Program-made: the position numbers and the translations under genes
The notes under the pieces: generated by a model
Told to the model about the DNA's origin: nothing
Seen by the model: only the letters and a program-made list of their open reading frames with translations
Databases searched by the model: none
Assembly: GCF_000025725.1 (NCBI RefSeq)
Contig: NC_013943.1
Location: forward strand, 2,542,001-2,606,000
Source of the DNA: Denitrovibrio acetiphilus DSM 12809
GTDB taxonomy: Bacteria > Chrysiogenota > Deferribacteres > Deferribacterales > Geovibrionaceae
Direction of reading: 5' to 3'
Length of the DNA: 64,000 nucleotides
Shown here: positions 1 to 64,000 of the stretch, piece after piece
How positions within the stretch are numbered: the first letter of the stretch is position 1
How the letters are laid out: each line of letters begins with the position of its first letter

Positions 1-43
1 ACACACAATAAATTAGCGTCGTTTTGCTTCAAAGGAGCAGAAA

Positions 44-931
44 TTGAAACATGATCTGATACAACTCGCCAAAAATGTTTTCGAACTGGAGGCAAAGGCA
101 GTATCATCACTCACCAAAAAGCTCGATGATACATTCATAGAAGTGCTTAACATGATCTTCAACTCAAAAGGGAGACTTGTTATCTGCGGGATGGGTAAAT
201 CCGGACACATAGGTAAAAAGATTGCGGCAACCCTTGCAAGCACGGGAACACCAAGTTTTTTTATGCACCCGGGCGAGGCTTATCACGGTGACCTCGGTAT
301 GCTTACCGACTATGATATTATAATGCTTATATCAAATTCAGGCGAAACCGAAGAAATCATAAAACTAATACCAACACTTAAATACAGAAAAATCCCAATG
401 ATATCAATAACCAGCAATCCCTTGTCTACCCTGAGCAAACTCAGCGATTTTAACCTTGACATAGGGATGCATGATGAAGCCTGCCTGCTTGGTCTGGCTC
501 CGACAACATCTACAACGTCAACTCTTGCAATGGGCGATGCTCTCGCAGTCTGCCTGATGCAGATGCATGACTTTAAGCCTGAGAATTTTGCGATGTTCCA
601 CCCCGGCGGAAGTCTTGGGCGCAAACTCCTTACAAAAGTAAAGGACATAATGGTAGACAAAAATCTCCCTATTGTTGCTCCGGAAACAGGATTTGCAGAT
701 ATCCTGCATGTCATCACCCAATGCAGACTCGGCATATGCATAGTTATGGAAGGCGAAAAACTTCTGGGAATAATAACTGACGGTGACCTGCGTAGAGCAC
801 TTCTCAGCTCCGAAAGGTCAAGATTTGACTTTCAGGCTAAAGAGATAATGACAACAACTCCTATTACTATTGACGCTGATGAAAATGCAAGCGCAATAGA
901 AGCCATAATGATAAAGAAAAAAAATAAATGA
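44..931 (+). CDS. kdsD: D-arabinose 5-phosphate isomerase KdsD/KpsF, frame broken near the 3' end
   Basis: Interconverts ribulose 5-phosphate and arabinose 5-phosphate in the cytoplasm, the first step of Kdo synthesis for LPS. An SIS domain fills residues 40-190, with GMGKSGHIGKK at 49-59, HPGEAYHGDLG at 75-85 and SNSGETEE at 97-104. CBS1 starts near 200 and CBS2 near 267. The start is TTG at 44, preceded by AGGAG six bases upstream; the nearby ATG at 52 is closed at once by a stop. The frame ends at TGA 929-931 after 295 residues, inside CBS2. The missing tail is present one frame over and ends at TAA 999-1001; skipping one A of an A8 run gives about 318 residues, the usual family length. 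kdsA follows, so the two Kdo genes form one unit. Either the gene is frameshifted or the homopolymer is miscounted or recoded. Confidence 0.93.
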   Translation: MKHDLIQLAKNVFELEAKAVSSLTKKLDDTFIEVLNMIFNSKGRLVICGMGKSGHIGKKIAATLASTGTPSFFMHPGEAYHGDLGMLTDYDIIMLISNSGETEEIIKLIPTLKYRKIPMISITSNPLSTLSKLSDFNLDIGMHDEACLLGLAPTTSTTSTLAMGDALAVCLMQMHDFKPENFAMFHPGGSLGRKLLTKVKDIMVDKNLPIVAPETGFADILHVITQCRLGICIVMEGEKLLGIITDGDLRRALLSSERSRFDFQAKEIMTTTPITIDADENASAIEAIMIKKKNK

Positions 932-1001
932 GCTTATCGTCACTGAAAACGGTTCTGTTGTCGGTATTGTTCAGCTTTACGACATAGGCAACATAAGCTA
1001 A
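917..1001 (+). other. A8 slippery tract and out-of-frame end of KdsD
   Basis: Positions 917-924 are eight A residues. Downstream, the frame beginning at 927 reads NELIVTENGSVVGIVQLYD and then GNIS before TAA at 999-1001. This is a good end for the second CBS domain, including the VVGIVQLYD strand-helix motif. Reading seven A residues instead of eight would join it to the upstream frame with no other change. The stop lies nine bases before the kdsA ATG, as expected for the true end of the gene. Confidence 0.8.
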
Positions 1002-1010
1002 GAGGTTAAT

Positions 1011-1781
1011 ATGCTTTACGAAAAGATCAAATCAGGTATGTTTGTTATGGCGGGACCGTGTGTTATAGAAAATGAATCCGTAATTATGCAGATAGCAGAA
1101 ACTGTCAAAACAATCAGCGAAGAACTTAAATTTACTTATATATTCAAATCATCCTTTGATAAAGCAAACAGGACATCAATCAGCTCATACAGGGGACCGG
1201 GACTGGACGAAGGGCTCAGACTCCTTCAGAAAATCAAAGATACGTTTCAGCTACCCATAGTAACTGATATCCACGAACCATATCAGGCTGACGCTGCGGC
1301 GGAAGTTGCCGATATACTTCAGATACCTGCGTTTCTGTGCAGGCAGACAGATCTGCTTGTTGCTGCTGCAAAAACAGGCAAAATCATCAATATAAAAAAG
1401 GCGCAGTTCCTTGACGGAAACGATATGCTATACCCTGTGCAGAAAGTTGAGCAGAGCGGGAACAAACAGATCATTCTCACAGAAAGAGGATCTATGTTCG
1501 GCCCGGGCAGGCTTGTTGTTGATTTCACCCAGATAGTTGATATGAAAAAAATCGGCTATCCCGTTGTTATGGATGTCACCCACTCCACACAACGTCCGGG
1601 AGGTGGAGCAACATCCGGCGGAAAACCTGAATATGCTCCTTACATCGCAAAGGCCGCAAAAGCTGTTGGTGTTGACGGATTCTTCTTTGAGGTTCATCCA
1701 GAGCCGAAAGAAGCTCTCTCTGACGGTAGTAACATGGTCAGACTATCAGAGTTCAAAGAACTTCTCGCGAGCACTCTTTAA
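1011..1781 (+). CDS. kdsA: 3-deoxy-8-phosphooctulonate synthase
   Basis: Condenses arabinose 5-phosphate with phosphoenolpyruvate to Kdo 8-phosphate in the cytoplasm, directly downstream in the pathway of the preceding kdsD product. The 256 residues form a single TIM barrel. Visible motifs are AGPCVIE (14-20), FKSSFDKANR (45-54), YRGPG (60-64), DIHEP (86-90), CRQTDLL (110-116), KKAQF (129-133) and ERG (158-160). Cys17 in GPC sits where the metal-dependent class (Aquifex type) has its metal-binding cysteine, whereas the E. coli class has Asn, so this enzyme should need a divalent metal. A purine-rich site (AGAGG) lies about five bases before the ATG. The gene is convergent with folE2 across a repeat-filled gap. 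Confidence 0.97.
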   Translation: MLYEKIKSGMFVMAGPCVIENESVIMQIAETVKTISEELKFTYIFKSSFDKANRTSISSYRGPGLDEGLRLLQKIKDTFQLPIVTDIHEPYQADAAAEVADILQIPAFLCRQTDLLVAAAKTGKIINIKKAQFLDGNDMLYPVQKVEQSGNKQIILTERGSMFGPGRLVVDFTQIVDMKKIGYPVVMDVTHSTQRPGGGATSGGKPEYAPYIAKAAKAVGVDGFFFEVHPEPKEALSDGSNMVRLSEFKELLASTL

Positions 1782-1797
1782 TTAACATATAGACCTT

Positions 1798-1885
1798 GTC
1801 ATTGCGAGGAACAACGTGACAAAGCAATCTTATAGCATGGAACGATAATTACAGTAAAAGATTGCTTCACTTCGTTCGCAATGAC
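1798..1885 (+). repeat. 88 bp fold-back repeat, copy A
   Basis: The ends GTCATTGCGA and TCGCAATGAC are perfect inverted repeats, and an inner pair (AAGCAATCTT and AGATTGCTT) flanks an unpaired centre. It lies directly after kdsA, in the gap between the convergent kdsA and folE2 genes. The same 87-88 bp unit recurs seven more times in the window, always between transcription units. No coding potential or transposase is associated with it. Confidence 0.88.
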
Positions 1886-1894
1886 GGGAAGAGT

Positions 1895-1982
1895 GTCATT
1901 GCGAGGAACAACGTGACAAAGCAATCTTATAACATGGAACGATAATTACAGTAAAAGATTGCTTCACTCCGTTCACAATTAC
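1895..1982 (+). repeat. 88 bp fold-back repeat, copy B (right end degenerate)
   Basis: Head-to-tail neighbour of copy A, nine bases downstream and almost identical, including the centre. The right end has decayed to TCACAATTAC, so the outer inverted repeat is imperfect. The remaining sequence up to the folE2 stop holds only another CAATGACAT fragment. Confidence 0.82.
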
Positions 1983-2055
1983 ATAATCCGCGCTAACTAC
2001 CACATAATCCATACTAGCAATGACATTTTGTAGTATTAAGTGAAAAGTGTTAACT

Positions 2056-2826
2056 TTATTTTGAGCGGGTAATGACAGCATAGGCGCTGTGGTTATGAAT
2101 ACTTTCGAGGTTCTCACTGGAAACTTCGAACCAGGTCACACGGTCTTCCTTCATGAGTTTTTCTGCGACATTGCGGACAACATCCTCGACAAACGCCGGA
2201 TTCTCATAGGATTTCTCTGTAACATACTTCTCGTCTTCCCTCTTCAAAAGCGGGTATATAGGTGAGCTTCCGCAGGACTCTGCAAGCTCTATAAGTTCTT
2301 CTATCCATATCATCTTTTTCATACGGACACTGATAGATATGAAACTGCGCTGATTGTGTGCGCCATATTTACTTATCTCTTTGGAGCATGGGCACAGTGT
2401 CATCACAGGTACTTTAACAGTCATGACCTGATCACGACCTTCGTTGCCGGCAGCACCGAAATATCTGCATTTATAATCCATCACAGCTTCCAGCCCGGTG
2501 ACTGGTGCTTTCTTCTTCATGAAATAATCAAAGGATAACTCGATATAAGCTTCTTCACTATCAAGGCGTTCCTGCATTTCATTCAGAATATCGCCAACAG
2601 TATAGAGATCGATGTTAGATGAATGTCTGCTGAGTATCTCCACAAAGCGGGACATGTGTGTCCCTTTAAAATTGTGGGGCAGTTTAACATACATATTGAT
2701 AAGTGCGACAGTATGTTGGCTGCCGCGCTCTTTGTCTGAGAGCACTATGGGGTAACGAATATCCTTAATGCCTACTTTATCAACATCAAGGTTCCTTGTG
2801 TCACTCTGGCTCTGGATATCTTTCAA
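2056..2826 (-). CDS. folE2: GTP cyclohydrolase I type IB (FolE2)
   Basis: Converts GTP to 7,8-dihydroneopterin triphosphate, the entry to folate or queuosine precursors, in the cytoplasm. The 256-residue length is normal for FolE2. The catalytic region is recognisable: LCPCSKEIS with Cys145 and Cys147, KYGAHNQR just after it, and a late SSENLESIHNH block that supplies the conserved Glu and His. The FolE2 family can use metals other than zinc. The start lies two bases after the stop of the upstream TPR gene, so the two are cotranscribed. The later queuosine genes queA and tgt are elsewhere in the window. No other pterin gene is adjacent. Confidence 0.95.
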   Translation of the reverse strand: MKDIQSQSDTRNLDVDKVGIKDIRYPIVLSDKERGSQHTVALINMYVKLPHNFKGTHMSRFVEILSRHSSNIDLYTVGDILNEMQERLDSEEAYIELSFDYFMKKKAPVTGLEAVMDYKCRYFGAAGNEGRDQVMTVKVPVMTLCPCSKEISKYGAHNQRSFISISVRMKKMIWIEELIELAESCGSSPIYPLLKREDEKYVTEKSYENPAFVEDVVRNVAEKLMKEDRVTWFEVSSENLESIHNHSAYAVITRSK

Positions 2827-2828
2827 TA

Positions 2829-3551
2829 TTATTTTCTCTTCATCCGCTGATTCATAAGAAACTGCTGGTACTGCTGCCCCCCCTGAGGGTTTTTACCACC
2901 GAGGTGCATCTGAAGCCAGTAATTGCCATAGTTTTGCATCTTAAGTTTTTTGCCGTTTTTAACAGCGTCAAGATTAGAACTGAGCCTATCATCAACGGGG
3001 TTCTTTGCGACACCTTTTGAAAGCACTTCAACAGCTTTCGCCTTGTCACTTTTTTCTATGAGAAACCATGCATAAAGCGCATACATAAACGGCTCTTTCG
3101 GAGCTCCTTTGATTCCTTTGTCCATGACTCTTCTGACCTGTGCCATATCACCTTTTTTGTAATAAGACGCAGCAAGCATAGACATTGCCATCCAGTTTTT
3201 AGAAAATGCATTTTGCAGGTAAGGTTCTGCCTGATCAAATGATTTACTTGTATAGTAAAGAATACCTATCTGAGAGTCGATCTGTTCTTTAACCATAAAC
3301 TGCCATTTTGCATAAGGGTAGCCCTCTTTCAGCTTCTCAACTGCTTTTTCAACTCTCCCCGCTTGGATGTCCTTTTCAACAGACTTAAAAAGTGCGGTGA
3401 GTTTTTTCATAAACTTTTTGCCTATGAAATAGTTGAGACCGAGTATACCCACAACCATTATAAATAGCGGCCAGAAAATCTGGTAAGTGAGGAAGTAAAG
3501 TCCGAGCGCGGCGGCGGTTGATATTGCTACTGATATTATGAGAGTATACAT
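2829..3551 (-). CDS. TPR-repeat membrane protein of unknown function
   Basis: The 240-residue protein begins with two hydrophobic segments (about residues 4-22 and 25-43), and then has a soluble region rich in amphipathic helices. Stretches such as IGILYYTSKSFDQAEPYLQ, MLAASYYKKGDMAQ and WFLIEKSDKAKAVEVLSKG look like consecutive tetratricopeptide repeats. The extreme C-terminus is rich in Gln, Asn and basic residues. It is probably anchored in the inner membrane with the TPR domain in the cytoplasm or periplasm, serving as a protein-binding scaffold. It is the first gene of a two-gene unit with folE2, preceded by a good Shine-Dalgarno (AGGAGA) and a sigma-70-like promoter. I do not recognise a specific family name. 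Confidence 0.75.
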   Translation of the reverse strand: MYTLIISVAISTAAALGLYFLTYQIFWPLFIMVVGILGLNYFIGKKFMKKLTALFKSVEKDIQAGRVEKAVEKLKEGYPYAKWQFMVKEQIDSQIGILYYTSKSFDQAEPYLQNAFSKNWMAMSMLAASYYKKGDMAQVRRVMDKGIKGAPKEPFMYALYAWFLIEKSDKAKAVEVLSKGVAKNPVDDRLSSNLDAVKNGKKLKMQNYGNYWLQMHLGGKNPQGGQQYQQFLMNQRMKRK

Positions 3552-3592
3552 CTATATTTCTCCTGAGTGTTTTCAATCCAAGTAAGAGGCGA

Positions 3593-3620
3593 ATTATAGC
3601 ACTAACGCTTATTTTTTCAA
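3593..3620 (-). promoter_or_regulatory. Predicted sigma-70 promoter of the TPR-folE2 unit
   Basis: On the minus strand TTGAAA (3620-3615), a 16 bp spacer and a perfect TATAAT (3598-3593) precede the TPR gene by about 42 bases. The predicted start is near 3586, leaving a leader of about 35 bases that contains AGGAGA. This rests on sequence match only. Confidence 0.5.
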
Positions 3621-3720
3621 CTACAAACTGTGTCAATGGCACATGCCTGCATCCTAATAACGACACACGATTGTCATTGTAAGGAACAGTGCATGCTATG
3701 GAGAAAGAAGCACCATCACA

Positions 3721-3808
3721 GTCATTGCGAGAAACAACGTGACGAAACAATCTTACAGCATGGAACGATGATAACTGTGAAAGATTGCTTCACTCCGTTC
3801 GCAATGAC
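3721..3808 (+). repeat. 88 bp fold-back repeat, copy C
   Basis: Full-length copy with ends GTCATTGCGA and CGCAATGAC in the gap between the divergent TPR and yraN ends. A shorter decayed fragment (GTCATTGTAAGGAACAGTG) lies just upstream at 3673-3691. Together with copy D and the 82 bp repeat, these fill the gene-free stretch 3552-4064; I see no gene there. Confidence 0.86.
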
Positions 3809-3854
3809 ATGATCCATATTAGCAACGGCTATTTTCTGTATTTGCAATGACATG

Positions 3855-3936
3855 GCAGGTGAACATCGTGAGCCGTAAAACGCGAAAATGCAGACAATTA
3901 TTGCAATATAGTGTTAAGCCTCAAGGTGCCAACCTT
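3855..3936 (-). repeat. 82 bp dispersed repeat, second family, copy 1
   Basis: An 82 bp unit that matches 15710-15791 in opposite orientation, at roughly three-quarters identity by eye with no gaps. The best-kept blocks are its outer thirds (GAACATCGTGAGCCGT and GTGTTAAGCCTCAAGGTGC). It abuts 88 bp copy D directly, and its partner lies 24 bp from copy G, so the two repeat families appear to travel or accumulate together. Confidence 0.75.
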
Positions 3937-4024
3937 GTCATTGCGAGGAACAGCGTGACGAAGCAATCTTACAGCATGGAACGATGATAACGGTGAAAGA
4001 TTGCTTCACTCCGTTCGCAATGAC
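3937..4024 (+). repeat. 88 bp fold-back repeat, copy D
   Basis: Full-length copy with intact outer inverted repeats GTCATTGCGA and TCGCAATGAC. It lies about 40 bases past the yraN stop, at the downstream end of the large minus-strand operon. Its centre (ACAGCATGGAACGATGATAA) is of the same type as copies A to C. Confidence 0.87.
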
Positions 4025-4064
4025 GGGATCCATATTTGCAATGACTGTATTCGGAATTGATCGT

Positions 4065-4400
4065 CTAACCTGAAAATGCGTTGGGGATGTGGGTGAGAGT
4101 ATCACCGTCTATGGATATAACATCAAACTGAGCAGGCATTTCGCCATTTTCCACCATATAATGCTGCGCAGTTTTAAACAATTTCTGCTGTTTGGAAAGT
4201 GTCACAGATTCATACCCAAGCCCGAACTTGTCCGTGCTTCTGGTTTTAACTTCAACAAAAATGAGCACACCATTTTTTTCTGCTATGATGTCAATCTCTC
4301 CAAATTTACAGCGGTAATTCATCTCTACAATAGCATAGCCCTGTTTTTCAAGGAAACAGGCAGCCTTCTTCTCTCCTTTTTTCCCGAAAAGAAGTCTCAT
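4065..4400 (-). CDS. YraN / UPF0102 family nuclease-like protein
   Basis: A 111-residue protein with the family hallmarks GEIDII near residue 34 and FVEVKTRS near residue 48, which resemble the metal-binding core of restriction-endonuclease-fold and Holliday-junction-resolvase proteins. Family members are widespread and usually sit beside rnhB, as here; their substrate is not firmly established. The ATG overlaps the rnhB stop by four bases (ATGA), so translation is likely coupled. It is the last gene of the eight-gene minus-strand operon that starts at cca. Confidence 0.9.
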   Translation of the reverse strand: MRLLFGKKGEKKAACFLEKQGYAIVEMNYRCKFGEIDIIAEKNGVLIFVEVKTRSTDKFGLGYESVTLSKQQKLFKTAQHYMVENGEMPAQFDVISIDGDTLTHIPNAFSG

Positions 4401-4951
4401 TTGATGAAATTCCCACAGAATGAACGTCGGTGTAAAGGAGTAAGTCCAATTTCTTTAATCTTTTCGATGTGCACTTTAGCCCCATACCCCTTATTCGAGT
4501 ACCACCCGTAATCAGGATGATTTATATGAAGCTTTGTCATGAGGGCATCCCGATAAACTTTTGCTATAATAGAAGCCGCCGCCACACACTGAAATTTATC
4601 TTCAGCTTTGAAAGGATGCTCAAGCGGAACTTTTACACCTTCCAGCTTCACTGCATCCACAATAACCTTGTCATAGCTTACGCTAATTTGCTCCAGAGCC
4701 AGCATCATGGCTTTTTTTGTACATGGGACAATGCCATACCTGTCTATATCTTCGTTACTGACGGCGCCTATACCAAAAGCAATGGCATTGGCACGTACGA
4801 CGCCGTCCATAATTTTTCTTTTTTTCTCTGATATCTTTTTAGAATCAACAAGGCGCTCATCAGAAAAATTTTCAGGGAGAAGCACTGCTCCGGCAACAAC
4901 CGGTCCCGCCAGACATCCTCTCCCGACTTCGTCAATTCCAACAATAAGCAC
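4397..4951 (-). CDS. rnhB: Ribonuclease HII
   Basis: Cleaves the RNA strand of RNA-DNA hybrids and starts removal of single ribonucleotides from DNA. The N-terminus carries the GIDEVGRG signature with Asp7 and Glu8. Further acidic residues Asp99 (VDAVKL) and Asp135 (KVYRDALM) complete the expected four-carboxylate metal site. The ASIIAKVYRD block and the late GYGAKVH are typical of the family. At 184 residues it is a little shorter than E. coli RnhB. It lies three bases after the hypB stop and overlaps yraN by four bases. Confidence 0.96.
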   Translation of the reverse strand: MLIVGIDEVGRGCLAGPVVAGAVLLPENFSDERLVDSKKISEKKRKIMDGVVRANAIAFGIGAVSNEDIDRYGIVPCTKKAMMLALEQISVSYDKVIVDAVKLEGVKVPLEHPFKAEDKFQCVAAASIIAKVYRDALMTKLHINHPDYGWYSNKGYGAKVHIEKIKEIGLTPLHRRSFCGNFIK

Positions 4952-4954
4952 CTG

Positions 4955-5605
4955 TCAGCCCTTTTTGGCTTTTATCATTCTTTCTATATATGTAGTGAGC
5001 TCATTCAGCCCTTCACCTGTTTTACAGGAGGTTTTGAACACTTCAAGCTCAGGATTAACACCTTTTGCATACTCCTCACACTGCTCCACATCAAAATCGA
5101 CATAAGGGAGCAGATCGGTTTTATTTATGATAAAGGCAGAACCAACATGGAACATAACAGGATATTTCGCTGGTTTGTCAGCACCTTCTGTTGTGGAAAG
5201 GACTATAACTTTTGCATCCTCGCCAAGGTCGAACTGAGAAGGACAAACAAGATTGCCTACGTTTTCTATAATAAGCAGATCAAGGTCATATCCAAGCTCC
5301 GCCATACCTTTTTCAACGTCAGTCGCCTCAAGATGGCACCCCTGCCCGGTATTAACCTGAAACGCTGTAACTCCTGTAGCCTCGATGCGGTCAGCATCAT
5401 TTGTTGTCTGCTGGTCACCTTCTATAACAGCTACTTTATATTTGTCCTTAAAGCTTCCGAGTATTTTCTCAAGTATGCTTGTTTTTCCACTTCCCGGAGA
5501 TGATACAAAGTTCAGCACACATGTATTTTTGAACTTTTCACGCAGTTCAGCAGCCTTTATGTCATTTTTTGAAAGAATCTTAGTTTCTACATCAACTTTA
5601 CCCAT
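4955..5605 (-). CDS. hypB: Hydrogenase/urease nickel insertion GTPase HypB
   Basis: A cytoplasmic SIMIBI-class GTPase that works with HypA to deliver nickel to NiFe hydrogenase or another nickel enzyme. Walker A is SSPGSGKTS (35-43), the metal and switch region is ENVGNLVCPSQFDLGE, and the guanine-specificity motif is NKTD. The conserved Cys in LVCPSQ is present. The N-terminal His-rich stretch and the CXXCGC nickel site seen in some HypB proteins are both absent, so nickel storage is not expected. The gene is directly preceded by hypA (two bases). No other hyp gene and no hydrogenase is in the window; LarA-like protein at 32-33 kb is the only other candidate nickel protein seen. Confidence 0.95.
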   Translation of the reverse strand: MGKVDVETKILSKNDIKAAELREKFKNTCVLNFVSSPGSGKTSILEKILGSFKDKYKVAVIEGDQQTTNDADRIEATGVTAFQVNTGQGCHLEATDVEKGMAELGYDLDLLIIENVGNLVCPSQFDLGEDAKVIVLSTTEGADKPAKYPVMFHVGSAFIINKTDLLPYVDFDVEQCEEYAKGVNPELEVFKTSCKTGEGLNELTTYIERMIKAKKG

Positions 5606-5607
5606 GA

Positions 5608-5952
5608 TCAGTCCACCTCTATTTCAGTAATTTTAAGCTCTTCGCCGGTCAGCAGCTCCACTTCATATGAACCGCACTTACTGCATTTGAAAAACATCTC
5701 ATCGTAAGTATCGATCACTCCGCACTTCTGACATTTGCCGGTTATCCGGACATCCTCAATAATTATTTCGGAATCCTTGATAATATTGTGATCCTCTTTT
5801 ATGGCATCGTATGCGAACTGGAGAGAGTCAATTTCTATCCCCGCAAGTCTGCCTATCTGAACAAAAACTTTGGTAACCTTTTTCGCCTGATGGTTTGCGG
5901 CTGTCTCTTTGACAATCTCTATCAGGCTCGCCGCTATGCTTGCTTCATGCAT
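5608..5952 (-). CDS. hypA: Hydrogenase nickel incorporation protein HypA
   Basis: A 114-residue metallochaperone. The N-terminus MHE provides the nickel ligand His2, and two CXXC pairs (CQKC and CSKC, about residues 74-92) form the structural zinc site. It hands nickel to client enzymes in partnership with HypB, the next gene in the operon. The length matches E. coli HypA. Here it sits in a mixed housekeeping operon between coaE and hypB, away from hypCDEF. Confidence 0.95.
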   Translation of the reverse strand: MHEASIAASLIEIVKETAANHQAKKVTKVFVQIGRLAGIEIDSLQFAYDAIKEDHNIIKDSEIIIEDVRITGKCQKCGVIDTYDEMFFKCSKCGSYEVELLTGEELKITEIEVD

Positions 5953-5965
5953 GAATCAACCTTCA

Positions 5966-6583
5966 TCATTTATTTTTCATCCCGTATTTTGTAAGTTTGA
6001 TAAGTTCAAAAACCCTTTCGACATCAGCCCTCAGGTTGTCCAAATCACCGGAATTATCTATAACATAATGAGCAAATTTAAGCTTTTCGTCCAGAGGCAT
6101 TTGCGCATTAATTATCTTTTTCGCATCTTCTTCTGTGATATTATCCCGCTCCATCACACGTTTAAGCTGCGTTTCAGGATCTGTATACACTACTATAAGT
6201 TTGTCGAACCTGTCCTGTGAACCAGCCTCAACAGTTACCGCCGCCTGTGTGATAATAACTGCCTTATCGTCACGCCCTTTTATGCGCCCGATCTCTTTCC
6301 GTTCATACTCACCGATTGCTGGGTGTACTATCTGTTCAAGTTTCTTCAGCATGACAGGGTCGTTAAATACTATCTTTCTTATGGCTTTTCTATTCAGAGT
6401 TTTATCGTCATTGAGCACATCTTCGCCGAACAGCTCCACAATACTGCCGTATGCTTTCTGTCCTGGCTGCATAACGATTCGGCTGATGTCATCCGTATCA
6501 AGAATATAACACCCGAGTTCTTCAAAAAATTTTGCTGCTGTGCTTTTGCCGGAGGCGATATTACCTGTTAGACCTAAATACAC
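5966..6583 (-). CDS. coaE: Dephospho-CoA kinase
   Basis: Phosphorylates the ribose 3' hydroxyl of dephospho-CoA, the final step of coenzyme A synthesis. The P-loop GNIASGKST lies at residues 7-15 and DTDDISR follows at about 29-35; the later HP pair and ITQAAVTVEAG are usual for the family, with an R-rich lid segment (RVMERDNITEEDA). The 205 residues match the usual length. The gene is in the minus-strand operon between the YkgJ-like gene (10 bases upstream) and hypA (13 bases downstream). Confidence 0.95.
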   Translation of the reverse strand: MYLGLTGNIASGKSTAAKFFEELGCYILDTDDISRIVMQPGQKAYGSIVELFGEDVLNDDKTLNRKAIRKIVFNDPVMLKKLEQIVHPAIGEYERKEIGRIKGRDDKAVIITQAAVTVEAGSQDRFDKLIVVYTDPETQLKRVMERDNITEEDAKKIINAQMPLDEKLKFAHYVIDNSGDLDNLRADVERVFELIKLTKYGMKNK

Positions 6584-6593
6584 AAATCACCGC

Positions 6594-6857
6594 TTATACT
6601 TCATAAATATTTCTAAACACTTGTACTTTCTGTTCATCCGTGAGTGTACTCACCAGAACACAAAGCTCGTCCGGCCGGTATCCTCTACAGCCCCAGGGGC
6701 GTTTTTCATAGATAGCGCAGGTTTTATCATCAGAAAGATATCTGCACCTTTCGCCGGCTTTTTTACCTATTTCTTTTATGTCGAAAGCGATACAGCATGT
6801 ACCGCACTTCAGGCATTCTATCTTTGTTTCACCAGACTGTGACACAAGCCCCCTCAC
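6594..6857 (-). CDS. YkgJ-family cysteine cluster protein
   Basis: A small 87-residue protein with the cluster C-x2-C-x2-CC (CLKCGTCC, residues 16-23), then Cys38 and Cys47, and CRGYRPDELC at the end of the motif. This pattern is that of the YkgJ/CxxCxxCC family (UPF0153-like), thought to bind zinc or an Fe-S cluster; the function is unknown. It sits between an FAH-family gene and coaE with 10-11 base gaps. No transmembrane segment or signal peptide is visible, so it should be cytoplasmic. Confidence 0.82.
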   Translation of the reverse strand: MRGLVSQSGETKIECLKCGTCCIAFDIKEIGKKAGERCRYLSDDKTCAIYEKRPWGCRGYRPDELCVLVSTLTDEQKVQVFRNIYEV

Positions 6858-6868
6858 TTCCGGCTGAT

Positions 6869-7633
6869 TTAATCCACACCATTTATGATTTTATTAGTGA
6901 GTCTGCCGATCCCTTCTATCTCGACCTCTACGACATCTCCGGCGTCAACTCTGCCGACCCCTGCGGGGGTTCCTGTGGCGATAACATCACCAGGGAGCAG
7001 CGTCATTATCCCGCTCATAAACTCTACGATAGCGGGTATGTCAAATATCATCAGGTCGGCTGTCCCGTCCTGAACAGTTTTACCGTTTTTTATGGTCTTA
7101 ACGTGGGCTTTTCTCCAATCGAACTCAGTCTCTATGAATGGTCCGATTGGTGCAAAGCTGTCGAACGATTTTGCACGGGTAAATTTCGTGTCGATCTTCT
7201 GAAGGTCTCTTGCGGTGTAGTCGTTCATACAGGTATAGCCAAATATGACGCTTTCTGCGTCCTCGCGTTTAACCTTTCTGCATTTTTTCCCTATCACAAT
7301 GGCAAGTTCGCCTTCATAGTCAACCTGCTCACTCTCCGCAGGTATGGCAACTTCCCCTTTGTGCGCATTCACAGCAGTAGACGGTTTAAGAAATATCATA
7401 GGAATCTCCGGTACGTCATTCCCCAGCTCTTTTGCGTGGGCGACATAGTTCCTTGCGATACATGGAAACTTGGAAGGTAGCACAGGGGGGAGAAACTCTA
7501 CGCCATCGGCATCAAACTCTCTGTCTGTTATGACAAAATCATCAAACATTGAACCTTCCATCTCTTTGATTTTACCATCAATAAAAACACCCTTCTTCTC
7601 TACTTTTCCATCCTTAAACCTGCAAAATTTCAT
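6869..7633 (-). CDS. Fumarylacetoacetate hydrolase family protein
   Basis: A 254-residue FAH-fold enzyme. The metal-binding carboxylates are in DYEGELAIVIGK and NDYTARDLQ, and TRAKSFDSFAPIGP and GDVIATGTPAGVG are classic FAH blocks. The family includes 2-hydroxyhepta-2,4-diene-1,7-dioate isomerases, acylpyruvases and oxaloacetate decarboxylases; the small single-domain form with no aromatic degradation genes nearby most resembles the acylpyruvase/oxaloacetate tautomerase type, but the substrate cannot be set from sequence. Second gene of the cca operon. Confidence 0.9.
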   Translation of the reverse strand: MKFCRFKDGKVEKKGVFIDGKIKEMEGSMFDDFVITDREFDADGVEFLPPVLPSKFPCIARNYVAHAKELGNDVPEIPMIFLKPSTAVNAHKGEVAIPAESEQVDYEGELAIVIGKKCRKVKREDAESVIFGYTCMNDYTARDLQKIDTKFTRAKSFDSFAPIGPFIETEFDWRKAHVKTIKNGKTVQDGTADLMIFDIPAIVEFMSGIMTLLPGDVIATGTPAGVGRVDAGDVVEVEIEGIGRLTNKIINGVD

Positions 7634-7642
7634 TTCGCCCTC

Positions 7643-8800
7643 TTATAAATACTTCTCTTTTATATATTCTGCCGCTTTGTCCAGAGTGTTTAACTCTCCG
7701 GAGGCCATCAGCGGCTTAACCTCTTTTAATATCTCTCCCATCATGGGTCCCGGCGCAACGCCGAGCTCCTGCAAAACAGCTCCGTTCAGCCTTTCAGGCA
7801 GATTAAAGTTTATGTACGGAAGCTGGGACATAACACGGAATTCATCATCTTCTACACGGCACTGGTCAACACCGTCACAGCCGGAACGGATTATATAAAG
7901 CCGTATTCCATCATCGAGCTCATCAGGATATTTATATATCAGTTTTCTTATGGCTGTGTCATCACTGTTTTTAAGCAACTCTGCCAGCTCTTTGGTAAAA
8001 ACAGATATGCGTTCAGCCTTCTTTTTCATACTGTTAGGAAAATTAAGTTTACCGGCCAGCTTGTTTTTCTCTTCCACACTAAGCCGGCAGAAGAGAGAAG
8101 ATGCAAAAAATACCAGCCCGCGTCCTGCACATGCCGCCATCTCATCGTAAGCATCGAGTGACATTCCGCCTGTTATAATGCTGAAAACACCTGTTTCTTC
8201 CATCTGTCTAAGCGAATCACACGCATAATCCCCCTTGAAGAGCTTGTCCAGTTCGTTAAAAATGCGCTCAGATGCTGATTGGCTTAGGAGTTCTTTCTCC
8301 TGACGCATCTTTTCAAACGTTGCATCAGATGCAGTAAAGCCAAGCTGCGCCATAAAGCGAAAACTGCGAAGTATCCGCAGCGGATCGTCTCTGAAGGTGC
8401 TTTCGCTTATATGCCTTATCACCTTACTGTCAAGGTCTGTCCTGTCGCCGAAAATGTTACCTCCGGTATCCATAGCAAGGTTATTTATAGTAAAATCCCT
8501 CATCTGTAGGTCTTCTTCGAGAGTTTCGCCCCTAGGTTTTGAAATATCTATCTCTGTGTTCCCCCGAACCAGTCTGATATTGTCTTTAAACTCAACCCAG
8601 ACTGACGGGACTGCTTCTTTCACGGCAGTTGCAAATTCTTTATAGTCATGGCTGAAACAGACAAAATCAATATCCTGAATCTCCCTGTCGAGAAGAATAT
8701 CGCGAACACACCCCCCGACAAAATAAGCATCATACCCACCCTCAAGCATCACTTTTTTCAGTTCATAAAAGAAAGGGATTTTAAGGAGATTATTATACAT
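7643..8800 (-). CDS. cca: CCA tRNA nucleotidyltransferase / poly(A) polymerase family
   Basis: A class II nucleotidyltransferase of 385 residues. Motif A is VGGCVRDILLD followed by DIDF (two catalytic Asp near residue 43), motif C is RDFTINNLAMD, and motif D includes DPLRILRSFRF, which also recognises the nucleotide. The C-terminal half is helical with no HD domain. It adds all or part of the CCA end to tRNAs; none of the five tRNA genes in this window encodes CCA after the discriminator base, which makes such an enzyme essential. In some phyla the CC- and A-adding steps are split between two proteins, and this gene alone does not tell which applies. First gene of the minus-strand operon. Confidence 0.93.
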   Translation of the reverse strand: MYNNLLKIPFFYELKKVMLEGGYDAYFVGGCVRDILLDREIQDIDFVCFSHDYKEFATAVKEAVPSVWVEFKDNIRLVRGNTEIDISKPRGETLEEDLQMRDFTINNLAMDTGGNIFGDRTDLDSKVIRHISESTFRDDPLRILRSFRFMAQLGFTASDATFEKMRQEKELLSQSASERIFNELDKLFKGDYACDSLRQMEETGVFSIITGGMSLDAYDEMAACAGRGLVFFASSLFCRLSVEEKNKLAGKLNFPNSMKKKAERISVFTKELAELLKNSDDTAIRKLIYKYPDELDDGIRLYIIRSGCDGVDQCRVEDDEFRVMSQLPYINFNLPERLNGAVLQELGVAPGPMMGEILKEVKPLMASGELNTLDKAAEYIKEKYL

Positions 8801-8838
8801 GATAAAAGACGCTCCGATATAAACACGACTTTAATGTA

Positions 8839-8868
8839 TTGACATGTCGGTCTTTGCTAAAATAAAAT
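8839..8868 (+). promoter_or_regulatory. Predicted sigma-70 promoter for the YfcE-like gene
   Basis: Perfect TTGACA (8839-8844), an 18 bp spacer and TAAAAT (8863-8868). The predicted start near 8875 leaves a 36-base leader with AAGGA ahead of the ATG at 8912. It lies in the short divergent gap with cca. Confidence 0.55.
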
Positions 8869-8911
8869 ATATGTATTGTTTGCAAAACCCTTACCTCCGC
8901 AAGGATATGAA

Positions 8912-9400
8912 ATGAATTTACTTATAATATCAGATACACACACTGATTCAATAACAAAACTCCCCCCAGCTGTTATAGATGCGGCTAAAAAAGCAGACGG
9001 CATTATCCATGCCGGAGATGTTGTCAGCTATAAGGTCATAAGCGGTCTTATAGATATTAACCCGAATGTTTACGCAGTGAAAGGAAATATGGACCCAGCA
9101 TCAGGAGAAAATGTCCTTCCGCTCAAAAGAGTGCTTGAAGCAGAAGGGGTTAGAATAGGCATCGCTCACGGCGAAGGGAGCCCTCAGGGCATAGAAAACC
9201 GACTTCTCTATACCTTCGCAGACGACAAAGTGGACATTATTATATTCGGGCATACACACGTCCCCTTCTGGGGAGTGATAGGAGAAGTCCACTTCCTTAA
9301 CCCCGGCAGCCCCACAAACAAACGGACAGAGCCGCAGCACTCTTATGCCATCCTAAAGCTGGATGATGGAAAATTTGACGCAGAAATTGTGAGGTTTTAA
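8912..9400 (+). CDS. YfcE/MJ0936-family metallophosphoesterase
   Basis: A 162-residue calcineurin-like phosphodiesterase. The five metal-binding blocks are visible: SDTH (8-11), HAGD (34-37), KGNMD, IAHGEG and FGHTH followed by NPGSP. Relatives hydrolyse phosphodiesters in vitro, but the natural substrate is unknown. The chosen ATG at 8912 has AAGGA seven bases upstream; a longer reading from TTG 8876 would add 12 unconserved residues and begin at the predicted transcription start, so I reject it. The next gene starts immediately after the stop. Confidence 0.93.
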   Translation: MNLLIISDTHTDSITKLPPAVIDAAKKADGIIHAGDVVSYKVISGLIDINPNVYAVKGNMDPASGENVLPLKRVLEAEGVRIGIAHGEGSPQGIENRLLYTFADDKVDIIIFGHTHVPFWGVIGEVHFLNPGSPTNKRTEPQHSYAILKLDDGKFDAEIVRF

Positions 9401-10750
9401 ATGAAAATAGCTATCATAGGCTCCGGAAGCGCAGGCATGACCGCAGCTTATAACCTAATAGACAAAGATGTTACAGTGGACATGTTCGAAAAGGGGAACG
9501 GGCTTGAATCCAGAAACCGCAACGAGGTTATGGAAGGGTTCGGCGGTGCAGGAGCATACTCCGACGGCAAGCTGACACTCACAACAGAATACGGCGGATG
9601 GCTGACAGACTATATGCCCGAACGTGAGCTCGAAGAGCTTATAAAAGAAGCGGACGACATGTGGAAAAGCGTAAGCGGTGTCTTGGATCTTTCCTCCGGT
9701 GCAGACTATGAGGCAACCAAAAACCTTCAGTACGAATGCTCCAAACACGGACTGCGCCTATATCCTGCAAAGATACGCCACCTCGGCACAGACAACTGCC
9801 TGCTCTTTATCGAGCGTCTTTACGAGATGATAAAAAAAGCTGAAAACATTAATCTATTCTGTAATGCAAACGTAACAGATCTCATCGTTGAGAACGACAC
9901 TGTCAAAGGGATAGAGCTGAATATCAACGGCATATCTGAAAAGCGCTACTATGACAAAGTGATAGCAGGTGTCGGCAGAAGCGGTAACGCATGGATGCAG
10001 GACATGGTGCGCAAATACAGCATAAAAAATGACCTTAACCCTGTTGACATAGGCGTGCGTGTGGAAGTGCCGAGAGCTATCACGGACAAATTCACCAACA
10101 ACCTTTATGAATTCAAAATAAAATACTACACAAGCGAGTTTGAGGACGAGGTACGCACATTCTGCGTTAACCCAGGCGGATTTATCTCTATAGAAAAAAA
10201 CACAGGCGGGCTCCTTACAGTAAACGGACACAGCTATAAAAACAGGCACAGTGATAATACTAACTTCGCTCTGCTGGTTTCCACTAAATTCACCGAACCA
10301 TTTGATGAGCCGCTTAAATACGGACGCTACATCGCAAACCTGTCAAACATGCTCGCAGGTGGTGACAATGTCATAGTACAGAGATACGGTGACTTCGTGA
10401 GAGGGCGCCGCTCCACCGAAAGCCGCATCCGCAAGAACTTCGTCCGCCCCACCCTTAATGCACTCCCGGGTGACCTGTCTTTTGTTCTCCCATACAGATA
10501 TCTCCACAACCTGCGAGAGACCATCGAACAACTCGACAAGGTTATGCCAGGCATGGCAGACCCAAACACACTCATGTATGGGGTCGAGGTTAAATTTTAT
10601 TCTGTCAGGATAAAAGTTGATAAACACATGCGGGCGGAATCTCTCGAAAATCTATACTGTACAGGCGACGGAGCCGGACTTACCAGAGGTATCATTCAGG
10701 CAAGTGTTTCAGGGCTGATTGCCGCAAAAGACATTTTGCAAAGCAAGTGA
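9401..10750 (+). CDS. FAD-dependent dehydrogenase (COG2509-like)
   Basis: A 449-residue flavoprotein. The N-terminal dinucleotide fold is IIGSGSAGMTAAYNL (4-18), followed by GFGGAGAYSDGKLTL, the block typical of the uncharacterised FAD dehydrogenase group COG2509. A C-terminal GDGAGLTRGI block supplies the second FAD contact. The large middle domain is likely the substrate domain. It is a probable cytoplasmic oxidoreductase; the substrate is unknown. The ATG directly abuts the TAA of the phosphoesterase gene, so the two are translated from one message. A long repeat cluster follows. Confidence 0.9.
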   Translation: MKIAIIGSGSAGMTAAYNLIDKDVTVDMFEKGNGLESRNRNEVMEGFGGAGAYSDGKLTLTTEYGGWLTDYMPERELEELIKEADDMWKSVSGVLDLSSGADYEATKNLQYECSKHGLRLYPAKIRHLGTDNCLLFIERLYEMIKKAENINLFCNANVTDLIVENDTVKGIELNINGISEKRYYDKVIAGVGRSGNAWMQDMVRKYSIKNDLNPVDIGVRVEVPRAITDKFTNNLYEFKIKYYTSEFEDEVRTFCVNPGGFISIEKNTGGLLTVNGHSYKNRHSDNTNFALLVSTKFTEPFDEPLKYGRYIANLSNMLAGGDNVIVQRYGDFVRGRRSTESRIRKNFVRPTLNALPGDLSFVLPYRYLHNLRETIEQLDKVMPGMADPNTLMYGVEVKFYSVRIKVDKHMRAESLENLYCTGDGAGLTRGIIQASVSGLIAAKDILQSK

Positions 10751-10807
10751 CTACACAGACAGCGTCATTGTAAACACAAAAAAGAGTCATTGCGAACACA
10801 GAAAGAT

Positions 10808-10895
10808 GTCATTGCGAACGAAGTGAAACAATCTCATAACATCAACCTCAGCCGGAGGAACATGATTGCTTCGTCACATTATTCCCAACAATAAC
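10808..10895 (-). repeat. 88 bp fold-back repeat, copy E (reverse orientation, different centre)
   Basis: Begins GTCATTGCGAACGAAGTGAA, which is the reverse complement of the right end of copies A to D. Its centre (TAACATCAACCTCAGCCGGA) differs from theirs but resembles copy F. The far end is decayed (CAACAATAAC). Two broken end fragments (from 10764 and 10786, GTCATTG followed by AACAC) precede it, giving three successive left ends in 45 bp. Confidence 0.78.
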
Positions 10896-10904
10896 ACTCT
10901 TCCC

Positions 10905-10991
10905 GTCATTGCGAACGAAGTGAAGCAATCTTACAACGTCAACCCAGCCGAAGGAATATGATTGCTTCGTCACGCTGCTCCTCGTAATAAC
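10905..10991 (-). repeat. 87 bp fold-back repeat, copy F
   Basis: Same orientation and centre type as copy E. The left end GTCATTGCGA is intact and the right end has decayed to CTCGTAATAAC. It ends 15 bases before the terminator of the convergent Trx-fold gene. With copy E it fills 10751-11006, where no gene is seen. Confidence 0.8.
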
Positions 10992-11006
10992 ATAGTGAGC
11001 AGAAAC

Positions 11007-11035
11007 AAAAAAACCGCCCCGAAAGGCGGTTTATG
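11007..11035 (-). terminator. Rho-independent terminator of the Trx-fold gene
   Basis: Perfect 8 bp stem AAACCGCC/GGCGGTTT (11011-11018 and 11025-11032) with a six-base loop. On the minus strand it is followed by a run of T (11013-11007). It starts four bases past the stop of the 80-residue gene. Confidence 0.9.
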
Positions 11036-11039
11036 TAAA

Positions 11040-11282
11040 CTAAAATATAGCGTTTTTGACTATCCCGGCAAGGGAACTCGCCCCTTCCAGCTTATACACC
11101 TGCTTACCGTCCAGAACAACAGCAGGCGGGTTAATTGTCCCGTAAACCGCAGGAGCTGTCTCTTCAGAAATATCAAGAAGGTAAAGGTCAACTTTATTAC
11201 CGTATTTCTCCCGTATTTCTTCTGCTTTTAACGGAGTCTCATTATCCTCTGTCCCGTCATAAAATACTTCAATTTTCAACAT
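11040..11282 (-). CDS. Small thioredoxin-fold protein without a CXXC site
   Basis: An 80-residue protein that begins LKIEVFYDG and has the cis-proline-like segment TINPPAVVLDGK, a pattern of glutaredoxin/thioredoxin-fold mini-proteins. The usual redox CXXC after the first strand is replaced by GTEDNE, and there is no cysteine at all. It therefore cannot act as a dithiol reductant and may serve as a binding module. AAAGGAGG precedes the ATG, and it has its own terminator, so it is monocistronic. The family assignment is tentative. Confidence 0.7.
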   Translation of the reverse strand: MLKIEVFYDGTEDNETPLKAEEIREKYGNKVDLYLLDISEETAPAVYGTINPPAVVLDGKQVYKLEGASSLAGIVKNAIF

Positions 11283-11330
11283 AATGAACCTCCTTTACAA
11301 AAAATATATGCCTGTCACCTTTACACCCTA

Positions 11331-11358
11331 ATTATAACATCTGGGTAAGCATCTGCAA
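11331..11358 (-). promoter_or_regulatory. Candidate promoter of the Trx-fold gene
   Basis: Minus-strand TTGCAG (11358-11353), 16 bp spacer, perfect TATAAT (11336-11331). It lies about 50 bases upstream of the ATG. Confidence 0.4.
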
Positions 11359-11435
11359 GATTTCATGCTTTTTGATAATCTATACATACTGACAAAACGG
11401 GTATATTATAAATATGAACATAGACCTATGGCTGA

Positions 11436-11464
11436 TTGACTTGTGTTTTCTACTGTAGTATTTT
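11436..11464 (+). promoter_or_regulatory. Predicted sigma-70 promoter of the aminotransferase-hisZ-purA unit
   Basis: TTGACT (11436-11441), 17 bp spacer, TATTTT (11459-11464). It sits 43 bases before the ATG of the aminotransferase gene, whose GAGAGG ribosome site follows. Confidence 0.5.
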
Positions 11465-11506
11465 AGATTTCTGCGTGCGCAAAATCACCTTGAGAGGTTA
11501 TAAGCA

Positions 11507-12655
11507 ATGCTTAAAAAATATCTGATAGCACCCGGTCCAACTCCGGTACCGGAAAAAGTGCTCCTTGAGATGACAAAACCTGTCATCCACCATAGAACAA
11601 GCGAGTTTTCAGCCACATTTGAAAAGGTCGCAAACGGACTTAAAAAAGTATTCAGCACAGAACAGGACGTTCTCATGCTTGCCGGGAGCGGTACTGCCGC
11701 CATGGAAGCCGCTGTTGTCAACACCCTTAACCCTGGCGACAATGTTCTGGTCATCAACGCCGGTAAATTCGGTCAGAGATGGCGTGACATATGTAAAACA
11801 TACGGCATACTCGTTTCAACCATAGATATGGACTGGGGCAAAGCTGCAAAACCAGAAGAGATAGAGCAGTTTCTCAAAGCCAACCCTGACACAAAAGCAG
11901 TTCTGCTGCAAGGGAGCGAAACATCCACAACGGTATATCACCCTGTGGAAGAGATAGCCAAAGTAGTCAGGAAGAATGAAAATACTCTTTTAATCGTTGA
12001 CGGAATCACATCCATAGGCGTGCATGACACTAAATTTGACGAGTGGGGCATAGACATAGCAATAACTGGCTCACAGAAAGCCTTCATGCTCCCCCCTGGT
12101 CTGTCTCTGATATGCCTCAGCAAAAAAGCTTGGAACTTTGTTGAAAAATCTACAATACCAAGATATTACCTCGACCTGCGTAAAGAGCTTAAATCTCAGA
12201 AGCAGGCGACCACAGCCTACACACCTGCCCTCACACTCATCAACGGTCTTGCCGTTGTCCTTGAAATGTTCGAAGAGGAAGGGCTTGAGAATGTATATAA
12301 AAGACACGCTGTAAACGGCGAAGCGACAAGAGCCGCTGTGAAGGCTATGGGCTTCAAGCTTCTGGCTGAAACTCCTTCAAACGCAGCGACAGGCTTTTAC
12401 CTCCCCGAAGATATTGATGGGGGTAAACTTGTTAAGTTCATGCGTGAAAAGGTCGGCATCACATACGCAGGAGGTCAGGACCACCTGAAAGGCAGGATAG
12501 TCCGCATATCCCACCTCGGATATCATGATGCTTTCGACACTATCACAGCCATCAGCGGTCTTGAAATGGGGCTGCGCAAATTCGGAGTAGACATAAAACT
12601 CGGCTCTGGAATAGCTGCGGCAGAAGAGATACTTCAGAATTATATAGGTGAATAA
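11507..12655 (+). CDS. Class-V aminotransferase (alanine/serine-glyoxylate type)
   Basis: A 382-residue PLP enzyme of fold type I. The N-terminal LIAPGPTPVP and HHRTSEF segments are hallmarks of the alanine-glyoxylate / serine-pyruvate aminotransferase branch. VDGITSIG carries the PLP-pyridine Asp, and Lys191 in TGSQKAFMLPPG is the Schiff-base lysine. Close bacterial relatives are often annotated as the serine-forming aminotransferase and sit beside serA; no serA is seen here. It likely exchanges amino groups among alanine, serine and glyoxylate. It is followed 41 bases later by hisZ. Confidence 0.92.
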   Translation: MLKKYLIAPGPTPVPEKVLLEMTKPVIHHRTSEFSATFEKVANGLKKVFSTEQDVLMLAGSGTAAMEAAVVNTLNPGDNVLVINAGKFGQRWRDICKTYGILVSTIDMDWGKAAKPEEIEQFLKANPDTKAVLLQGSETSTTVYHPVEEIAKVVRKNENTLLIVDGITSIGVHDTKFDEWGIDIAITGSQKAFMLPPGLSLICLSKKAWNFVEKSTIPRYYLDLRKELKSQKQATTAYTPALTLINGLAVVLEMFEEEGLENVYKRHAVNGEATRAAVKAMGFKLLAETPSNAATGFYLPEDIDGGKLVKFMREKVGITYAGGQDHLKGRIVRISHLGYHDAFDTITAISGLEMGLRKFGVDIKLGSGIAAAEEILQNYIGE

Positions 12656-12696
12656 GACTAAAGACCGCCATTAACGGTCTAAAATCTGGAGAATAA

Positions 12697-13821
12697 ATGA
12701 CAGGAAAGATGATGCCGAATGCTGCGGGAAATATAGCCCCTGGCAGATCGGTCAAAATGAACAAAATCGAGCACAGCATTAAAAACTCCGTGCTTGCCTA
12801 TGGGTATATGGAGATATTTCTCCCTGTATACGAGTATTATGACATCCTGAAAGAAACTACTTTCAACTTTAAGGATGAAAACACAATACGCTTCATAGAC
12901 AGAAACACAGGAAAATCCCTTGTCCTCAGACCGGACTTCACTCCTCAGGCGGCAAGATATTTTGCCAACTATATGGCTGACTTTCCCCTTCCGGCAAGAG
13001 TCTGCTATGACGGCAGGGTATTCCGCAACGTAAACCTCAACAAAGGGATAAAATCTGAACAGCTTCAGGTGGGAGCCGAACTGTACGGCAACGACAAACT
13101 TGATGCTGATACAGAGCTTCTTATGCTTGCGAAACGTGCTTTTGGTGATCTGAAAATTAAAGGGTGCAAGTACGTATTCGGACACAGCGGTTTTACCAGA
13201 CGTGCCCTTGAGCTTGCCGGAGACAAAAAGACAGAATATCACAAACTGCTTGATGCCAAGAATGTTGACAGCATTAAAAAGCTGATAACCGGCAGCAGTG
13301 AGGCTGATAAGTTTCTTGCTTTCCTGCCAAAAGCCTTCGGCGGTATCGAAACTATTGAAAAAATAATTTCGTCCTGCGCTTTTGACAAAGAGCTCTCCGA
13401 GCACATAGGCTATATCAGGTCACTTTTCAGAAACCTTATATCACTGGGCTTCGACAAAAATGATCTTATATTTGATGCTTCAGAGTCCAGAGGGCTTGAC
13501 TATTACACAGGGATCACATTCGATATCCTCCACGCAGAAGTCGGCGAAAACCTTGCCGGAGGCGGACGTTACGACAACCTGACTAAAAATTTCGGGCGCG
13601 ACGTACCCGCATGTGGCGTGGTGTTCAACATCGAAGAGATATACAGAGTGGATAAATCCGACATTAAGCTGAAAGAGATAGACTGGCTTGTTGTCGGTAA
13701 AGAAAATTTCGCAAAAAGCGAGCATCTCCGGGGGGAAGGCTATACTGTCTTTTACGCCGGAGACGAGCAGAAAAAATCCGAGCTCGAAAAGAGCTATAGT
13801 TTCCGAAACATACTTTCATAG
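12697..13821 (+). CDS. hisZ: ATP phosphoribosyltransferase regulatory subunit HisZ
   Basis: A histidyl-tRNA-synthetase paralogue without tRNA charging activity that activates the short form of HisG in histidine synthesis. The 374-residue protein has class II core blocks: IFLPVYEYYD, VLRPDFTPQAARY (motif 2 area), FGHSGFTRR, ESRGLDYYTGITFDI and AGGGRYDNL. The anticodon-binding domain is replaced by a short tail of about 50 residues. Its presence implies a short-form hisG elsewhere. purA starts 11 bases after the stop, a pairing seen in several Gram-negative phyla. The first 20 residues are weakly conserved, and a later ATG at 12757 is a possible alternative start. Confidence 0.92.
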   Translation: MTGKMMPNAAGNIAPGRSVKMNKIEHSIKNSVLAYGYMEIFLPVYEYYDILKETTFNFKDENTIRFIDRNTGKSLVLRPDFTPQAARYFANYMADFPLPARVCYDGRVFRNVNLNKGIKSEQLQVGAELYGNDKLDADTELLMLAKRAFGDLKIKGCKYVFGHSGFTRRALELAGDKKTEYHKLLDAKNVDSIKKLITGSSEADKFLAFLPKAFGGIETIEKIISSCAFDKELSEHIGYIRSLFRNLISLGFDKNDLIFDASESRGLDYYTGITFDILHAEVGENLAGGGRYDNLTKNFGRDVPACGVVFNIEEIYRVDKSDIKLKEIDWLVVGKENFAKSEHLRGEGYTVFYAGDEQKKSELEKSYSFRNILS

Positions 13822-13832
13822 AGGTAAATCAA

Positions 13833-15122
<1,290 letters not shown>

Positions 15123-15132
15123 CAAAAAGATG

Positions 15133-15161
15133 TTGACATAGGAAAGCTGCTTTGATATAAC
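15133..15161 (+). promoter_or_regulatory. Strong sigma-70 promoter of the tRNA operon
   Basis: TTGACA (15133-15138), exactly 17 bp, TATAAC (15156-15161). The first tRNA starts 28 bases downstream. It is the best promoter match noticed in the window, as expected for a stable-RNA operon. Confidence 0.75.
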
Positions 15162-15188
15162 CTACATCTCGCTAGGAAAGAGAGGAAC

Positions 15189-15261
<73 letters not shown>

Positions 15262-15266
15262 TGTCT

Positions 15267-15341
15267 GTCCCCATCGTCTAGCCTGGCCTAGGACATCGCC
15301 CTTTCGAGGCGACGACTGGGGTTCGAATCCCCATGGGGACG
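15267..15341 (+). tRNA. tRNA-Glu (TTC)
   Basis: 75 nt with acceptor arms GTCCCCA/TGGGGAC, anticodon stem TCGCC/GGCGA and loop CTTTCGA giving anticodon TTC. It follows tRNA-Lys by five bases. The CCA end is not encoded. Glu-tRNA is one of the substrate types relevant to the GatCAB amidotransferase encoded just downstream. Confidence 0.98.
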
Positions 15342-15371
15342 TTTTCTCCTCTCACGAGGCGAGAGCTTCAA

Positions 15372-15433
15372 ACTGAAACAAACGTTTCAGTGTTTAAAGC
15401 AGCGTAGAAAAGATTCTTCGGAATGTTTTCTAC
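15372..15433 (+). other. Two stable hairpins in the tRNA-Glu to tRNA-Val spacer
   Basis: First hairpin: ACTGAAAC (15372-15379), loop AAAC, GTTTCAGT (15384-15391). Second hairpin: GTAGAAAA (15404-15411) and TTTTCTAC (15426-15433) enclosing ATTC-TTCG-GAAT, a UUCG tetraloop, with one G-G mismatch. There is no following T run, so neither is a terminator for the operon. They are possible RNA processing signals. Confidence 0.6.
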
Positions 15434-15438
15434 AATCC

Positions 15439-15511
15439 GGGTGGTTAGCTCAGCTGGGAGAGCATCGGCCTTACAAGCCGAGGGTCACAAGTTCGATCCT
15501 TGTACCACCCA
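15439..15511 (+). tRNA. tRNA-Val (TAC)
   Basis: 73 nt with acceptor arms GGGTGGT/ACCACCC. The anticodon stem TCGGC/GCCGA and loop CTTACAA give anticodon TAC. The discriminator is A and CCA is not encoded. Its spacer from tRNA-Glu is unusually long (97 bases) and structured. Confidence 0.98.
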
Positions 15512-15523
15512 TTTTTCTAACCG

Positions 15524-15598
15524 GGGGGCGTAGTTCAGTTTGGTTAGAACGCCGGCCTGTCGAGCCGGAGGTCGAGGGTTCGAGTCCCTTCGTCCCCG
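15524..15598 (+). tRNA. tRNA-Asp (GTC)
   Basis: 75 nt. The acceptor GGGGGCG pairs with CGTCCCC through one G-U pair, the anticodon stem CCGGC/GCCGG holds loop CTGTCGA, and the anticodon is GTC. The discriminator is G, as usual for tRNA-Asp. Last gene of the operon; a terminator begins about ten bases downstream. Confidence 0.97.
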
Positions 15599-15606
15599 TT
15601 CCATAG

Positions 15607-15640
15607 AAAAGCCTGATACGAAAGTGTCAGGCTTTTTTTA
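15607..15640 (+). terminator. Rho-independent terminator of the tRNA operon
   Basis: Nine-pair stem GCCTGATAC/GTGTCAGGC (15611-15619 and 15624-15632; one T-G wobble) with a GAAA loop, followed by T7 (15633-15639). Confidence 0.92.
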
Positions 15641-15709
15641 TTTAAAGATTGCGCTCGCACGATGTTCGCCTGCAACGCCATTACAAGCATATATTATATC
15701 ATTGCGAAC

Positions 15710-15791
15710 AAGGTTAGCACCTTGAGGCTTAACACAATACTCTAGTAATTATCCACGCTCTCCCGTTTCACGGCTCACGATGTTCGCCTGC
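15710..15791 (+). repeat. 82 bp dispersed repeat, second family, copy 2
   Basis: Matches 3855-3936 in opposite orientation over 82 bp without gaps. Its inner end (CACGATGTTCGCCTGCAACG) is also present as a separate fragment at 15658-15677. The two copies of CACGATGTTCGCCTGC and the following ATATATTAT-TCATTGCGAAC make direct repeats about 118 bp apart. This stretch (15641-16038) otherwise holds repeat copy G, more repeat debris and the gatC leader. Confidence 0.72.
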
Positions 15792-15815
15792 AACGCCACT
15801 GCGAAAATATATTAT

Positions 15816-15902
15816 GTCATTGCGAACGAAGTGAAGCAATCTTACACTACAAGCCTACTCCAAAATCATAGATTGCTTCGTCACAAGGTTCCTCGCAATG
15901 AC
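15816..15902 (-). repeat. 87 bp fold-back repeat, copy G
   Basis: Both ends are intact: GTCATTGCGA and TCGCAATGAC. The centre (ACACTACAAGCCTACTCCAA) differs from both the A-D type and the E/F type, so the ends are better conserved than the middle. It lies between the tRNA terminator and gatC. Confidence 0.86.
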
Positions 15903-16038
15903 AGGGTTAACACTAAAGAACGCCATTACAAACACAAAAACTGTCATTGAAGGCAAATGACGTTAATTGCTAACTTTACTTGAAAAAAATCAAAAAACTC
16001 GACATAATGTCCCCCTAGCCTTATTGGAGGATATAATT

Positions 16039-16332
16039 GTGTCTGAGACCATATCTATCAAAGATGTAAAGCACATCGCAAACCTCGCTCGGCTCAGTTT
16101 TGACGAAGCCGGAGCAGAAAAACTTAAAGATGACCTTAACAGTATACTGGGATACGTGGACAAGCTGAACGAGCTGGACACATCCGATGTTGAGCCGACA
16201 TCCCATACACTGGATATATATACTGTAACAAGACCGGACAAAGCAGAGCCTTCTCTCACTAACGAAGAAGCGCTGGCAAACGCTCCCCAATCTGAAAACG
16301 CACACTTTAAAGTACCGAAGGTGATGGAATGA
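16039..16332 (+). CDS. gatC: Asp/Glu-tRNA amidotransferase subunit C
   Basis: Small structural subunit of the GatCAB complex, which amidates mischarged Glu-tRNA(Gln) and Asp-tRNA(Asn). I place the start at GTG 16039 (SETISIKDVKHIANLARL), with TTGGAGG eight bases upstream. This gives 97 residues, the usual size; the longer open frame from 15967 would add 24 unconserved residues. KDVKHIANLARLSF is the family N-terminal signature. The stop overlaps the gatA ATG (ATGA). Confidence 0.95.
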   Translation: MSETISIKDVKHIANLARLSFDEAGAEKLKDDLNSILGYVDKLNELDTSDVEPTSHTLDIYTVTRPDKAEPSLTNEEALANAPQSENAHFKVPKVME

Positions 16333-17789
16333 GCTTCTTAAACAAAAACCTGAAAGAGCTGACCGACGGTCTGGCAGGAAAAGATTTTTCCTCTAAAGAG
16401 CTTGTGCAGTTCTATCTGGACAGAATAAAAAAATACGACAGCGAAATTCAGGCGTTCAACTACATAAACGAAAACGCACTGAAACAGGCGGAAGCCATAG
16501 ATGCAAAAAGGTTAAAAGGGGAAACTCTGCCTGCTTATGCCGGTGTGCCTGTTGCCCTGAAAGACCTGCTGATAACAAAGGATATGCCTACAACATGCAG
16601 CTCAAAGTTTCTGGAAGGTTTCAAGCCCCCTTTTAACGGGACAGCCGTAAGCCTCCTCGAAGAAGCGGGATTCATAAACCTTGGCAAACTCTCCATGGAC
16701 GAATTCGCCATGGGGTCTTCCAACGAAAACGCAGCATTTAAAAAGACACGCAACCCATGGGATACAACAAAAGTTCCCGGCGGTTCATCAGGCGGTTCAG
16801 CCGCATCCGTTGCCGCTGGTCTCGCACCTGTCACACTCGGCAGCGACACAGGCGGTTCCATACGTCAGCCCGCATCGCTTTGCGGTGTTGTCGGCATGAA
16901 GCCCACATACGGACGTGTATCACGTTTCGGGCTGGTAGCTTTCGCATCATCCCTCGACCAGATCGGCCCTATGGGCAAATCTGCGTTCGACCTTGCGTCC
17001 ATACTTTCTGTAATAGGAAAGCACGACAGCAAAGACTCTACTTCTGCCAACGTTGATCAGAAAGATTATACCAAAGACCTCACCGACGATGTTAGAGGGA
17101 TGAAAATCGGTATTCCTAAAGAATATTTTGCAGAAGGGCTGGCACCTGATGTTAAATCCGCTGTGGCAGACGCTATAAAAAAATATACTGACCTCGGCTG
17201 TGAGATGGTTGATATCAGCCTGCCTCACACTGACTACGCACTTGCGACCTACTACATTATCGCAACAGCAGAGGCGTCCAGCAACCTGGGGCGCTATGAC
17301 GGCGTGCGTTTCGGCAGACGTGCTGAGGCTGACAATCTGCGTGACATGTATTTCAACTCACGGACAGAAGGCTTCGGAGAAGAGGTCAAGAGACGCATAA
17401 TGCTCGGCACATACGTTCTCTCTGCCGGTTACTATGACGCTTATTACCTGAAAGCACAGCGTGTCAGAACACTCATTAAGCAGGACTTCGTTGAGGCGTT
17501 TAAAACTGTCGACGCTATAATCTGCCCGACATCACCAACAACCGCTTTCAAAGCCGGTGCAAAAACAGAAGATCCGCTCCAGATGTATCTGAGCGACATA
17601 TATACGCTCTCCCTGAACTTATTCGGCGGGTGCGGACTTTCCTTACCTTGCGGATTTGACAAAGACGGCATGCCGATAGGTGTTCAGCTTATGGGTAACT
17701 ATTTCGAAGAGGGGAAAATACTGAACCTTGCCCACGCTTTCGAGCTGGCAACAGACATCAGCAGAATCCCTGAAAAACTTAAAATATAG
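16329..17789 (+). CDS. gatA: Asp/Glu-tRNA amidotransferase subunit A
   Basis: Amidase-signature subunit that releases ammonia from glutamine. The Ser-cisSer-Lys triad is complete: Lys78 (VALKDLL), Ser153 (PGGSSGGSAAS) and Ser177 (GSDTGGSIRQPA). The glycine/serine-rich signature spans about 148-180. The 486 residues match the family. It is in a three-gene operon with gatC upstream (four-base overlap) and gatB nine bases downstream. Confidence 0.98.
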   Translation: MSFLNKNLKELTDGLAGKDFSSKELVQFYLDRIKKYDSEIQAFNYINENALKQAEAIDAKRLKGETLPAYAGVPVALKDLLITKDMPTTCSSKFLEGFKPPFNGTAVSLLEEAGFINLGKLSMDEFAMGSSNENAAFKKTRNPWDTTKVPGGSSGGSAASVAAGLAPVTLGSDTGGSIRQPASLCGVVGMKPTYGRVSRFGLVAFASSLDQIGPMGKSAFDLASILSVIGKHDSKDSTSANVDQKDYTKDLTDDVRGMKIGIPKEYFAEGLAPDVKSAVADAIKKYTDLGCEMVDISLPHTDYALATYYIIATAEASSNLGRYDGVRFGRRAEADNLRDMYFNSRTEGFGEEVKRRIMLGTYVLSAGYYDAYYLKAQRVRTLIKQDFVEAFKTVDAIICPTSPTTAFKAGAKTEDPLQMYLSDIYTLSLNLFGGCGLSLPCGFDKDGMPIGVQLMGNYFEEGKILNLAHAFELATDISRIPEKLKI

Positions 17790-17798
17790 GTATTTAGC

Positions 17799-19223
17799 AT
17801 GAATTACGAACCTGTTATAGGACTTGAAGTACACGTTCAGATGGCGACAGAATCAAAGATATTCTGTACCTGTTCTAATAAATTCGGCTCAGCCCCGAAC
17901 ACTAACGTCTGCCCTGTTTGTCTCGGTATGCCCGGTGTTCTACCTGTGATGAATGAAAAAGTTATGGAATTCACCGTTAAGGCGGGGCTTGCACTTAACT
18001 GCGAAATCAGAAACAAATCAGTCTTCGCTCGGAAGAACTACTTTTACCCCGACCTGCCGAAAGCTTATCAGATATCTCAATACGAACTGCCTATCTGCGA
18101 AAACGGCTATATTGACATCGAGCTTGAAGACGGAACACAGAAAAGAATCGGAATAACCCGTATCCACATTGAAGAAGATGCAGGAAAGCTTGTTCACTCC
18201 GCAGACGGTTCAGGCGTTGACCTCAACCGCACGGGAACACCCCTTATGGAGATAGTATCAGAACCTGACCTGCGCAGTGCCGAAGAGGCAAAAGCATATC
18301 TCCAGAAGGTTAAAACCATTCTTAAATATGTGGAAGTATCCGACTGCAACATGGAGGAAGGTTCCATGAGATGTGACGCCAACGTGTCGCTTCGTCCTGT
18401 CGGTCGCGAGAAATTCGGTACACGTGCAGAAATTAAAAACGTCAACTCTTTCAAAAACGTTGAAAGAGCTATCAAATACGAAGAGAAACGTCAGGCAAAA
18501 CTTCTGGATGAAGGTGGGACTGTCGTGCAGGAAACACGCCTTTTCAACGCAGACACAGGCACAACAGCCTCCATGCGCGGAAAAGAAGATGCCCACGATT
18601 ACAGATATTTTCCGGATCCTGATCTTGTTCCACTTGTGCTTGAAAACGAATTTATAGACAATATAAAAAACAGCCTGCCGGAGCTTCCTGATGCTCGGAT
18701 GAAACGCTTCATGGAAGAGTTCTCTCTCCCCGCATACGATGCAGCTTTCCTCACATCCGAAAAAAACTATGCAGAGTTTTTCGAAACAGCTCTTAAGGCT
18801 CATAACAATCCGAAAGGTATCAGCAACCTCATTATGACAGAGCTTATGAGACACGCTAACGACAAGCAGTGCGAAATCAATGAAGCAGGTATTTCACCAG
18901 AAAACCTCGCCGAAATTGTGAAACTTCTGGATAGTGGGACAATCAGCGGCAATATCTCTAAAAAATTGTTCGAAGAGGTGCTTGAAAGCGGCAAAAAACC
19001 TTCTGTCATTGTTGAAGAGAAAGGGATGGCGCAAAACTCTGATGAAGGAGAACTTGAAAAGATCGTTAAACAGGTCATAGATGCTAATCCTGACGAAACA
19101 GAGCGTTTCCGTGCCGGCGATAAAAAACTTCAGGGATTTTTCATGGGACAGATAATGAGAGCGTCCAAAGGGAAAGCAAACCCGGGTGTCGTCACTCAGC
19201 TTCTGAACAAACTGATAAAGTAA
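17799..19223 (+). CDS. gatB: Asp/Glu-tRNA amidotransferase subunit B
   Basis: Binds the mischarged tRNA, activates its side-chain carboxylate with ATP and transfers ammonia arriving from GatA. The N-terminal VIGLEVHVQ, the Cys-rich CTCSNKFG and CPVCLGMPG segment, [11 protein letters not shown] and [10 protein letters not shown] are all family motifs. The C-terminal helical YqeY-like domain ends in [12 protein letters not shown]. The 474 residues match the usual length. Presence of gatCAB suggests that this organism lacks GlnRS, AsnRS or both. Confidence 0.98.
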
Positions 19224-19260
19224 CTCAGCGAAAATAATAATATAATCTATGGGGGTTGAA

Positions 19261-19665
19261 ATGCTTGAGAAGATAGACCATATAGGCATAGCTGTCAAAA
19301 ATCTTGAAGAGGCTACAGCCTTTTACAAAACTATGGGCATCGAACCTTACCATTTTGAAGAGGTTATAAGCCAGAGAGTTAAGGTCGCTTTTATAAAGAT
19401 CGGCGAATCTAATATAGAACTTCTGGAGCCAACTTCAGATGACAGCCCCATTGCAAAATTCCTCGAAAAGAAAGGGGAAGGGATCCACCACATCGCCTAT
19501 CGTGTTGATGACATACAAAATGCTCTGGACGCACTCAAGGCAGACGGAGCAAAGCTCATAAACGAAGAACCAATGGACGGGGCTCATGGAATGAAAGTAG
19601 CTTTTGTTCACCCCAAAAGCGTAAACGGCGTGCTCACAGAGCTTTCACAGTTGCAAACAAAATAA
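19261..19665 (+). CDS. mce: Methylmalonyl-CoA epimerase
   Basis: Interconverts the 2R and 2S forms of methylmalonyl-CoA in propionate or succinate metabolism. The 134-residue VOC-fold protein begins MLEKIDHIGIAVKNLEEA; metal ligands are His in DHIG, a mid-protein His in HHIAYRVDD, and a Glu near the end (LTELSQ). The repeated beta-alpha-beta3 halves are clear. The start at 19261 has GGGGGTTG just upstream; a start at 19249 would place the ribosome site inside the coding region. No mutase gene is in the window. Confidence 0.9.
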   Translation: MLEKIDHIGIAVKNLEEATAFYKTMGIEPYHFEEVISQRVKVAFIKIGESNIELLEPTSDDSPIAKFLEKKGEGIHHIAYRVDDIQNALDALKADGAKLINEEPMDGAHGMKVAFVHPKSVNGVLTELSQLQTK

Positions 19666-19709
19666 TAAAAAGCTGGCAGACATTAAACTCTTTTAGATTA
19701 TATACCTGA

Positions 19710-19982
19710 ATATTTCACTTAAATGCTGCCGGCTATGACGACTGGAGACTGCCGAGCGCAACAGAATTCATATCCATAGCGGATTACAGCACTCGGGAAC
19801 CTGCCGTCCTCAGCCTGTTTGTTAACTATCTCATAAATATAAACTCTGGTTTTTACTGGTCATCAACAACAGATTCTATAGACCATGATTACGCAGTGAG
19901 ATTCTCCGGTGCGGAAGGTCTTTTAAACGCTACGGCTAAGTCAGGCACATGGTCTATAAGATGTGTGCGGAGTACGCCATAG
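19710..19982 (+). pseudogene. C-terminal remnant of a DUF1566 (Lcl C-terminal) protein
   Basis: Reading the frame from 19710 gives HLNAAGYDDWRLPSATEF near the start, then FYWSSTT, and later TWSIRCVRS before the stop at 19980-19982. GYDDWRLP, YWSST and RCVR are the three hallmarks of the DUF1566 domain found in secreted or lipoprotein bacterial proteins. There is no start codon or ribosome site; a TGA at 19707 closes the frame just upstream and the N-terminal part and signal peptide are missing. It is about 90 residues of a formerly larger gene, left 44 bases after the mce stop. The rest of 19666-19997 shows nothing else. Confidence 0.78.
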
Positions 19983-19997
19983 TCTGTAAAGCTATGC

Positions 19998-20420
19998 TTA
20001 TAATAAAATTACAGTATATTGTAATGAAAGTGTTTTAATAAAGGTGTAATCATCGATAATATGATAATAAGCTGAGTTAAGATTTAATTTACCTACATAT
20101 TTTGAATATGCTTTATTAGCAATCACATTGCCATCATAACTTACGTATGAATTATAGTACGCATATGCACCGTCATACTCAATATAATAACTGAATTCAT
20201 CGAAATCGCCCGTATCAAGAGCAACCCCTCCGTTGCAATCCAGATAAAGCTTTGTGACCTGAGAAGTGCCCTCAAAAGTTTTTGTGTCGTATACATTTAT
20301 AGCAGTAGTACCTGCCTCGGTAGGTTGTTTATTAACAGAGCTGCTCCTTCCGCTGCTTCCGCCACATGACACGATCAAAGAAACAATAAAACAAATCAGA
20401 AAAATTCTTACCATCTTCAT
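19998..20420 (-). CDS. Small tyrosine-rich lipoprotein, unknown function
   Basis: A 140-residue protein with a lipoprotein signal: basic start MKMVRIF, a hydrophobic core and the lipobox LIVSCGG, so Cys becomes the lipidated N-terminus. The mature part starts Gly/Ser-rich and then has a Tyr-rich beta-like domain (SYYIEYDGAYAYYNSYVSY). I chose the second ATG (20420) because GAGG lies seven bases upstream; starting at 20432 adds four residues. It faces the DUF1566 remnant tail to tail. No homology is recognised. Confidence 0.65.
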   Translation of the reverse strand: MKMVRIFLICFIVSLIVSCGGSSGRSSSVNKQPTEAGTTAINVYDTKTFEGTSQVTKLYLDCNGGVALDTGDFDEFSYYIEYDGAYAYYNSYVSYDGNVIANKAYSKYVGKLNLNSAYYHIIDDYTFIKTLSLQYTVILL

Positions 20421-20496
20421 AGCATACCTCATATTTTTTTGTATGCTACATTATTCACAACATATACACAATGCGAAACCCACATTAAGAAAATTG

Positions 20497-20563
20497 CCAG
20501 GTAAGAAAATCCCCCGCCTGGAGGTGCCTTAAAAGACAGTCATATCAATGACTCACGGGGGAT
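20497..20563. other. Compact inverted-repeat element of unknown role
   Basis: ATCCCCCG (20509-20516) and CGGGGGAT (20556-20563) are perfect 8 bp inverted arms. Between them AGTCAT-ATCA-ATGACT (20538-20553) forms a nested hairpin. An alternative pairing is CCAGG (20497-20501) with CCTGG (20517-20521). It lies between the lipoprotein promoter region and the dcuC terminator. It could be a structured RNA, a repeat or an operator. Confidence 0.45.
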
Positions 20564-20568
20564 ATCAC

Positions 20569-20618
20569 AAAAAAAGATCTTAACGATCATACCTCTGCCC
20601 TACACCCCAGGACAGAGG
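20569..20618 (-). terminator. Probable terminator of the downstream DcuC-family gene
   Basis: On the minus strand, a nine-pair stem between 20610-20618 and 20592-20600 (CCTCTGTCC/GGGCAGAGG, one G-T) with a nine-base loop is followed by a small GATC-GTTAA-GATC hairpin and T7 (20575-20569). It begins 32 bases past the stop. Confidence 0.65.
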
Positions 20619-20650
20619 CAACTATATAAATTCACTTCCTGCTGTTTTTT

Positions 20651-22024
20651 TCAAAGCATAAACCAGCTTCCGATGACAACGACAATAACTCCACCTGCCA
20701 TGGGAATAAAAGTACGCTTAACCACTTCGAAAGGCGAAACGTCCGCAGTCCCAGCACATGCCAGAACAACCCCGGCGACAGGAGAAAAACTTCTGAAAAG
20801 CCCTGCAACAAGCTGCATAGGCAAAACAAAAACAACTGCTTTTAACCCAAAAGCAGCGGCGGCATCCGGTGCAAGATTAGCAAAACTAAAAAAAGCAGCA
20901 TTTCCGCTACCAGTCATCAGTGCAGTAATACCGATAATCAGGACAATAACGATCAGAAGCCCGATAGCCGGCAGACCAACGCCATGCGCACTTGATAAAA
21001 GCATGTCAATGAAACCGACAGCCTTAAGCCCCAGTGCGAAAACCTCTGCCGCAAAAATCAGTGTTACGATTCCGGCAAGAGTGTCCCCCATCCCTATGAA
21101 AAAGACTTTCACATCAGCCATAACTTCTTTTGCCTTTCTCGTGTACACAAGCTCGAAAAATACTGCAACGATAAGACTGATAAACATAGCCGTAACCACA
21201 TTAAGCTTTATACTCGCCACAACAAACTTACTGAAAACCAGCAAAAGGATAAGCGGAAGCGTCGGAAGAATAGCGTACAGAGCGGGAACTTTGCGTGCGG
21301 ATTCTTGCTTGCTGCGAAATTCTTCGAGCTTTTCAGAAACATCACTGCTTTCAAGGGCACGTTTATCAAAATATCTCTGAACAAAAAAATGCAAAACAGC
21401 AATAACGATCATAGCCGGCACAGCAAGCATAAGCTGCTCTGAGACAAAATACGTGCTGGCATCCATTCCCGATGTTCTTGCCCCGAGCAGGCTGTTACCG
21501 GATGCAGGCCCAAGATCCAGACACGCCGTAGTAGCAATTACAGCAGCAGAACTGGCAGGAGTTGCTCCGAGCCTTATAAGGATAGGAAACATTGAAATTA
21601 GAAGCAGCATAGCCAGACCGGAAGCACTCGGTATAAATATATTCAAAACCTGCCCCAGAAGATAAGCAAGGGCAATGACAACATAAGGGCTCCTCAGCTT
21701 ACTAAGCGGCTTAACCGTCAGGTCAACCATAGCTCTTGCGGCGCCTATGTGCCCCATATATTTTGCAAAACCGCCGGCAGCCATAATAATCAGCCCGAGT
21801 TTTCCGACACGTCCTGATATAATTACACGGATCATATCAAAAATATCAAATACTACCCAGCCTGTACTCTTGCTTTTTGCCATCGAAACAAAATCGTTCC
21901 CCTGAAAAGCGGCTATAGTGAGCAGAAGCAGCCCCGCCGCAAAGATAACTGTTTGAGTCTGATACTTTTTTACTATCAGGTATCCGGCAGCACAGACAAT
22001 AAGTATTGTCAGTATATGTACCAT
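20651..22024 (-). CDS. DcuC-family anaerobic C4-dicarboxylate carrier, paralogue 1
   Basis: A polytopic inner-membrane carrier of 457 residues with about 12 hydrophobic segments. Conserved family blocks are GQVLNIFIPSASGLAMLLL, MTGSGNAAFFSFANL and SFSPVAGVVLACAG. DcuC exchanges or exports C4-dicarboxylates such as succinate and fumarate in anaerobes, but related carriers take other organic anions. I chose the ATG at 22024 because TTGGAGG precedes it; a longer frame to 22090 adds 22 non-hydrophobic residues. The gene is separated from its paralogue (22260-23618) by a leader with a palindrome and its own predicted promoter. Confidence 0.9.
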   Translation of the reverse strand: MVHILTILIVCAAGYLIVKKYQTQTVIFAAGLLLLTIAAFQGNDFVSMAKSKSTGWVVFDIFDMIRVIISGRVGKLGLIIMAAGGFAKYMGHIGAARAMVDLTVKPLSKLRSPYVVIALAYLLGQVLNIFIPSASGLAMLLLISMFPILIRLGATPASSAAVIATTACLDLGPASGNSLLGARTSGMDASTYFVSEQLMLAVPAMIVIAVLHFFVQRYFDKRALESSDVSEKLEEFRSKQESARKVPALYAILPTLPLILLLVFSKFVVASIKLNVVTAMFISLIVAVFFELVYTRKAKEVMADVKVFFIGMGDTLAGIVTLIFAAEVFALGLKAVGFIDMLLSSAHGVGLPAIGLLIVIVLIIGITALMTGSGNAAFFSFANLAPDAAAAFGLKAVVFVLPMQLVAGLFRSFSPVAGVVLACAGTADVSPFEVVKRTFIPMAGGVIVVVIGSWFML

Positions 22025-22131
22025 TTTAAAACCTCCAAGATGTTTGAACCGCAGTTTATAACGAGACAGGCAGAGGAGATGGACATACATCCACTCTCAC
22101 AGATTCTCAACTGCTGCTTTATAATCTTTTC

Positions 22132-22145
22132 GGTTCTGCAGAACC
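22132..22145. promoter_or_regulatory. 14 bp perfect palindrome in the dcuC paralogue-1 leader
   Basis: GGTTCTGCAGAACC is a perfect dyad about 20-30 bases downstream of the predicted transcription start and about 110 bases before the ATG. It could be an operator, or in RNA a short hairpin. No second copy was noticed. Confidence 0.4.
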
Positions 22146-22170
22146 CTGAATAAAAAATGCCTAATTTTTT

Positions 22171-22212
22171 ATTATACTATCTTTTATATATTTTCGCCTT
22201 GATACTGTCAAG
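22171..22212 (-). promoter_or_regulatory. Promoter of dcuC paralogue 1 with shared regulator-type palindrome
   Basis: The palindrome CTTGATACTGTCAAG (22198-22212) has its centre 29 bases upstream of a perfect minus-strand TATAAT (22176-22171). This puts it near -41 from the predicted start, the class II position used by Crp/Fnr activators. An overlapping alternative promoter also exists: TTGACA (22211-22206), 17 bp, TATAAA (22188-22183). The same 15 bp with the same geometry precedes the M20 gene. Confidence 0.6.
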
Positions 22213-22259
22213 ATTATTTTAGAGGAATATTTATTTCTATGGAAGTTTGAAGAAACAGC

Positions 22260-23618
22260 TTACAAGATAAGTTTACTAAGTACCGATGTCAGCAATACTG
22301 CGCTCAGCATCGGAATAGCCGTCCGTTTAATTATTTCGATGGGGTCAACTTCTGACACTCCGGCAACAGCTATCACAACCCCGGAAACAGGTGAAATACT
22401 CCTGCAAAGCCCTGTAGCAAACTGAACAGGTAACATCAGAGAAACAGCCTCATAGCCTCCCCCGGCTGCAATATGCATAACAAAACCGGAAAAGCCAAAG
22501 AAGGACGCATTACCGCTGCCGGTGATGAACGATGCAAAACCAACCAGCGAGATTGTCACAACATAAACCATCACATTGCTGCTCTGGGCAAAATGAAGAA
22601 GCCAGTCCATCAGACCAACAGCTTTTAACCCATACGCAAAAGTCTGGGCAGCAAAAATAAGCATCACAATCGACGAAAAGGCGGTTCCCATCCCGTTAAA
22701 AAAAGCTTTAACTCCTGCAAATGTCTTCTTAAGATTAAATATTCGTAAATATTCAATGACAATGCAGATAGTCATACTCAGAAAAACTGCCGAAACAACA
22801 TCAAGCTTCACACGCCCAGAAATAGGATCACTCAGTCCAACAAGCAGAAAGACCGGAAGCATGGGAAAAAGGGCGTAAAAACCTGGCACATCCCTATATG
22901 CCGGACTGTCATGGTGGGCGGTAAAATTTCTCTGTCCGGCGAGAATATCCCTCCTGTCGAACCCTCTCTGCACGTAATAATGCAGTGCCCCGGTAAACAG
23001 CATCACAGGAAATGCGATAACAACCTGGTATTTTGTAAAATATTCGACAACACCTATCCCGAGAAGTTCCGCCGCAATATTCGTTGACGGGGACGCCGGC
23101 CCCATGTCGAGAGCTCCGGCTGTGGCTATAACAGCAGCGACACTCGCAGGGCTCAGCCCAATACGCACAAGAACCGGATAAACAGATACCATAAGAAGTA
23201 TCCCAAGCCCTGAGGCACTAGGTATGAAGATGTTAAGTATCTGCGCTGCAAAATAAACAAGTACAAGGACAAAATATGGTCTCCTCACAAGCAGAAGAGG
23301 TTGAGTAACAACTCTTATCATAGCCCCGGCAGCACCTATATATTTCATATAGGCAGCAAACCCGCTTGCACTCATAACGACAAGCCCCACATCCGCAAGC
23401 TTTCCCGTCATGATATGCTTTATCTGGAGGAACATATCAAGAAGCACTGTACCAGATGAGTCCACTTCATCTAAAACCACAAACTCATGACGCCCGCAAA
23501 AAGATGCAATACCCATCAGAATAAGCCCGGAAGCAAAGAGAACAGCTGGCGGTAAATACCTTTTAAAGATCAGATATCCGGTCAGCACCACAACACATAA
23601 TGTTGAAAAAAATAACAT
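22260..23618 (-). CDS. DcuC-family anaerobic C4-dicarboxylate carrier, paralogue 2
   Basis: A 452-residue polytopic membrane protein that is a clear paralogue of the neighbour at 20651-22024. Shared blocks are AAQILNIFIPSASGLGILL, ITGSGNASFFGF and SISPVSGVVIAVAG. GGAG lies seven bases before the ATG. It lies 34 bases downstream of the M20 peptidase gene and is probably cotranscribed with it, which suggests that it imports the peptidase substrate or exports the product. The true substrate is not known. Confidence 0.9.
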   Translation of the reverse strand: MLFFSTLCVVVLTGYLIFKRYLPPAVLFASGLILMGIASFCGRHEFVVLDEVDSSGTVLLDMFLQIKHIMTGKLADVGLVVMSASGFAAYMKYIGAAGAMIRVVTQPLLLVRRPYFVLVLVYFAAQILNIFIPSASGLGILLMVSVYPVLVRIGLSPASVAAVIATAGALDMGPASPSTNIAAELLGIGVVEYFTKYQVVIAFPVMLFTGALHYYVQRGFDRRDILAGQRNFTAHHDSPAYRDVPGFYALFPMLPVFLLVGLSDPISGRVKLDVVSAVFLSMTICIVIEYLRIFNLKKTFAGVKAFFNGMGTAFSSIVMLIFAAQTFAYGLKAVGLMDWLLHFAQSSNVMVYVVTISLVGFASFITGSGNASFFGFSGFVMHIAAGGGYEAVSLMLPVQFATGLCRSISPVSGVVIAVAGVSEVDPIEIIKRTAIPMLSAVLLTSVLSKLIL

Positions 23619-23652
23619 CTCTACTCCGGCTTAAAACTGTCTCAACTCCAGT

Positions 23653-24762
23653 TTACATCAGCAGGATATCTTTCAAAAGCTTAAATCTCTCTTCAAACTG
23701 ACGAAGATCGAGAAACTCTTCAGCAGAATGCGACTTACCGCCCGGCAGTCCCATACCGCACAAGGAAGGTACGCCGAACGCAGAAGGAAAAGAAGCATCT
23801 GAGCCCCCACCGGCAAACACCCACTTAACCTCAACGCCATTCTGCCTGCCAAGTTCATCTATTTTTTCGCATATCTCTTCTGTTTTATCATTGGGCATCA
23901 TTGGCGGTCTGGTTATTCCACCTTTAAGGTCTATTTTAACTTTTTCATCAAATCCGGTCTTAAGCTTTTTCATGATTTTGTCATGCACTTCTTCGCCGTC
24001 TTCCTGCCTGATAAACCTGACATCAACTTTCATCTCAGCAAAGTCAGGGATGCTGTTTACAGATGTTCCCCCCTTCACTACTCCGGGGTTAAGATATACA
24101 CCCTTCTCATTATCAACCATAGACTTGAAGAAAAGAATCCAGTTCGCGGCTTCTGTAACTGCGCATATTCCCTCTTCGGGATTATTACCGGAATGGGCAG
24201 CCTTGCCGTGAAATTCTATAAAATAACGGGAAGAACCCTTACGCTGATTAAGAAAGGCGCCGTTCGCCCTTGCAGGCTCCACAGCGAAAGCGAATTTTGA
24301 TTTACGGGAGAGCTCTTCTATGATTGGTCTTGTATGCAGGCTTCCTATCTCTTCCTCACCATTAAAAAATACAGCATATTTTTTTTTCAGCCCTTGCTCT
24401 GCATGCAGCTCCCTGAGAACATGAAGAAGAAATACACAGCCGGACTTCATATCAGCAACACCCGGTCCATAGCAGAAATCACCTTCAATACTAAAAGGTC
24501 TTTTCGCAACCTCCCCTTCGGGGAAAACCGTGTCAAGGTGACACATAACGAGCACATCGATATCATCATGGTCGGCGTTGTATGCAGTAAAGCTTTTACC
24601 AAGCTCTCCATCAGGCTCATACCATTCAATATCCCACCCCATAGAGGCATATCTGTCGGCAAACCACTCCCCTACAGCATCGACGCCTTTTTTATAGTAT
24701 GTACCGCTGTCAATATTTACGACTTCTTCCAGTTCATTCAGAAAAGCAGCTTTATCGATCAC
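23653..24762 (-). CDS. M20-family metallopeptidase (carboxypeptidase G2-like)
   Basis: A cytoplasmic dizinc hydrolase of 369 residues. Metal ligands and catalytic residues are all visible: His75 and Asp77 (CHLDTVFP), Asp104 (GPGVADMKSG), Glu136/Glu137 (NGEEEIGS), Glu162 (AVEPAR) and the late His in GGKSHSAEE. The lid domain (about 175-285) has GKAAHSGNNPEEG, typical of the CPG2 branch that cleaves C-terminal glutamate or related amides. There is no signal peptide, so it acts on imported substrate, fitting the cotranscribed DcuC-type carrier. It is preceded by a predicted class II Crp/Fnr-type promoter. Confidence 0.93.
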   Translation of the reverse strand: MIDKAAFLNELEEVVNIDSGTYYKKGVDAVGEWFADRYASMGWDIEWYEPDGELGKSFTAYNADHDDIDVLVMCHLDTVFPEGEVAKRPFSIEGDFCYGPGVADMKSGCVFLLHVLRELHAEQGLKKKYAVFFNGEEEIGSLHTRPIIEELSRKSKFAFAVEPARANGAFLNQRKGSSRYFIEFHGKAAHSGNNPEEGICAVTEAANWILFFKSMVDNEKGVYLNPGVVKGGTSVNSIPDFAEMKVDVRFIRQEDGEEVHDKIMKKLKTGFDEKVKIDLKGGITRPPMMPNDKTEEICEKIDELGRQNGVEVKWVFAGGGSDASFPSAFGVPSLCGMGLPGGKSHSAEEFLDLRQFEERFKLLKDILLM

Positions 24763-24788
24763 AGCATCACCTCATAAGAAAATTTTTA

Positions 24789-24829
24789 ATTATATTCTTT
24801 TTTAACTTTATTTCCTTGATACTGTCAAG
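24789..24829 (-). promoter_or_regulatory. Promoter of the M20-dcuC operon with shared regulator-type palindrome
   Basis: Minus-strand TATAAT (24794-24789) has no -35 match, but the palindrome CTTGATACTGTCAAG (24815-24829) is centred 28 bases upstream, near -41 of the predicted start. This is the class II activator arrangement. The 15 bp are identical to those at 22198-22212. The Crp/Fnr gene starts its 3' end 100 bases away. The half-site spacing (TTGA-N5-TCAA) is one base shorter than the usual Fnr box. Confidence 0.62.
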
Positions 24830-24929
24830 AATCCATTTATAAAATAACTCGAGGTTCAACTGTCAGGTGACAGCAGGAGGAATATATATGTCTGTGCGAA
24901 AGGGATATTATGGAACAAAGAAGAGGGAC

Positions 24930-25565
24930 TTAGCGGACAGCTATTTTTACAAGCTTGTGTATATCAGGAACAAAAATAGTGTTCTTTTTTATCTCAACGC
25001 CAATATCTTTAAGCTTTTTAAGACATCTGGAAAGTGTCTCCGGAGTCATAAGGAGCCTTGCAGCAACAAGATGTTTATCGTAGGGCAGATTAACAATCAT
25101 CTCCTTTCTGGATCGATTATCCCCGATGCTCATAAGAAACTCAACAAGCCTCCCCATTGCAATATAAGGGTCAGTAACAATATCATTGTCGGCAGTCACG
25201 CTGTACTGCGTATCCTGCTCAATAGCCTCTTTTACAGCTTCCTTGTCTATTTTATACGCCATATCATAGGCAGATTTAGGTATCTGATAGATCAAAGCCG
25301 GTGTGATAACCTGTGCGGTAAATCCGTACTGCTTTGCAGAAAGAATCTCATCTTCGCCGACAGATTCATTGGCGGCGGCAACACGCACAACGCATTCTCC
25401 CCCATTTTCGTTGATTCGGGATATCTTCACCCAGCCTTCGCTTACTACAAAAGCTTTGCTGACATCATCCCCCTGCATATACAGAAAATCATACTTTTTA
25501 AAAGTTTTTTCCGATGCAGAGCTTAAAAGTAATTCTTTTATCTGGTCATTAAGAAATGCAAACAT
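24930..25565 (-). CDS. Crp/Fnr-family transcription regulator
   Basis: A 211-residue regulator with an N-terminal cyclic-nucleotide-binding-type beta-barrel (about 10-110), a dimer helix, and a C-terminal winged helix whose recognition region is LLMTPETLSRCLKKL (171-185). It has only two cysteines (58 and 181) and no N-terminal Cys cluster, so it is not an oxygen-sensing Fe-S Fnr. It is closer to the DNR/NNR or Crp-like branch that senses small ligands or heme-bound gases. It lies upstream of, and in the same direction as, the M20-dcuC genes, with a gap carrying its likely binding site. The predicted promoter places transcription start at or next to the ATG. Confidence 0.93.
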   Translation of the reverse strand: MFAFLNDQIKELLLSSASEKTFKKYDFLYMQGDDVSKAFVVSEGWVKISRINENGGECVVRVAAANESVGEDEILSAKQYGFTAQVITPALIYQIPKSAYDMAYKIDKEAVKEAIEQDTQYSVTADNDIVTDPYIAMGRLVEFLMSIGDNRSRKEMIVNLPYDKHLVAARLLMTPETLSRCLKKLKDIGVEIKKNTIFVPDIHKLVKIAVR

Positions 25566-25570
25566 ATATT

Positions 25571-25600
25571 ATTATATATTCTTTTTACCTCGGGCGTCAA
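25571..25600 (-). promoter_or_regulatory. Predicted promoter of the Crp/Fnr gene (near-leaderless)
   Basis: Minus-strand TTGACG (25600-25595), 18 bp spacer and perfect TATAAT (25576-25571). The -10 box ends five bases before the ATG (25565), so the transcript would start about at the start codon. No Shine-Dalgarno is present in the last 20 bases. Confidence 0.5.
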
Positions 25601-25664
25601 CGGCTTTATCTAAAGCTAAACTACTGGTGCCCTTTATAAACGCAGAGCACATAATAAAGTTTAT

Positions 25665-26384
25665 CTATACTCTTTTAAATTTCATGACAGCAAATTCAAA
25701 AATCTGATCTGAAAAGATAGCGAGCAGAGCAACACAAATCCCCCCCTGCAAAACAAAATAAAAATTATTATTAATAAGCCCAGATATGATTGGTGCACCG
25801 AAACCGCCGGCCCCAATTGTTGCCCCGATGGTTGCTGTCCCGATGTTTATAATAACGGATGTCCTGATACCGGCTATTATTATAGATGCCGCAAGGGGCA
25901 GTTCTACTCTGAAGAGCACCTCTCTGTCATACATCCCTACGCCTCTGGCTGCATCCCTGATGTCTTTATCCACAGACTCTATCCCGGTTATAGTGTTGCG
26001 GACTATAGGAAAAATCCCGTAGCAGAAAAGAGCTATAACCGTGGGCTCCCTGCCAAACCCAACAAGCGGTACAGCAAGGGCAAGAACCGCAACAGGGGGA
26101 AAAGTCTGCCCCACAGATGCCAGCATATTAACCACAGGTAGAAAACTACGCCCGGCACGTCTGGTAACAAATACTCCCAGAGCAACACCTGTTACAGCGG
26201 CAGCAAATGATGAACTCCCCACAAGAAGTATGTGCTCCAAAGCCAGCGTCAGAAAACTGGATCTGCCGTATAGCACCTGCTCAGAGCTGAATCCGCCGCC
26301 GGAGCTTCCCTTCATGATTGAGAGTGACCCCACCGCAAGCAGAAAGAGCACCCCTGTAAAGGCTATCCGCCTGCCACTATTCAC
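25665..26384 (-). CDS. Quaternary-amine ABC transporter permease (YehW/OpuCB type)
   Basis: A 239-residue inner-membrane permease with about six transmembrane segments and the BPD-transport signature RDAARGVGMYDREVLFRVELP in the cytoplasmic loop that contacts the ATPase. The size and position match E. coli YehW. I chose GTG 26384, with GGAGG six to seven bases upstream and an eight-base overlap with the ATPase stop; a start at 26432 would overlap by 56 bases. Last gene of the four-gene operon. Confidence 0.88.
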   Translation of the reverse strand: MNSGRRIAFTGVLFLLAVGSLSIMKGSSGGGFSSEQVLYGRSSFLTLALEHILLVGSSSFAAAVTGVALGVFVTRRAGRSFLPVVNMLASVGQTFPPVAVLALAVPLVGFGREPTVIALFCYGIFPIVRNTITGIESVDKDIRDAARGVGMYDREVLFRVELPLAASIIIAGIRTSVIINIGTATIGATIGAGGFGAPIISGLINNNFYFVLQGGICVALLAIFSDQIFEFAVMKFKRV

Positions 26385-27459
26385 TCCCAGCCTCCAGAAT
26401 CTTTTGTATATCAACTTCCCCGACAACGACATCGCCCTTTGTCACCGGCAAAACAACAACCCCATGCATAACAAGCTTTGACAATGCATCTTTCAGGGTA
26501 CTATCCTCTGAGATAGAATACTCCGCAGTATCAACTTCTGACATGTTATCCTCAACACAATCTCCGCCGGAATTATCAGATTTATTCAGCCAGCCTTTCA
26601 GCTCGCCTTCATCATTCACAACCCAGAGGTAAACTTTACCGTCAAAAAGTGTCTCTGCTTCAGACATCTCAGCATGAAGGCTAACAACGGCGGTCTTCTC
26701 CATTATCTCGTTTGCATATTTACGTGAAAGATTTTTCAAAGCCCGGTCTTTACCCACAAATTTTGCAGTAAACTTGTCTGCGGGGCTGCTCAGGATATTC
26801 TGAGGAGTATCATACTGCATTATTCTGCCGTCTTTCATGATAGCTATCTTAGTGGCAAGCCTGACAGCTTCATCTATGTCGTGGGTTACAAATACTACTG
26901 TCTTTTTCAGTTTCTTCTGGATGCGCAGAAGCCCCTTCTGTAAAGATTCTCTGGTGACGGGATCAAGCGCACCGAACGGCTCGTCCATAAGGAGTATCTC
27001 AGGTTCTGCGGCAAGTGCTCTGGCAACGCCAACTCTCTGGGCTTCTCCACCCGAAAGCTGTGACGGATATTTATCCGCATATTCCGCCCCAAGTTCCACA
27101 AGCTCCAGCAGACTGTCAACCTGCGCTTTGATCTTCTCATCTTTCCACTTAAGCAGCTTCGGAACAACGGCGATATTCTCCCCCACCGTCATATGCGGAA
27201 AGAGACCAATGCTCTGTATCACATAACCGATTCTGCGCCGGAGGATCTCCGCCTTCTGGTCTTTGATATTCTGCCCGCGCACATAGACATCCCCCGACGA
27301 CATATCAATCATCCGGTTGATCATCTTAAGAGTGGTGGATTTCCCGCACCCTGACGGGCCGATTAAAACACACATCTCTCCTTCGTTTATACTCAAACTG
27401 ATGCCATCCACAGCGGTAGCTTCACCATATTTTTTTGATAACTCTCTAAGCTCTATCAT
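26377..27459 (-). CDS. Quaternary-amine ABC transporter ATPase (YehX/OpuCA type) with CBS tail
   Basis: A 360-residue ABC ATPase. Walker A is GPSGCGKST (34-42), the signature is QLSGGEAQRVGVARAL, Walker B is ILLMDEPFGALD, and the switch is VFVTHDIDEA. After about residue 240 a linker leads to a C-terminal CBS-like motif (DSTLKDALSKLVMHGVVVLPV), the element that in OpuA/OpuC ATPases senses ionic strength. Here only one good CBS motif is visible and the linker holds an acidic Asn/Asp/Glu stretch. It overlaps the upstream permease by 14 bases. Confidence 0.93.
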   Translation of the reverse strand: MIELRELSKKYGEATAVDGISLSINEGEMCVLIGPSGCGKSTTLKMINRMIDMSSGDVYVRGQNIKDQKAEILRRRIGYVIQSIGLFPHMTVGENIAVVPKLLKWKDEKIKAQVDSLLELVELGAEYADKYPSQLSGGEAQRVGVARALAAEPEILLMDEPFGALDPVTRESLQKGLLRIQKKLKKTVVFVTHDIDEAVRLATKIAIMKDGRIMQYDTPQNILSSPADKFTAKFVGKDRALKNLSRKYANEIMEKTAVVSLHAEMSEAETLFDGKVYLWVVNDEGELKGWLNKSDNSGGDCVEDNMSEVDTAEYSISEDSTLKDALSKLVMHGVVVLPVTKGDVVVGEVDIQKILEAGSE

Positions 27460-28582
27460 GAGCTGCTCCTTTACTGAAAGAGATTAGGATCTGCATAATG
27501 CTGTCTGCCAGCACAGCCATAATTATAGTTGGTATAGTACCCAGCATGATAAGCGGAACCGCCGACTGACCAAGCCCTTGAAATATGAAAACTCCCATCC
27601 CGCCGGCACCGATGAGGGACACCACAGCAGTGTTGCCGATGGACTGTACCAGAGCAATACGCACGCCGTTCAGGATAACAGGCATACTTAGAGGAAGCTC
27701 AACTTTGAAAAGCATATACCGTCTGGTCATGCCCACCCCTTTTGCCGCCTCAATAACACCATCACCGATATTTTTTACCCCTTCGTAAGTATTCCTGGCA
27801 ATTGGCAGCAGTGAGTATAAAAACAGAGCAATCACAGCAGGAGCCCACCCTATGCCTGAAACTCCAGCACTTTTCAGAATAACAGAATTTGATGCCGCCC
27901 ATGCGAGTGGAACCATCAGGAGACCGAAGAGAGCAATGCTTGGGATAGTCTGAACAATATTAAGAAAACTGAAGAGCTTCCCACCTAAAGAGGAACGCCT
28001 CGCAGATATGATCCCGATGGGAATTCCGGCAAAAACTGCAAGCATTATAGAACCGAAAGCGATATAGATATGGCGCAGTAATTCACTTGAGAACCTGTCG
28101 TTGTAATTGGCGTATTCCACCATAACAGAAACATCATTTAACAAACCACCAGCTATTACACAAACCAAAGGCATATACATAAGAATGACAAGGAAGAAAC
28201 GTTTTAATGAGCCAGAAGAAGCATACGCCTGCATAAAAAAGAGCATACATCCCAGTGCAAACATCCAGAAGCCTGTACTGAAAGACACTCTGGCAAAAGG
28301 ACTTTCAGCGGCAACACCTGAAGCATACCCACCCACAGCCACGCACGTCAGGCAGAGAACTGCTGAAACAGCAGATATGCGTAAAAAATCCAGCCTCTTA
28401 TATGCGCCTGATAAAACCACAAAAGCCAGCATTAAAACAACAGCAGCCGCCGGAATCCCAGCCTCGCCAATACCTACCGGAGAGCCGGATAACAGCCGAT
28501 TTGCCTTATTCAGAATAAAATTATCTATGCCCATACCGGAAAAGCAGAAAACAAGAGCGAGTATATCAACTCCCGAAGGCAT
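27446..28582 (-). CDS. Quaternary-amine ABC transporter permease, long form (YehY type)
   Basis: A 378-residue membrane protein. The N-terminal 140 residues hold about four additional hydrophobic segments, and the C-terminal half is the standard BPD permease with the loop motif EAAKGVGMTRRYMLFKVELP. E. coli YehY (385 residues) has the same architecture, and the order binding protein, long permease, ATPase, short permease equals yehZYXW. The role is uptake of osmoprotectants such as glycine betaine or a related compound with the other three products. Confidence 0.9.
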   Translation of the reverse strand: MPSGVDILALVFCFSGMGIDNFILNKANRLLSGSPVGIGEAGIPAAAVVLMLAFVVLSGAYKRLDFLRISAVSAVLCLTCVAVGGYASGVAAESPFARVSFSTGFWMFALGCMLFFMQAYASSGSLKRFFLVILMYMPLVCVIAGGLLNDVSVMVEYANYNDRFSSELLRHIYIAFGSIMLAVFAGIPIGIISARRSSLGGKLFSFLNIVQTIPSIALFGLLMVPLAWAASNSVILKSAGVSGIGWAPAVIALFLYSLLPIARNTYEGVKNIGDGVIEAAKGVGMTRRYMLFKVELPLSMPVILNGVRIALVQSIGNTAVVSLIGAGGMGVFIFQGLGQSAVPLIMLGTIPTIIMAVLADSIMQILISFSKGAAHDRA

Positions 28583-28599
28583 ATTATTTTTATTAAAAA

Positions 28600-29514
28600 T
28601 TATTTTATGAAATCCATGTTTTTCAGATACGACTTCGCCACTTTTCCGGCAGGAACGCCGTTTACAGCTATCTGTGCATTCAGGCGTTGCAGTGTTGCCA
28701 TATCAAGAGTCTGAAAGACCTCGCTAAGTCTTTCTTTTATCTGAGGGTACTGCTTCAGAACAGATTCCCGCACAATGGGCACAGGTGCATAAACAGGCTG
28801 AACCTCTTTTGTATCTTCAAGTATCTTAAGCCCAAGTGCGGCGATGGCTCCGTCTGTGCCGTATGCCATAGCGAAATTAACTCCACTCGTCCCCTGAGCA
28901 AGAGCCTGTTCTGTCTGAGCTGTGTTTCCGCCGGAAAGGATGATGAGCTGGTTGTCACTGAGCTTAAAGCCGTATGCTTTCTGAAAGGCGGGAAGCGTGT
29001 CAGGTCTGGTGGCGAACTCCTCAGAGACAGCTATTTTAACTTTTCCGCCTCCTTTGACATAATCCGCCATATCTTCGAGGGTATTTATTTTGTTCTTTTC
29101 AGAAAATCTGCCTGTAACGGCTATCGCCCATGTATTATTTGCAGGTGACGGGGTCAGCCAGACAATTTTGTTATGCAGATAATCAAGCTGTTTAACATCA
29201 GCGTAGCCCTTCTCCCAATTCTTATAGGCTGCTTTATCTGCATCTTTGAAAAGGTATGCGCCGTTTCCGGTATATTCAGGATAGATATCAATCTGACCTG
29301 TGATAATCGCCTGTCGAACTATATTTGTCGGCCCGAGCTCCGTCTTATCCTCAACAGGCACTCCGGCATCACCAAGCACAAAAAGAATCATATTGCCGAG
29401 CAGCGCCCCCTCTGTATCTATCTTTGAACCAACCCGGACAGGGTCGGCAAGAGCTGTCACAGCTGCAAAAGCTGTAAGCAGACCAGCAAGAAGAAGTCTT
29501 TTTATAATAAACAT
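28600..29514 (-). CDS. Quaternary-amine ABC transporter binding protein (OsmF/YehZ, ProX-like)
   Basis: A 304-residue periplasmic protein. The signal peptide (about 1-23) ends ALA before DPVRVGSK. The mature part shows the type II binding-protein pattern for betaines: TEGALLGNMI, VRQAIITGQIDIYPEYTGNG and TPSPANNTWAI. AAAGGAGG precedes the ATG and a TATAAT lies at 29552-29547 on the minus strand. First gene of the operon; permease follows after 17 bases. The substrate could be glycine betaine or choline-O-sulfate; not determined. Confidence 0.92.
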   Translation of the reverse strand: MFIIKRLLLAGLLTAFAAVTALADPVRVGSKIDTEGALLGNMILFVLGDAGVPVEDKTELGPTNIVRQAIITGQIDIYPEYTGNGAYLFKDADKAAYKNWEKGYADVKQLDYLHNKIVWLTPSPANNTWAIAVTGRFSEKNKINTLEDMADYVKGGGKVKIAVSEEFATRPDTLPAFQKAYGFKLSDNQLIILSGGNTAQTEQALAQGTSGVNFAMAYGTDGAIAALGLKILEDTKEVQPVYAPVPIVRESVLKQYPQIKERLSEVFQTLDMATLQRLNAQIAVNGVPAGKVAKSYLKNMDFIK

Positions 29515-29593
29515 CCTGCCTCCTTTTTCGAATCTAAATATTTCATATTATAACATTCTGACTTATTTCTGCCACCGCATCATAAGCCGACAC

Positions 29594-29630
29594 AAAAAAA
29601 GCCCCTGCTATTTTCTAACAGAGGCTTTTT
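29594..29630 (-). terminator. Terminator downstream of ugd
   Basis: An imperfect stem (AAAAAGCC-CTG on one side, CAG-GGCTTTTT on the other, one mismatch) spans 29596-29630. Minus-strand T7 is at 29600-29594. It starts 24 bases past the ugd stop and has T runs on both strands, so it might also work in the other direction. Confidence 0.78.
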
Positions 29631-29653
29631 ATTGTAATAACATTTTATAATTT

Positions 29654-30985
29654 TTATTTTGGCATTACGCCGATCTGGAAATACTCAAAACCCATTTCGT
29701 GCAGTTTCTTTGAGCTGTACTGATTCCGTCCGTCAAAAATGACAGGATTTTTCAATCTCTTCTTTATTTCATCAAAATCCGGACTTCTGAACTCTTTCCA
29801 CTCAGTAACGAGTATCATAGCATCGCATCCGGTGAGGGCTGTATATTTGCTGTCAAGATACTCTATCCCTTCCACATCTTTCAGGTAACATGTCTGCGCC
29901 TCATGAAATGCTTTCGGGTCATATGCCTTCACTTTAGCACCTTTTGCCACCAGCTCTTTTACGATAGTGATCGATGCGGCATCACGCATATCGTCTGTTT
30001 CAGGCTTAAAAGAGAGACCCCATACGGCAAATGTCATACCTGAAAGGTCTTCTCCGAACTTTTTAAATATTTTTCTGGGGATACTCTTTTTCTGGTCATA
30101 GTTGACCGCTTCCACAGCTTCCAGAAGTTTAGGCTCGTATCCGTTCTTGTTCGCTGTCCGTACAAGAGCCTGCACATCTTTAGGGAAACAGCTTCCGCCG
30201 TATCCGCACCCCGGGTATATAAAACTGTAGCCGATACGGGAATCACTCCCTATGCCGACTCTTACTTTATTAACATCAGCCCCCACAAGCTCGCAGATAT
30301 TCGCTATTTCGTTCATAAAAGATATCTTAGTAGCGAGCATGGAGTTTGCAGCATATTTTGTCATCTCTGACGAGCGCACATCCATGGCTATAAATCTTTC
30401 ATGATTAACAGTAAACGGAGCATAAAGCTCTCTCATGACATCAAGAGCCCGTTCATTATCCGCACCCACAACAACCCTGTCCGGCTTCATAAAATCATTG
30501 ACCGCAGCACCCTCTTTCAGAAATTCCGGGTTTGATATCACATCAAATGATATGTCTGCACCACGCTCTTGCAGAACACGGCTCACAGTCTCCCGCACTT
30601 TATCTGCTGTGCCGACAGGTACGGTTGATTTATTTATTATGTATGTGTGTTTTGTAATATGTTTGCCTATCTCTTCCGCAACAGCGAGAACGTATTGCAG
30701 ATCTGCGCTTCCGTCCTCCCCCATAGGGGTTCCCACTGCGATGAAACATATATCTGTTTTCTCCAGCGCATTCTTTATATCAGTGGAGAAGATGAGCCTG
30801 TCCGCCTTATTATTTTCTATGACGATACGTTCAAGACCAGGTTCATAAATAGGTATGATACCGTTGTTAAGCTTATTTATCTTATCTTCGTTAACATCGA
30901 CACAAATAACATAGTTTCCCATTTCAGCAAAACATGTTCCGGTCACCAGACCAACATAACCTGTTCCTACTACAGAAATATTCAT
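29654..30985 (-). CDS. ugd: UDP-glucose 6-dehydrogenase
   Basis: Oxidises UDP-glucose to UDP-glucuronate with two NAD+. The N-terminal Rossmann motif is VVGTGYVGLVTGTCFAE (5-21), STVPVGT lies at 120-126, FLKEGAA at 155-161, and the catalytic Cys266 is in GYGGSCFPKD. The C-terminal UDP-binding domain follows. The 443 residues are normal. The ATG overlaps the stop of the upstream UDP-xylose synthase gene by one base (TAATG), so the two enzymes are made together as consecutive steps. Confidence 0.97.
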   Translation of the reverse strand: MNISVVGTGYVGLVTGTCFAEMGNYVICVDVNEDKINKLNNGIIPIYEPGLERIVIENNKADRLIFSTDIKNALEKTDICFIAVGTPMGEDGSADLQYVLAVAEEIGKHITKHTYIINKSTVPVGTADKVRETVSRVLQERGADISFDVISNPEFLKEGAAVNDFMKPDRVVVGADNERALDVMRELYAPFTVNHERFIAMDVRSSEMTKYAANSMLATKISFMNEIANICELVGADVNKVRVGIGSDSRIGYSFIYPGCGYGGSCFPKDVQALVRTANKNGYEPKLLEAVEAVNYDQKKSIPRKIFKKFGEDLSGMTFAVWGLSFKPETDDMRDAASITIVKELVAKGAKVKAYDPKAFHEAQTCYLKDVEGIEYLDSKYTALTGCDAMILVTEWKEFRSPDFDEIKKRLKNPVIFDGRNQYSSKKLHEMGFEYFQIGVMPK

Positions 30986-31935
30986 TATATCCCACCCTTC
31001 CTCTTCAATAAATTATCGAAGTATTCTATTGTTTTTACAATACCTTCCTCTAACATGACAGCGGGCTCCCACTCAAGTTCACGCTTAGCGAGAGTGATGT
31101 CAGGTTTCCTCTGCATCGGGTCATCCTGCGGCAGTGGTTTGAAAATTATGTTATTTTTATTTCCGATAATCTTTATGACAAGTTCAGCAAGTTGTAAAAT
31201 AGTAAATTCATTAGGATTTCCGAGATTCACAGGACCGGTGAACCCTTCAGGGGTATTCATCATCTTCATAAATCCGTCTACCATATCATCCACATAACAA
31301 AAACTTCTTGTCTGTTTCCCTTCGCCGTAGATCGTTATATCTTCGCCACGGAGTGCCTGCATAATAAAATTGCTGACAACTCTGCCGTCCTGAGGATGCA
31401 TTTTGGGCCCGTAGGTATTAAAAATACGGACAACCTTTATATCCAGCCCGTGCTGACGCTTATAGTCGAAGAATAATGTTTCTGCACACCGTTTCCCCTC
31501 GTCATAGCAAGCCCGCACTCCGATAGGATTTACAGACCCTTTGTAGCTCTCCGGCTGAGGGTGGATTTCAGGATCACCGTAAACTTCCGAGGTGCTCGCC
31601 TGAAACACCGGAATCTTAAGCCTTTTGGCGAGACCGAGCATATTTATCGCACCCATAACTGATGTTTTAGTTGTCTGTACAGGGTCAAACTGATAGTGCA
31701 CAGGGCTTGCGGGACATGCAAGGTTATATATTTGATCCACTTCCACCGAGAGCGGAAATGTCACGTCATGGCGCATGAATTCAAAATCTTTATTGTCCAT
31801 TAGTTTTTTGATATTGTCTTTTCTGCTGGTAAAGAGGTTATCCACACAAAGCACCTCGTGCCCCTGTTCAAGAAGCCTCTCGCAAAGATGGCTGCCGATG
31901 AAACCGGCTCCGCCAGTGACCAATACTCTTTTCAT
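30985..31935 (-). CDS. UDP-glucuronate decarboxylase (UDP-xylose synthase)
   Basis: An extended SDR of 316 residues that converts UDP-glucuronate to UDP-xylose. The NAD-binding motif is [12 protein letters not shown] at the N-terminus; [18 protein letters not shown] and the STSEVYGDP block are typical of UXS, and the catalytic Tyr-x3-Lys lies in CYDEGKR. The chosen ATG (31935) has GGAG six bases upstream; an earlier frame start at 31956 adds seven residues. The ugd partner overlaps the stop. The product likely decorates LPS or another surface glycan. Confidence 0.92.
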
Positions 31936-31999
31936 ATCGACTCCGCTTTTATACAATTTACAATATATTTATCACAAAAGAGCCTTGAATACCACCACC

Positions 32000-33295
32000 T
32001 CAAACAGAAGGAAGTATATTATAGGCATTTGGAATATAGGCGATATTTTCAGCATTTTCAGCAAGTTTTTCTGCGTCTATTAAATTGGTAAGCTTTATGA
32101 AGCCCATTCTCACGCAGTCTGATTCAGGCAGGTCGGTATAGAGGTAGACGTCAAAACTCTCCAGCTTTGACCTAAGGTTATAGGCGGTCTGTCTGTTTAT
32201 CTGGTAATCAGTTAACAGCTCTGTCAGCATAAGGTCTGCTGACTTTCTGTCAAAAAATTCTTTAAAATAGTCGTTGCCGTAGCCGTCGCCGCACTCTGCA
32301 AAAAAGATAACTTTTGCGTTATCTGCGAGGATCGGCGATATTCTATCCAGCGACTTCTGAGCCTGCACCATATTGATATCCTTCGGGTGCCCGCCTGCGG
32401 ATAAAAACGCAAGATCGTATTTATTCTCTACTTTCACTGCTGAAACAGCGTCCAGCATCTCAGTCGCTTTTATGTGGGACATAAACAGATCGCCGCAGGT
32501 CATCCCTACAACATCCCCTGCATTATCAAGAATAGTATTTACTGCAAAAAATGTGTGTTCCGAGCGCGCAATCATAACACTTTCCACCAGATCATCATGA
32601 ACCGGATTGTTGCGTAGATTGCCTGTAACAGCTTTTTCGTGGCGTTTTTTTGCAACAGGGTCGAGGGCAAGTTTATGGTTTGCCATAATAGTCTTTTTGG
32701 AAGCAAGCCCTGGGACAATGAGCTTCCGCCCGCCGCCGTAACCCGCAAAATAGTGATAGCTAACCGAACCGATAGTTATAATCGTATCGTGTTCACGATA
32801 AGCCTTGTTTATAAGAACGGTGGTCTTCCGTTTTGTAATTCCATAAAAGTCGTGATCATCGTAATTATCGCAGTCATGGACAATCAGCTTGTCTTTATGC
32901 TCACGATAAATATCTGGTGTGAAAATAATTTCAAGTTCATCTTCTGTGGGTTGTCTATGTGTGCCGACAGCAACCACCATATTAAAATTTTTATTCTGCT
33001 TCTCAATGGATTCTATAATATAAGGCAGAATCTGCCCTGCACCTGACTTGCGTGTTATGTCCGGCAAAATGATAAGAATATTCTCTGCATCCTCTAAGAC
33101 TTCATTAAGTCCGTAGCTGTATACAGCATCATTCTCCATAATGTCTTTTATCCTGTCTTCCGGCAGAACATCTGTATCTATCTTTGAATCCAGCACATCT
33201 GCCGGTTTTGGTATCTGGAGCAGAACATGCTCTTTCCCGCAGGGGATGCTGAGCTTATCCGCCGATTTTGGACATGGTGCGTTTGTATCCATCAT
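32000..33295 (-). CDS. LarA-like nickel-pincer lactate racemase family protein (DUF2088)
   Basis: A 431-residue protein with the LarA catalytic set: His113 (VGTHRQPT), His181 and Lys191 (SVSYHYFAGYGGGRKLIVPG) and His207 (MANHKL), matching His108, His174, Lys184 and His200 of characterised LarA. Lys191 would hold the nicotinate-derived nickel-pincer cofactor. The family racemises lactate or epimerises other 2-hydroxyacids or sugars. The cofactor-making genes larB, larC and larE are not in the window. The start (ATG 33295 or 33292) has GGAG upstream and overlaps moaA by 41 bases, which implies cotranscription with moaA. Confidence 0.88.
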   Translation of the reverse strand: MMDTNAPCPKSADKLSIPCGKEHVLLQIPKPADVLDSKIDTDVLPEDRIKDIMENDAVYSYGLNEVLEDAENILIILPDITRKSGAGQILPYIIESIEKQNKNFNMVVAVGTHRQPTEDELEIIFTPDIYREHKDKLIVHDCDNYDDHDFYGITKRKTTVLINKAYREHDTIITIGSVSYHYFAGYGGGRKLIVPGLASKKTIMANHKLALDPVAKKRHEKAVTGNLRNNPVHDDLVESVMIARSEHTFFAVNTILDNAGDVVGMTCGDLFMSHIKATEMLDAVSAVKVENKYDLAFLSAGGHPKDINMVQAQKSLDRISPILADNAKVIFFAECGDGYGNDYFKEFFDRKSADLMLTELLTDYQINRQTAYNLRSKLESFDVYLYTDLPESDCVRMGFIKLTNLIDAEKLAENAENIAYIPNAYNILPSV

Positions 33296-34259
33296 TTCTT
33301 TTCTCCAAAAGCACTTTATGCTCCTGATCCTTTATATTCAGCCCCTCTTCTATAGCTTCTATCAGTGCATTTCTGTCCTGATTCTTTATTGACGGCACAA
33401 GGTCGATCTCCGCGTCTGAAAGGAGGCAGGGACGAAGCTTCCCGTCTGATGTCAGACGAAGTTTATCACATTCACTGCAAAAGTGGTTTGATATAGGAGT
33501 GATAATGCCGATCATGGCACCGTTGCTTAGTTCATAGTTCTGAGCGGGACCGCCAAGCCTTGTTTTCTGGGTCTGCTTAAGGTCATATTTGCTTTTGATA
33601 ATCTCCAAAATATCTTTACCAAAAAGGATATTCTCCTCTTTCCATTCGCTGAAGTTACCAACAGGCATAAACTCTATAAAACGGGTGATAATGCGGTTTT
33701 TAGCAGAAAACTCACAAAAGTCTAATATTTCGTCATCATTATACCCTTTGATAACTACCATATTGGTTTTAACAGGACCGATACCAGCACGCTGGACATG
33801 CTTAATGCTGTCAATGATCTTTTCAAGTTTGAAGCCGCCGGTGATATCTTTATATCTCTCTTCCTGAAGGGAGTCGAGGCTGACGTTCACACGTTGAATT
33901 CCGGCACTCTTGATCTGCTCGGTAAACTCTTTCAGAAGCGCACCGTTTGTGGTCAGCGTCACTTCCTCAAGTTTTTCCATCTTTCCAAGTCCCTCAAGGA
34001 ATGAACCTATCCCTTTCCTTACAAGCGGTTCTCCGCCTGTAACGCGAACCTTTTTCACTCCGAGAGAGCAGAAAACATCTACAGCAAACAAAAGCTCTTC
34101 ATAAGAAAGTATATTCTCGTGTTGCAGACATTTAAAATCTGTAGTAGGCATGCAGTATTTGCATCGGAAATTACATCTATCGGTTACAGACACACGGAGA
34201 TACTTGATCTCTCTGCCAAACCGGTCTTTCATATTATTATGCGTAGACATCATCTTCAT
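33255..34259 (-). CDS. moaA: GTP 3',8-cyclase MoaA
   Basis: A radical SAM enzyme that begins molybdenum cofactor synthesis from GTP. The SAM cluster is Cys29, Cys33, Cys36 (TDRCNFRCKYCMP). The second cluster is FCSECDKLRLTSDGKLRPC near residue 260. The protein ends in Gly-Gly, the tail needed for activity. The start is uncertain: ATG 34259 overlaps the tatC stop by 23 bases and has GGGAG just upstream, while ATG 34232 (MKDRFGREIKYLRVS) gives a more usual N-terminus. It lies between tatC and the LarA-like gene in one operon. Confidence 0.95.
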   Translation of the reverse strand: MKMMSTHNNMKDRFGREIKYLRVSVTDRCNFRCKYCMPTTDFKCLQHENILSYEELLFAVDVFCSLGVKKVRVTGGEPLVRKGIGSFLEGLGKMEKLEEVTLTTNGALLKEFTEQIKSAGIQRVNVSLDSLQEERYKDITGGFKLEKIIDSIKHVQRAGIGPVKTNMVVIKGYNDDEILDFCEFSAKNRIITRFIEFMPVGNFSEWKEENILFGKDILEIIKSKYDLKQTQKTRLGGPAQNYELSNGAMIGIITPISNHFCSECDKLRLTSDGKLRPCLLSDAEIDLVPSIKNQDRNALIEAIEEGLNIKDQEHKVLLEKRNDGYKRTMSKIGG

Positions 34260-35004
34260 TTATCTCCCTTTTACGTCCGAATGCTTTCGCAACAAGAACA
34301 CTGAGTTCATAGAGGAATATCATAGGACCTGACATCATTATCTGGGTAAAAACGTCAGGAGGAGTAAGCACTGCGGAAAAAATAACTATACCAAAATAAG
34401 CATAGCGTCTGTGTTTTCTCATCATGGCTGCTGTGAGAATACCCATTTTCGCAAGAAAAAGGACAAACACAGGCATCTCGAAAACAAGCCCGAAAGCCAT
34501 TATAAGCCTTGTAACAAAGCTGAGATACCACTGTATTGACAGGTTTGCCGTCACATACCCCTCGGCGTATCCCAGAAAGAATTTAAAACCAAACGGAAAA
34601 ACAACATAATAAGCAAAGCTCGCCCCGAGAAAAAACAGAAGGGACGACATAAAAACGAATGATACTATGTATTTCTTCTCCTGAGCATAAAGCCCCGGAG
34701 CTATGAACTTCCACATCTGATAAAAGATAAAAGGCATACTAAAGAACACAGCAACAAGCAGAGACAGCTTAAGCTCTGTGAAGAACCCCTCTGTAAGCTT
34801 CAAAAGCGCCATAGAAGAATCCTGCGGCAGAAGAGGAACTATCGGTGCTGTGATAAAGTCCATGAAGATAAAACTTTTCCAGTACACAAAGCTGAATACA
34901 ACGACAAGAACTACTATGACCCTAATGAGCCTTTTACGTAATTCTTCCAGGTGAGTGGTAAGTGGAAGAGCCTGTTCAACCCCCTGTTCCTTATCCCTGG
35001 ACAT
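34237..35004 (-). CDS. tatC: Sec-independent protein translocase TatC
   Basis: Core receptor of the twin-arginine pathway in the inner membrane. The protein starts MSRDKEQGVEQALPLTTHLEELRKRL in three short blocks; the HLEELRKRL motif is diagnostic, and FYQMWKFIAPGLYAQEKKY and the loop FELPVF-like segment (FEMPVF) follow. Six transmembrane helices are visible. I chose ATG 35004 (255 residues); the open frame reaches back to 35196 but the extra part lies inside tatA and is out of family. It overlaps tatA by 14 bases. Confidence 0.95.
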   Translation of the reverse strand: MSRDKEQGVEQALPLTTHLEELRKRLIRVIVVLVVVFSFVYWKSFIFMDFITAPIVPLLPQDSSMALLKLTEGFFTELKLSLLVAVFFSMPFIFYQMWKFIAPGLYAQEKKYIVSFVFMSSLLFFLGASFAYYVVFPFGFKFFLGYAEGYVTANLSIQWYLSFVTRLIMAFGLVFEMPVFVLFLAKMGILTAAMMRKHRRYAYFGIVIFSAVLTPPDVFTQIMMSGPMIFLYELSVLVAKAFGRKREINEDDVYA

Positions 35005-35344
35005 TGTCTTTACCCTCAGCTTTTTCTTTTGGAGCCTCAGCAGTTTTCTCTTGCTGTTCAGCAGTTTCAGTCTTTGCATCTGCCGGCTCAGCGTCAACAG
35101 TAGTAGCATCTTTGTAATGCTCGTCATAAACTTCCTGAGCCTTTTTAGGGGCAGGTTTTTTAGCCGGTTCCGTATCGATATCAAGATTAACTGCATCTTT
35201 AAAATCAGTCATATACTTCTTGAATTCGGCATACCCCTTGCCGAGCCCTTTCGCAACTTCCGGCAGTTTTTTAGGACCGACAACAATCAGAGCGACAGCC
35301 ATTATAAGGATTATTTCCGACATTCCGAATCCGAACATATTCAA
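34991..35344 (-). CDS. tatA: Twin-arginine translocase TatA/TatB family protein
   Basis: A 117-residue protein with one N-terminal hydrophobic helix (SEIILIMAVALIVVGPKKLPEVAKGLGKG in pieces), the short hinge GPKKLP and an amphipathic helix. A long, highly charged Ala/Glu/Lys/Pro-rich tail (60-117) follows. The Glu at position 10 inside the membrane helix is more TatB-like, while the GxGxxEF context is TatA-like; TatA/B duality is common in single-copy systems. It is followed by tatC with a 14-base overlap and begins the tat-moaA-LarA operon. Confidence 0.93.
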   Translation of the reverse strand: MNMFGFGMSEIILIMAVALIVVGPKKLPEVAKGLGKGYAEFKKYMTDFKDAVNLDIDTEPAKKPAPKKAQEVYDEHYKDATTVDAEPADAKTETAEQQEKTAEAPKEKAEGKDNVQG

Positions 35345-35461
35345 CCTCGTCTATTGTATATAAATTTGTCTTAATCAATAAATAAGACGGCACTTCTGAT
35401 AATATTAAAATTGAGCTAAAAAGCAAGATGTATATCAAGTATTAACACACCAGAAACCTTG

Positions 35462-35490
35462 TTTACACAAATTGTTTGCCCTGTTATATT
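35462..35490 (+). promoter_or_regulatory. Predicted promoter of radC (near-leaderless)
   Basis: TTTACA (35462-35467), 17 bp, TATATT (35485-35490). The ATG follows after only eight bases (35499), so the start of the message should fall at the start codon. The intervening TACTCATT has no Shine-Dalgarno. Confidence 0.52.
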
Positions 35491-35498
35491 TACTCATT

Positions 35499-36164
35499 AT
35501 GAAAGAACACTACCACGGACACAGAAACAGACTCAAAAAACGCTTTTCAAAAGAGCCGGAATCCCTTTATGACTACGAGGTTCTGGAGCTCCTGCTGGGT
35601 TATGTCCTCAGAGGCAGAGATGTTAAACCTCAGGCAAAAGAACTTCTGGAACGTGCAGGGAGCCTGAGCGCCATACTCGGGTATGATACTAAAAACATAA
35701 AAGGACTCGGAGAAGAAGCGCAGATGTTTTTCGGTGCTATACGTGAATTCTTCGCCCGGCTGGGGTATGAAGATATAGACAGAGAAGCTGTCATTATAGA
35801 TAAACCTGAAAAAGCCGCTCAGTTTCTTAAATACAAGATCGCCTATGATAAAAAAGAACACTTTGTGGCTCTTTTTCTGGATGTTAACAAAAAACTTCTC
35901 GGTTTCGAAAATCTGTTCAAAGGCACTGTGGACAGGCTGGCTGTCTATCCGAGAGAGATCGCTGAGCGTGCAATAACGAGCAAAGCAACCCATGTCATAG
36001 TTGCACACAACCACCCGTCAGGCAATATGTCCCCGTCTGAGACAGATATCACACTGACAGATAAATTAATAAAAGCCCTTGCCGCACTTGATATAAATCT
36101 GGCTGATCATATTATAATTACCACAAAAGGCTTTTACAGTTTCAAACGTGAACAGGTCATCTGA
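35499..36164 (+). CDS. RadC/JAB-domain protein
   Basis: A 221-residue protein of the RadC family. The N-terminal helix-hairpin-helix-like part has YEVLELLLGYVL and the C-terminal MPN+ domain has the metal signature EHF then HNHPSG followed by SPSETD, ending with the AdhIIT block ADHIIITTKGFYSF. The JAMM residues are complete, so zinc hydrolase activity is possible, although a DNA repair role has been questioned for the family. The frame could reach back to TTG 35472, but the ATG at 35499 begins the conserved region. It appears to be read from a leaderless message. Confidence 0.9.
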   Translation: MKEHYHGHRNRLKKRFSKEPESLYDYEVLELLLGYVLRGRDVKPQAKELLERAGSLSAILGYDTKNIKGLGEEAQMFFGAIREFFARLGYEDIDREAVIIDKPEKAAQFLKYKIAYDKKEHFVALFLDVNKKLLGFENLFKGTVDRLAVYPREIAERAITSKATHVIVAHNHPSGNMSPSETDITLTDKLIKALAALDINLADHIIITTKGFYSFKREQVI

Positions 36165-36178
36165 TAACGGAGTAAACC

Positions 36179-37063
36179 ATGAAAAGAGTTCTTGTAACCG
36201 GAGCAACGGGATTTGTCGGAAACGCAGTATTGGCATCACTGAACAAACACGGATACGTCCCTGTCGCTCTCGTAAGACACGGCAGTGAAAACAAGCTGAA
36301 GCACAGCGTAGAGATGGTCAAAGGTGATGTTATGGACAAGGCAAGCCTTCTGAAAGCTCTGGAGGGCATTTATGCTGTAGTTCACCTTGTGGGGATAATA
36401 AGGGAATATCCATCCAGAGGAGTAACCTTTGAAAAAATGCATCACACCGCCACAAAAAACATCGTGGAAGCTGCTGCCGAAATGGGCATCAAGAGATACA
36501 TCCATATGTCCGCCAACGGAACGAGGCTTAACGCTGTCAGTGATTACCATATAACAAAACAGCTTGCTGAAGACGAAGTTAAAAACAGCGGACTTGACTA
36601 TACAATATTCCGTCCGTCACTGGTTTACGGTCAGGATGACTCTTTTATAAACATGCTTGCAGGTTATATGAAGCGCACACCGGTATTCTCATACTTCGGT
36701 GACGGTTCCTACCCTATGCAGCCTGTTTTTGTTGGTGATGTCGCCGAATGCTTTGTAAAAGCTATAGATAACCAGTCCACCACAAAAATGATATATCCCC
36801 TCTGCGGGAAAAACGTCTATACTTACAAACACCTTCTTCGTCTGGTTGGCAAAGCGCTGGGGAAAAACATCATTCTGCTTCCGGTTCCGGAGTTCGCTAT
36901 AAAAACCGGGATATCTCTGTTTGGCAAAGCGAACTGGTTTCCTATTACTAAAGATCAGTTCATCATGCTCACCGAAGGGAACACTTGCAGTTCTGACGAC
37001 GCATTTAAAATCCTTAAAGTTGAACGTTCTGATTTTTACGAAAAAATAAGCTCTTATTTATAA
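36179..37063 (+). CDS. NAD(P)-dependent epimerase, NDUFA9-like atypical SDR
   Basis: A 294-residue protein with GATGFVGNAV (8-17), HLVGII, and a YHITKQLAEDEV segment, the pattern of the complex-I-accessory NDUFA9-like SDR group. Relatives bind NADPH but lack clear catalytic activity or act on ubiquinone or isoprenoid-like substrates. The C-terminal part (VYTYKHLLRLVG) is helical. It begins 14 bases after the radC stop. There is no complex I gene nearby; the function is open. Confidence 0.88.
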   Translation: MKRVLVTGATGFVGNAVLASLNKHGYVPVALVRHGSENKLKHSVEMVKGDVMDKASLLKALEGIYAVVHLVGIIREYPSRGVTFEKMHHTATKNIVEAAAEMGIKRYIHMSANGTRLNAVSDYHITKQLAEDEVKNSGLDYTIFRPSLVYGQDDSFINMLAGYMKRTPVFSYFGDGSYPMQPVFVGDVAECFVKAIDNQSTTKMIYPLCGKNVYTYKHLLRLVGKALGKNIILLPVPEFAIKTGISLFGKANWFPITKDQFIMLTEGNTCSSDDAFKILKVERSDFYEKISSYL

Positions 37064-37128
37064 AAGAAGTTGAAAACGGCAGACCATTTACTTAGAATGT
37101 TCTGACTAAATTTTTGGAGAACTATGAA

Positions 37129-37611
37129 ATGAAAAGATTGATAATAGCATTGTTTATAATGATTTTTGCTGTTTCATGCGGAGACAGCGGTTCAAAACCA
37201 TCTGATGCATCTTCCGTTGACATTAAAACTGTTACAAAGGGATTCATAGACCAGCTCAAAGAAGAACACAAAGGCAAAGTTATGATAGTTAACTTCTTTG
37301 CCTCATGGTGTCCGCCTTGCAGAGGTGAAACTCCCGACTTTGTGGAAGCCTATAATAAAAATAAAGATAATAACTTTGTCATCGTAGGTCTTTCTCTGGA
37401 TAAAAAACCTTCTGATGCAGCAAAATTTTTAGATGAGTTTAAAGTCACATACCCAGTCTACATAGCAGACAACGCTCTCGGCTCGGAAATGAGCATAAGC
37501 ACTATCCCCACCTCTCTGATCTATAAACCGGACGGAAAGCTTTTTGACATAGTTGTCGGTCCATTAACAGCTAAAGAACTGGACATTATAGCCGGAAGCT
37601 TTAAGGAATAA
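37129..37611 (+). CDS. TlpA/ResA-like thioredoxin lipoprotein
   Basis: A 160-residue lipoprotein. The signal ends in the lipobox FAVSCGDS with Cys17. The thioredoxin fold has the active site ASWCPPCRGETPD (Cys61, Cys64) and a later cis-proline TIPTSLIYKPDGK. It probably reduces periplasmic disulfides, for instance apocytochrome c. I chose ATG 37129 because GGAG lies about nine bases upstream; the longer TTG reading (37114) begins at that ribosome site. The following DUF151 gene has its own SD. Confidence 0.93.
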   Translation: MKRLIIALFIMIFAVSCGDSGSKPSDASSVDIKTVTKGFIDQLKEEHKGKVMIVNFFASWCPPCRGETPDFVEAYNKNKDNNFVIVGLSLDKKPSDAAKFLDEFKVTYPVYIADNALGSEMSISTIPTSLIYKPDGKLFDIVVGPLTAKELDIIAGSFKE

Positions 37612-37690
37612 CTAATTTCCTATTGCACTGCGCAATAACAGCGTTATTTTATAACATGTCAGAAAGATATAGCTCGGAGGCTATTTAGGT

Positions 37691-38170
37691 ATGATAGAAA
37701 CCTCAGTCAAATGCGTCATAAAAGAACCCCTAACGTCCAGATACATTCTGGTACTTGAAACCCTGTGCGGTCATTATCTCATCCCTGTTTACATCGGAGC
37801 TTTCGAAGCAGAATCCATATACTGCGTACAGAATAAGATCAAATCGCCACGACCAATGACATTTGACTTTATCTCCGGCATACTGGGATATCTGGATGAA
37901 GTAAACATAGACAGAGCCGTTGTGGACAGATACGAGGACGGTCTCTATAAAGCAAGTGTTTTTGTTATATGTAACAAAGAGGAAAAACGAATCGACTGCC
38001 GCCCTACCGATGCAGTTTCACTGGCTCTCCACATGGACATACCTATTTATGTCGAAGACGATGTGCTTAACTCCGGTAAATGTGTCGACAGAAACAATCT
38101 CACAAAGCTGGATAACGAAACTCTGGGCTCACTCATTGATGACCACGGCACAGTTTTCTGGAACGTCTGA
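37691..38170 (+). CDS. DUF151 / bifunctional nuclease family protein
   Basis: A 159-residue protein with the DUF151 core: ILVLETLCGHYLIPVYIGAFEAESIY in segments, RPMTFDFISGIL and the RPTDAVSLALHMDIPIYVEDDVL block. Family members in plants have DNase/RNase activity; in bacteria the role is unknown. CGGAGG lies about a dozen bases upstream of the ATG. A good terminator follows after 20 bases. It stands alone between tlpA and the sensor kinase. Confidence 0.9.
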   Translation: MIETSVKCVIKEPLTSRYILVLETLCGHYLIPVYIGAFEAESIYCVQNKIKSPRPMTFDFISGILGYLDEVNIDRAVVDRYEDGLYKASVFVICNKEEKRIDCRPTDAVSLALHMDIPIYVEDDVLNSGKCVDRNNLTKLDNETLGSLIDDHGTVFWNV

Positions 38171-38190
38171 GCACTAAATCTTTTACACAG

Positions 38191-38228
38191 GGCAATAAAT
38201 AACTAATCATCACATTTGTTGCCTTTTT
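38191..38228 (+). terminator. Rho-independent terminator after the DUF151 gene
   Basis: Ten-pair stem GGCAATAAAT/ATTTGTTGCC (38191-38200 and 38214-38223; one T-G) with a 13-base loop and T5. Confidence 0.85.
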
Positions 38229-38252
38229 GCACATAATTCACATTCCATTGTA

Positions 38253-38272
38253 TACCATCACTTTACATGGTA
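38253..38272. promoter_or_regulatory. Inverted repeat upstream of the heme sensor kinase
   Basis: TACCAT (38253-38258) and ATGGTA (38267-38272) are inverted half-sites separated by eight bases, about 45 bases before the kinase ATG and overlapping a possible -35 region (TTTACA 38262-38267). It is a candidate regulator site. Confidence 0.35.
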
Positions 38273-38316
38273 ATCTAGTTGTACTGTTAATAACCACTTA
38301 GTACAGGCAGAAGGCA

Positions 38317-39873
38317 ATGAAGAGTATCTTCTATGCGCCGGTTTTCATTTTTGTGCTGTTCATGATATTCCTTATCACTTTTGAACTTTATCATGGCAAA
38401 CACAATTACAACGTGATAATGCAAAGCCGTGCAGACGAAATAATCAATACGGTAACAACTTACAGGGAATGGGCAGCGGACGTCGGGATGATATATGCTG
38501 ATGCAGAAAAAATACCGCCTAACCCTTTTCTGGAGTGGCGTTCAGACAGAGATGTATACACCGAAAATCTGCACCTGACCATGCTCAATCCATCTTATAT
38601 GACAAGGCTTGTGTCGAACCTTCTGAACGAACATAGCGGCTTTACACTCCGGATGGTGGGGGTGGATGCTATGAACCACTTTAACGAACCAAGCGAATGG
38701 GAACTGCGTGGGTTTGACGCATTCAAAAGCGGTCTGGGACTCTATACCGACCCTGAAAATGGCGCCCTTCTCCAAAAATCCTTCCGCTATATGAAGCCGC
38801 TTTTTACTACTGAAGCATGCATTCCCTGCCACCTCAAACAGGGATTTCAGGTGGGAGACCTCATCGGGGGGATAAGCATAGAAATGCCCGGGGGCAAAGT
38901 AGCATCAATACTGCTTCACAACACCGTACGAAACATAACAGTATACACAGTCATATCTTTAATACTACTCGTGTCTGTAACTCTCCTCCAGAATAAAATC
39001 TATTCGATCTCCAGCTCACAGGAAGAAAACATTAACAACCTAAACAAAGAGATCAAACGCAGACAGCTCAGCGAAGAAGCTCTTGTGCAGCAAACAAGAA
39101 TTGCATCACAAGGGGAGCTTTTGTCACTTGTGGCACACCACTGGAGGCAGCCCCTTAACGTGGTGTCACTTACGCTTGATATGATACGGGAAGAGATAGA
39201 GGATGTTGACCCCGACAATAATTATTCATTTAAAAATATTGATGAATCACTGGCTCTTATACAGGATCTCAGTACATCTATTGATGTCTTCAGTAAAAGA
39301 TTTGCCAAAGACGACGAAAATAGTTATTTCAACTCAACCAACATAATTATGGAAACAATCAATATTATGGAACCTCTTATGGTATCTATGAACATCAAAT
39401 TGTGGCTAAAATGCTCTACTGAAGACTCTGATACTGACATATGCCTCTGCACAAAGGATATGCGTGACAAGGAAACATGTATAAAAGATGATGTATTGCT
39501 GGAGGGCAGCTCAAACCAGTTCAGCCAGATACTCCTGACTCTGCTGAAAAATTCTTATGAAGCAATACTTGACCACAGATACAAAGAATCTGAAATAAGA
39601 CAGGGGGCAGTCCATATTTCTGTATTTTCAACAAAAACCACTTTCACAATGTCCGTCATAGACAACGGATGCGGGTTTACACCTGAAGCAGCATCAAGGG
39701 CATTTGAACCTTATTACACAACAAAGGGATACGACTATGGTAGAGGAACCGGGCTTTATTTCGCCAAAAACCTTGCTCATAAATTTGAAGACGGTGACCT
39801 TATGATAGACTCAGATTACGAATATACCAAAGTAGTTTTCAAAGCAAAACGAGTACATCCGCAAAATAGATGA
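38317..39873 (+). CDS. Sensor histidine kinase with periplasmic c-heme (DUF3365-like) domain
   Basis: A 518-residue membrane kinase. A signal anchor (about 7-22) is followed by a periplasmic domain (25-200) that ends with a CIPCH heme motif (Cys168, Cys171, His172), as in Tll0287/DUF3365 domains. A second transmembrane helix is at about 203-225, then a coiled linker, the dimerisation His in VAHHWRQPLNVV (His274/His275), the N box LLKNSYEAI, G1 DNGCGF and G2 GRGTGLYFAKNL. A heme-based sensor for redox potential or gas is likely, with ATP-dependent autophosphorylation. No response regulator is next to it. Confidence 0.9.
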   Translation: MKSIFYAPVFIFVLFMIFLITFELYHGKHNYNVIMQSRADEIINTVTTYREWAADVGMIYADAEKIPPNPFLEWRSDRDVYTENLHLTMLNPSYMTRLVSNLLNEHSGFTLRMVGVDAMNHFNEPSEWELRGFDAFKSGLGLYTDPENGALLQKSFRYMKPLFTTEACIPCHLKQGFQVGDLIGGISIEMPGGKVASILLHNTVRNITVYTVISLILLVSVTLLQNKIYSISSSQEENINNLNKEIKRRQLSEEALVQQTRIASQGELLSLVAHHWRQPLNVVSLTLDMIREEIEDVDPDNNYSFKNIDESLALIQDLSTSIDVFSKRFAKDDENSYFNSTNIIMETINIMEPLMVSMNIKLWLKCSTEDSDTDICLCTKDMRDKETCIKDDVLLEGSSNQFSQILLTLLKNSYEAILDHRYKESEIRQGAVHISVFSTKTTFTMSVIDNGCGFTPEAASRAFEPYYTTKGYDYGRGTGLYFAKNLAHKFEDGDLMIDSDYEYTKVVFKAKRVHPQNR

Positions 39874-39874
39874 T

Positions 39875-39905
39875 CAAAAAAAAGCCCGCTTATGAGGGCG
39901 GGCTC
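39875..39905 (-). terminator. Rho-independent terminator of the secDF operon
   Basis: Perfect 7 bp stem AGCCCGC/GCGGGCT (39883-39889 and 39898-39904) followed by seven or eight T on the minus strand. It lies 26 bases past the secF stop and just after the kinase stop of the other strand. Confidence 0.88.
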
Positions 39906-39930
39906 GTAGGTTTCACAATTATCATCAGAA

Positions 39931-40842
39931 TCAGGCAGCCTTAGCTTCCCTCTTCTTTTTAGTAAGGACATAGACAAATGCACTTGCAATACCTATGGAA
40001 GAATATGTACCAACTACAATACCCATCAGTAGTGCGAATGCAAAGCCGTTAATAACTTCTCCACCAAACAGATACAGAGACCCCACTGCAAGGAGAGTTG
40101 TGAGGGATGTCAGAACCGTACGGCTGAGTGTCTCATTCAGCGATTTATTTATGAGCTTTTTCAAATCCATATCTGTTTTGTCTTCCTGCATATTTTCACG
40201 TATGCGGTCAAACACAACGATAGTGTCATTCAGCGAATAACCAACGATGGTGAGAAGCGCTGCAATGATAGTCAGGGTAATTTCTTTCCCTGCTATACTG
40301 AATATCCCAAGAGTTATCACAACATCATGAGAAATAGCCAGAACAGCCCCCACAGCAAAAATCAGCTGAAATCTGAAAGCGACATAAATCAGTACGCCTA
40401 TAAGCGAGTAGAGAACAGCATAGGTTGCTTTGCTTTTAAGGTCTGCACCGACCTGAGGGCCAACTTGCTCGACACGCTCTACGATAAATTCATTATCGGG
40501 AAATGTATTGCCCATACTTTCTTTTATAGTATTAGCAACCTCGTTGAGGTCACGTTCAGTTTTTTCAACTCTGATGAGGATCTCTTCGGGAGCACCGAAG
40601 TTCTGTATCACAACCTCACCAATGTCAAGACTGTCCATTGCGCTTCTTATCTTGTCAACATCCGGTGCGCTGCTGAACTGCATCTGGATGATTGTACCGC
40701 CTGCAAAGTCGATACCAAAGTTAAACCCTTTGGTAAATACTATCCCGAGGCTCAGGATGAAGACCAGACCAGATATAACAAAAAATATCTTGGTCTTGGA
40801 CATAAAATCAAATTGTGTCCCTGTTTTTATCAACTCAAACAT
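39931..40842 (-). CDS. secF: Protein translocase subunit SecF
   Basis: A 303-residue membrane protein of the SecDF complex, which uses proton flow to pull proteins out of the Sec channel. Six transmembrane segments are seen; GFNFGIDFAGGT begins the protein and SLNDTIVVFDRIRENM in the fourth-fifth helix region is the SecF signature. The gene follows secD after 16 bases. Confidence 0.97.
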   Translation of the reverse strand: MFELIKTGTQFDFMSKTKIFFVISGLVFILSLGIVFTKGFNFGIDFAGGTIIQMQFSSAPDVDKIRSAMDSLDIGEVVIQNFGAPEEILIRVEKTERDLNEVANTIKESMGNTFPDNEFIVERVEQVGPQVGADLKSKATYAVLYSLIGVLIYVAFRFQLIFAVGAVLAISHDVVITLGIFSIAGKEITLTIIAALLTIVGYSLNDTIVVFDRIRENMQEDKTDMDLKKLINKSLNETLSRTVLTSLTTLLAVGSLYLFGGEVINGFAFALLMGIVVGTYSSIGIASAFVYVLTKKKREAKAA

Positions 40843-40858
40843 TTATTCATACCTCGAC

Positions 40859-42406
40859 CTAGATACTCAGTTTTGTAACATCTTTGCTACGCAGGAATGT
40901 CCAGAAGACAGCCTTTGTAACAAAAATAGCTGTGAAGAGCGACGCCAGTATACCTATTGACAGAGTAACGGCAAATCCTTTGATAGGACCTGTACCAAAC
41001 TGAAAAAGTACAATAGCGGCGATTATCGTTGTAATGTTGGCATCCATAATGGTCGAGAATGCTTTCCCGTATCCATATTCCAGTGCATTCATCGGCGTTC
41101 TCCCCATACGGAGTTCTTCACGGACACGCTCAAAGATAAGAACGTTTGCATCCACCGACATACCGATTGTAAGGATAATCCCTGCAATCCCCGGCAATGT
41201 AAGGGTCGCACCGAACTGGCTCATAAAACCAAGAATAATCACAAAGTTTGTAGCAAGAGCGATATTCGCGACAATACCGGCCATACGGTAATACACCAGC
41301 ATAAACGCAACGATCAGTGCAAGTCCTATCAATGCAGCCTTTACACCGCTGTTGATAGAGTCCTGCCCCAATGAAGGTCCAACTGTCCTGTTCTCTTCGA
41401 TGCTGACAGGAGCGGGCAGAGAGCCTGCTCTCAGCACAATTGCGAGATCCTTCGCTTCCTGCATGGTATTAATGCCGTCTATATAGGCTGAGCCTCCAGG
41501 TATCCTGGAACGGATAACAGGAGCCGAATATACGTTGTCGTCAAGGACAATAGCCATACGATTTCCAATATTATCAGCAGTCAGCTCTTCGAAAAGTTTA
41601 CTGCCCGCAGCATCCAGCCTGAACTGAACGATAGGGGTGTTGTAAGTGGTACTGAGATTAACCTCTGCATCTACAAGATATTCCCCTGTAAGAACGGCAT
41701 CTTTTTTTACAACAAAAGGAACACGTCCGATCGTCTGCCCTGTAATGTCGTCAGTCTGCTTCTGGTAGAGAATGATATCATCAAAAGGTATATTCCCCCC
41801 TTCGGCTTCCTGTGCACTGACATTGTCATCTACTATATAAAACTTTAGCTGTGCAGTTTTACCGATAAGGTCTATGGCTCTGTCCGGATCTGTAACACCG
41901 GGGAGCTGAACAACAACTTGTTTTTTCCCCTGTCTCTGGATAACCGGTTCTGAGACACCGAATTCGTCGATACGGTTTCTCACGACCTCAAGCGACTGCT
42001 CAACAGCATAGTCTCTGACTCTGGTCACAGCAGAGGACTCAAGCATGTACGAAAGAGTATTTTCTTTTGATATGCTGATGTTCTGCAATGTCGGGTAATT
42101 TTCAGCAATGATCTCCTTTGCCTGCTCAAAAGCCTCTTTAGACCTGAGAGATATGGAAAGGGTTTTCATGTCTGTCTTCTGCACAAATGCGAAATCGACT
42201 TTTTCTGTCGCGAGTTCTTTTCTCAGCTGGTTAGCCATAGCCTCGACTTTAGCCTCAACAGCTTTGTCGGTGTCAACTCCCAGCACAACATGCATCCCCC
42301 CCTGAAGGTCAAGACCAAGCTTGAGCTTCTCGTTAAGAGGAAGCATGGAGAAAAGGGCCCAGGCTATCACAATAGCAATAAAAGCCCAACGGAGTTTGAG
42401 GTTCAT
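40859..42406 (-). CDS. secD: Protein translocase subunit SecD
   Basis: A 515-residue partner of SecF. The first transmembrane helix is followed by LGLDLQGGMHVVLGVD, the P1 periplasmic domain contains VVRNRIDEFGVSEPVIQRQG, and the C-terminal membrane half has SVDANVLIFERVREELRMG, with the Asp used in proton transfer. It is shorter than the E. coli protein, as in many other phyla. The stop overlaps or nearly touches its neighbours: yajC lies two bases upstream. Confidence 0.97.
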   Translation of the reverse strand: MNLKLRWAFIAIVIAWALFSMLPLNEKLKLGLDLQGGMHVVLGVDTDKAVEAKVEAMANQLRKELATEKVDFAFVQKTDMKTLSISLRSKEAFEQAKEIIAENYPTLQNISISKENTLSYMLESSAVTRVRDYAVEQSLEVVRNRIDEFGVSEPVIQRQGKKQVVVQLPGVTDPDRAIDLIGKTAQLKFYIVDDNVSAQEAEGGNIPFDDIILYQKQTDDITGQTIGRVPFVVKKDAVLTGEYLVDAEVNLSTTYNTPIVQFRLDAAGSKLFEELTADNIGNRMAIVLDDNVYSAPVIRSRIPGGSAYIDGINTMQEAKDLAIVLRAGSLPAPVSIEENRTVGPSLGQDSINSGVKAALIGLALIVAFMLVYYRMAGIVANIALATNFVIILGFMSQFGATLTLPGIAGIILTIGMSVDANVLIFERVREELRMGRTPMNALEYGYGKAFSTIMDANITTIIAAIVLFQFGTGPIKGFAVTLSIGILASLFTAIFVTKAVFWTFLRSKDVTKLSI

Positions 42407-42408
42407 AA

Positions 42409-42741
42409 TTACTTAGTCTCCTCAGGGGCTGTTCCCGGTGTAACTTTCTGAGCGATACCGTTTTTAGCCAGTTTGATTGTCACGCCTGAAGCGATCTCTA
42501 CGATGAATGTATTATTTTCGATTACTTTCAGAACCTTGCCGTACATGCCGCCTCCGGTCATGATCTCATCACCTGCTGTGATGGAGTTAAGCATTGCAAC
42601 ATGCTGTTTCTGCTTTTTCTGCTGAGGTCTGATAAGCAAAAAGTAAAAGATTGCAAATATAAGGATAAGCGGAATGAAAGGTGCAAGTGGGCTCCCCTGT
42701 GCGGCGGCACCATCTGCTGCGTGTGCGATACTGTTAAACAT
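42409..42741 (-). CDS. yajC: Preprotein translocase subunit YajC
   Basis: A 110-residue single-pass membrane protein with the helix PFIPLILIFAIFYFLLIRPQ, then QQKKQKQH and a soluble domain with TAGDEIMTGGGMYGKV. It associates with SecDF. The stop and start codons of yajC and secD are two bases apart, and tgt lies directly upstream with no gap. Confidence 0.95.
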   Translation of the reverse strand: MFNSIAHAADGAAAQGSPLAPFIPLILIFAIFYFLLIRPQQKKQKQHVAMLNSITAGDEIMTGGGMYGKVLKVIENNTFIVEIASGVTIKLAKNGIAQKVTPGTAPEETK

Positions 42742-43860
42742 CTATTCTCCTCCTACACTCATTTCTTCGAGCGTTTCTTTCATAAAGTTATTATAAACCC
42801 CTAATTTTATAGCATTTCTTGCGCGTTTTACAAGAGAAAGATAAAAATGAAGGTTGTGAAGACTATTCAATCTCATGCCGAGATACTCTCCTGCTTTCCA
42901 CAGGTGGCGCAGATACCCTCTTGAAAAGTTTCTGCATGTGTAGCAGTTGCAGTTTGCATCAACCGGAGCATCAGAAAGCTCCCACTCTTTCCGCTTAATA
43001 TGAAGCTTACCTCTGCTTGTGAAAAGTAGACCGTTACGGGCGTTTCTTGTAGGCATAACGCAATCGAACATATCCACACCGTAGCTGATACCGTGCAGAA
43101 GATCCTGCGGTGTGCCGACTCCCATTAGGTAACGGGGCTTGTCCTTCGGCATAAACTCTGTTGTGTGGCTGCATATATCATACATAACAGGGATCTCTTC
43201 GCCTACACTCAGCCCGCCGATAGCAAAACCGTCAAAAGGGATAGACGTTATCTGCTCGGCAGATATTTTTCTGAGGTCTTTCTCAACACCCCCCTGAATT
43301 ATACCGAAAAGTGCCTGATCGTCACGGGTTCGTGCATCGAAACTGCGCTGAGCCCATCTGTATGTGCGTTCCATAGCCTCAACAACATACTGCCTTTCAG
43401 AAGGCAAACTGACACATTCGTCAAAGGCCATCATTATGTCAGCACCGATATTCTGCTGAATCCTTATTGATTCCTCCGGAGAAATAAAGAGCCTGCTTCC
43501 GTCCAGATGGGAGCGAAAGTGAACCCCTTCGTCTGTGATTTTGTTCATCTCCGCAAGAGAAAAAACCTGAAAACCACCGGAATCTGTAAGGGTAGGCTTA
43601 TTCCACGAATTGAACTTTGCAAGCCCCCCGTGTTTTGCCACAACTTCGTCTCCGGGGCGTAAATGCAGATGGTATGTATTGCCCAGTATAATCTGAGCTC
43701 CAATGTCGTCTGTAAGCTCTGCGGGAGAAATTGTTTTCACCGAGCCGACTGTCCCCACAGGCATAAATATAGGTGTTTCGATATTTCCGTGAGGGGTCTC
43801 TATCAGTCCCGTCCGTGCACGCCCATCTGTCTCTTCCAATGTAAAATTAAATTTGTCCAT
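42742..43860 (-). CDS. tgt: Queuine/preQ1 tRNA-guanine transglycosylase
   Basis: Exchanges guanine 34 for preQ1 in tRNAs with GUN anticodons, such as the tRNA-Asp (GTC) encoded here. Motifs are LTDSGGFQVFSL, the active Asp in ADIMMAFDEC, GGLSVGE and DCVMPTRNARNG. The zinc ligands are CNCYTC and a His further on (RNFSRGYLRHLW, HNLHFYL). 372 residues. The gene directly abuts yajC and lies 56 bases after the queA stop. Confidence 0.98.
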   Translation of the reverse strand: MDKFNFTLEETDGRARTGLIETPHGNIETPIFMPVGTVGSVKTISPAELTDDIGAQIILGNTYHLHLRPGDEVVAKHGGLAKFNSWNKPTLTDSGGFQVFSLAEMNKITDEGVHFRSHLDGSRLFISPEESIRIQQNIGADIMMAFDECVSLPSERQYVVEAMERTYRWAQRSFDARTRDDQALFGIIQGGVEKDLRKISAEQITSIPFDGFAIGGLSVGEEIPVMYDICSHTTEFMPKDKPRYLMGVGTPQDLLHGISYGVDMFDCVMPTRNARNGLLFTSRGKLHIKRKEWELSDAPVDANCNCYTCRNFSRGYLRHLWKAGEYLGMRLNSLHNLHFYLSLVKRARNAIKLGVYNNFMKETLEEMSVGGE

Positions 43861-43916
43861 TTAAAACCTTATATTATTGAATATTCAACGCATAATTAAC
43901 GACAGCATTTATAAGC

Positions 43917-44942
43917 TTAAAGTTTCGTACTTATAAACATTGCATCACCGTAGCTGAAAAACTTATATCCATTCGCTTTCGCATGTTCATATGCATTAAG
44001 CATATTTCTGCGCCCTGCAAGCTGGCTCACCAGCACAAAAAGAGTCGATTTCGGCAGGTGAAAATTAGTAATAAGCGAGCTTATCACTTTAAAATCATAT
44101 CCGGGCTTGATAAAGAGTTTTGTCTCTCCGTAACCAGCCTGAACCTCACCATTCTCAGCAGCGGACTCCAGAGCACGCACTGCTGTTGTGCCCACTGCCA
44201 CAAGTTTTTTGCCCTCTTTCAGAAGACTGTTGATTCTGTCCGAAGTTTCCTCAGAAATGTAATACTTCTCAGTATGCATGTCATGGTCTTCAAGGTAATC
44301 GGCTTTTACAGGGCGGAATGTCCCTATGCCGATATTCAATGTAACTTCAAGAACCTCAATTCCCTTCGCTTTCAAAGCGTTCATGATCTCGGGTGTAAAG
44401 TGAAGTCCGGCAGTAGGAGCTGCCACTGAGCCTTCATCTTTTGAATATATAGTCTGATATCTGTCAGTATCTTTCTTTGTATCTTCTCTCGTTATATAAG
44501 GGGGGAGAGGCATGTGTCCGCATTTGTCCATGACGTCACTCACATCTGTATCAAACTCTATGACACGTGAGCCGTCATCTAGGATTTCTGTTATTACAGC
44601 TCTGAAGGGCGGAATATTTACAACTGTCCCCTCTTTCACCTTCCCTTTAGTTATGGCTGTGCAAATTCTCTCAGATGTCTTTTCAAGGACAAGGATCTCA
44701 ACCTGACCGCCGGTAGGCTTAGTGCCGTAGAGACGGGCTTTCATAACTTTTGTGGTATTTATCACCAGAAATGAATTTTCATCTATCAGGTCGACGATAT
44801 CGGTAAATATCTTATCATAAAGGGCTTCACCGTTCACCACAAGCAGTTTAGACGTGCCGCGTTTCTCTGCCGGATACTGCGCAATCAGTTCTTCCGGCAG
44901 GTCAAAGTCATAGTCAGATATAGGAGTGCGTTTTTCAGACAT
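43917..44942 (-). CDS. queA: S-adenosylmethionine:tRNA ribosyltransferase-isomerase
   Basis: Adds the epoxycyclopentane ring from S-adenosylmethionine to preQ1 in tRNA, the step after Tgt. The N-terminal DYDFDLPEELIAQYPAEKR is the QueA signature (in two halves), GTVAAPTAGLHF-like SVAAPTAGLHFT and FHLPKSTLFVLVS are also conserved. I chose ATG 44942, giving 341 residues and an eight-base overlap with the thrC stop; the open frame reaches TTG 44951. Confidence 0.97.
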   Translation of the reverse strand: MSEKRTPISDYDFDLPEELIAQYPAEKRGTSKLLVVNGEALYDKIFTDIVDLIDENSFLVINTTKVMKARLYGTKPTGGQVEILVLEKTSERICTAITKGKVKEGTVVNIPPFRAVITEILDDGSRVIEFDTDVSDVMDKCGHMPLPPYITREDTKKDTDRYQTIYSKDEGSVAAPTAGLHFTPEIMNALKAKGIEVLEVTLNIGIGTFRPVKADYLEDHDMHTEKYYISEETSDRINSLLKEGKKLVAVGTTAVRALESAAENGEVQAGYGETKLFIKPGYDFKVISSLITNFHLPKSTLFVLVSQLAGRRNMLNAYEHAKANGYKFFSYGDAMFISTKL

Positions 44943-46308
44943 GTTTTGCAACGAAGTCTTTCACCCTTTCCAGATCATTTTCGATGGTGATACACTTTTT
45001 ATCAAGATTCTCAAGTTTCGCTATCCCCTCTGGTTTCTCCGGTGCCAGCCCTGTGGCTTTTTCAACCACATCAGGAAATTTAGCCGGATGTGCAGTGGAA
45101 AGACAAATATAATCCGCATCAGCCATACTGAGAGCGGCTGAAACACCACAGGCAGTATGAGGATCCAGCACATAGCCTGTTTTATCGTAAAATTCCTTAA
45201 TTGTTTTCTCTGTCAATTCATTTGATGTTGAAAATGTTGCAAATTCTGCGTGAACATTTCTCATCTCATCGGATGAAAAAGATATTCTGCCGCTGGTTTT
45301 GAGCTCCGCCATCTTTTCGCTGAGGGCTTTGCTGTCCCTGTCACAAAGAAAATACAGATACCTTTCAAAGTTCGAAGCAATCTGTATATCCATAGACGGA
45401 CTATAGGTCTGTACAACATCCTTTTTACTGTAGTCGCCGTTATTTATAAATCTGGAAAGTATATTATTTTCGTTTGTGGCGAGTATCATTTTATCAAGGG
45501 GGAGCCCCATCATTTTTGCGAAATATCCGGCAAATATATTGCCGAAGTTTCCTGTGGGCACGACAAAACGTACCTTCTGTGCGCCCTGCTTTTTCGCCTG
45601 AAAATATCCGTAAAAGTAATAGACTATCTGCGCCAGAACCCTTGCCCAGTTGATAGAATTCACAGCACCGAGCTTATATCTCTTCTTATAAGCGATGTCA
45701 CCGAATGCAGCTTTTACGATATCCTGAGCATCATCAAAAGTCCCTTCAATGGCAAGGTTAAAGACGTTATCGTCTGTAACAGATGTCATCTGCATCTCCT
45801 GAACAGCGCTGACACGCCCTTTAGGGTGCAGTATAAATATATTAATATTGTCCTTTCCGCGGACACCGTAAATGGCAGCGGAACCTGTGTCACCGGATGT
45901 TGCGCCGATGATATTAAGTTTTTCGGAACGTTCCTTGAGTATGTACTCAAAAAGATTCCCTAAAAGCTGAAGAGCCACATCCTTAAATGCGAATGTGGGG
46001 CCGTGGAAAAGTTCCTGAATATATATGCCGCCCTTTTTGACAACAGGTGCAACTTCCGGAGTTGTAAATGACGAATAACTCTTTTCTATCAGCGTTCTGA
46101 GGTCAGTTTCAGGGATGTCGGCAGCAAACAGCGATATAATCTCATAAGCCAGCTCATTATAACTGAGCTTCGCCAGTTCATCCAATTTGTCTGCAACAGA
46201 AGGCACGCTTTCAGGGAGGAGTAATCCTCCGTCTTCAGCAAGCCCCATCATGACGGCATCTTTGAAAGAGACCTTTCCTTTTTGTCCTCTTGTGCTGATA
46301 TAGTTCAT
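44935..46308 (-). CDS. thrC: Threonine synthase (long form)
   Basis: Makes threonine from O-phosphohomoserine with PLP. The 457-residue E. coli/yeast type starts MNYISTRGQKGKVSFKDAV; the PLP lysine is in GPTFAFKDVALQ and the phosphate cup is in GATSGDTGSAAI. HPKGRVSAVQEMQM is also family-specific. The start at 46308 has GAGG six bases upstream. A longer frame (46344) would start inside the hairpin upstream. The queA ATG overlaps the stop. Confidence 0.96.
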   Translation of the reverse strand: MNYISTRGQKGKVSFKDAVMMGLAEDGGLLLPESVPSVADKLDELAKLSYNELAYEIISLFAADIPETDLRTLIEKSYSSFTTPEVAPVVKKGGIYIQELFHGPTFAFKDVALQLLGNLFEYILKERSEKLNIIGATSGDTGSAAIYGVRGKDNINIFILHPKGRVSAVQEMQMTSVTDDNVFNLAIEGTFDDAQDIVKAAFGDIAYKKRYKLGAVNSINWARVLAQIVYYFYGYFQAKKQGAQKVRFVVPTGNFGNIFAGYFAKMMGLPLDKMILATNENNILSRFINNGDYSKKDVVQTYSPSMDIQIASNFERYLYFLCDRDSKALSEKMAELKTSGRISFSSDEMRNVHAEFATFSTSNELTEKTIKEFYDKTGYVLDPHTACGVSAALSMADADYICLSTAHPAKFPDVVEKATGLAPEKPEGIAKLENLDKKCITIENDLERVKDFVAKHV

Positions 46309-46332
46309 ATTCATCCTCAACTTAGACACCAA

Positions 46333-46351
46333 AGGGGGCTTCAAGCCCCCT
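46333..46351. terminator. GC-rich hairpin between ndk and thrC
   Basis: Perfect 7 bp stem AGGGGGC/GCCCCCT with a five-base loop. On the minus strand only TTTGGT follows, so the T tract is weak. It may terminate ndk transcripts partly or shape the thrC leader; it lies 25 bases upstream of the thrC ATG. Confidence 0.5.
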
Positions 46352-46427
46352 CTTAAGAATATATTTGACGAGTGCCACCGTAATCCTGTCTAGTGGATAC
46401 GGTAACTCTCTGCTCTATCTGATTTTA

Positions 46428-46841
46428 TTAAACGAGTTCGAGTTCGGAAAAGAAGAAAGCCATTTCGTAAGCGGCTGTTTCAGGAGCATCAGAGCCGTGT
46501 GTGGCATTGTTATCGATGCTTTTACCAAATTCTTTTCTCATTGTGCCTTCTGCTGCATCTGCCGGATTTGTTGCACCCATGAGGTCTCTCCAGTCTTTAA
46601 TTGCGTTCTCTTTTTCAAGAATCATAACAATACATGGAGCAGAACACATGAAGTCTGTAAGGTCGCCAAAAAATGGTCTCTCTTTGTGCACAGCATAAAA
46701 GCCTTCAGCCTGTTTTTTGGAAAGGTGAATTTTTTTAAGACCGATAATTTTGAAGCCTTCTTTTTCGATTCTTGTGATTATTGCGCCTGCATCGCCGGCA
46801 GCAGTTGCGTCTGGTTTAATGATTGCAAAAGTTCTTTCCAT
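46428..46841 (-). CDS. ndk: Nucleoside diphosphate kinase
   Basis: Balances NTP pools by phosphotransfer through a phosphohistidine. The 137 residues start [12 protein letters not shown], and His115 in [12 protein letters not shown] is the phosphorylated residue. [11 protein letters not shown] is also typical. It is upstream of thrC in the same direction, separated by about 120 bases with a hairpin. Confidence 0.97.
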
Positions 46842-47037
46842 TTCTATCCTCTTTAATATTTATTATTTTATTACTAAGCTCAGATTCATTAACATAACAG
46901 GTTGTTATAATCAAGTCTATATATTGTGCAGCTCAGTGCGGGCTCTCTGCATACTGCAAATACCGATGGTTTCTCTCTGCTAACTGCCTTAAATAACAGG
47001 GCACGAGACAAACCAGCCCTCAGCCGACTTCAAAACT

Positions 47038-47385
47038 TTAATGTTTGATGATTACAGCCAGAAATGTAAGCGGTGCAAGAGTATCGTTTTCAAGAGAGTG
47101 GCTCTCTCCGTCTTTAGTAACCAGCATATCACCAGATGAAACCTTCTCTACAGTCCCGTTATCGTTAGCCCTTCCTTCTCCGTCAAGGATAAGATATATC
47201 TCCATATCGCCGGCATGCGGGTGATACCCGATAGAACTGCCCGGCTCCAGCTGCATCATAGCAAAATTCGTAACCTCGCCATTAAATCCTGTTGCCGCGT
47301 CATACGCCAGCCTGAGCGCTTTGCCTTCTCCGCCTCTTGGGTTCTCCATGCTCTGAGCCTGAAGTTCATCGCCTCTTACTATCAC
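47038..47385 (-). CDS. Cupin-domain protein
   Basis: A 115-residue single-domain cupin. Motif 1 is GYHPHAGDMEIYLILDGEG, with His-x-His and Glu as metal ligands, and motif 2 is SGDMLVTKDGESHSLEN with the fourth His. It is probably a metal-binding isomerase, dioxygenase or sensor. I chose GTG 47385 because AAGGAG lies six bases upstream; the open frame runs to 47502 but the extra part is inside the antiporter gene and cysteine-rich. It follows the antiporter stop by 88 bases. Confidence 0.82.
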   Translation of the reverse strand: MIVRGDELQAQSMENPRGGEGKALRLAYDAATGFNGEVTNFAMMQLEPGSSIGYHPHAGDMEIYLILDGEGRANDNGTVEKVSSGDMLVTKDGESHSLENDTLAPLTFLAVIIKH

Positions 47386-47473
47386 ATCATACTCCTTAGT
47401 CTGTAGTTGTTTAATAATATTGATGCAGTCCCGTTTTGTAAAGACCAAACAGTTATGAAGGCTCAAACACCTG

Positions 47474-48733
47474 TCAGAGCGACAATTTCGTTTCTCCGGC
47501 ACGTTTGAGAGCCCATTTGAATCCGATAGGTCCCGCTATCTGATTAATGGCGACAACTGCAAGGACAAGGGTTTGAAGCTGCCCGCCCCAATCACCGAAA
47601 CTAGCTCCGATAATCTTGGCAAAACCGATGCTGACCCCTGCCTGCCCGATAAAACCGAGGAAAGAATAATTTCTGATATATTTATCTTCTCTTATGATAG
47701 TTCCGCCTATCCAGCACCCCGCGAATGTTGCAAAAGCCCTCAGAAAGACAATGCCGAAAGCTGCTATCCACATAACCTTCAGCGCGGGGAGGTCAACAAC
47801 AGTCCCGGCGATAAAAAAGAATACCAGATATATTATACCGGAATTATCCTCAATATTTTTAACCAGCATATGCCCGTAATCAGAAAAATTATTTACTCCT
47901 ATCCCCGCAAAAAGGAATACCAAAAGAGGATTAAGGTGCATATTCTTGGCAATACCTGTCATCACTATAGTAAAAAGGATAATAAATACACCCTGATTCG
48001 CCTTAACATATTTAATATATAAAATTATGATTAGGCTCAGAATAAGCCCGGCAGCCATCGACAAGAACTCTTCAACAATCACTCCGCCAACGGAAACATC
48101 CCCCTCAACACTGTATATGGAAAGCACGAAAGCAAAAATGATAATAATCATAATATCTTTTATGATCGCACTCGTCAGAGTATAGTCCGTAAGCTTCCCT
48201 TTCGCCTCAGTCTCCACAATCACAGCTACTGTGGTTGCAGGGGACTTTGCATTTGCAATTACGCTCATGAATATAATCGCTGTGAGTCCTGAAAAAACTC
48301 CACCAGGGAAAAATCCGCCGAAAAAATAAAGAAACATAAAAACCAGACTGAAAGTGACCACCACCTGGGCAGTGACAAAAACAAATACTTTCCGGAGACA
48401 AATCCTGCTCCCTCTGAAAAGAATCTCCCCACCCGCTGTCATAGCAATGATACTGAGAGCAACGTCATCTATCAGGCGAAGTTCATTTATCATCTCTTTG
48501 GTAAAAACATTCATGGAATAAGGACCAAGAAGGATACCCATAAGCAGGAAACTCGTTATGGCGGGCAATCCGAAAGAGTTCAGCAGTCTGCCGGAAATAA
48601 AGGCAAGCAGAAGAGCAATCCCGAACACCATAAAGAGTGACTCCGGACGCTCTGACAATCCCTTTGTCTGAATGAACAGTAATAATGTAAGTCCTGCTGT
48701 CAGCGACAGTATATCAATAAGTTTTTCTTTCAT
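47474..48733 (-). CDS. CPA2-type cation:proton antiporter (Kef/NapA-like membrane domain)
   Basis: A 419-residue membrane protein of about 12 helices without a C-terminal TrkA domain. The N-terminal LNSFGLPAITSFLLMGILLGPY, the unwound-helix segment MSVIANAKSPATTVAVI and GFIGQAGVSIGFAKIIG are monovalent cation/proton antiporter blocks. Its start overlaps the stop of the gene at 48714-49826 by 20 bases, so the two proteins are made together. The substrate ion is unknown. Confidence 0.88.
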   Translation of the reverse strand: MKEKLIDILSLTAGLTLLLFIQTKGLSERPESLFMVFGIALLLAFISGRLLNSFGLPAITSFLLMGILLGPYSMNVFTKEMINELRLIDDVALSIIAMTAGGEILFRGSRICLRKVFVFVTAQVVVTFSLVFMFLYFFGGFFPGGVFSGLTAIIFMSVIANAKSPATTVAVIVETEAKGKLTDYTLTSAIIKDIMIIIIFAFVLSIYSVEGDVSVGGVIVEEFLSMAAGLILSLIIILYIKYVKANQGVFIILFTIVMTGIAKNMHLNPLLVFLFAGIGVNNFSDYGHMLVKNIEDNSGIIYLVFFFIAGTVVDLPALKVMWIAAFGIVFLRAFATFAGCWIGGTIIREDKYIRNYSFLGFIGQAGVSIGFAKIIGASFGDWGGQLQTLVLAVVAINQIAGPIGFKWALKRAGETKLSL

Positions 48734-49826
48734 TTTTCATCATAAAATATGTTGTTATCTCGGTTGCCAGATGCAGCATAAAAAAAGGTACAAACAAACC
48801 TGCCACAGCTTCATACCCCCGACGGGTTGCAAAGTCCATAAAGAGTACCGCAGGGAGTATCCCCGTGGAAACCAGACAAATAACCTCACCTTTCGTAGGT
48901 ATTAGCCGCCATGCAAGCAGCTTTGCCATATAAAACCTAACGGCAAAAAAGCAAAGATAGAGAACTCCGGCAGTAAGAAATGCTCCCGGGCTAAAGCTGT
49001 ATCCGTAGGCAAGCATCACCCCAAGCGCAACATAAAAGAATATATAGAGTATCCGTTCAAAGCTTATAGACATATTCTGAAAGATATTGCCGTATTTGGT
49101 GTCGGATGTAATTAGTCCTGTCAGAAACCCAACTACAAGAGGGGACATGCTGAAAAACAGTGCAACCCCCGATATCATGACTACATATATAATACTCAGA
49201 TTATGAATATTTTTCTTTGATCGGATTTTGCCATAGTGCAGAAATATAAAAGCAAGCACGAGAGCCGCCATCATTGAAAACAGAAAGTCTGAAGGACGAT
49301 AATCCAGAATCCCCCCCGCAACGCTATATGCAAGAAGAGTATAGAGCGGAAATAGTGAGGCTGTCAGATTAGATGTAAAAACTTTGTCCTTTGGCACACG
49401 AAACAACTTCATAGATAGATTCAGAGAGTAAGGCATCAGAGTGTTCAGAGCGATAGCCGTCATCATAGGACTGCTAAACCCCGAAACCCGCACTACGACA
49501 TAAAGCAGTGGCAGCAGAGACAGATAAACAATTCCTGTAAAAATAAAATATCGCAAAGGTACAGTAAGCAGAAGCTTAACGCTGAAATGTGTACCGAGGG
49601 AGAGCCCCATAAAAGCAAGCAAAAGGTAAAGCATCCCGTTCATAGTCGGAACAGGAACCGGAAGAGACCCCGTCATCGAAAAAATAGCTATACCAACAAA
49701 AATATACTCAAGTTCAAGATTTTCCAGGAAGCTCAGCAGAGACTCATGCTTGCGTTTTGCCCTGTAGAGCAGACTACCTGCAAAAAGAAATGCAAAAAAA
49801 ATGATTACGGTCTCTATTTCATTCAT
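48714..49826 (-). CDS. Divergent CPA2-like membrane protein, partner of the next gene
   Basis: A 370-residue polytopic protein with about 10-12 hydrophobic helices. Segments such as NTLMPYSLNLSMKLF and VVGFLTGLITSDTKYGN and the overall helix spacing resemble half of a CPA2 exchanger, but the usual Asp-rich ion site and gating motifs are not obvious. The 3' end overlaps the canonical antiporter gene by 20 bases in the same direction, so a heteromeric transporter is possible. I could not name a family with certainty. Confidence 0.68.
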   Translation of the reverse strand: MNEIETVIIFFAFLFAGSLLYRAKRKHESLLSFLENLELEYIFVGIAIFSMTGSLPVPVPTMNGMLYLLLAFMGLSLGTHFSVKLLLTVPLRYFIFTGIVYLSLLPLLYVVVRVSGFSSPMMTAIALNTLMPYSLNLSMKLFRVPKDKVFTSNLTASLFPLYTLLAYSVAGGILDYRPSDFLFSMMAALVLAFIFLHYGKIRSKKNIHNLSIIYVVMISGVALFFSMSPLVVGFLTGLITSDTKYGNIFQNMSISFERILYIFFYVALGVMLAYGYSFSPGAFLTAGVLYLCFFAVRFYMAKLLAWRLIPTKGEVICLVSTGILPAVLFMDFATRRGYEAVAGLFVPFFMLHLATEITTYFMMKNERKTY

Positions 49827-49872
49827 AAAGACATTTTACTTGAACTTTCAAACCATTGCTAGAAATAAACAA

Positions 49873-50481
49873 CTATCCCAGTGCTAAAACAAGCCCCAAG
49901 GTTATGATAACAGCTCCGGAAAACTGTTCAATGCGGTGTGCATAATTGTTCAGAAGCTTTCTGATCCGGCTGTTCCCTACGGAAAAAGCGATAAATACAT
50001 CCCACAAAAGTACGGCAGAAAACATCCATAGCCCATAGAGAGCCTGAATATGAAGTCCGGTGGTTCTGCTGATAAAAAGGCTGTACAAACTGATATAAAA
50101 TATAGGATTTTTAGGGTTCAGTATCGCCGACACAAACCCCGTCATAAAAAGCATTCTTACTGATTCATGCCTGTGCACCACCCGTTCGGAAGAATAAAGA
50201 TCACGCTTACCGGACCGCAGCAGCATAAACCCGAGATAACAGAGAAAGCCAGCCCCGGCTACTTTCATAACTGACAGCACCCAAACATGCTCGCGCACAG
50301 CAGAAAAACCTATCAGCGCAAGTATAATATATACGCCGTTTGCCGAAGCTATACCAAAACATGTGTAAAATGCTCTGCCGGAACCATTACGAAGTGCTTT
50401 TGTTATGATAATAAAAAAGTCAGGACCGGGGCTTATCAACGCCAGAAAATGAGCGACTGCCACTGTCAGAAATTCTGTCAT
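49873..50481 (-). CDS. LysE/RhtB-family amino acid exporter
   Basis: A 202-residue inner-membrane exporter with five to six helices. The N-terminal FLALISPGPDFFIIITKAL contains the SPGPD family motif, and GFVSAILNPKNPIFY is the second signature. GGAGGGG precedes the ATG. Substrates in the family are homoserine, threonine, lysine or arginine. The upstream AraC gene, 58 bases away in the same direction, is a possible local regulator. Confidence 0.92.
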   Translation of the reverse strand: MTEFLTVAVAHFLALISPGPDFFIIITKALRNGSGRAFYTCFGIASANGVYIILALIGFSAVREHVWVLSVMKVAGAGFLCYLGFMLLRSGKRDLYSSERVVHRHESVRMLFMTGFVSAILNPKNPIFYISLYSLFISRTTGLHIQALYGLWMFSAVLLWDVFIAFSVGNSRIRKLLNNYAHRIEQFSGAVIITLGLVLALG

Positions 50482-50539
50482 ACACCCCTCCGAAACTTTC
50501 TTATTTAAATACAGAAAATTTCGGCAGCAGTATTGTACA

Positions 50540-51346
50540 TTATTGACCTTTTAGATATTCCCCCGGGGTTGCGGCTGTAAGCTTGCGAAACATCCGGTGA
50601 AAATGACTCTGATCTGTAAACCCCACAGCAAGGGCTGTCTCAGAAATAGAACTGCCCAGCCGAAGCATCTCTTTTGCCCTCTGTATACGTAGATTCATCT
50701 GATAGGCATGTGGCGGAAGCCCGTAAGCATTCCGGAATGAACGTAAGAGATGAAACCTGTTCTGACGAAATCTCTCCGCCAGAGCATCTAATGAAATATT
50801 GATAAAGAAATTCTCTGCAAGATAACTCTCGATTTCTCCGAGAACATTTGAATGGATATCTGCTTCCCGTCTGGCAGAGCAGAACTTTTCAAAGATATAA
50901 GAACAAAAACGGGTTAGTTCATATTCTGCGTCAAACAAATCATCGTTGTTTATAATACTTTTGCATATAAATAAGAAATCATCGAAAAGTTCCTGGTCAA
51001 GAGCGTAGCAGATATTGACAGGCATATAATCGTCACAGCCAAACATCTCTTTTTGAATGTTTCTGCACCAGTCTTTTTCAAGGTACATCATCCAATAGGA
51101 ACGCATATGCCCATCTGCCGGATTGCAGCTATGGATTTCATCCGGATTAAAAAACACAAGAGTACCAGCACTGACAAGCCTCTCTGTATCACCACATGAC
51201 ATGACAGTCTCTCCGGCATCCACAGCCCCTACTGAAAAATATTCTTCGTGGGAGTGCCGCTTATATTCAGCCGTGCTAGCTTCGGTCTGCCGGATTTCAA
51301 GAAACGGAAGTTTCTTATCCCGCCAGAATATATTTTTTGCGCTCAT
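50540..51346 (-). CDS. AraC-family regulator with cupin-like sensor domain
   Basis: A 268-residue regulator. The N-terminal half (about 15-110) resembles an AraC effector-binding cupin (SHEEYFSVGAVDAG, PDEIHSCNP). The C-terminal double helix-turn-helix has ISLDALAERFRQNRFHLLRSFR and IQRAKEMLRLGSSISETALAVGFTDQSHFHRMFRK (in parts), ending TAATPGEYLKGQ. The ATG lies one base after the KefB stop, so it is cotranscribed with the antiporter, while the lysE-type exporter follows. Confidence 0.92.
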   Translation of the reverse strand: MSAKNIFWRDKKLPFLEIRQTEASTAEYKRHSHEEYFSVGAVDAGETVMSCGDTERLVSAGTLVFFNPDEIHSCNPADGHMRSYWMMYLEKDWCRNIQKEMFGCDDYMPVNICYALDQELFDDFLFICKSIINNDDLFDAEYELTRFCSYIFEKFCSARREADIHSNVLGEIESYLAENFFINISLDALAERFRQNRFHLLRSFRNAYGLPPHAYQMNLRIQRAKEMLRLGSSISETALAVGFTDQSHFHRMFRKLTAATPGEYLKGQ

Positions 51347-51347
51347 C

Positions 51348-53255
51348 TCACCCCTGTGCCTTCAGCAGACCGCCAAATTTATTAATTTCTTTGGTTCCTC
51401 CCATCACAAGCAATTCGTCACGCTCGATAATTGTAAAATCGCAGGAAGGGTTTGACATAATTCTTCCACCCCTTGTTACCGACAGAACAGTAACGCCGTA
51501 CTTATACCGCAGGTCAAGTGTGCGAAGGTTTTTACCAGAGCATTTTGACGCTACCGGTACAGTTATTTTACGCACGTCAACACCGGCAATGCTATCCGCA
51601 GCGACCTGCTTACCCTCTGTATCAAACCTGCCCATGACCTCGCTCACCAGCTTATTGGCAGACTCTATCTCTTCTGAAATCACTGCATTAGCGCCAAGCT
51701 TTTTAAGGGGTGAAAGCTCCAGAGCGTATCTCGTCCGCGCTACAATGTGTATATACGGATGCTCTGCACGGGCGGTTTCAACTATCTTTCTAACTGCAAC
51801 GGGATCTGGCACTGTGATGGCAATGGCTCTGGCTGTATTAAGCTGTGCATGCTCCAGCACTTCGATAGATGAAGCGTCGCCATACATTATATTTGTGCCT
51901 TTACCATGTTCCTTCTTAACTGTCTCTGGATTCATCTCTATCGCAATGAAGCGCACGCCTTCCCTACGGCAGGATGCAGCAAGCTGTCGCCCGGCAAGTC
52001 CGTAACCGACTATTACGATATGATCCTCAAAAGTTTCCGAAGGTCGGGTAAATATGCTCTGCGCACCCTCCCGCAATCTCTCAGACATAGGCAGTTTGAC
52101 AATAAGCTGTGCTATCATATCGCCATACTTAATGGCAAAAGGAGCGGCTGCCATAGTCAGCACAATCACCGCCACAGCAAACTTATAATGCTGACTGTCG
52201 AGGACACCGGCGGAAACACCTGTTTTCGCCATTATGAAAGAAAATTCCCCCACCTGTCCGAGAGCCAGCCCCGTGACCACAGCGGTTTTAAGCGGATATT
52301 TCAAAATTAATATGGATAACGCAGAGATAACAGACTTACCAAAAAGTATCAGCACCGCTGTTGAAAGTATGAGTACAGGATGATCCGCATATATCTGAAA
52401 ATCAATCAGCATGCCTATAGAAACAAAAAAGAATCCTGTAAAAATATCTTTGAAAGGAATAACACTGCTGAGAGCCTGCTGACCATATCCGGACTCACTG
52501 ACCATAATCCCAGCCAGAAAAGCACCAAGGGCAAGCGAAAGACCAGCCTTATAAGTTAAAGATGCCGTCCCAAGACCTATAAGAACCACCACCAGCAAAA
52601 AAAGCTCTCTGTTTTTAGAAGCGGCTACATAATATAAAACTTTCGGTACAAGTGTCCGTGCACCGATAAAGATTGCTGCGACTATAAATACCGCCTTCGC
52701 TCCTGTAACACCGAGATCTATATAAACATTGTCCCCTGTGCCAGCCATGACAGGTATCAGGAGCATCATGGGGATAACAGCGATATCCTGAAATATCAGC
52801 ACGGCTGTTGACAGCCTTCCGTGAGGCGAATCCATCTCGCCCCGTCCGGCAAGAACCTTAAGCACTATTGCAGTGGAGGATAGCGAAACTATCATACCCG
52901 TTATTATTGCCAGTGAAAGATTGCCGTGAGACATAATATATACTACTCCGCCTGTGACAAGTGCTGTGACAGTCACCTGAAAACCACCGCCAAGAAGTGC
53001 GGGTTTTTTCAGTGCCAGCAGATGAGAAAGTGAAAATTCCAGCCCCACAGCGAAAAGCAGAAGTACGACACCAATTTCCGCCATCATTTCTACTTCGTGC
53101 AGGGCATGTATTACAGAAAATCCGTTAGGCCCCAGCAAAACTCCGGTTATCAGATACCCGAGAATCTCCGGCACTTTCAACTTTGAACATATCGCAAGAG
53201 AAACGGCGGCTGTTGCGAATATATATGTGATATCAGCTAAAATAGGTATTTCCAT
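51348..53255 (-). CDS. KefB-like cation:proton antiporter with TrkA-N and TrkA-C domains
   Basis: A 635-residue CPA2 antiporter. The N-terminal 385 residues form about 12 helices with VPEILGYLITGVLLGPNGF and GQVGEFSFIMAKTG. The cytoplasmic RCK part starts DHIVIVGYGLAGRQLAASC with its nucleotide-binding Gly motif, and a TrkA-C domain (residues about 540-635) is last. It probably exports potassium or sodium in exchange for protons under control of NAD(H) or another nucleotide. ATG 53255 has GGAAGGA before it; the TTG reading to 53273 adds six residues. Confidence 0.93.
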   Translation of the reverse strand: MEIPILADITYIFATAAVSLAICSKLKVPEILGYLITGVLLGPNGFSVIHALHEVEMMAEIGVVLLLFAVGLEFSLSHLLALKKPALLGGGFQVTVTALVTGGVVYIMSHGNLSLAIITGMIVSLSSTAIVLKVLAGRGEMDSPHGRLSTAVLIFQDIAVIPMMLLIPVMAGTGDNVYIDLGVTGAKAVFIVAAIFIGARTLVPKVLYYVAASKNRELFLLVVVLIGLGTASLTYKAGLSLALGAFLAGIMVSESGYGQQALSSVIPFKDIFTGFFFVSIGMLIDFQIYADHPVLILSTAVLILFGKSVISALSILILKYPLKTAVVTGLALGQVGEFSFIMAKTGVSAGVLDSQHYKFAVAVIVLTMAAAPFAIKYGDMIAQLIVKLPMSERLREGAQSIFTRPSETFEDHIVIVGYGLAGRQLAASCRREGVRFIAIEMNPETVKKEHGKGTNIMYGDASSIEVLEHAQLNTARAIAITVPDPVAVRKIVETARAEHPYIHIVARTRYALELSPLKKLGANAVISEEIESANKLVSEVMGRFDTEGKQVAADSIAGVDVRKITVPVASKCSGKNLRTLDLRYKYGVTVLSVTRGGRIMSNPSCDFTIIERDELLVMGGTKEINKFGGLLKAQG

Positions 53256-53345
53256 CTGTCCTTCCAGATTCAAGAATTTTTATTACAATATCAGGCTTTT
53301 GATATTATGTAAAATATTGTATACCTTTCTAAGAGAGGTTTTTAG

Positions 53346-53822
53346 ATGAAAATTAAAACAGGAATCGGATTCGACGCCCATAGGTTTGCAGCGGGTCGGG
53401 AGTTGTATGTCGGCGGCATAAAGATTGACTCCCCATACGGTCTGGACGGACACAGCGACGCTGATGTTCTCATTCATGCGATTATTGATGCCCTTGCAGG
53501 TCCTGCACTCGGACGTGACATAGGAAATCTCTTTCCCGACAATGACATTAAATACAAAAACATAGATTCAAAAGTCCTCCTTGCTGACGCAGTCAAACTC
53601 ATAAAAGATGCCGGCTGGACGATATCAAACGTTGATGCACAGATAATAGCCCAGAAGCCCAAGATGGCTCCTCACATACCTGCAATGAGAAAAGTTCTGG
53701 CAGAAATCATAGAAATCCCCGAAGAGGACATGACTATCAAAGCAACGACAACAGAAAAGATGGGGTTTACCGGCAGGGGTGAAGGGGTGGCATCAATCGC
53801 TGTAGCGACACTTATCAAATAA
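53346..53822 (+). CDS. ispF: 2-C-methyl-D-erythritol 2,4-cyclodiphosphate synthase
   Basis: Forms the cyclic diphosphate in the MEP isoprenoid pathway. The zinc ligands are Asp10, His12 (GFDAHRF) and His44 (DADVLIHAI). Conserved GRDIGNLFPD and TTTEKMGFTGRGEG blocks are present. 158 residues, normal. AGAGAGG lies upstream. It stands alone on the plus strand; ispD is not adjacent. A repeat-rich gap follows. Confidence 0.97.
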   Translation: MKIKTGIGFDAHRFAAGRELYVGGIKIDSPYGLDGHSDADVLIHAIIDALAGPALGRDIGNLFPDNDIKYKNIDSKVLLADAVKLIKDAGWTISNVDAQIIAQKPKMAPHIPAMRKVLAEIIEIPEEDMTIKATTTEKMGFTGRGEGVASIAVATLIK

Positions 53823-53930
53823 TACGATAAACAATAGATTCCCACGGGTACCCCCTTGGTTCTATTGCTTCACACGTGCTTAACACACGAATTCACAACT
53901 TCGTTGTCACAGCTAGGCATATCAAAATAC

Positions 53931-54018
53931 GTCACTGCGAAGCCCGCAGGGCTGTGGCAGTCTATGAACCCATTAGTTAACCCTGAGATTGCTTCGTCAT
54001 TACATCCCTCGCAATGAC
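53931..54018 (-). repeat. 88 bp fold-back repeat, copy H
   Basis: Ends GTCACTGCGA (one change) and TCGCAATGAC. The inner AGATTGCTT arm is kept, but the left inner region is replaced by AGCCCGCAGGGCTGTGGCAG, so this is the most diverged copy. It occupies the ispF to YjfB gap (53823-54149), where I see no gene. Confidence 0.75.
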
Positions 54019-54091
54019 TTATAAGCTCTAAAGCTTTGATTCGCTCATTCATCCACGCATAAATGCGTTGTGTTCTATCTTCAACCGCAAA

Positions 54092-54120
54092 AACAATAAA
54101 GGCAGGAGAACCCTGCCTTT
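54092..54120 (-). terminator. Terminator of the YjfB-like gene
   Basis: Perfect 9 bp stem AAAGGCAGG/CCTGCCTTT (54098-54106 and 54112-54120) with a five-base loop. T-rich sequence follows on the minus strand (TTTATTGTTTTTG). It lies 30 bases past the stop. Confidence 0.82.
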
Positions 54121-54149
54121 TCAAAGCTTCAACTAACTTTCGATTATAA

Positions 54150-54356
54150 TCAGGCAAGAACGTCAATACTGGAACCTGTGGAGGCTCCTTTTTCCGCCTT
54201 ATTCACTTCACCGCCTTCCAAAAGGCTTATAAGGGAGTTACCTGTCTGCTTCTGAACATCCAGCGCACTCTTCATAACTTTTACGTTTGCCTCGTATGCA
54301 GTCTCCGCTGCCTTCATCTGTGAGATGGAACCCGCAAGTGATGTCAACATATCCAT
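54150..54356 (-). CDS. YjfB-like putative motility protein
   Basis: A 68-residue helical protein. The pattern LAGSISQMKAAETAYEANVKV, then VMKSALDVQKQTGNSLISLLEG, matches the YjfB family of short putative motility proteins, whose ends resemble flagellar axial proteins. No signal or transmembrane helix is present. It is monocistronic with a strong terminator. The flagellar operon lies 5 kb away. Function unknown. Confidence 0.72.
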   Translation of the reverse strand: MDMLTSLAGSISQMKAAETAYEANVKVMKSALDVQKQTGNSLISLLEGGEVNKAEKGASTGSSIDVLA

Positions 54357-54430
54357 AGTAAGAAACTCCTTATCTGTTTTATCGGCATTTACCTGCTCAA
54401 CTTAAAATAAAAAAATATATTCAATATGAC

Positions 54431-54443
54431 TAAACAGTGTTTA
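54431..54443. promoter_or_regulatory. 13 bp palindrome upstream of the first binding-protein gene
   Basis: TAAACAGTGTTTA is a perfect dyad about a central base, 126 bases before the ATG at 54569. A near-match TAAACACTGTCAA occurs at 55755-55767, 202 bases before the second binding-protein gene. It may be a shared operator. Confidence 0.38.
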
Positions 54444-54568
54444 ATTTTATGAAATATTAGTGTATAGTTATCTAAATTTTTAGTCACGTCTGGGTTATTG
54501 CTCAAAAGACTAAATCATGAGTTAATTTTTTAACCTGGGCTGACTTTTTTAATAGTTCTGGAGGTAAC

Positions 54569-55687
54569 ATGAAAAAGATTTTATTTATCATTCTTGTCTC
54601 GGCATTCGCCGCAAGCGCGTATGCAGAGATCAGACTCGGTGCATTACTCTCGGTTACAGGCGGCGCAAGCTTTCTTGGCGACCCCGAAAAAAGCACACTC
54701 GAAATGCTGATCGAACAGACAAACGCCGCTGGCGGCATTAACGGAGAAAAAATTAAACTGTTCATTTATGACACCCAAGGGCGCGAAGACAGAGCGATAA
54801 ACTATATCAACAGACTAGCACAGAAAGACAAAGTGCTCGCCATCATAGGTCCCTCAACCACAGGCGAATCATTAGCCGTTATCAACAGAGCTTCCGGGTT
54901 CAAAGTTCCGCTGATATCCTGCGCAGCCAGTGCAAGGATTGTCACTCCGCCAAACATTTTCGTATACAAAACACCCCAGTCAGACGTACACATTGCTGAA
55001 AGATTATTTAGCTATCTTGCGGATAATAAAATGAAAACCCTTGCACTCCTCTCTGTGCAGAACGGATTTGGTCAGACAGGACGTAACGCCGTACTTACCA
55101 CCGCTGAGAAATACGGAATAGAGATCGTCGCTGACGAAAAATACATGGACAAAGACAAAGACGTAACTGTCCAGCTTTCCAAAATAAAAGACAAGAACGC
55201 AGATGCAGTCCTCTGCTGGGCAGCAGGAGGCTCTCCAGCTATCGTAGCAAGAAACGCCGCTCAACTAGGCATAAAAAACCTCTATATGTCACACGGGGTC
55301 GCTTCACCAAAATTCATCGATCTTGCAGGCGATGCTGCCAACGGTATCAAACTCGCGGCTGGCAGAATAGTTGTTACCGAAAAGCTGGATGAAACAGACA
55401 AATACAAGGCTATACTTAGCAAATACACTAACGATTATGAACAGTATACAGGAAAGCAGGTTTCACAGTTCGGCGGATACGCTTATGATGCTTTCACCCT
55501 TTTCAAAGCTGCATACATGAAGTCCGGAAAAAACAGAGTTAAACTAGCTCAAGAGCTGCAAAACCTTAAAAACGTCCTTTCTGTAACAGGGGAATTTAAT
55601 ATGACCGAAACAGACCACAACGGACTCTCCAAAGAAGCCGCTATCATGCTTGAGATCAGAGACGGTCAGTTTATCCCACTGAAATAA
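54569..55687 (+). CDS. Leucine/branched-chain-type ABC substrate-binding protein, copy 1
   Basis: A 372-residue periplasmic protein. A Sec signal peptide (about 1-19) ends AYA before EIRLGALLS. The mature protein has the type I binding-protein fold of LivJ/LivK: SVTGGASFLG, YDTQGREDRA, AIIGPSTTGESLA and VSQFGGYAYDAFTLF. GGAGG precedes the ATG. It lies next to a same-length paralogue (55969-57087) with roughly 60 percent identity by eye. No permease or ATPase genes of the family are in the window, so the ligand and partners are unknown. Confidence 0.9.
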   Translation: MKKILFIILVSAFAASAYAEIRLGALLSVTGGASFLGDPEKSTLEMLIEQTNAAGGINGEKIKLFIYDTQGREDRAINYINRLAQKDKVLAIIGPSTTGESLAVINRASGFKVPLISCAASARIVTPPNIFVYKTPQSDVHIAERLFSYLADNKMKTLALLSVQNGFGQTGRNAVLTTAEKYGIEIVADEKYMDKDKDVTVQLSKIKDKNADAVLCWAAGGSPAIVARNAAQLGIKNLYMSHGVASPKFIDLAGDAANGIKLAAGRIVVTEKLDETDKYKAILSKYTNDYEQYTGKQVSQFGGYAYDAFTLFKAAYMKSGKNRVKLAQELQNLKNVLSVTGEFNMTETDHNGLSKEAAIMLEIRDGQFIPLK

Positions 55688-55708
55688 GTTTACTTTTAAT
55701 TAAATTCT

Positions 55709-55740
55709 ACAGGCGGAGCAAATAAAACTTCGCCTGTTTA
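55709..55740 (+). terminator. Rho-independent terminator after binding-protein copy 1
   Basis: Ten-pair stem ACAGGCGGAG/CTTCGCCTGT (55709-55718 and 55728-55737; one G-T), nine-base loop, T-rich tail TTTAT. It separates the two paralogues into separate transcripts. Confidence 0.82.
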
Positions 55741-55968
55741 TATCTAAATACCACTAAACACTGTCAACCGATACTGAACCTACCATATAAACCACAACAC
55801 CCCGTCTCAAAGCTTCTGCCATCCACATCTTTAGTTATACATCAAAACTAACAGACTGACTCCTACAGAAAAACTACGAAGTTTAACTTTTAAATCCAGC
55901 CTTAATTGTGTATAACTTTATTTGACCATTACTTAGTGATTGTCAATTTTCTCAGGTATGGAGTAACT

Positions 55969-57087
55969 ATGAAAAAGGTATTAATTATAACACTTATGCT
56001 GTGCCTTTCAGCTACAGCATTCGCTGAAATCAGGCTGGGAGCACTATTCGCCGTGACAGGCCCGACAAGCTTCCTCGGCAACCCGGAGAAACTCACTGTG
56101 GAAATGCTTGTGGATCAGATAAACGATGCAGGCGGAATTAACGGAGAAAAGATAAAACTCTTCGTATATGATACGCAGGGGCGGGAAGACAGAGCTATAT
56201 CTTACTTCAAAAGACTTGCCACAAAAGATAGAGTCCTTGCTGTACTCGGACCAAGCAGGACAGGATGCGCTCTCGCCATAAAAAATCTTGCAATAAGATA
56301 CAAAGTCCCTTTTATTGCCTGCGCCGCAAGTGCAACAATAGTGGAACCGGCTAATGCATTCATATATAAAACACCTCAATCTGATATACATGTTGCTGAA
56401 AAACTTTTTGACCACCTTAAGTCCAAAGGGAAAACAAATGTGGCTCTCATATCTGCCCAAAGCGGTTACGGCGCGACGGGGAGAGATGCTGTTCTCCAGA
56501 ATGCCGAGCGCTTCGGGATTAACATCATCGCTGATGAGAAATTTATGGACACAGATAAAGAGATGACCGCGCAGCTTTCCAAAATAAAAGATAAAAACGT
56601 AGACGCTGTTATCTGTTGGGCAGCGGGAGCAGCTCCTGCCATTGTCGCCAGAAACGCTAAAGCCCTCGGTATGAACAATATATACATGACCCAAGGGATT
56701 GCCTCCAGAAAATTCATAGAGCTCGCAGGAGATGCCGCAGAAGGCGTTAAACTTACAGCAGGCAGACTCATCGTAGCAGACAAACTGGACGATACTGACA
56801 GATTTAAAACTATGCTTATGAAATATAAAACAGACTACGAATCAAAATTCGGCGGCTCGGTTTCGGTTTTCGGCGGGCACGCATATGATGCTTTCGGGCT
56901 GTTTGCTGCTGCCGTGGCAAAATCCGGGAAAGATCCTGTCAAGCTTGCAAATGAACTTCAGCAGATCAAAGGATTTATGGGAACTGCCGGTGAGTTCAAC
57001 ATGTCTAACAGTGACCATACAGGTCTCTCAAAAGATTCTTTCATAATCGCAGAGATAAAAAACGGAGAATTTGTTCCGGCAGAATAA
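55969..57087 (+). CDS. Leucine/branched-chain-type ABC substrate-binding protein, copy 2
   Basis: A 372-residue paralogue of the upstream gene, aligned without gaps by eye. The signal peptide ends AFA before EIRLGALFA. Shared blocks include YDTQGREDRA, QLSKIKDKN and AGGINGEKIKLF. Differences concentrate around the ligand cleft (for example PSRTGCALAI against PSTTGESLAV), which suggests different ligands. I chose ATG 55969 because GGAG lies upstream; an earlier frame to 55906 is not conserved. A tRNA gene follows 54 bases after the stop. Confidence 0.9.
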   Translation: MKKVLIITLMLCLSATAFAEIRLGALFAVTGPTSFLGNPEKLTVEMLVDQINDAGGINGEKIKLFVYDTQGREDRAISYFKRLATKDRVLAVLGPSRTGCALAIKNLAIRYKVPFIACAASATIVEPANAFIYKTPQSDIHVAEKLFDHLKSKGKTNVALISAQSGYGATGRDAVLQNAERFGINIIADEKFMDTDKEMTAQLSKIKDKNVDAVICWAAGAAPAIVARNAKALGMNNIYMTQGIASRKFIELAGDAAEGVKLTAGRLIVADKLDDTDRFKTMLMKYKTDYESKFGGSVSVFGGHAYDAFGLFAAAVAKSGKDPVKLANELQQIKGFMGTAGEFNMSNSDHTGLSKDSFIIAEIKNGEFVPAE

Positions 57088-57095
57088 GTTTTTTG

Positions 57096-57124
57096 TTGAC
57101 TGACTAAAAAAGATAGGGTATATC
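57096..57124 (+). promoter_or_regulatory. Predicted promoter of tRNA-CAT
   Basis: TTGACT (57096-57101), 17 bp, TATATC (57119-57124). The tRNA starts 18 bases downstream of the -10 box. Confidence 0.55.
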
Positions 57125-57141
57125 AATATCCCTGTATGAAT

Positions 57142-57215
57142 GGCGGTGTAGCTCAGGTGGTTAGAGCATACGGCTCATATCCGTAGTGTCCGGGGTTCAA
57201 GTCCCTGCACCGCCA
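57142..57215 (+). tRNA. tRNA with anticodon CAT, most likely elongator tRNA-Met
   Basis: 74 nt with acceptor arms GGCGGTG/CACCGCC, anticodon stem TACGG/CCGTA and loop CTCATAT. The first acceptor pair G1-C72 rules out initiator tRNA, which has a mismatch there. An Ile2 tRNA with a lysidine-modified CAT anticodon cannot be fully excluded from sequence. CCA is not encoded. Confidence 0.93.
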
Positions 57216-57229
57216 TATAACGAGAGTTT

Positions 57230-57264
57230 AAGGGCTTCCGGAGAAATCTGCGAAGCCCTTTTTA
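57230..57264 (+). terminator. Rho-independent terminator of tRNA-CAT
   Basis: Nine-pair perfect stem AAGGGCTTC/GAAGCCCTT (57230-57238 and 57252-57260) followed by T5. Confidence 0.88.
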
Positions 57265-57330
57265 ATGTGTAAATAACGTAACCACAGGTTTTAACGTCTT
57301 AGAATAACGGTACTTTATTGAGAATGCACA

Positions 57331-57358
57331 AAGCCGACTACTCAGAGCCGGCTTTTTT
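57331..57358 (+). terminator. Second hairpin with T run before the convergent Trx-like gene
   Basis: Stem AAGCCG/CGGCTT (57331-57336 and 57348-57353, extended by one C-G after a mismatch) followed by T7 on the plus strand. The minus strand T run is weak, so it probably stops plus-strand transcripts or works poorly in both directions. Confidence 0.6.
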
Positions 57359-57364
57359 TAACTT

Positions 57365-57757
57365 TTAATGTGTATGCAGGTTTGCAAAATATTTTGAAAG
57401 GACATCAGACTTCAGCACATCGTTTTCCCTTACAGCGACATTTCCGTCACCATCAAGCAGGATATACCCCGGGATACTGACGCCCTGCTCATGAGCTATA
57501 CTCTCAGCGTCTGCGCCACTCAGAAACTTAGTAGGTATGCTGCGCTGAATAATACTCTCTGTCTTTTCAACTTCTTCAGCGGCTTTTGTAACCATAGACG
57601 CATCCGGCATAAGCACCCCCAGAGCAAAACCTTCAGAAGAAGCGAATGCCACCAGTTTGTTAAAGGGTCTCTTACTGTCTTTATAATCAGGAATGACAGA
57701 TATGATCACAACGACGCCTATAAAGGCGATCAGAATAAAAGGCATAAACTTTCTCAT
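57365..57757 (-). CDS. Membrane-anchored thioredoxin-like protein without CXXC
   Basis: A 130-residue protein with an N-terminal anchor (FMPFILIAFIGVVVIISVI, about 4-22) and a periplasmic part. The late SIPGYILLDGDGNVAVRE segment looks like the cis-proline and beta strands of a thioredoxin fold, but no CXXC or any cysteine is present. GGAG precedes the ATG. It may be a degenerate TlpA-like protein. The function is unknown. Confidence 0.6.
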   Translation of the reverse strand: MRKFMPFILIAFIGVVVIISVIPDYKDSKRPFNKLVAFASSEGFALGVLMPDASMVTKAAEEVEKTESIIQRSIPTKFLSGADAESIAHEQGVSIPGYILLDGDGNVAVRENDVLKSDVLSKYFANLHTH

Positions 57758-57916
57758 TTTTTTCTCCTTCGAATCAATATATGTTCATGCTAATAATGAT
57801 AGCGTAACTATGAAAATGTTCAATCCATGTTTGAGTGTTGTATGGTATCAGAAATGCTTTAACAGCAAAGGTTTGAACATATGTCGATTTGACAGAGACC
57901 AGCCGGATAAGTAGAG

Positions 57917-58384
57917 CTATTTCTTGAGTGCCTTTCCCATTTCTATGCGTATCACAAGCTCAAGGATGTTTTTCATTGTAACTGACTGTATCATAAGGTC
58001 ATAATCAGAAAGAAGAGAGGTCTCTTTCTCTGCCATCGCCTTATATTCCCGCCTGCTCATGGTCTTGATATAGGAATCAAGCTCTTTGTCTGTGTAGTGA
58101 GTTTTGTAAAAATTATAAATATCAGGTTTTACTTTTTGCCAGCTGAAAGTTTCCTTAACCTGAGCGGCTCCGGCATCAAGACCTTCTTTATCTTTAACAC
58201 GCAGATTTCCAGCTTTCATCATCGAAACAATGGGGGCATATATAGACCGAACAGCAGACTCATAGGCAGCAGGAGCACCTTTAAGTTCAAAAAACTTATC
58301 AAGCTGTTCATCTGTCGGCTGTCCGGCATGGACAATGCCTGACATGAAAAACAGTAAAAATGGAACAAAGATATACTTAATCAT
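57917..58384 (-). CDS. DUF2059-like secreted protein
   Basis: A 155-residue protein with a signal peptide ending VHA before GQPTDEQL. The C-terminal HYTDKELDSYIKTMSRREYKAM resembles the DUF2059 domain of secreted or outer-membrane-associated proteins. The start lies one base after the csrA stop, so it is the last gene of the flgK-flgL-fliW-csrA operon. A link to flagella is by position only. Confidence 0.72.
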   Translation of the reverse strand: MIKYIFVPFLLFFMSGIVHAGQPTDEQLDKFFELKGAPAAYESAVRSIYAPIVSMMKAGNLRVKDKEGLDAGAAQVKETFSWQKVKPDIYNFYKTHYTDKELDSYIKTMSRREYKAMAEKETSLLSDYDLMIQSVTMKNILELVIRIEMGKALKK

Positions 58385-58385
58385 A

Positions 58386-58619
58386 TTAGTCTTTTTTATG
58401 CTGCTTAAAGAAATCTATGAAAGACACCAGATTTTCCTTTTTAGTAGCTTCGATATTTTCATTCAGAATAGCTTCATACACTTCTTTACGGTGAACGCTC
58501 ACATCTCTGGGGGCGTCTATACCTATTTTTACGTTTCGACCGGAGACATCAACAATTTTAACTTCGATGCCGTCCCCGATGATTATGCTTTCGTTTATCT
58601 TCCTTGATAATACAAGCAT
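58386..58619 (-). CDS. csrA: Carbon storage regulator CsrA
   Basis: A 77-residue RNA-binding dimer that controls translation, often of flagellin. The start [18 protein letters not shown] and [16 protein letters not shown] are diagnostic, with the RNA-binding Arg in the latter. A C-terminal helix (about 50-77) is longer than in E. coli. It follows fliW after two bases, the standard pairing in which FliW antagonises CsrA. Confidence 0.97.
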
Positions 58620-58621
58620 CC

Positions 58622-59098
58622 TTAGTCCTGATTTTTAAATAGAGGCGATTTAATCTGCCACTTGTCGTCCTCAAGTATAACCTGCTTTGAGAGTTTTCTC
58701 TCAACATTCACAACCAGAGGGGCTCTGAGATTAACTGTTGCGTTCTTCGGCTGGTCAGGAACAACCACAATACCGAAAAGCTTAACATCCTTTTCTTCTT
58801 CAATAGAAAGTATCTTCAGGTCTCTTTTGCTGATCTCAGGTTTATAGTCCGGAAAGAATATCCCCGGCTCAACCAGTATAAAGCAAATATTTGCATCCTG
58901 AACTGACTGAAACCAGATAAACGGGTAAGATTTTTCATTAGATATCAGTACAAAGTCGTTTAGCTCCGGAAAGCCAAGTATCGGAGCAGACAATGTGATA
59001 ATATCTGCTTCATTGAATTCGATCTCCCCGAGTTTACTGGACATAATCTTACGGGTTTCCATTTGTGCCTCACATTTCTTTACTGAGCTTGTACTCAT
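58622..59098 (-). CDS. fliW: Flagellar assembly factor FliW
   Basis: Binds flagellin and CsrA, linking flagellin secretion to its translation. The protein has [28 protein letters not shown] and a [11 protein letters not shown]-like segment, plus the beta-barrel motif [10 protein letters not shown]. The start is uncertain: ATG 59098 (158 residues) has AGGGAG seven bases upstream, and ATG 59062 (146 residues) has GAGG. Preceded by flgL and followed by csrA. Confidence 0.94.
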
Positions 59099-59117
59099 GT
59101 ATATACTCCCTGAACTT

Positions 59118-62100
59118 TTACAGATAATCCAAAAGGCTTATCTGAAGAATTTGAGCTGTTGCAGCGAGCGCCGACTGATATACAGTCTGTGCCACAGTAT
59201 AGTTCGTAGCTGCTGCTGCCTGATCCATTGTTGTAGAACCAGTATACTCTGCTTTCAGCTTTTCGCTGGCTGTGATCAGCGATTCGTTAAATGTTACCGC
59301 AGATTCGGCTCTATTCTCTCTGTTACCGACAATGGTCAGGGCAGTGTGTATCTGCGACTCTGCTGTCTCCATCACTTTCATCTCGTAATCAATCCCCGAG
59401 CCAACCCCCACGGTGTAAGAATCTGTTGCAGCGAGTGTACCGGCGTCATAGTGATGGTAAACACCATCGGCGACATAGTATTTTTCATTTGCAGTGTCAA
59501 TAATGTAACTGCTTATCAGAGAACCGTCGCTCCCTGTAACTTTCATTTTGGCTATGTCGCCCCCTTTCTCTATGCCCAATGTACCTTCATAGTCACCGGA
59601 AACATGCATAGAGCTGTAGGCACCGCCAAAGCTAAAACTGAGCTGTGTTTCATTCATTGTCCCACAGGAAACATCCGGTGCAAGACCGGCATCTGTCAGT
59701 TTCTCGTTAATATTGTCAACAAGGTCGTCCAGCGACTGATAATTTTCAGCATCTACAACTATATTTGTTTCAGTATAGTTGCCGGAGCCGTCATCGGTAT
59801 AGAATGTCAGAGTTCTCTCTCCGATATTCTTTTCACTCAGGTCAAGGGTCGGGTTTGTTTTGGTCTCTATAGTGTTGGATGTCACCAGAGAGTAAAAGCC
59901 AAGTTCCCCGTTATCATCACCGGATACTATTATATCGTCAAAAGTTGCATCATGATTAATTTTTATTGTACCATCATCCCCAAGAACTGCGCTCATCGAC
60001 CCTGCGGCAAAGCCGTCAGCAACCAGAGCGGTATCGAGCTGATTATTAATCTCCGCCAGCAGAGCTGTATTGTCTGCATATATTCCGGCAGGAATAGTTA
60101 CAGAAATCGGGGTTGCAGTCCCCCATGCTCCACCTGTTTCATAATAAACATCAAGAACAGAATCTTCTTTCAGCTCAAGAGACGGAAGCTGTGTCCCGCT
60201 GGACTTGCTATCAACTCCGCTGAACATAAATGCAGTCTCGGTATTGTTATAATGCACGGTAAGCTCATTATTTCCGGAACCGGAGTCAATGCGCAGATTG
60301 CCATTTTCTGTATATGCATTAACACCTAAATTTTGCATATCACTGTCACTGTTGATCTGTCGAATGATTTCATCTGTAAGAGCGTTTTTGTCACCACCGT
60401 AAAGAGCCTGTGAGACACTGACTGTTTTCGTAAGAAACCCGTCTCCGGAAAGACTGTCGGAATGAATAACGATATCAAATGTTACAGGATCAACATTGTC
60501 CAGCATAGTTATGCCGTCAGATGTCCAGTACTGCTCAGACTGAATGTAATATTCAGAAGAGTCACCGTAGTTTTGCACCTCAAAGGTAAGAAGATCATTG
60601 TAATTACCTCTGAACTCACCATCCATATATGGTGTAGCAGTTGAATTCAGCGATTCATCAGACCATGCACTAGGTGCACCTATCCCTGAATCAGGAATGT
60701 TCAGATTAAGCGCATCGTACAGGTTTTGCAGAGAGCGGAAAACATTGACATTATCCCCCTCTTCCACAACATTCAGATCGCCAAAACTGAGGTTTGAATT
60801 TGCAGTCATATCAATAGTAAATGAACTGCCCACTATATCCCCCAGAACAATGCTCACACCCTGATTCAGATATATCTCTCCGCCTTTGTAGTCTGCTGCG
60901 GAAATAGGGTTTGAAGTGTTATCATAAAGCTTTGTACCATCCGAATCAGTAACCTGTATAATAACATCGTTACCTGAAACAGATACATCGACACTCCACT
61001 TATCATCTGCTGTGCCGGAATATCTCCCTGTGAGTGTCACATCCGGCTGAAGCATTGCATATCCTATTCCGGTGTTTTCTTCATCCAGACTGAATGTGAG
61101 CTTGCTCTCACCGCTTCTGATATCCGTAATCTGAAGCTGCCCGTCAACAACCTCTGCATTCACCGCCTGATTATAAAGATTCTCAATAAAATCAAGCATA
61201 TCACTGACAGTTTTCTCCTCTTCCATAGGGAAATCACCGCCCTTTGCAGAGTCATACTGATACTCATCAGCGCCTTCATCTATCCTTGTGGCAATATATG
61301 TATCTTTCGTATAGTTCTGATTCACCATCTCGATAGTGAGATCATACCCTCCGAACCCATCATCTGCGACAGTGGCATCAAAATCAAACTCAAGCCCCTT
61401 GTCTTTAAGAGCTTCATTAATCTTGTCCTGAATGTCACTCGCAGTATCTGTGTCATAAACAGTAAATTTAATTGCCTCATCATTAACATGGTAGGTATGT
61501 ACAGTCCCTGCTGGCGTACCGGTAATGGCAAGACCGGTATAGTTAGTCGCCACAGGTCCTAAATAGTTGCTGTATGACAAGTCAAAAGTAGTATCCTGCC
61601 CTGTATCTGAAACAGGAATATCCATAAAACCTAATGAGTTATAGTCTGAACCTGTGACACTGAGCTTCACCCCGCTGCCTGCCTTGTTTGTCATAAACAT
61701 AAGTTTGTCGCCATCGTTGACAGCAGTTATTTCCCCGCCAAGCCCCTGATTATCAAGCATTCTGTTGACATTATATACAACATCATCCATATCGCTGTAG
61801 CCTTTCTGGTCAAGCGTTATGCTGTAATCTTTACCTGCATAATTAATGGAAAGAGTGCGCTGCTCTGCTGTTGTATTTGTCATATCCAGGTCAACATTCT
61901 TAGGGCTTGCCACTCTGGCTGTACCTATTCTGTAACCGTTATGGTCTGTTCCCGTAAAGCTTATGGAGTCGGAAGAACTTACATTTGCTCCGTCTATTTT
62001 AGAAAATTTTGTAGTCTCTGAAATTGTAAGACCGTTCGAGGTATTAGGCATCGTTCCTAATATTGTTCTGAAGGTCTCCATAAAGATATCCTCACCGGAA

Positions 62101-62972
62101 ATATTAATCTGAACATTCTGATTATCTCCGATTTTGGAATTAATTGCCCCGTCATCTCCGACATATTCCACATCGTCTCCGGGTGTATAGTATAAAGACA
62201 TTGTGAGAGAATCTCCTTCCCCCATATCGTCAGGGAGTTTAATGCTCACCCCCCGCCCGGTACTGATAACTTGCCCGGCCTGAAAACCGGTTACAAGCGT
62301 ATCTGTTGTAAGGTTCCCGTTTTCAGTGGACTCATCACTGCCGTTGCTGTCCAGAAGTACCTGTTTATTGTTTGCATCCATCATAGTAACACGCACAACG
62401 CCGCCAACAACAGTCGCCTTGACAGTATAAGACCCTTTTGCAAGGTCGGGCATATCGGAATACAGTCTGGAACTGAACGCTTCACCGTCATCCATACTGG
62501 AAACAACAGAAGTCACCTGCCTGTCGCCGGAAGTGAAGGGTGCTTCTTCTGTCTCGTAGCCGCCGAAGATATACCGATCCAGATATTTTGAATTAGCAAG
62601 GTCGAGAAGTTCTTCATAGATATTCATAACCTCCCCTGCGAGAGCTTTACGGCTGTCTGCATCCTGCGAATCATTCTTACCAGCAACCGCAAGTTCATCC
62701 TTCGCCCTTGAAAGTATGCTGGAGGCTGTCTGAAGTATAGAATCTTCATTTTTCAGCCATATTAGAGCATTGTTAGCATTACGGTTATACTGAGTTGCAT
62801 CATCTATCGTACGCTGCATGTTAAAAGCTGTAAGGTAGTTAGTGGGATCATCTTCCGGATTAAGGAGGTTTCGCCCTGCTGTTACCTGTTCGCTTGATCT
62901 GACCAGAGTGTTCAGGGAAGAGTTAACACCGTGAAGATATTTCATTGTCATAAAGTTATAAGTTATTCTCAT
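59118..62972 (-). CDS. flgL: Giant flagellar hook-associated protein FlgL (hook-filament junction)
   Basis: A 1,284-residue form of FlgL (usually about 300 residues). The N-terminal coiled part MRITYNFMTMKYLHGVNSSL, RNLLNPEDDP and ANNALIWLKNED (1-135), and the C-terminal helix ENRAESAVTFNESLITASEK to the end (about 1200-1284), are typical FlgL/flagellin core segments. The inserted region (about 150-1190) looks built from repeated modules of 70-90 residues; copies start near residues 372, 494, 843, 952 and 1052, each like ITLDQKGYSDMDDVVYNVN followed by a Gly/Ser beta end. Two blocks (about 178-297 and 646-755) resemble the FlgL region around GDNQNVQINISGEDIF. It lies 15 bases after flgK. The modules are presumably surface-exposed on the junction. 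Confidence 0.9.
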   Translation of the reverse strand: MRITYNFMTMKYLHGVNSSLNTLVRSSEQVTAGRNLLNPEDDPTNYLTAFNMQRTIDDATQYNRNANNALIWLKNEDSILQTASSILSRAKDELAVAGKNDSQDADSRKALAGEVMNIYEELLDLANSKYLDRYIFGGYETEEAPFTSGDRQVTSVVSSMDDGEAFSSRLYSDMPDLAKGSYTVKATVVGGVVRVTMMDANNKQVLLDSNGSDESTENGNLTTDTLVTGFQAGQVISTGRGVSIKLPDDMGEGDSLTMSLYYTPGDDVEYVGDDGAINSKIGDNQNVQINISGEDIFMETFRTILGTMPNTSNGLTISETTKFSKIDGANVSSSDSISFTGTDHNGYRIGTARVASPKNVDLDMTNTTAEQRTLSINYAGKDYSITLDQKGYSDMDDVVYNVNRMLDNQGLGGEITAVNDGDKLMFMTNKAGSGVKLSVTGSDYNSLGFMDIPVSDTGQDTTFDLSYSNYLGPVATNYTGLAITGTPAGTVHTYHVNDEAIKFTVYDTDTASDIQDKINEALKDKGLEFDFDATVADDGFGGYDLTIEMVNQNYTKDTYIATRIDEGADEYQYDSAKGGDFPMEEEKTVSDMLDFIENLYNQAVNAEVVDGQLQITDIRSGESKLTFSLDEENTGIGYAMLQPDVTLTGRYSGTADDKWSVDVSVSGNDVIIQVTDSDGTKLYDNTSNPISAADYKGGEIYLNQGVSIVLGDIVGSSFTIDMTANSNLSFGDLNVVEEGDNVNVFRSLQNLYDALNLNIPDSGIGAPSAWSDESLNSTATPYMDGEFRGNYNDLLTFEVQNYGDSSEYYIQSEQYWTSDGITMLDNVDPVTFDIVIHSDSLSGDGFLTKTVSVSQALYGGDKNALTDEIIRQINSDSDMQNLGVNAYTENGNLRIDSGSGNNELTVHYNNTETAFMFSGVDSKSSGTQLPSLELKEDSVLDVYYETGGAWGTATPISVTIPAGIYADNTALLAEINNQLDTALVADGFAAGSMSAVLGDDGTIKINHDATFDDIIVSGDDNGELGFYSLVTSNTIETKTNPTLDLSEKNIGERTLTFYTDDGSGNYTETNIVVDAENYQSLDDLVDNINEKLTDAGLAPDVSCGTMNETQLSFSFGGAYSSMHVSGDYEGTLGIEKGGDIAKMKVTGSDGSLISSYIIDTANEKYYVADGVYHHYDAGTLAATDSYTVGVGSGIDYEMKVMETAESQIHTALTIVGNRENRAESAVTFNESLITASEKLKAEYTGSTTMDQAAAATNYTVAQTVYQSALAATAQILQISLLDYL

Positions 62973-62987
62973 GTCACCTTCTCCTTA

Positions 62988-64000
62988 CTAGCGTCCGCCT
63001 GTGCCAAGGCTATTTACGAGTTTTTCCAGCATTTCATCAACAACAGTAATAAATCTTGAGCTTGCTTCAAACGCCCGCTGAAATTTCATAAGGTTTGTCA
63101 TCTCTTCGTCCATAGACACACCCTTTACTTCTTCCAGTTTGAGCTCAAGCTCAGACATTGCCTGAGTTTTGGTTGTAACATATATGTCAACCGTGGCTTT
63201 ATCACTGCCTATGGACGCTGCAAAATATGCATAAAACTCATCCACAGTAACGTCCATACTTGTCATGATATTAGTGTCTTTAAGATCAGCTATCGCAGCA
63301 GCATTCTGGTTATCTCCGGCAGCACCTGTCTGTGAAGTTGCGATGTAGCTGTTATTGGACATGATTATATCTGAAACCGCGATCGTAGAAGCATCACTAC
63401 CAGCAAAAAAGCCGTAAGTTCCGGATGCTACCAGAAAGTTTGATGTATCTTCTGCAAATGTAAAATCATATCCAGAACCGGAAGTAAATTTTATTGTATT
63501 CCCGCTGGACATAGAAGCCTGAATCATCCCGCCATTCGGATTGCCGTCTGCTGCTGATATCTTGGCAATAACCGAGTTAAGATTATCTTTTGCCGGATCT
63601 ATTACAATATCAAGATCCTCAACTTTATTGCCCTCTGTGTCATATATACTTATACGCAGCGTTCCTGCCTGTATCTCTATAGGAAATGCGCCTGCTGGTT
63701 CGCTGAATGTATACGTAGGGTTTGTTACCCCGTTCGACGAAGATATCTGAGTCAGGCGGTTTGTTCCCTGTCCCAGAGAGTGGATTTTATTTGTTTCAGT
63801 AATCATAACATTGGCGAGTTCATCAAGCTGGTCCTGATATCCCTGTATCAATTCATCACGAACATAAAGCTCGCCTGCGATCTCTCCTGATGTGAAGGCA
63901 TTGGTTATGTCAACCAGCTTATTGCTCTGCCCTTCTGTCCCCCAGAAGATGCTCACATCGTCACTGTCTTCATCTGCCTGTTCTGCTTTCAGCTCAAAGC
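62988..64000 (-). CDS. flgK: Flagellar hook-associated protein FlgK, C-terminal part (runs off the window)
   Basis: The open frame continues to the window edge, so this is the C-terminal 337 residues or so of a longer gene; the apparent start (GTG 63956) is internal. The C-terminus has TNLMKFQRAFEASSRFITVVDEML and EKLVNSLG, the typical FlgK end helix, and DELANVMITETNKIHSLGQG is another FlgK segment. It forms the first hook-filament junction ring, next to FlgL encoded 15 bases downstream. Confidence 0.93.
   Translation of the reverse strand, partial: FELKAEQADEDSDDVSIFWGTEGQSNKLVDITNAFTSGEIAGELYVRDELIQGYQDQLDELANVMITETNKIHSLGQGTNRLTQISSSNGVTNPTYTFSEPAGAFPIEIQAGTLRISIYDTEGNKVEDLDIVIDPAKDNLNSVIAKISAADGNPNGGMIQASMSSGNTIKFTSGSGYDFTFAEDTSNFLVASGTYGFFAGSDASTIAVSDIIMSNNSYIATSQTGAAGDNQNAAAIADLKDTNIMTSMDVTVDEFYAYFAASIGSDKATVDIYVTTKTQAMSELELKLEEVKGVSMDEEMTNLMKFQRAFEASSRFITVVDEMLEKLVNSLGTGGR

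Follow-up and report, generated by a model that had tools for sequence, protein, structure and literature searches.

A CPA2-type antiporter and a homologue without the ion-binding acid are paired across bacterial phyla and may form a heteromeric exchanger

Introduction

In a stretch of 64,000 nucleotides (hereafter the window) that is part of the 3.22 Mb genome of Denitrovibrio acetiphilus DSM 12809, two overlapping genes, here called A and B, raise the question of whether a CPA2-type antiporter and a divergent relative could work together as one exchanger. Such an arrangement would be out of the ordinary: in the available text of two sources, CPA antiporters are presented as homodimers (PMC13408996, PMC9408914), NhaA as a dimer with the monomer as its functional unit (PMC13408996), and antiporters outside Mrp as typically built from one kind of subunit (PMC9408914). 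A naturally heteromeric antiporter in which one half is blind would thus be unusual. Our literature search, with most subscription journals and preprints lying outside its coverage, did not find a heteromeric CPA antiporter. If A and B do form a pair with one blind protomer, this pair would allow one to test directly if CPA protomers cooperate, and in what way. Through the conserved pairing of the two genes, proteins without family assignment also acquire a role that can be tested and, in Myxococcota and Acidobacteriota, a link to potassium homeostasis. Here, we present the evidence on which we lean, by a modest margin of confidence, towards a heteromeric CPA2-type exchanger made up of A and B, with B as the transporting subunit and A as its homologous partner.

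Gene organisation of the locus

Both open reading frames lie on the minus strand, at the positions that the initial annotation had given for them. Gene A (48714-49826), transcribed first, codes for the putative CPA-fold partner protein of 370 aa, and gene B (47474-48733), transcribed second, for a CPA2-type antiporter of 419 aa with a PF00999 domain. The end of A lies on the start of B, and the overlap of 20 bases that had been claimed was found at 48714-48733 of the minus strand. The overlap measures 20 nt in the window and in six relatives, which makes seven of the nine Deferribacterota genomes that have the pair, and 17 and 14 nt in the remaining, most distant two; translation of A and B is probably coupled via this overlap. 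The cupin gene said to follow B is also there, as an ORF on the minus strand (47038-47502) that matches Cupin_2 (PF07883, 2.5e-13) and overlaps the end of B from its GTG start, the real start possibly lying further in. A cupin homologue stands behind B in five of the nine Deferribacterota genomes with the pair, a count in which the contig of genome G019 stops before the cupin position. In some of the Deferribacterota, the unit has the cupin as its third gene.

Upstream of the pair, the window carries genes for a LysE-type exporter, an AraC-type regulator and a KefC-like antiporter with an RCK domain (51348-53273). Separate TrkA, TrkH and EIIA genes are absent from the surroundings of the pair (44000-53500), where only this KefC-like antiporter is present; a close copy of it near the pair was seen only in two loci of the same genus. 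Scans of 46800-51400 for promoters and terminators gave no more sites than were obtained in shuffled sequences.

B is a CPA2-type antiporter

The B protein matches PF00999 with 66.5 bits (Pfam cut-off 26.2), as expected of a member of the CPA superfamily, and this is its sole family domain. The AlphaFold2 model of B (pLDDT 85.9, pTM 0.81) gave structural matches to NapA (Z 34.5), NHA2 (33.0) and KefC (27.5). In the CPA motif scheme of Masrati et al., as given in the available text, position 7 is Asp and position 8 is Arg or Lys, and Glu at position 5 denotes CPA1 (PMC6181914). B has Lys192-Asp193 at positions 6-7, Arg332 at position 8 in TM10, and Ser164-Pro165 in TM4. Asp193, Arg332 and the Ser-Pro of TM4 are invariant in 49/49 aligned B rows, 45 of which have Lys at position 6. 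Residue 188, which represents position 5 and lies four before position 6, is Ser and not the Glu of CPA1, so B is CPA2-like. The features of Kef proteins are missing as well, namely the C-terminal RCK/TrkA_N domain and the QD motif, in place of which B has KD at 192-193.

For position 6, the same scheme gives Asp, Asn or Gln, and Lys goes unmentioned in the available text (PMC6181914). In a wider set of sequences, position 6 of B is often Ala, Ser or Gly, and KD occurs in 9/41 paired rows; hence, the KD motif marks part of the B family and not all of it. The term canonical antiporter, which the initial annotation had used for B, is backed by PF00999, Asp193 and Arg332, but is slightly too strong with regard to the Lys at position 6. 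A scan of viral contigs with the B protein as query did not find relatives.

A is a predicted homologue of B without the ion-binding acid

Searches of Pfam and NCBIfam with A gave no significant match, PF00999 included. BLASTP of A against B reached an E value of only 0.04, and the probability in a first profile comparison of the two, with nine rows each, was just 25%. A profile-profile comparison with 44 A and 49 B rows gave a probability of 99.86 (E 5e-31, 364 columns), and the A protein from the relative locus L031 does reach PF00999 (40.9 bits). The AlphaFold2 model of A (pLDDT 86.2, pTM 0.87) was used for structure searches with Foldseek and VIA-align, in which the best PDB matches were all CPA proteins: SOS1 (Z 29.1, rmsd 4.2, 361 aligned), NapA (27.3) and KefC (23.8). 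As judged from profiles and model, A is a homologue of B with a predicted NhaA fold.

In the profile alignment, Phe159-Pro160 of A fall on Lys192-Asp193 of B, and the ion-binding acid is thus missing in A, whereas Arg297 of A falls on Arg332 of B. All nine Deferribacterota rows of A have F/Y-P at positions 6-7, with Pro at position 7 in each, and the basic residue at position 8 in TM10 is kept as an Arg that is invariant in these rows (Arg297). At the broken TM4, A has Asn128..Pro132.

The loss of the catalytic acid, together with a divergence as strong as 28-32% identity between A and the A proteins of other families in the phylum, would be expected if A were a functionless, decaying duplicate of an antiporter. 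Such decay is at odds with a reading frame that is intact in 9/9 genomes, with 40 invariant columns among the nine rows, and with codon changes relative to locus L002 that are dominated by the third position (107/55/214 by position); within the genus, dN is 0.20-0.27 and dS is saturated. We therefore regard a decaying A as very improbable.

A and B co-occur in a conserved order

Among 50 Deferribacterota genomes, A was found in nine and B in the same nine, never apart and always in the order A then B on one strand. A scan of a genome collection with the B alignment yielded 48 loci from Myxococcota, 'Deltaproteobacteria', Acidobacteria, Aminicenantes, Delongbacteria and other taxa. A lies upstream of B in 39 of these loci and elsewhere in the genome in three, and six are on contigs cut near B.

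For Myxococcota, a set of 235 genomes from the phylum of the L035 genome was searched, the label being taken from the Myxococcales neighbours of L035 in the tree. In 75 of these genomes, there were 85 B matches that scored 225 bits or more; for 72 of the matches, an A gene lies upstream, on the same strand and no more than 8 kb away, at a distance of at most 200 nt in 42 pairs and of 2.5-5.5 kb in 28. Counted by genome, with the reservation that these genomes are related, both genes are present in 71, B only in four, A only in one and neither in 159. In one of the four genomes with B only, A adjoins B below the search threshold (L134), and in the one with A only, B is there, split across two frames. 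In three genomes, no A was found for a strong B; in two of these, B sits on a contig of 3.4-3.6 kb.

The Acidobacteriota set comprised 247 genomes from the phylum of the L031 genome, in 38 of which 39 B matches were obtained (E 1e-60), 30 of the 39 with A. For ten B genes, A was detected in the genome at E 1e-36, once on another contig; on inspection, 20 of the other 29 have A immediately upstream, and for nine there was no A in the neighbourhood inspected. As the genome search scores 6-7 candidates per genome for the A and B profiles, misses are possible. Given the nine of 39 Acidobacteriota B genes and the three Myxococcota genomes for which A was not found, B may occasionally work without A; among the B proteins that lack A, a number are low-scoring or Kef-like. 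No fusion of A and B was seen in the loci read. In trees, from which the placements of outgroup rows L019-L021, L071 and L082 were left out because these rows are wrong reading frames, a branch (SH-aLRT 99) has all of B to one side; A is not gathered in this way, and long branches meet.

The acid at position 7 is lost asymmetrically

Position 7 was compared in 81 pairs. It is acidic in both subunits in 46 pairs; in 33, only B has the acid, and in two, only A, which amounts to an acid in B in 79/81 and in A in 48/81. The count for A becomes 52/81 if the acid is allowed one place earlier; the A proteins of L025 and L031, which have it one place before the column, were scored as having lost it at position 7, and in the most diverged A rows an alignment error of one residue is possible. 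There was no pair without acid in both subunits, vs 0.8 expected under independence, and with so few expected their absence alone proves nothing. On the B tree, position 7 changed at least seven times in A and at least once in B.

Two Acidobacteriota pairs have Gln at the site of the Asp in B, and Asp-Asp in A. The B genes lie at L109:1575-2873 and L122:1495-2793, and the A genes at L109:2867-3943 and L122:2784-3869. The two loci are sisters in the tree and represent one event, in which, to judge from the aligned residues, the ion site apparently changed subunit, from B to A. Such an exchange is consistent with a unit for which a single working site is required.

At position 6, 45 of the 81 pairs combine Lys in B with a non-acidic residue in A, and 24 combine another residue in B with an acid in A, with nine and three exceptions. 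This correlation between Lys in B and a non-acidic residue in A was discarded as evidence, since it was non-significant in tree-aware tests of independent pairs, of which there were too few.

It is conceivable that A and B are separate homodimeric transporters encoded in one operon, A being a divergent exchanger with another site or ion. The acid retained in 48 A proteins would suit such a transporter, as would the basic residue of TM10, which is kept in nearly all A, and the three genomes in which A lies apart from B. The near-perfect co-occurrence of A and B, however, fits a dependent partner better, and so does an acid that was lost repeatedly in A and hardly in B; moreover, the Deferribacterota A proteins are acid-free at positions 6 and 7. 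Two independent transporters are thus, in our view, unlikely.

Taken across phyla, the conserved pairing, the gene order, the co-occurrence and the asymmetric loss of the acid give good comparative support to A and B being one functional unit with a degenerate half. The initial annotation had described the divergent protein as devoid of ion-binding motifs and had proposed a unit with one inactive or regulatory half. The former holds for A of the window, with its Pro160, and for 9/9 Deferribacterota, but not for the A family as a whole, and the latter is upheld as far as a degenerate half is concerned, but goes too far for the pairs in which A is acidic.

Proposed two-subunit exchanger

In the two-subunit exchanger that we favour, B would be the transporting protomer, whose core domain would carry cation and proton on Asp193, with Arg332 on TM10, by the elevator mechanism known for the NhaA fold. 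A would take the place of the second protomer of the usual homodimer, most likely pairing with B through the dimerisation domain and serving as scaffold or regulator. The A proteins of Deferribacterota, having lost the ion-binding acid, would bind no ion, and those of other lineages, which keep acidic residues, may share in transport. The unit would most likely export K+ (or Na+) against H+ and contribute to potassium and pH homeostasis. We infer physical contact between A and B, as well as the role of A, the ion (K+ most likely, Na+ possible) and the direction of transport. With the comparison of many genomes, the heteromer has grown from a conjecture on a single locus into a good hypothesis.

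The NapA/NHA2-type CPA2 antiporters resemble the pair in the fold of both proteins, the broken TM4, the basic residue of TM10 and the Asp at position 7 of B. Unlike the pair, the known ones are encoded by single genes and built from one type of subunit (PMC9408914), whereas here there are two homologous genes, A without the Asp and B with Lys at position 6. The KefC/KefB K+/H+ exchangers share the CPA2 core, and a potassium context is suggested by the Trk and EIIA neighbours of relatives of the pair, but B has KD rather than QD and is devoid of an RCK/TrkA domain. KefF and KefG are soluble proteins and are not known to be CPA homologues. Mrp (CPA3) is not known to have the NhaA fold. In the available text of the respective sources, KefC is given as a homodimer (PMC11150392) and KefF and KefG as helpers of Kef exchangers (PMC11808508), and Mrp is an antiporter of several different membrane subunits (PMC9408914), although of six to seven different ones, unlike A-B. 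Heterodimeric ABC exporters of the TM287/288 type are, as far as described in the available text, similar in having two homologous subunits and one non-canonical site (PMC5216877), but their fold and energy source are unrelated to those of A-B and there is no common descent.

Neighbouring genes and potassium

By gene order, the 48 scanned loci comprise 25 with A-TrkA-TrkH-B, one with A-TrkA-B and 13 with A-B, and MscS often comes after B; TrkA was called by PF02254, TrkH by PF02386 and MscS by PF00924. An EIIA gene, identified by PF00359 in L025 and L026 and by similarity to these two in the others, immediately precedes A in 12 loci (L025, L026, L051, L090, L108, L115, L118, L120 and L124-L127); the label PtsN-like is ours. 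In E. coli, the K+/H+ antiporter YcgO is described, in the available text, as inhibited by unphosphorylated PtsN (PMC11808508). The TrkA, TrkH, MscS and PtsN-like EIIA neighbours found in other phyla point to potassium homeostasis.

These neighbours also bear on whether A might be a CPA-like protein with a regulatory or sensory role, one that controls the gating of B (in Myxococcota also of TrkH/TrkA) but is no fixed subunit. A is the first gene in the A-TrkA-TrkH-B units, which make up 25/48 loci, and the PtsN-like EIIA alongside it in 12 loci recalls the inhibition of YcgO, both of which would suit a gating protein. On the other hand, A of the window is a full-length NhaA fold in the model, with no added sensory domain, and the nine Deferribacterota pairs overlap and have no third component except the cupin in five. 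We consider a purely regulatory A rather unlikely, and a little more so than two separate transporters.

Extended beyond the window, the heteromeric A-B exchanger becomes a more tentative proposal, to which we would give slightly less than even chances: A-B pairs could be a widespread class of CPA2 exchangers that are obligate heteromers, with transport by one protomer and repeated loss of the ion site in its homologue. The working site could be switched between the subunits, as in the two sister Acidobacteriota pairs, and the exchangers would belong to potassium modules with TrkA/TrkH, MscS or PtsN-like EIIA.

Several further features were observed in individual loci. The A-TrkA-TrkH-B arrangement (25 among loci L028-L069), in many cases with MscS next in line, has the look of a single module for potassium and turgor, and several A proteins of these loci start with an apparent signal peptide. 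At L100:2896-5553, two divergently oriented A-like genes stand beside one B, and one of them adjoins TrkA. The B proteins of Myxococcota and some Acidobacteriota carry a fused extension of about 1,050-1,100 residues (L035:5863-10377, L031:5962-10482, L061:1583-5977 and others), which has a weak AAA_16/P-loop region near its end. Among 29 fused B proteins, GxxxxGK[ST] is intact in six; most of the others keep GK but continue with Ala or another residue, and GxxxxGK is absent there in two.

Follow-up and report, generated by a model that had tools for sequence, protein, structure and literature searches.

A FlgL protein of 1,284 residues with a modular outer region in Denitrovibrio acetiphilus, and its relatives across the Deferribacterota

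FlgL is the protein located between the flagellar hook and the filament. In the solved hook-filament junctions, eleven FlgL subunits constitute the distal ring, with their D2 domains facing outward and bulky in Campylobacter jejuni (PMC12221982), and the outer domains of the solved FlgL proteins branch from D1 (PMC6155364, PMC12221982). The FlgL of Xanthomonas campestris (5ziz, 5zj0) has a D1 rod that carries, as an insertion, an outer beta-sandwich domain, D2 (PMC6155364), and that of C. jejuni has 750 residues (9gsx chain A; PMC12221982). The FlgL of Salmonella has 317 residues. Salmonella flagellin has 495 (PMC6248924). Enlargement of an outer region has been described for the giant flagellins of Bermanella and Oleibacter, whose central outer region exceeds 1,000 residues as a result of internal duplication and insertion and whose filaments are thick (PMC6248924). 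The same study raised the question of whether a similar enlargement extends to other parts of the flagellum.

Denitrovibrio acetiphilus N2460T is a motile, marine, and obligately anaerobic member of the Deferribacterota (PMC3035293). Its genome consists of one contig of 3,222,077 bp, from which we have analyzed a window of 64,000 nucleotides (positions 2542001-2606000). The ORF at 59118-62972 of this window encodes a true FlgL with canonical ends (Table 1). It has an ATG start, 1,284 codons, and no internal stops, its product scores 156.8 bits against the NCBIfam equivalog TIGR02550 (cut-off 127.2), and residues 1-149 match the solved Salmonella FlgL 9go6. The preliminary description of this DNA had proposed a giant FlgL with conserved ends flanking an insertion of about 1,000 residues, and this is what we find: both Flagellin_N and Flagellin_C are present on canonical helical ends, and the outer (D2) region is enlarged to an insert of 1,047 residues. 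The assignment of the protein as a flagellin (FliC) was rejected because the best-scoring models and the nearest solved sequences are those of FlgL. The genome has separate genes for two main flagellins of 793 and 816 aa and for one of 663 aa; the latter (L074:1598-3589, minus strand, genome 2904500-2910000) is a third, divergent flagellin with a Flagellin_IN match above the Pfam cut-off. An ORF antisense to flgL (58995-60329, plus strand) was also rejected as a frame without support.

Table 1. Features of the flgL region, in coordinates of the window
Feature	Position	Strand	Support
flgL, whole gene, 1,284 aa	59118..62972	-	Intact ORF; TIGR02550 above cut-off; 41 complete intact orthologues
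N-terminal D0/D1 helices, residues 1-148	62529..62972	-	Flagellin_N (PF00669) 3-139; long helices in model
Beta block A, residues 149-310	62043..62528	-	Beta-rich in model; related to block B
Module R1, residues 356-453, Flagellin_IN-like	61614..61907	-	hhalign with R5, R4; HMM searches; pooled PF07196 matches
Module R2, residues 454-580, divergent	61233..61613	-	hhalign with R1; fold order in model
Beta block B, residues 581-765	60678..61232	-	hhalign A-B; begins with half IN-like element (581-645)
Module R3, residues 807-925, divergent	60198..60554	-	hhalign with R4, R5; fold order in model
Module R4, residues 926-1036	59865..60197	-	hhalign with R5; absent as one unit in four families
Module R5, residues 1037-1140	59553..59864	-	hhalign with R1, R4; HMM searches
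Conserved beta segment, residues 1141-1195, preceding C-terminal helices	59388..59552	-	Mean pairwise identity 0.56 (20 genomes)
C-terminal D1/D0 helices, residues 1196-1284	59121..59387	-	Flagellin_C (PF00700) 1199-1284
flgK, 3' part within window	62988..63998	-	584 aa in genome, ordinary size
fliW	58622..59098	-	PF02623 1.2e-39
csrA-like, 77 aa	58386..58619	-	Assigned by sequence resemblance only (first 23 protein letters not shown)

The gene lies in a flagellar neighborhood with the order flgG-flgA-flgH-flgI, unassigned frames, an ORF of 159 residues encoding a FlgN-like protein, flgK, flgL, fliW, and the csrA-like gene, several of these names coming from inspection of the translations without a family search. 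The flgK gene is directly upstream of flgL, at a distance of 15 bases. After csrA there is a gene for a secreted-looking protein of 155 residues (57917-58384, minus strand) that matches no Pfam family at E<=1.

To place this size in context, 86 genomes outside the phylum having both FlgL and FlgK were compared. Their FlgL frames have a median of 383 residues and a maximum of 1,228, and thus the standard length of near 300 residues assumed in the preliminary description is only roughly right. Every complete FlgL of the Deferribacterota exceeds 1,130 residues, and the protein here is roughly fourfold its usual size. Long FlgL proteins as such are not new: this one occupies the large end of the known range, since at least 700 residues are reached in 12 of the 86 outside genomes and at least 1,000 in two, and it is fixed across one phylum.

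A FlgL match was found in 48 of the 51 genomes of the phylum. Among the other three, one is 73% complete and two also lack FlgK and flagellin. These two (G013 and G020) are nearly complete genomes of one family and are therefore probably non-flagellated; G027, which carries the same genus label, has all three proteins. The 41 complete orthologues range from 1,138 to 1,532 residues, and their identity falls with kinship, from about 60% within the genus to 46-54% within the family, 33-43% within the order, and 27-30% beyond. A genome scan with two peptide patterns found full-length relatives only in Deferribacterota, the matches outside the phylum covering mainly the N-terminal helices (best 80 of 305 matches). 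A literature search, which reached part of the field, found no reports on the FlgL of Deferribacterota.

An assembly or annotation artefact, i.e., a fusion or a missed frameshift, has practically no chance of explaining the size. It is true of one case, a 3,226-residue version in genome G018 whose frame runs through N and which was rejected, but the 41 complete orthologues come from independent genomes and keep intact frames, and synonymous changes dominate. The whole-gene dN/dS of flgL in close pairs is about 0.04-0.21, as estimated by simple counting with several synonymous distances saturated. With values far below 1 and so many unbroken orthologues, a gene split by frameshifts, which would have undermined the preliminary description, is refuted. 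In a different gene, the flgK match at G001:C29:42916-43899 contains one internal TAG, which may reflect either an error in the sequence or a true interruption of the gene.

The borders of the FlgL segments were set from the alignment of the 41 complete orthologues, and the fold was predicted with AlphaFold2 as a monomer (residues 40-1239, on the same alignment, thus with the D0 ends absent), giving a mean pLDDT of 85.8 and a pTM of 0.71. The insert contains two series of modules, R1-R2 and R3-R4-R5, that sit between the related beta blocks A and B and the C-terminal beta segment, with one linker between block A and R1 and another between block B and R3. At the level of sequence profiles, R1, R4, and R5 are proven copies of one module. 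The hhalign comparison of the orthologues gave probabilities of 99.3% for R1-R5, 99.0% for R4-R5, and 97.6% for R1-R4, against at most 0.7% for the N-terminal helices with any module, and the HMMs of R1, R4, and R5 each recover the others within FlgL. The evidence that R2 and R3 are further copies is weaker, combining moderate profile scores (R1-R2 73.5%, R3-R4 64.4%, R3-R5 68.4%) with the model, where all five modules share a predicted order of strand-strand-helix-strand-strand-strand. Their first strands lie near residues 373, 490, 830, 938, and 1054, within about 15 residues of the repeat starts read earlier from the sequence (372, 494, 843, 952, and 1052). The five repeats and the two beta blocks of the preliminary description are therefore borne out, by the profile alignment, which contains the repeat signal whose absence would have spoken against them, and by the structure prediction. 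The relationship between blocks A and B is supported at a lower probability (64.5%) than that of R1, R4, and R5.

The repeats are old, since no DNA-level tandem repeat remains in flgL. They differ between lineages as whole units: orthologues of families f2, f3, f7, and f8 have a gap of about 110 residues at 920-1031 that corresponds to the absence of the entire R4, and two genera carry an extra R4-type module inside R3. This extra copy is found by an R4 HMM built without those two genera (2.8e-21 and 6.9e-22, at single-sequence database size). In the module tree, each copy groups with those of its own position at the minimum number of changes, on few columns and with many open forks. In the D. 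acetiphilus genome, a search for more module copies returned only three strong ones, all of them in flgL. Growth of the insert through intragenic duplication is the natural reading of these data.

Such duplication could also have been mere drift, with outer modules that are tolerated but have no specific function. The additional R4-type copy in two genera, the all-or-none loss or gain of R4, and the weak conservation of R2-R4 (mean pairwise identity of 0.30-0.33 over 20 genomes) fit this explanation. We consider it rather improbable, since all complete members of the phylum stay above 1,130 residues, every segment is under purifying selection, R4 being often the least constrained by dN/dS, and other parts of the insert match the core in conservation. 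In the same 20 genomes, the terminal helices have mean identities of 0.536 and 0.464, compared with 0.465 for block A, 0.481 for block B, 0.56 for the linkers, and 0.562 for the C-terminal beta segment. Conservation within the insert is highest in blocks A and B and in the C-terminal beta segment, at about the level of the FlgL core. Such conservation points to a structural part with contacts in the ring, and the variability of the other modules to an exposed surface. For flagellins from nearly the same genomes, not all of them strict orthologues, the identity is 0.734 in the core versus 0.442 in the outer region.

The Flagellin_IN motif (PF07196) occurs in flagellins and FliD. The fold of the FlgL modules resembles this motif: PF07196 matches 15 of 31 pooled R1, R4, and R5 sequences (E<=0.1, best 2.4e-06), although R1 of D. 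acetiphilus on its own (0.049) is below the Pfam cut-off. In a fold search, R1 is nearest to Campylobacter and Helicobacter FliD and to Geovibrio thiophilus flagellin, each match being weak (best E 0.013), and weak sequence matches of the modules in the PDB are to Vibrio cholerae flagellins. The unit of D. acetiphilus differs from the motif in being longer, about 100 residues, and in occurring five times in one FlgL. The closest solved fold to the whole protein is the C. jejuni FlgL of the junction-cap complex (9gsx_A, E 4.3e-08), followed by the FlgL of Xanthomonas and Legionella and by the G. thiophilus flagellin 9au6. The C. jejuni protein, about 530 residues shorter, shares the bulky outer D2 and the 11-subunit distal ring, matches in sequence at both ends, and also has the element that begins block B (i-E 5.7e-05). 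The X. campestris FlgL, built on the same plan of a D1 rod with an inserted outer domain, has a single outer domain without repeated modules.

The element with which block B begins also occurs in FliD-type ORFs of two genomes outside the phylum, G160 and G294, and block A with the same ends is found in FlgL proteins of 633-789 residues from other phyla (G084, G229, and G282). As these modules and elements recur in flagellins, FliD, and FlgL, the insert consists of components shared by the outer surfaces of flagella. The FliD-like cap proteins of G160 and G294 have 1,287 (L117:817-4680, minus strand) and 1,284 residues (L118:653-4507, plus strand), and both genomes have a long FlgL as well, of about 907 residues.

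The preliminary description had offered an adhesin, a glycosylated sleeve, or a phage-evasion coat as the role of the insert. These roles are not supported as stated, as the modules are of an ordinary flagellar outer-domain type, the inner blocks are conserved like the FlgL core, and no Pfam family of adhesins or surface-binding domains was found above the cut-off in the insert. An adhesin or another interaction surface at the filament base is thus unlikely, even though R2-R4 are the most variable segments, the number of modules differs between families, and an insert placed beyond the D1 core is exposed in the FlgL proteins of known structure; besides the sharing of the modules with flagellins and FliD and the conservation of the inner blocks, the presence of this FlgL in environmental and gut members alike, among the part of the phylum named in the pattern scan, argues against it.

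In Campylobacter, flagellin is glycosylated. A comparable glycan scaffold on the insert is conceivable because a glycosyltransferase-like gene (Maf/MptE, PF01973), encoding a protein of about 650 aa, adjoins a flagellin gene in D. acetiphilus; the same neighborhood in G003 and G006 suggests flagellin glycosylation in the phylum. However, this gene has no genetic link to flgL, and the Ser+Thr content of the insert (19%) is nearly equal to those of the FlgL core (17.7%) and of the flagellin outer region (20.6%), and hence a glycosylated sleeve has a low probability too. The D. acetiphilus gene is the PF01973 match at G000:C1:467117-467623, outside the window, in a 651-residue frame some 1.5 kb away from the flagellin gene.

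The other extracellular parts of the flagellum provide a different clue. In D. acetiphilus, the hook protein has 829 residues, the flagellins 793-816, and the cap 904, while FlgK has 584. Across the phylum, flagellins mostly have 750-1,000 residues, FliD 869-1,349, and FlgE 805-1,375 (the last two from 10 genomes, as stop-to-stop frames that are slightly overlong), and FlgK remains at 574-628. The largest hook (1,375 residues; G048:C1:1644297-1644653) and cap (1,349 residues; G046:C24:27517-27801) frames belong to distant members of the phylum. In the 86 genomes outside the phylum, there is no length compensation between FlgL and FlgK, but a weakly positive relation (Spearman 0.39).

Because the outer domains of homologous solved FlgL branch from D1, the insert is expected to lie on the outer face of the junction, as had been suggested from the sequence. 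Eleven FlgL copies would form the distal ring, the D0/D1 contacts to FlgK and flagellin would be normal, and the insert would lie outside them as a collar, continuing the surface of an unusually thick flagellum over the junction and making the ring stiffer. We regard this structural collar as the probable role, since hook, flagellin, and cap are enlarged while FlgK is not. A rough volume estimate gives a ring 228-299 Å wide for 11 inserts versus 184-230 Å for the flagellin layer, so the insert may stand out as a collar or spread axially, perhaps over the small FlgK. Against the collar, this estimate makes FlgL wider than the filament and not flush with it, the size matching is a correlation within one phylum that FlgK does not follow, and the variable distal modules also fit an exposed, interaction-prone surface. 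As FlgK stays small next to large hook, filament, and cap proteins, it is also tentatively possible, although doubtful, that FlgL alone supplies the outer layer of both junction rings, its insert folding back over FlgK to give a single uninterrupted collar running from the hook to the filament. Among the records searched, there was no junction structure from Deferribacterota.

In comparison with the Bermanella and Oleibacter flagellins, where the enlarged protein is that of the filament, in D. acetiphilus it is a junction protein. With four of the five extracellular parts large across the whole phylum, FlgK being the exception, the Deferribacterota bear on the question raised by the giant-flagellin study (PMC6248924). 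The data suggest that junction proteins can enlarge via intragenic duplication of filament- or cap-type modules. The phylum offers a system in which to ask what the outer domains of junction proteins do. It includes a motile type strain in culture, and the filament structure of a close genus has been solved (G. thiophilus, 9au6).
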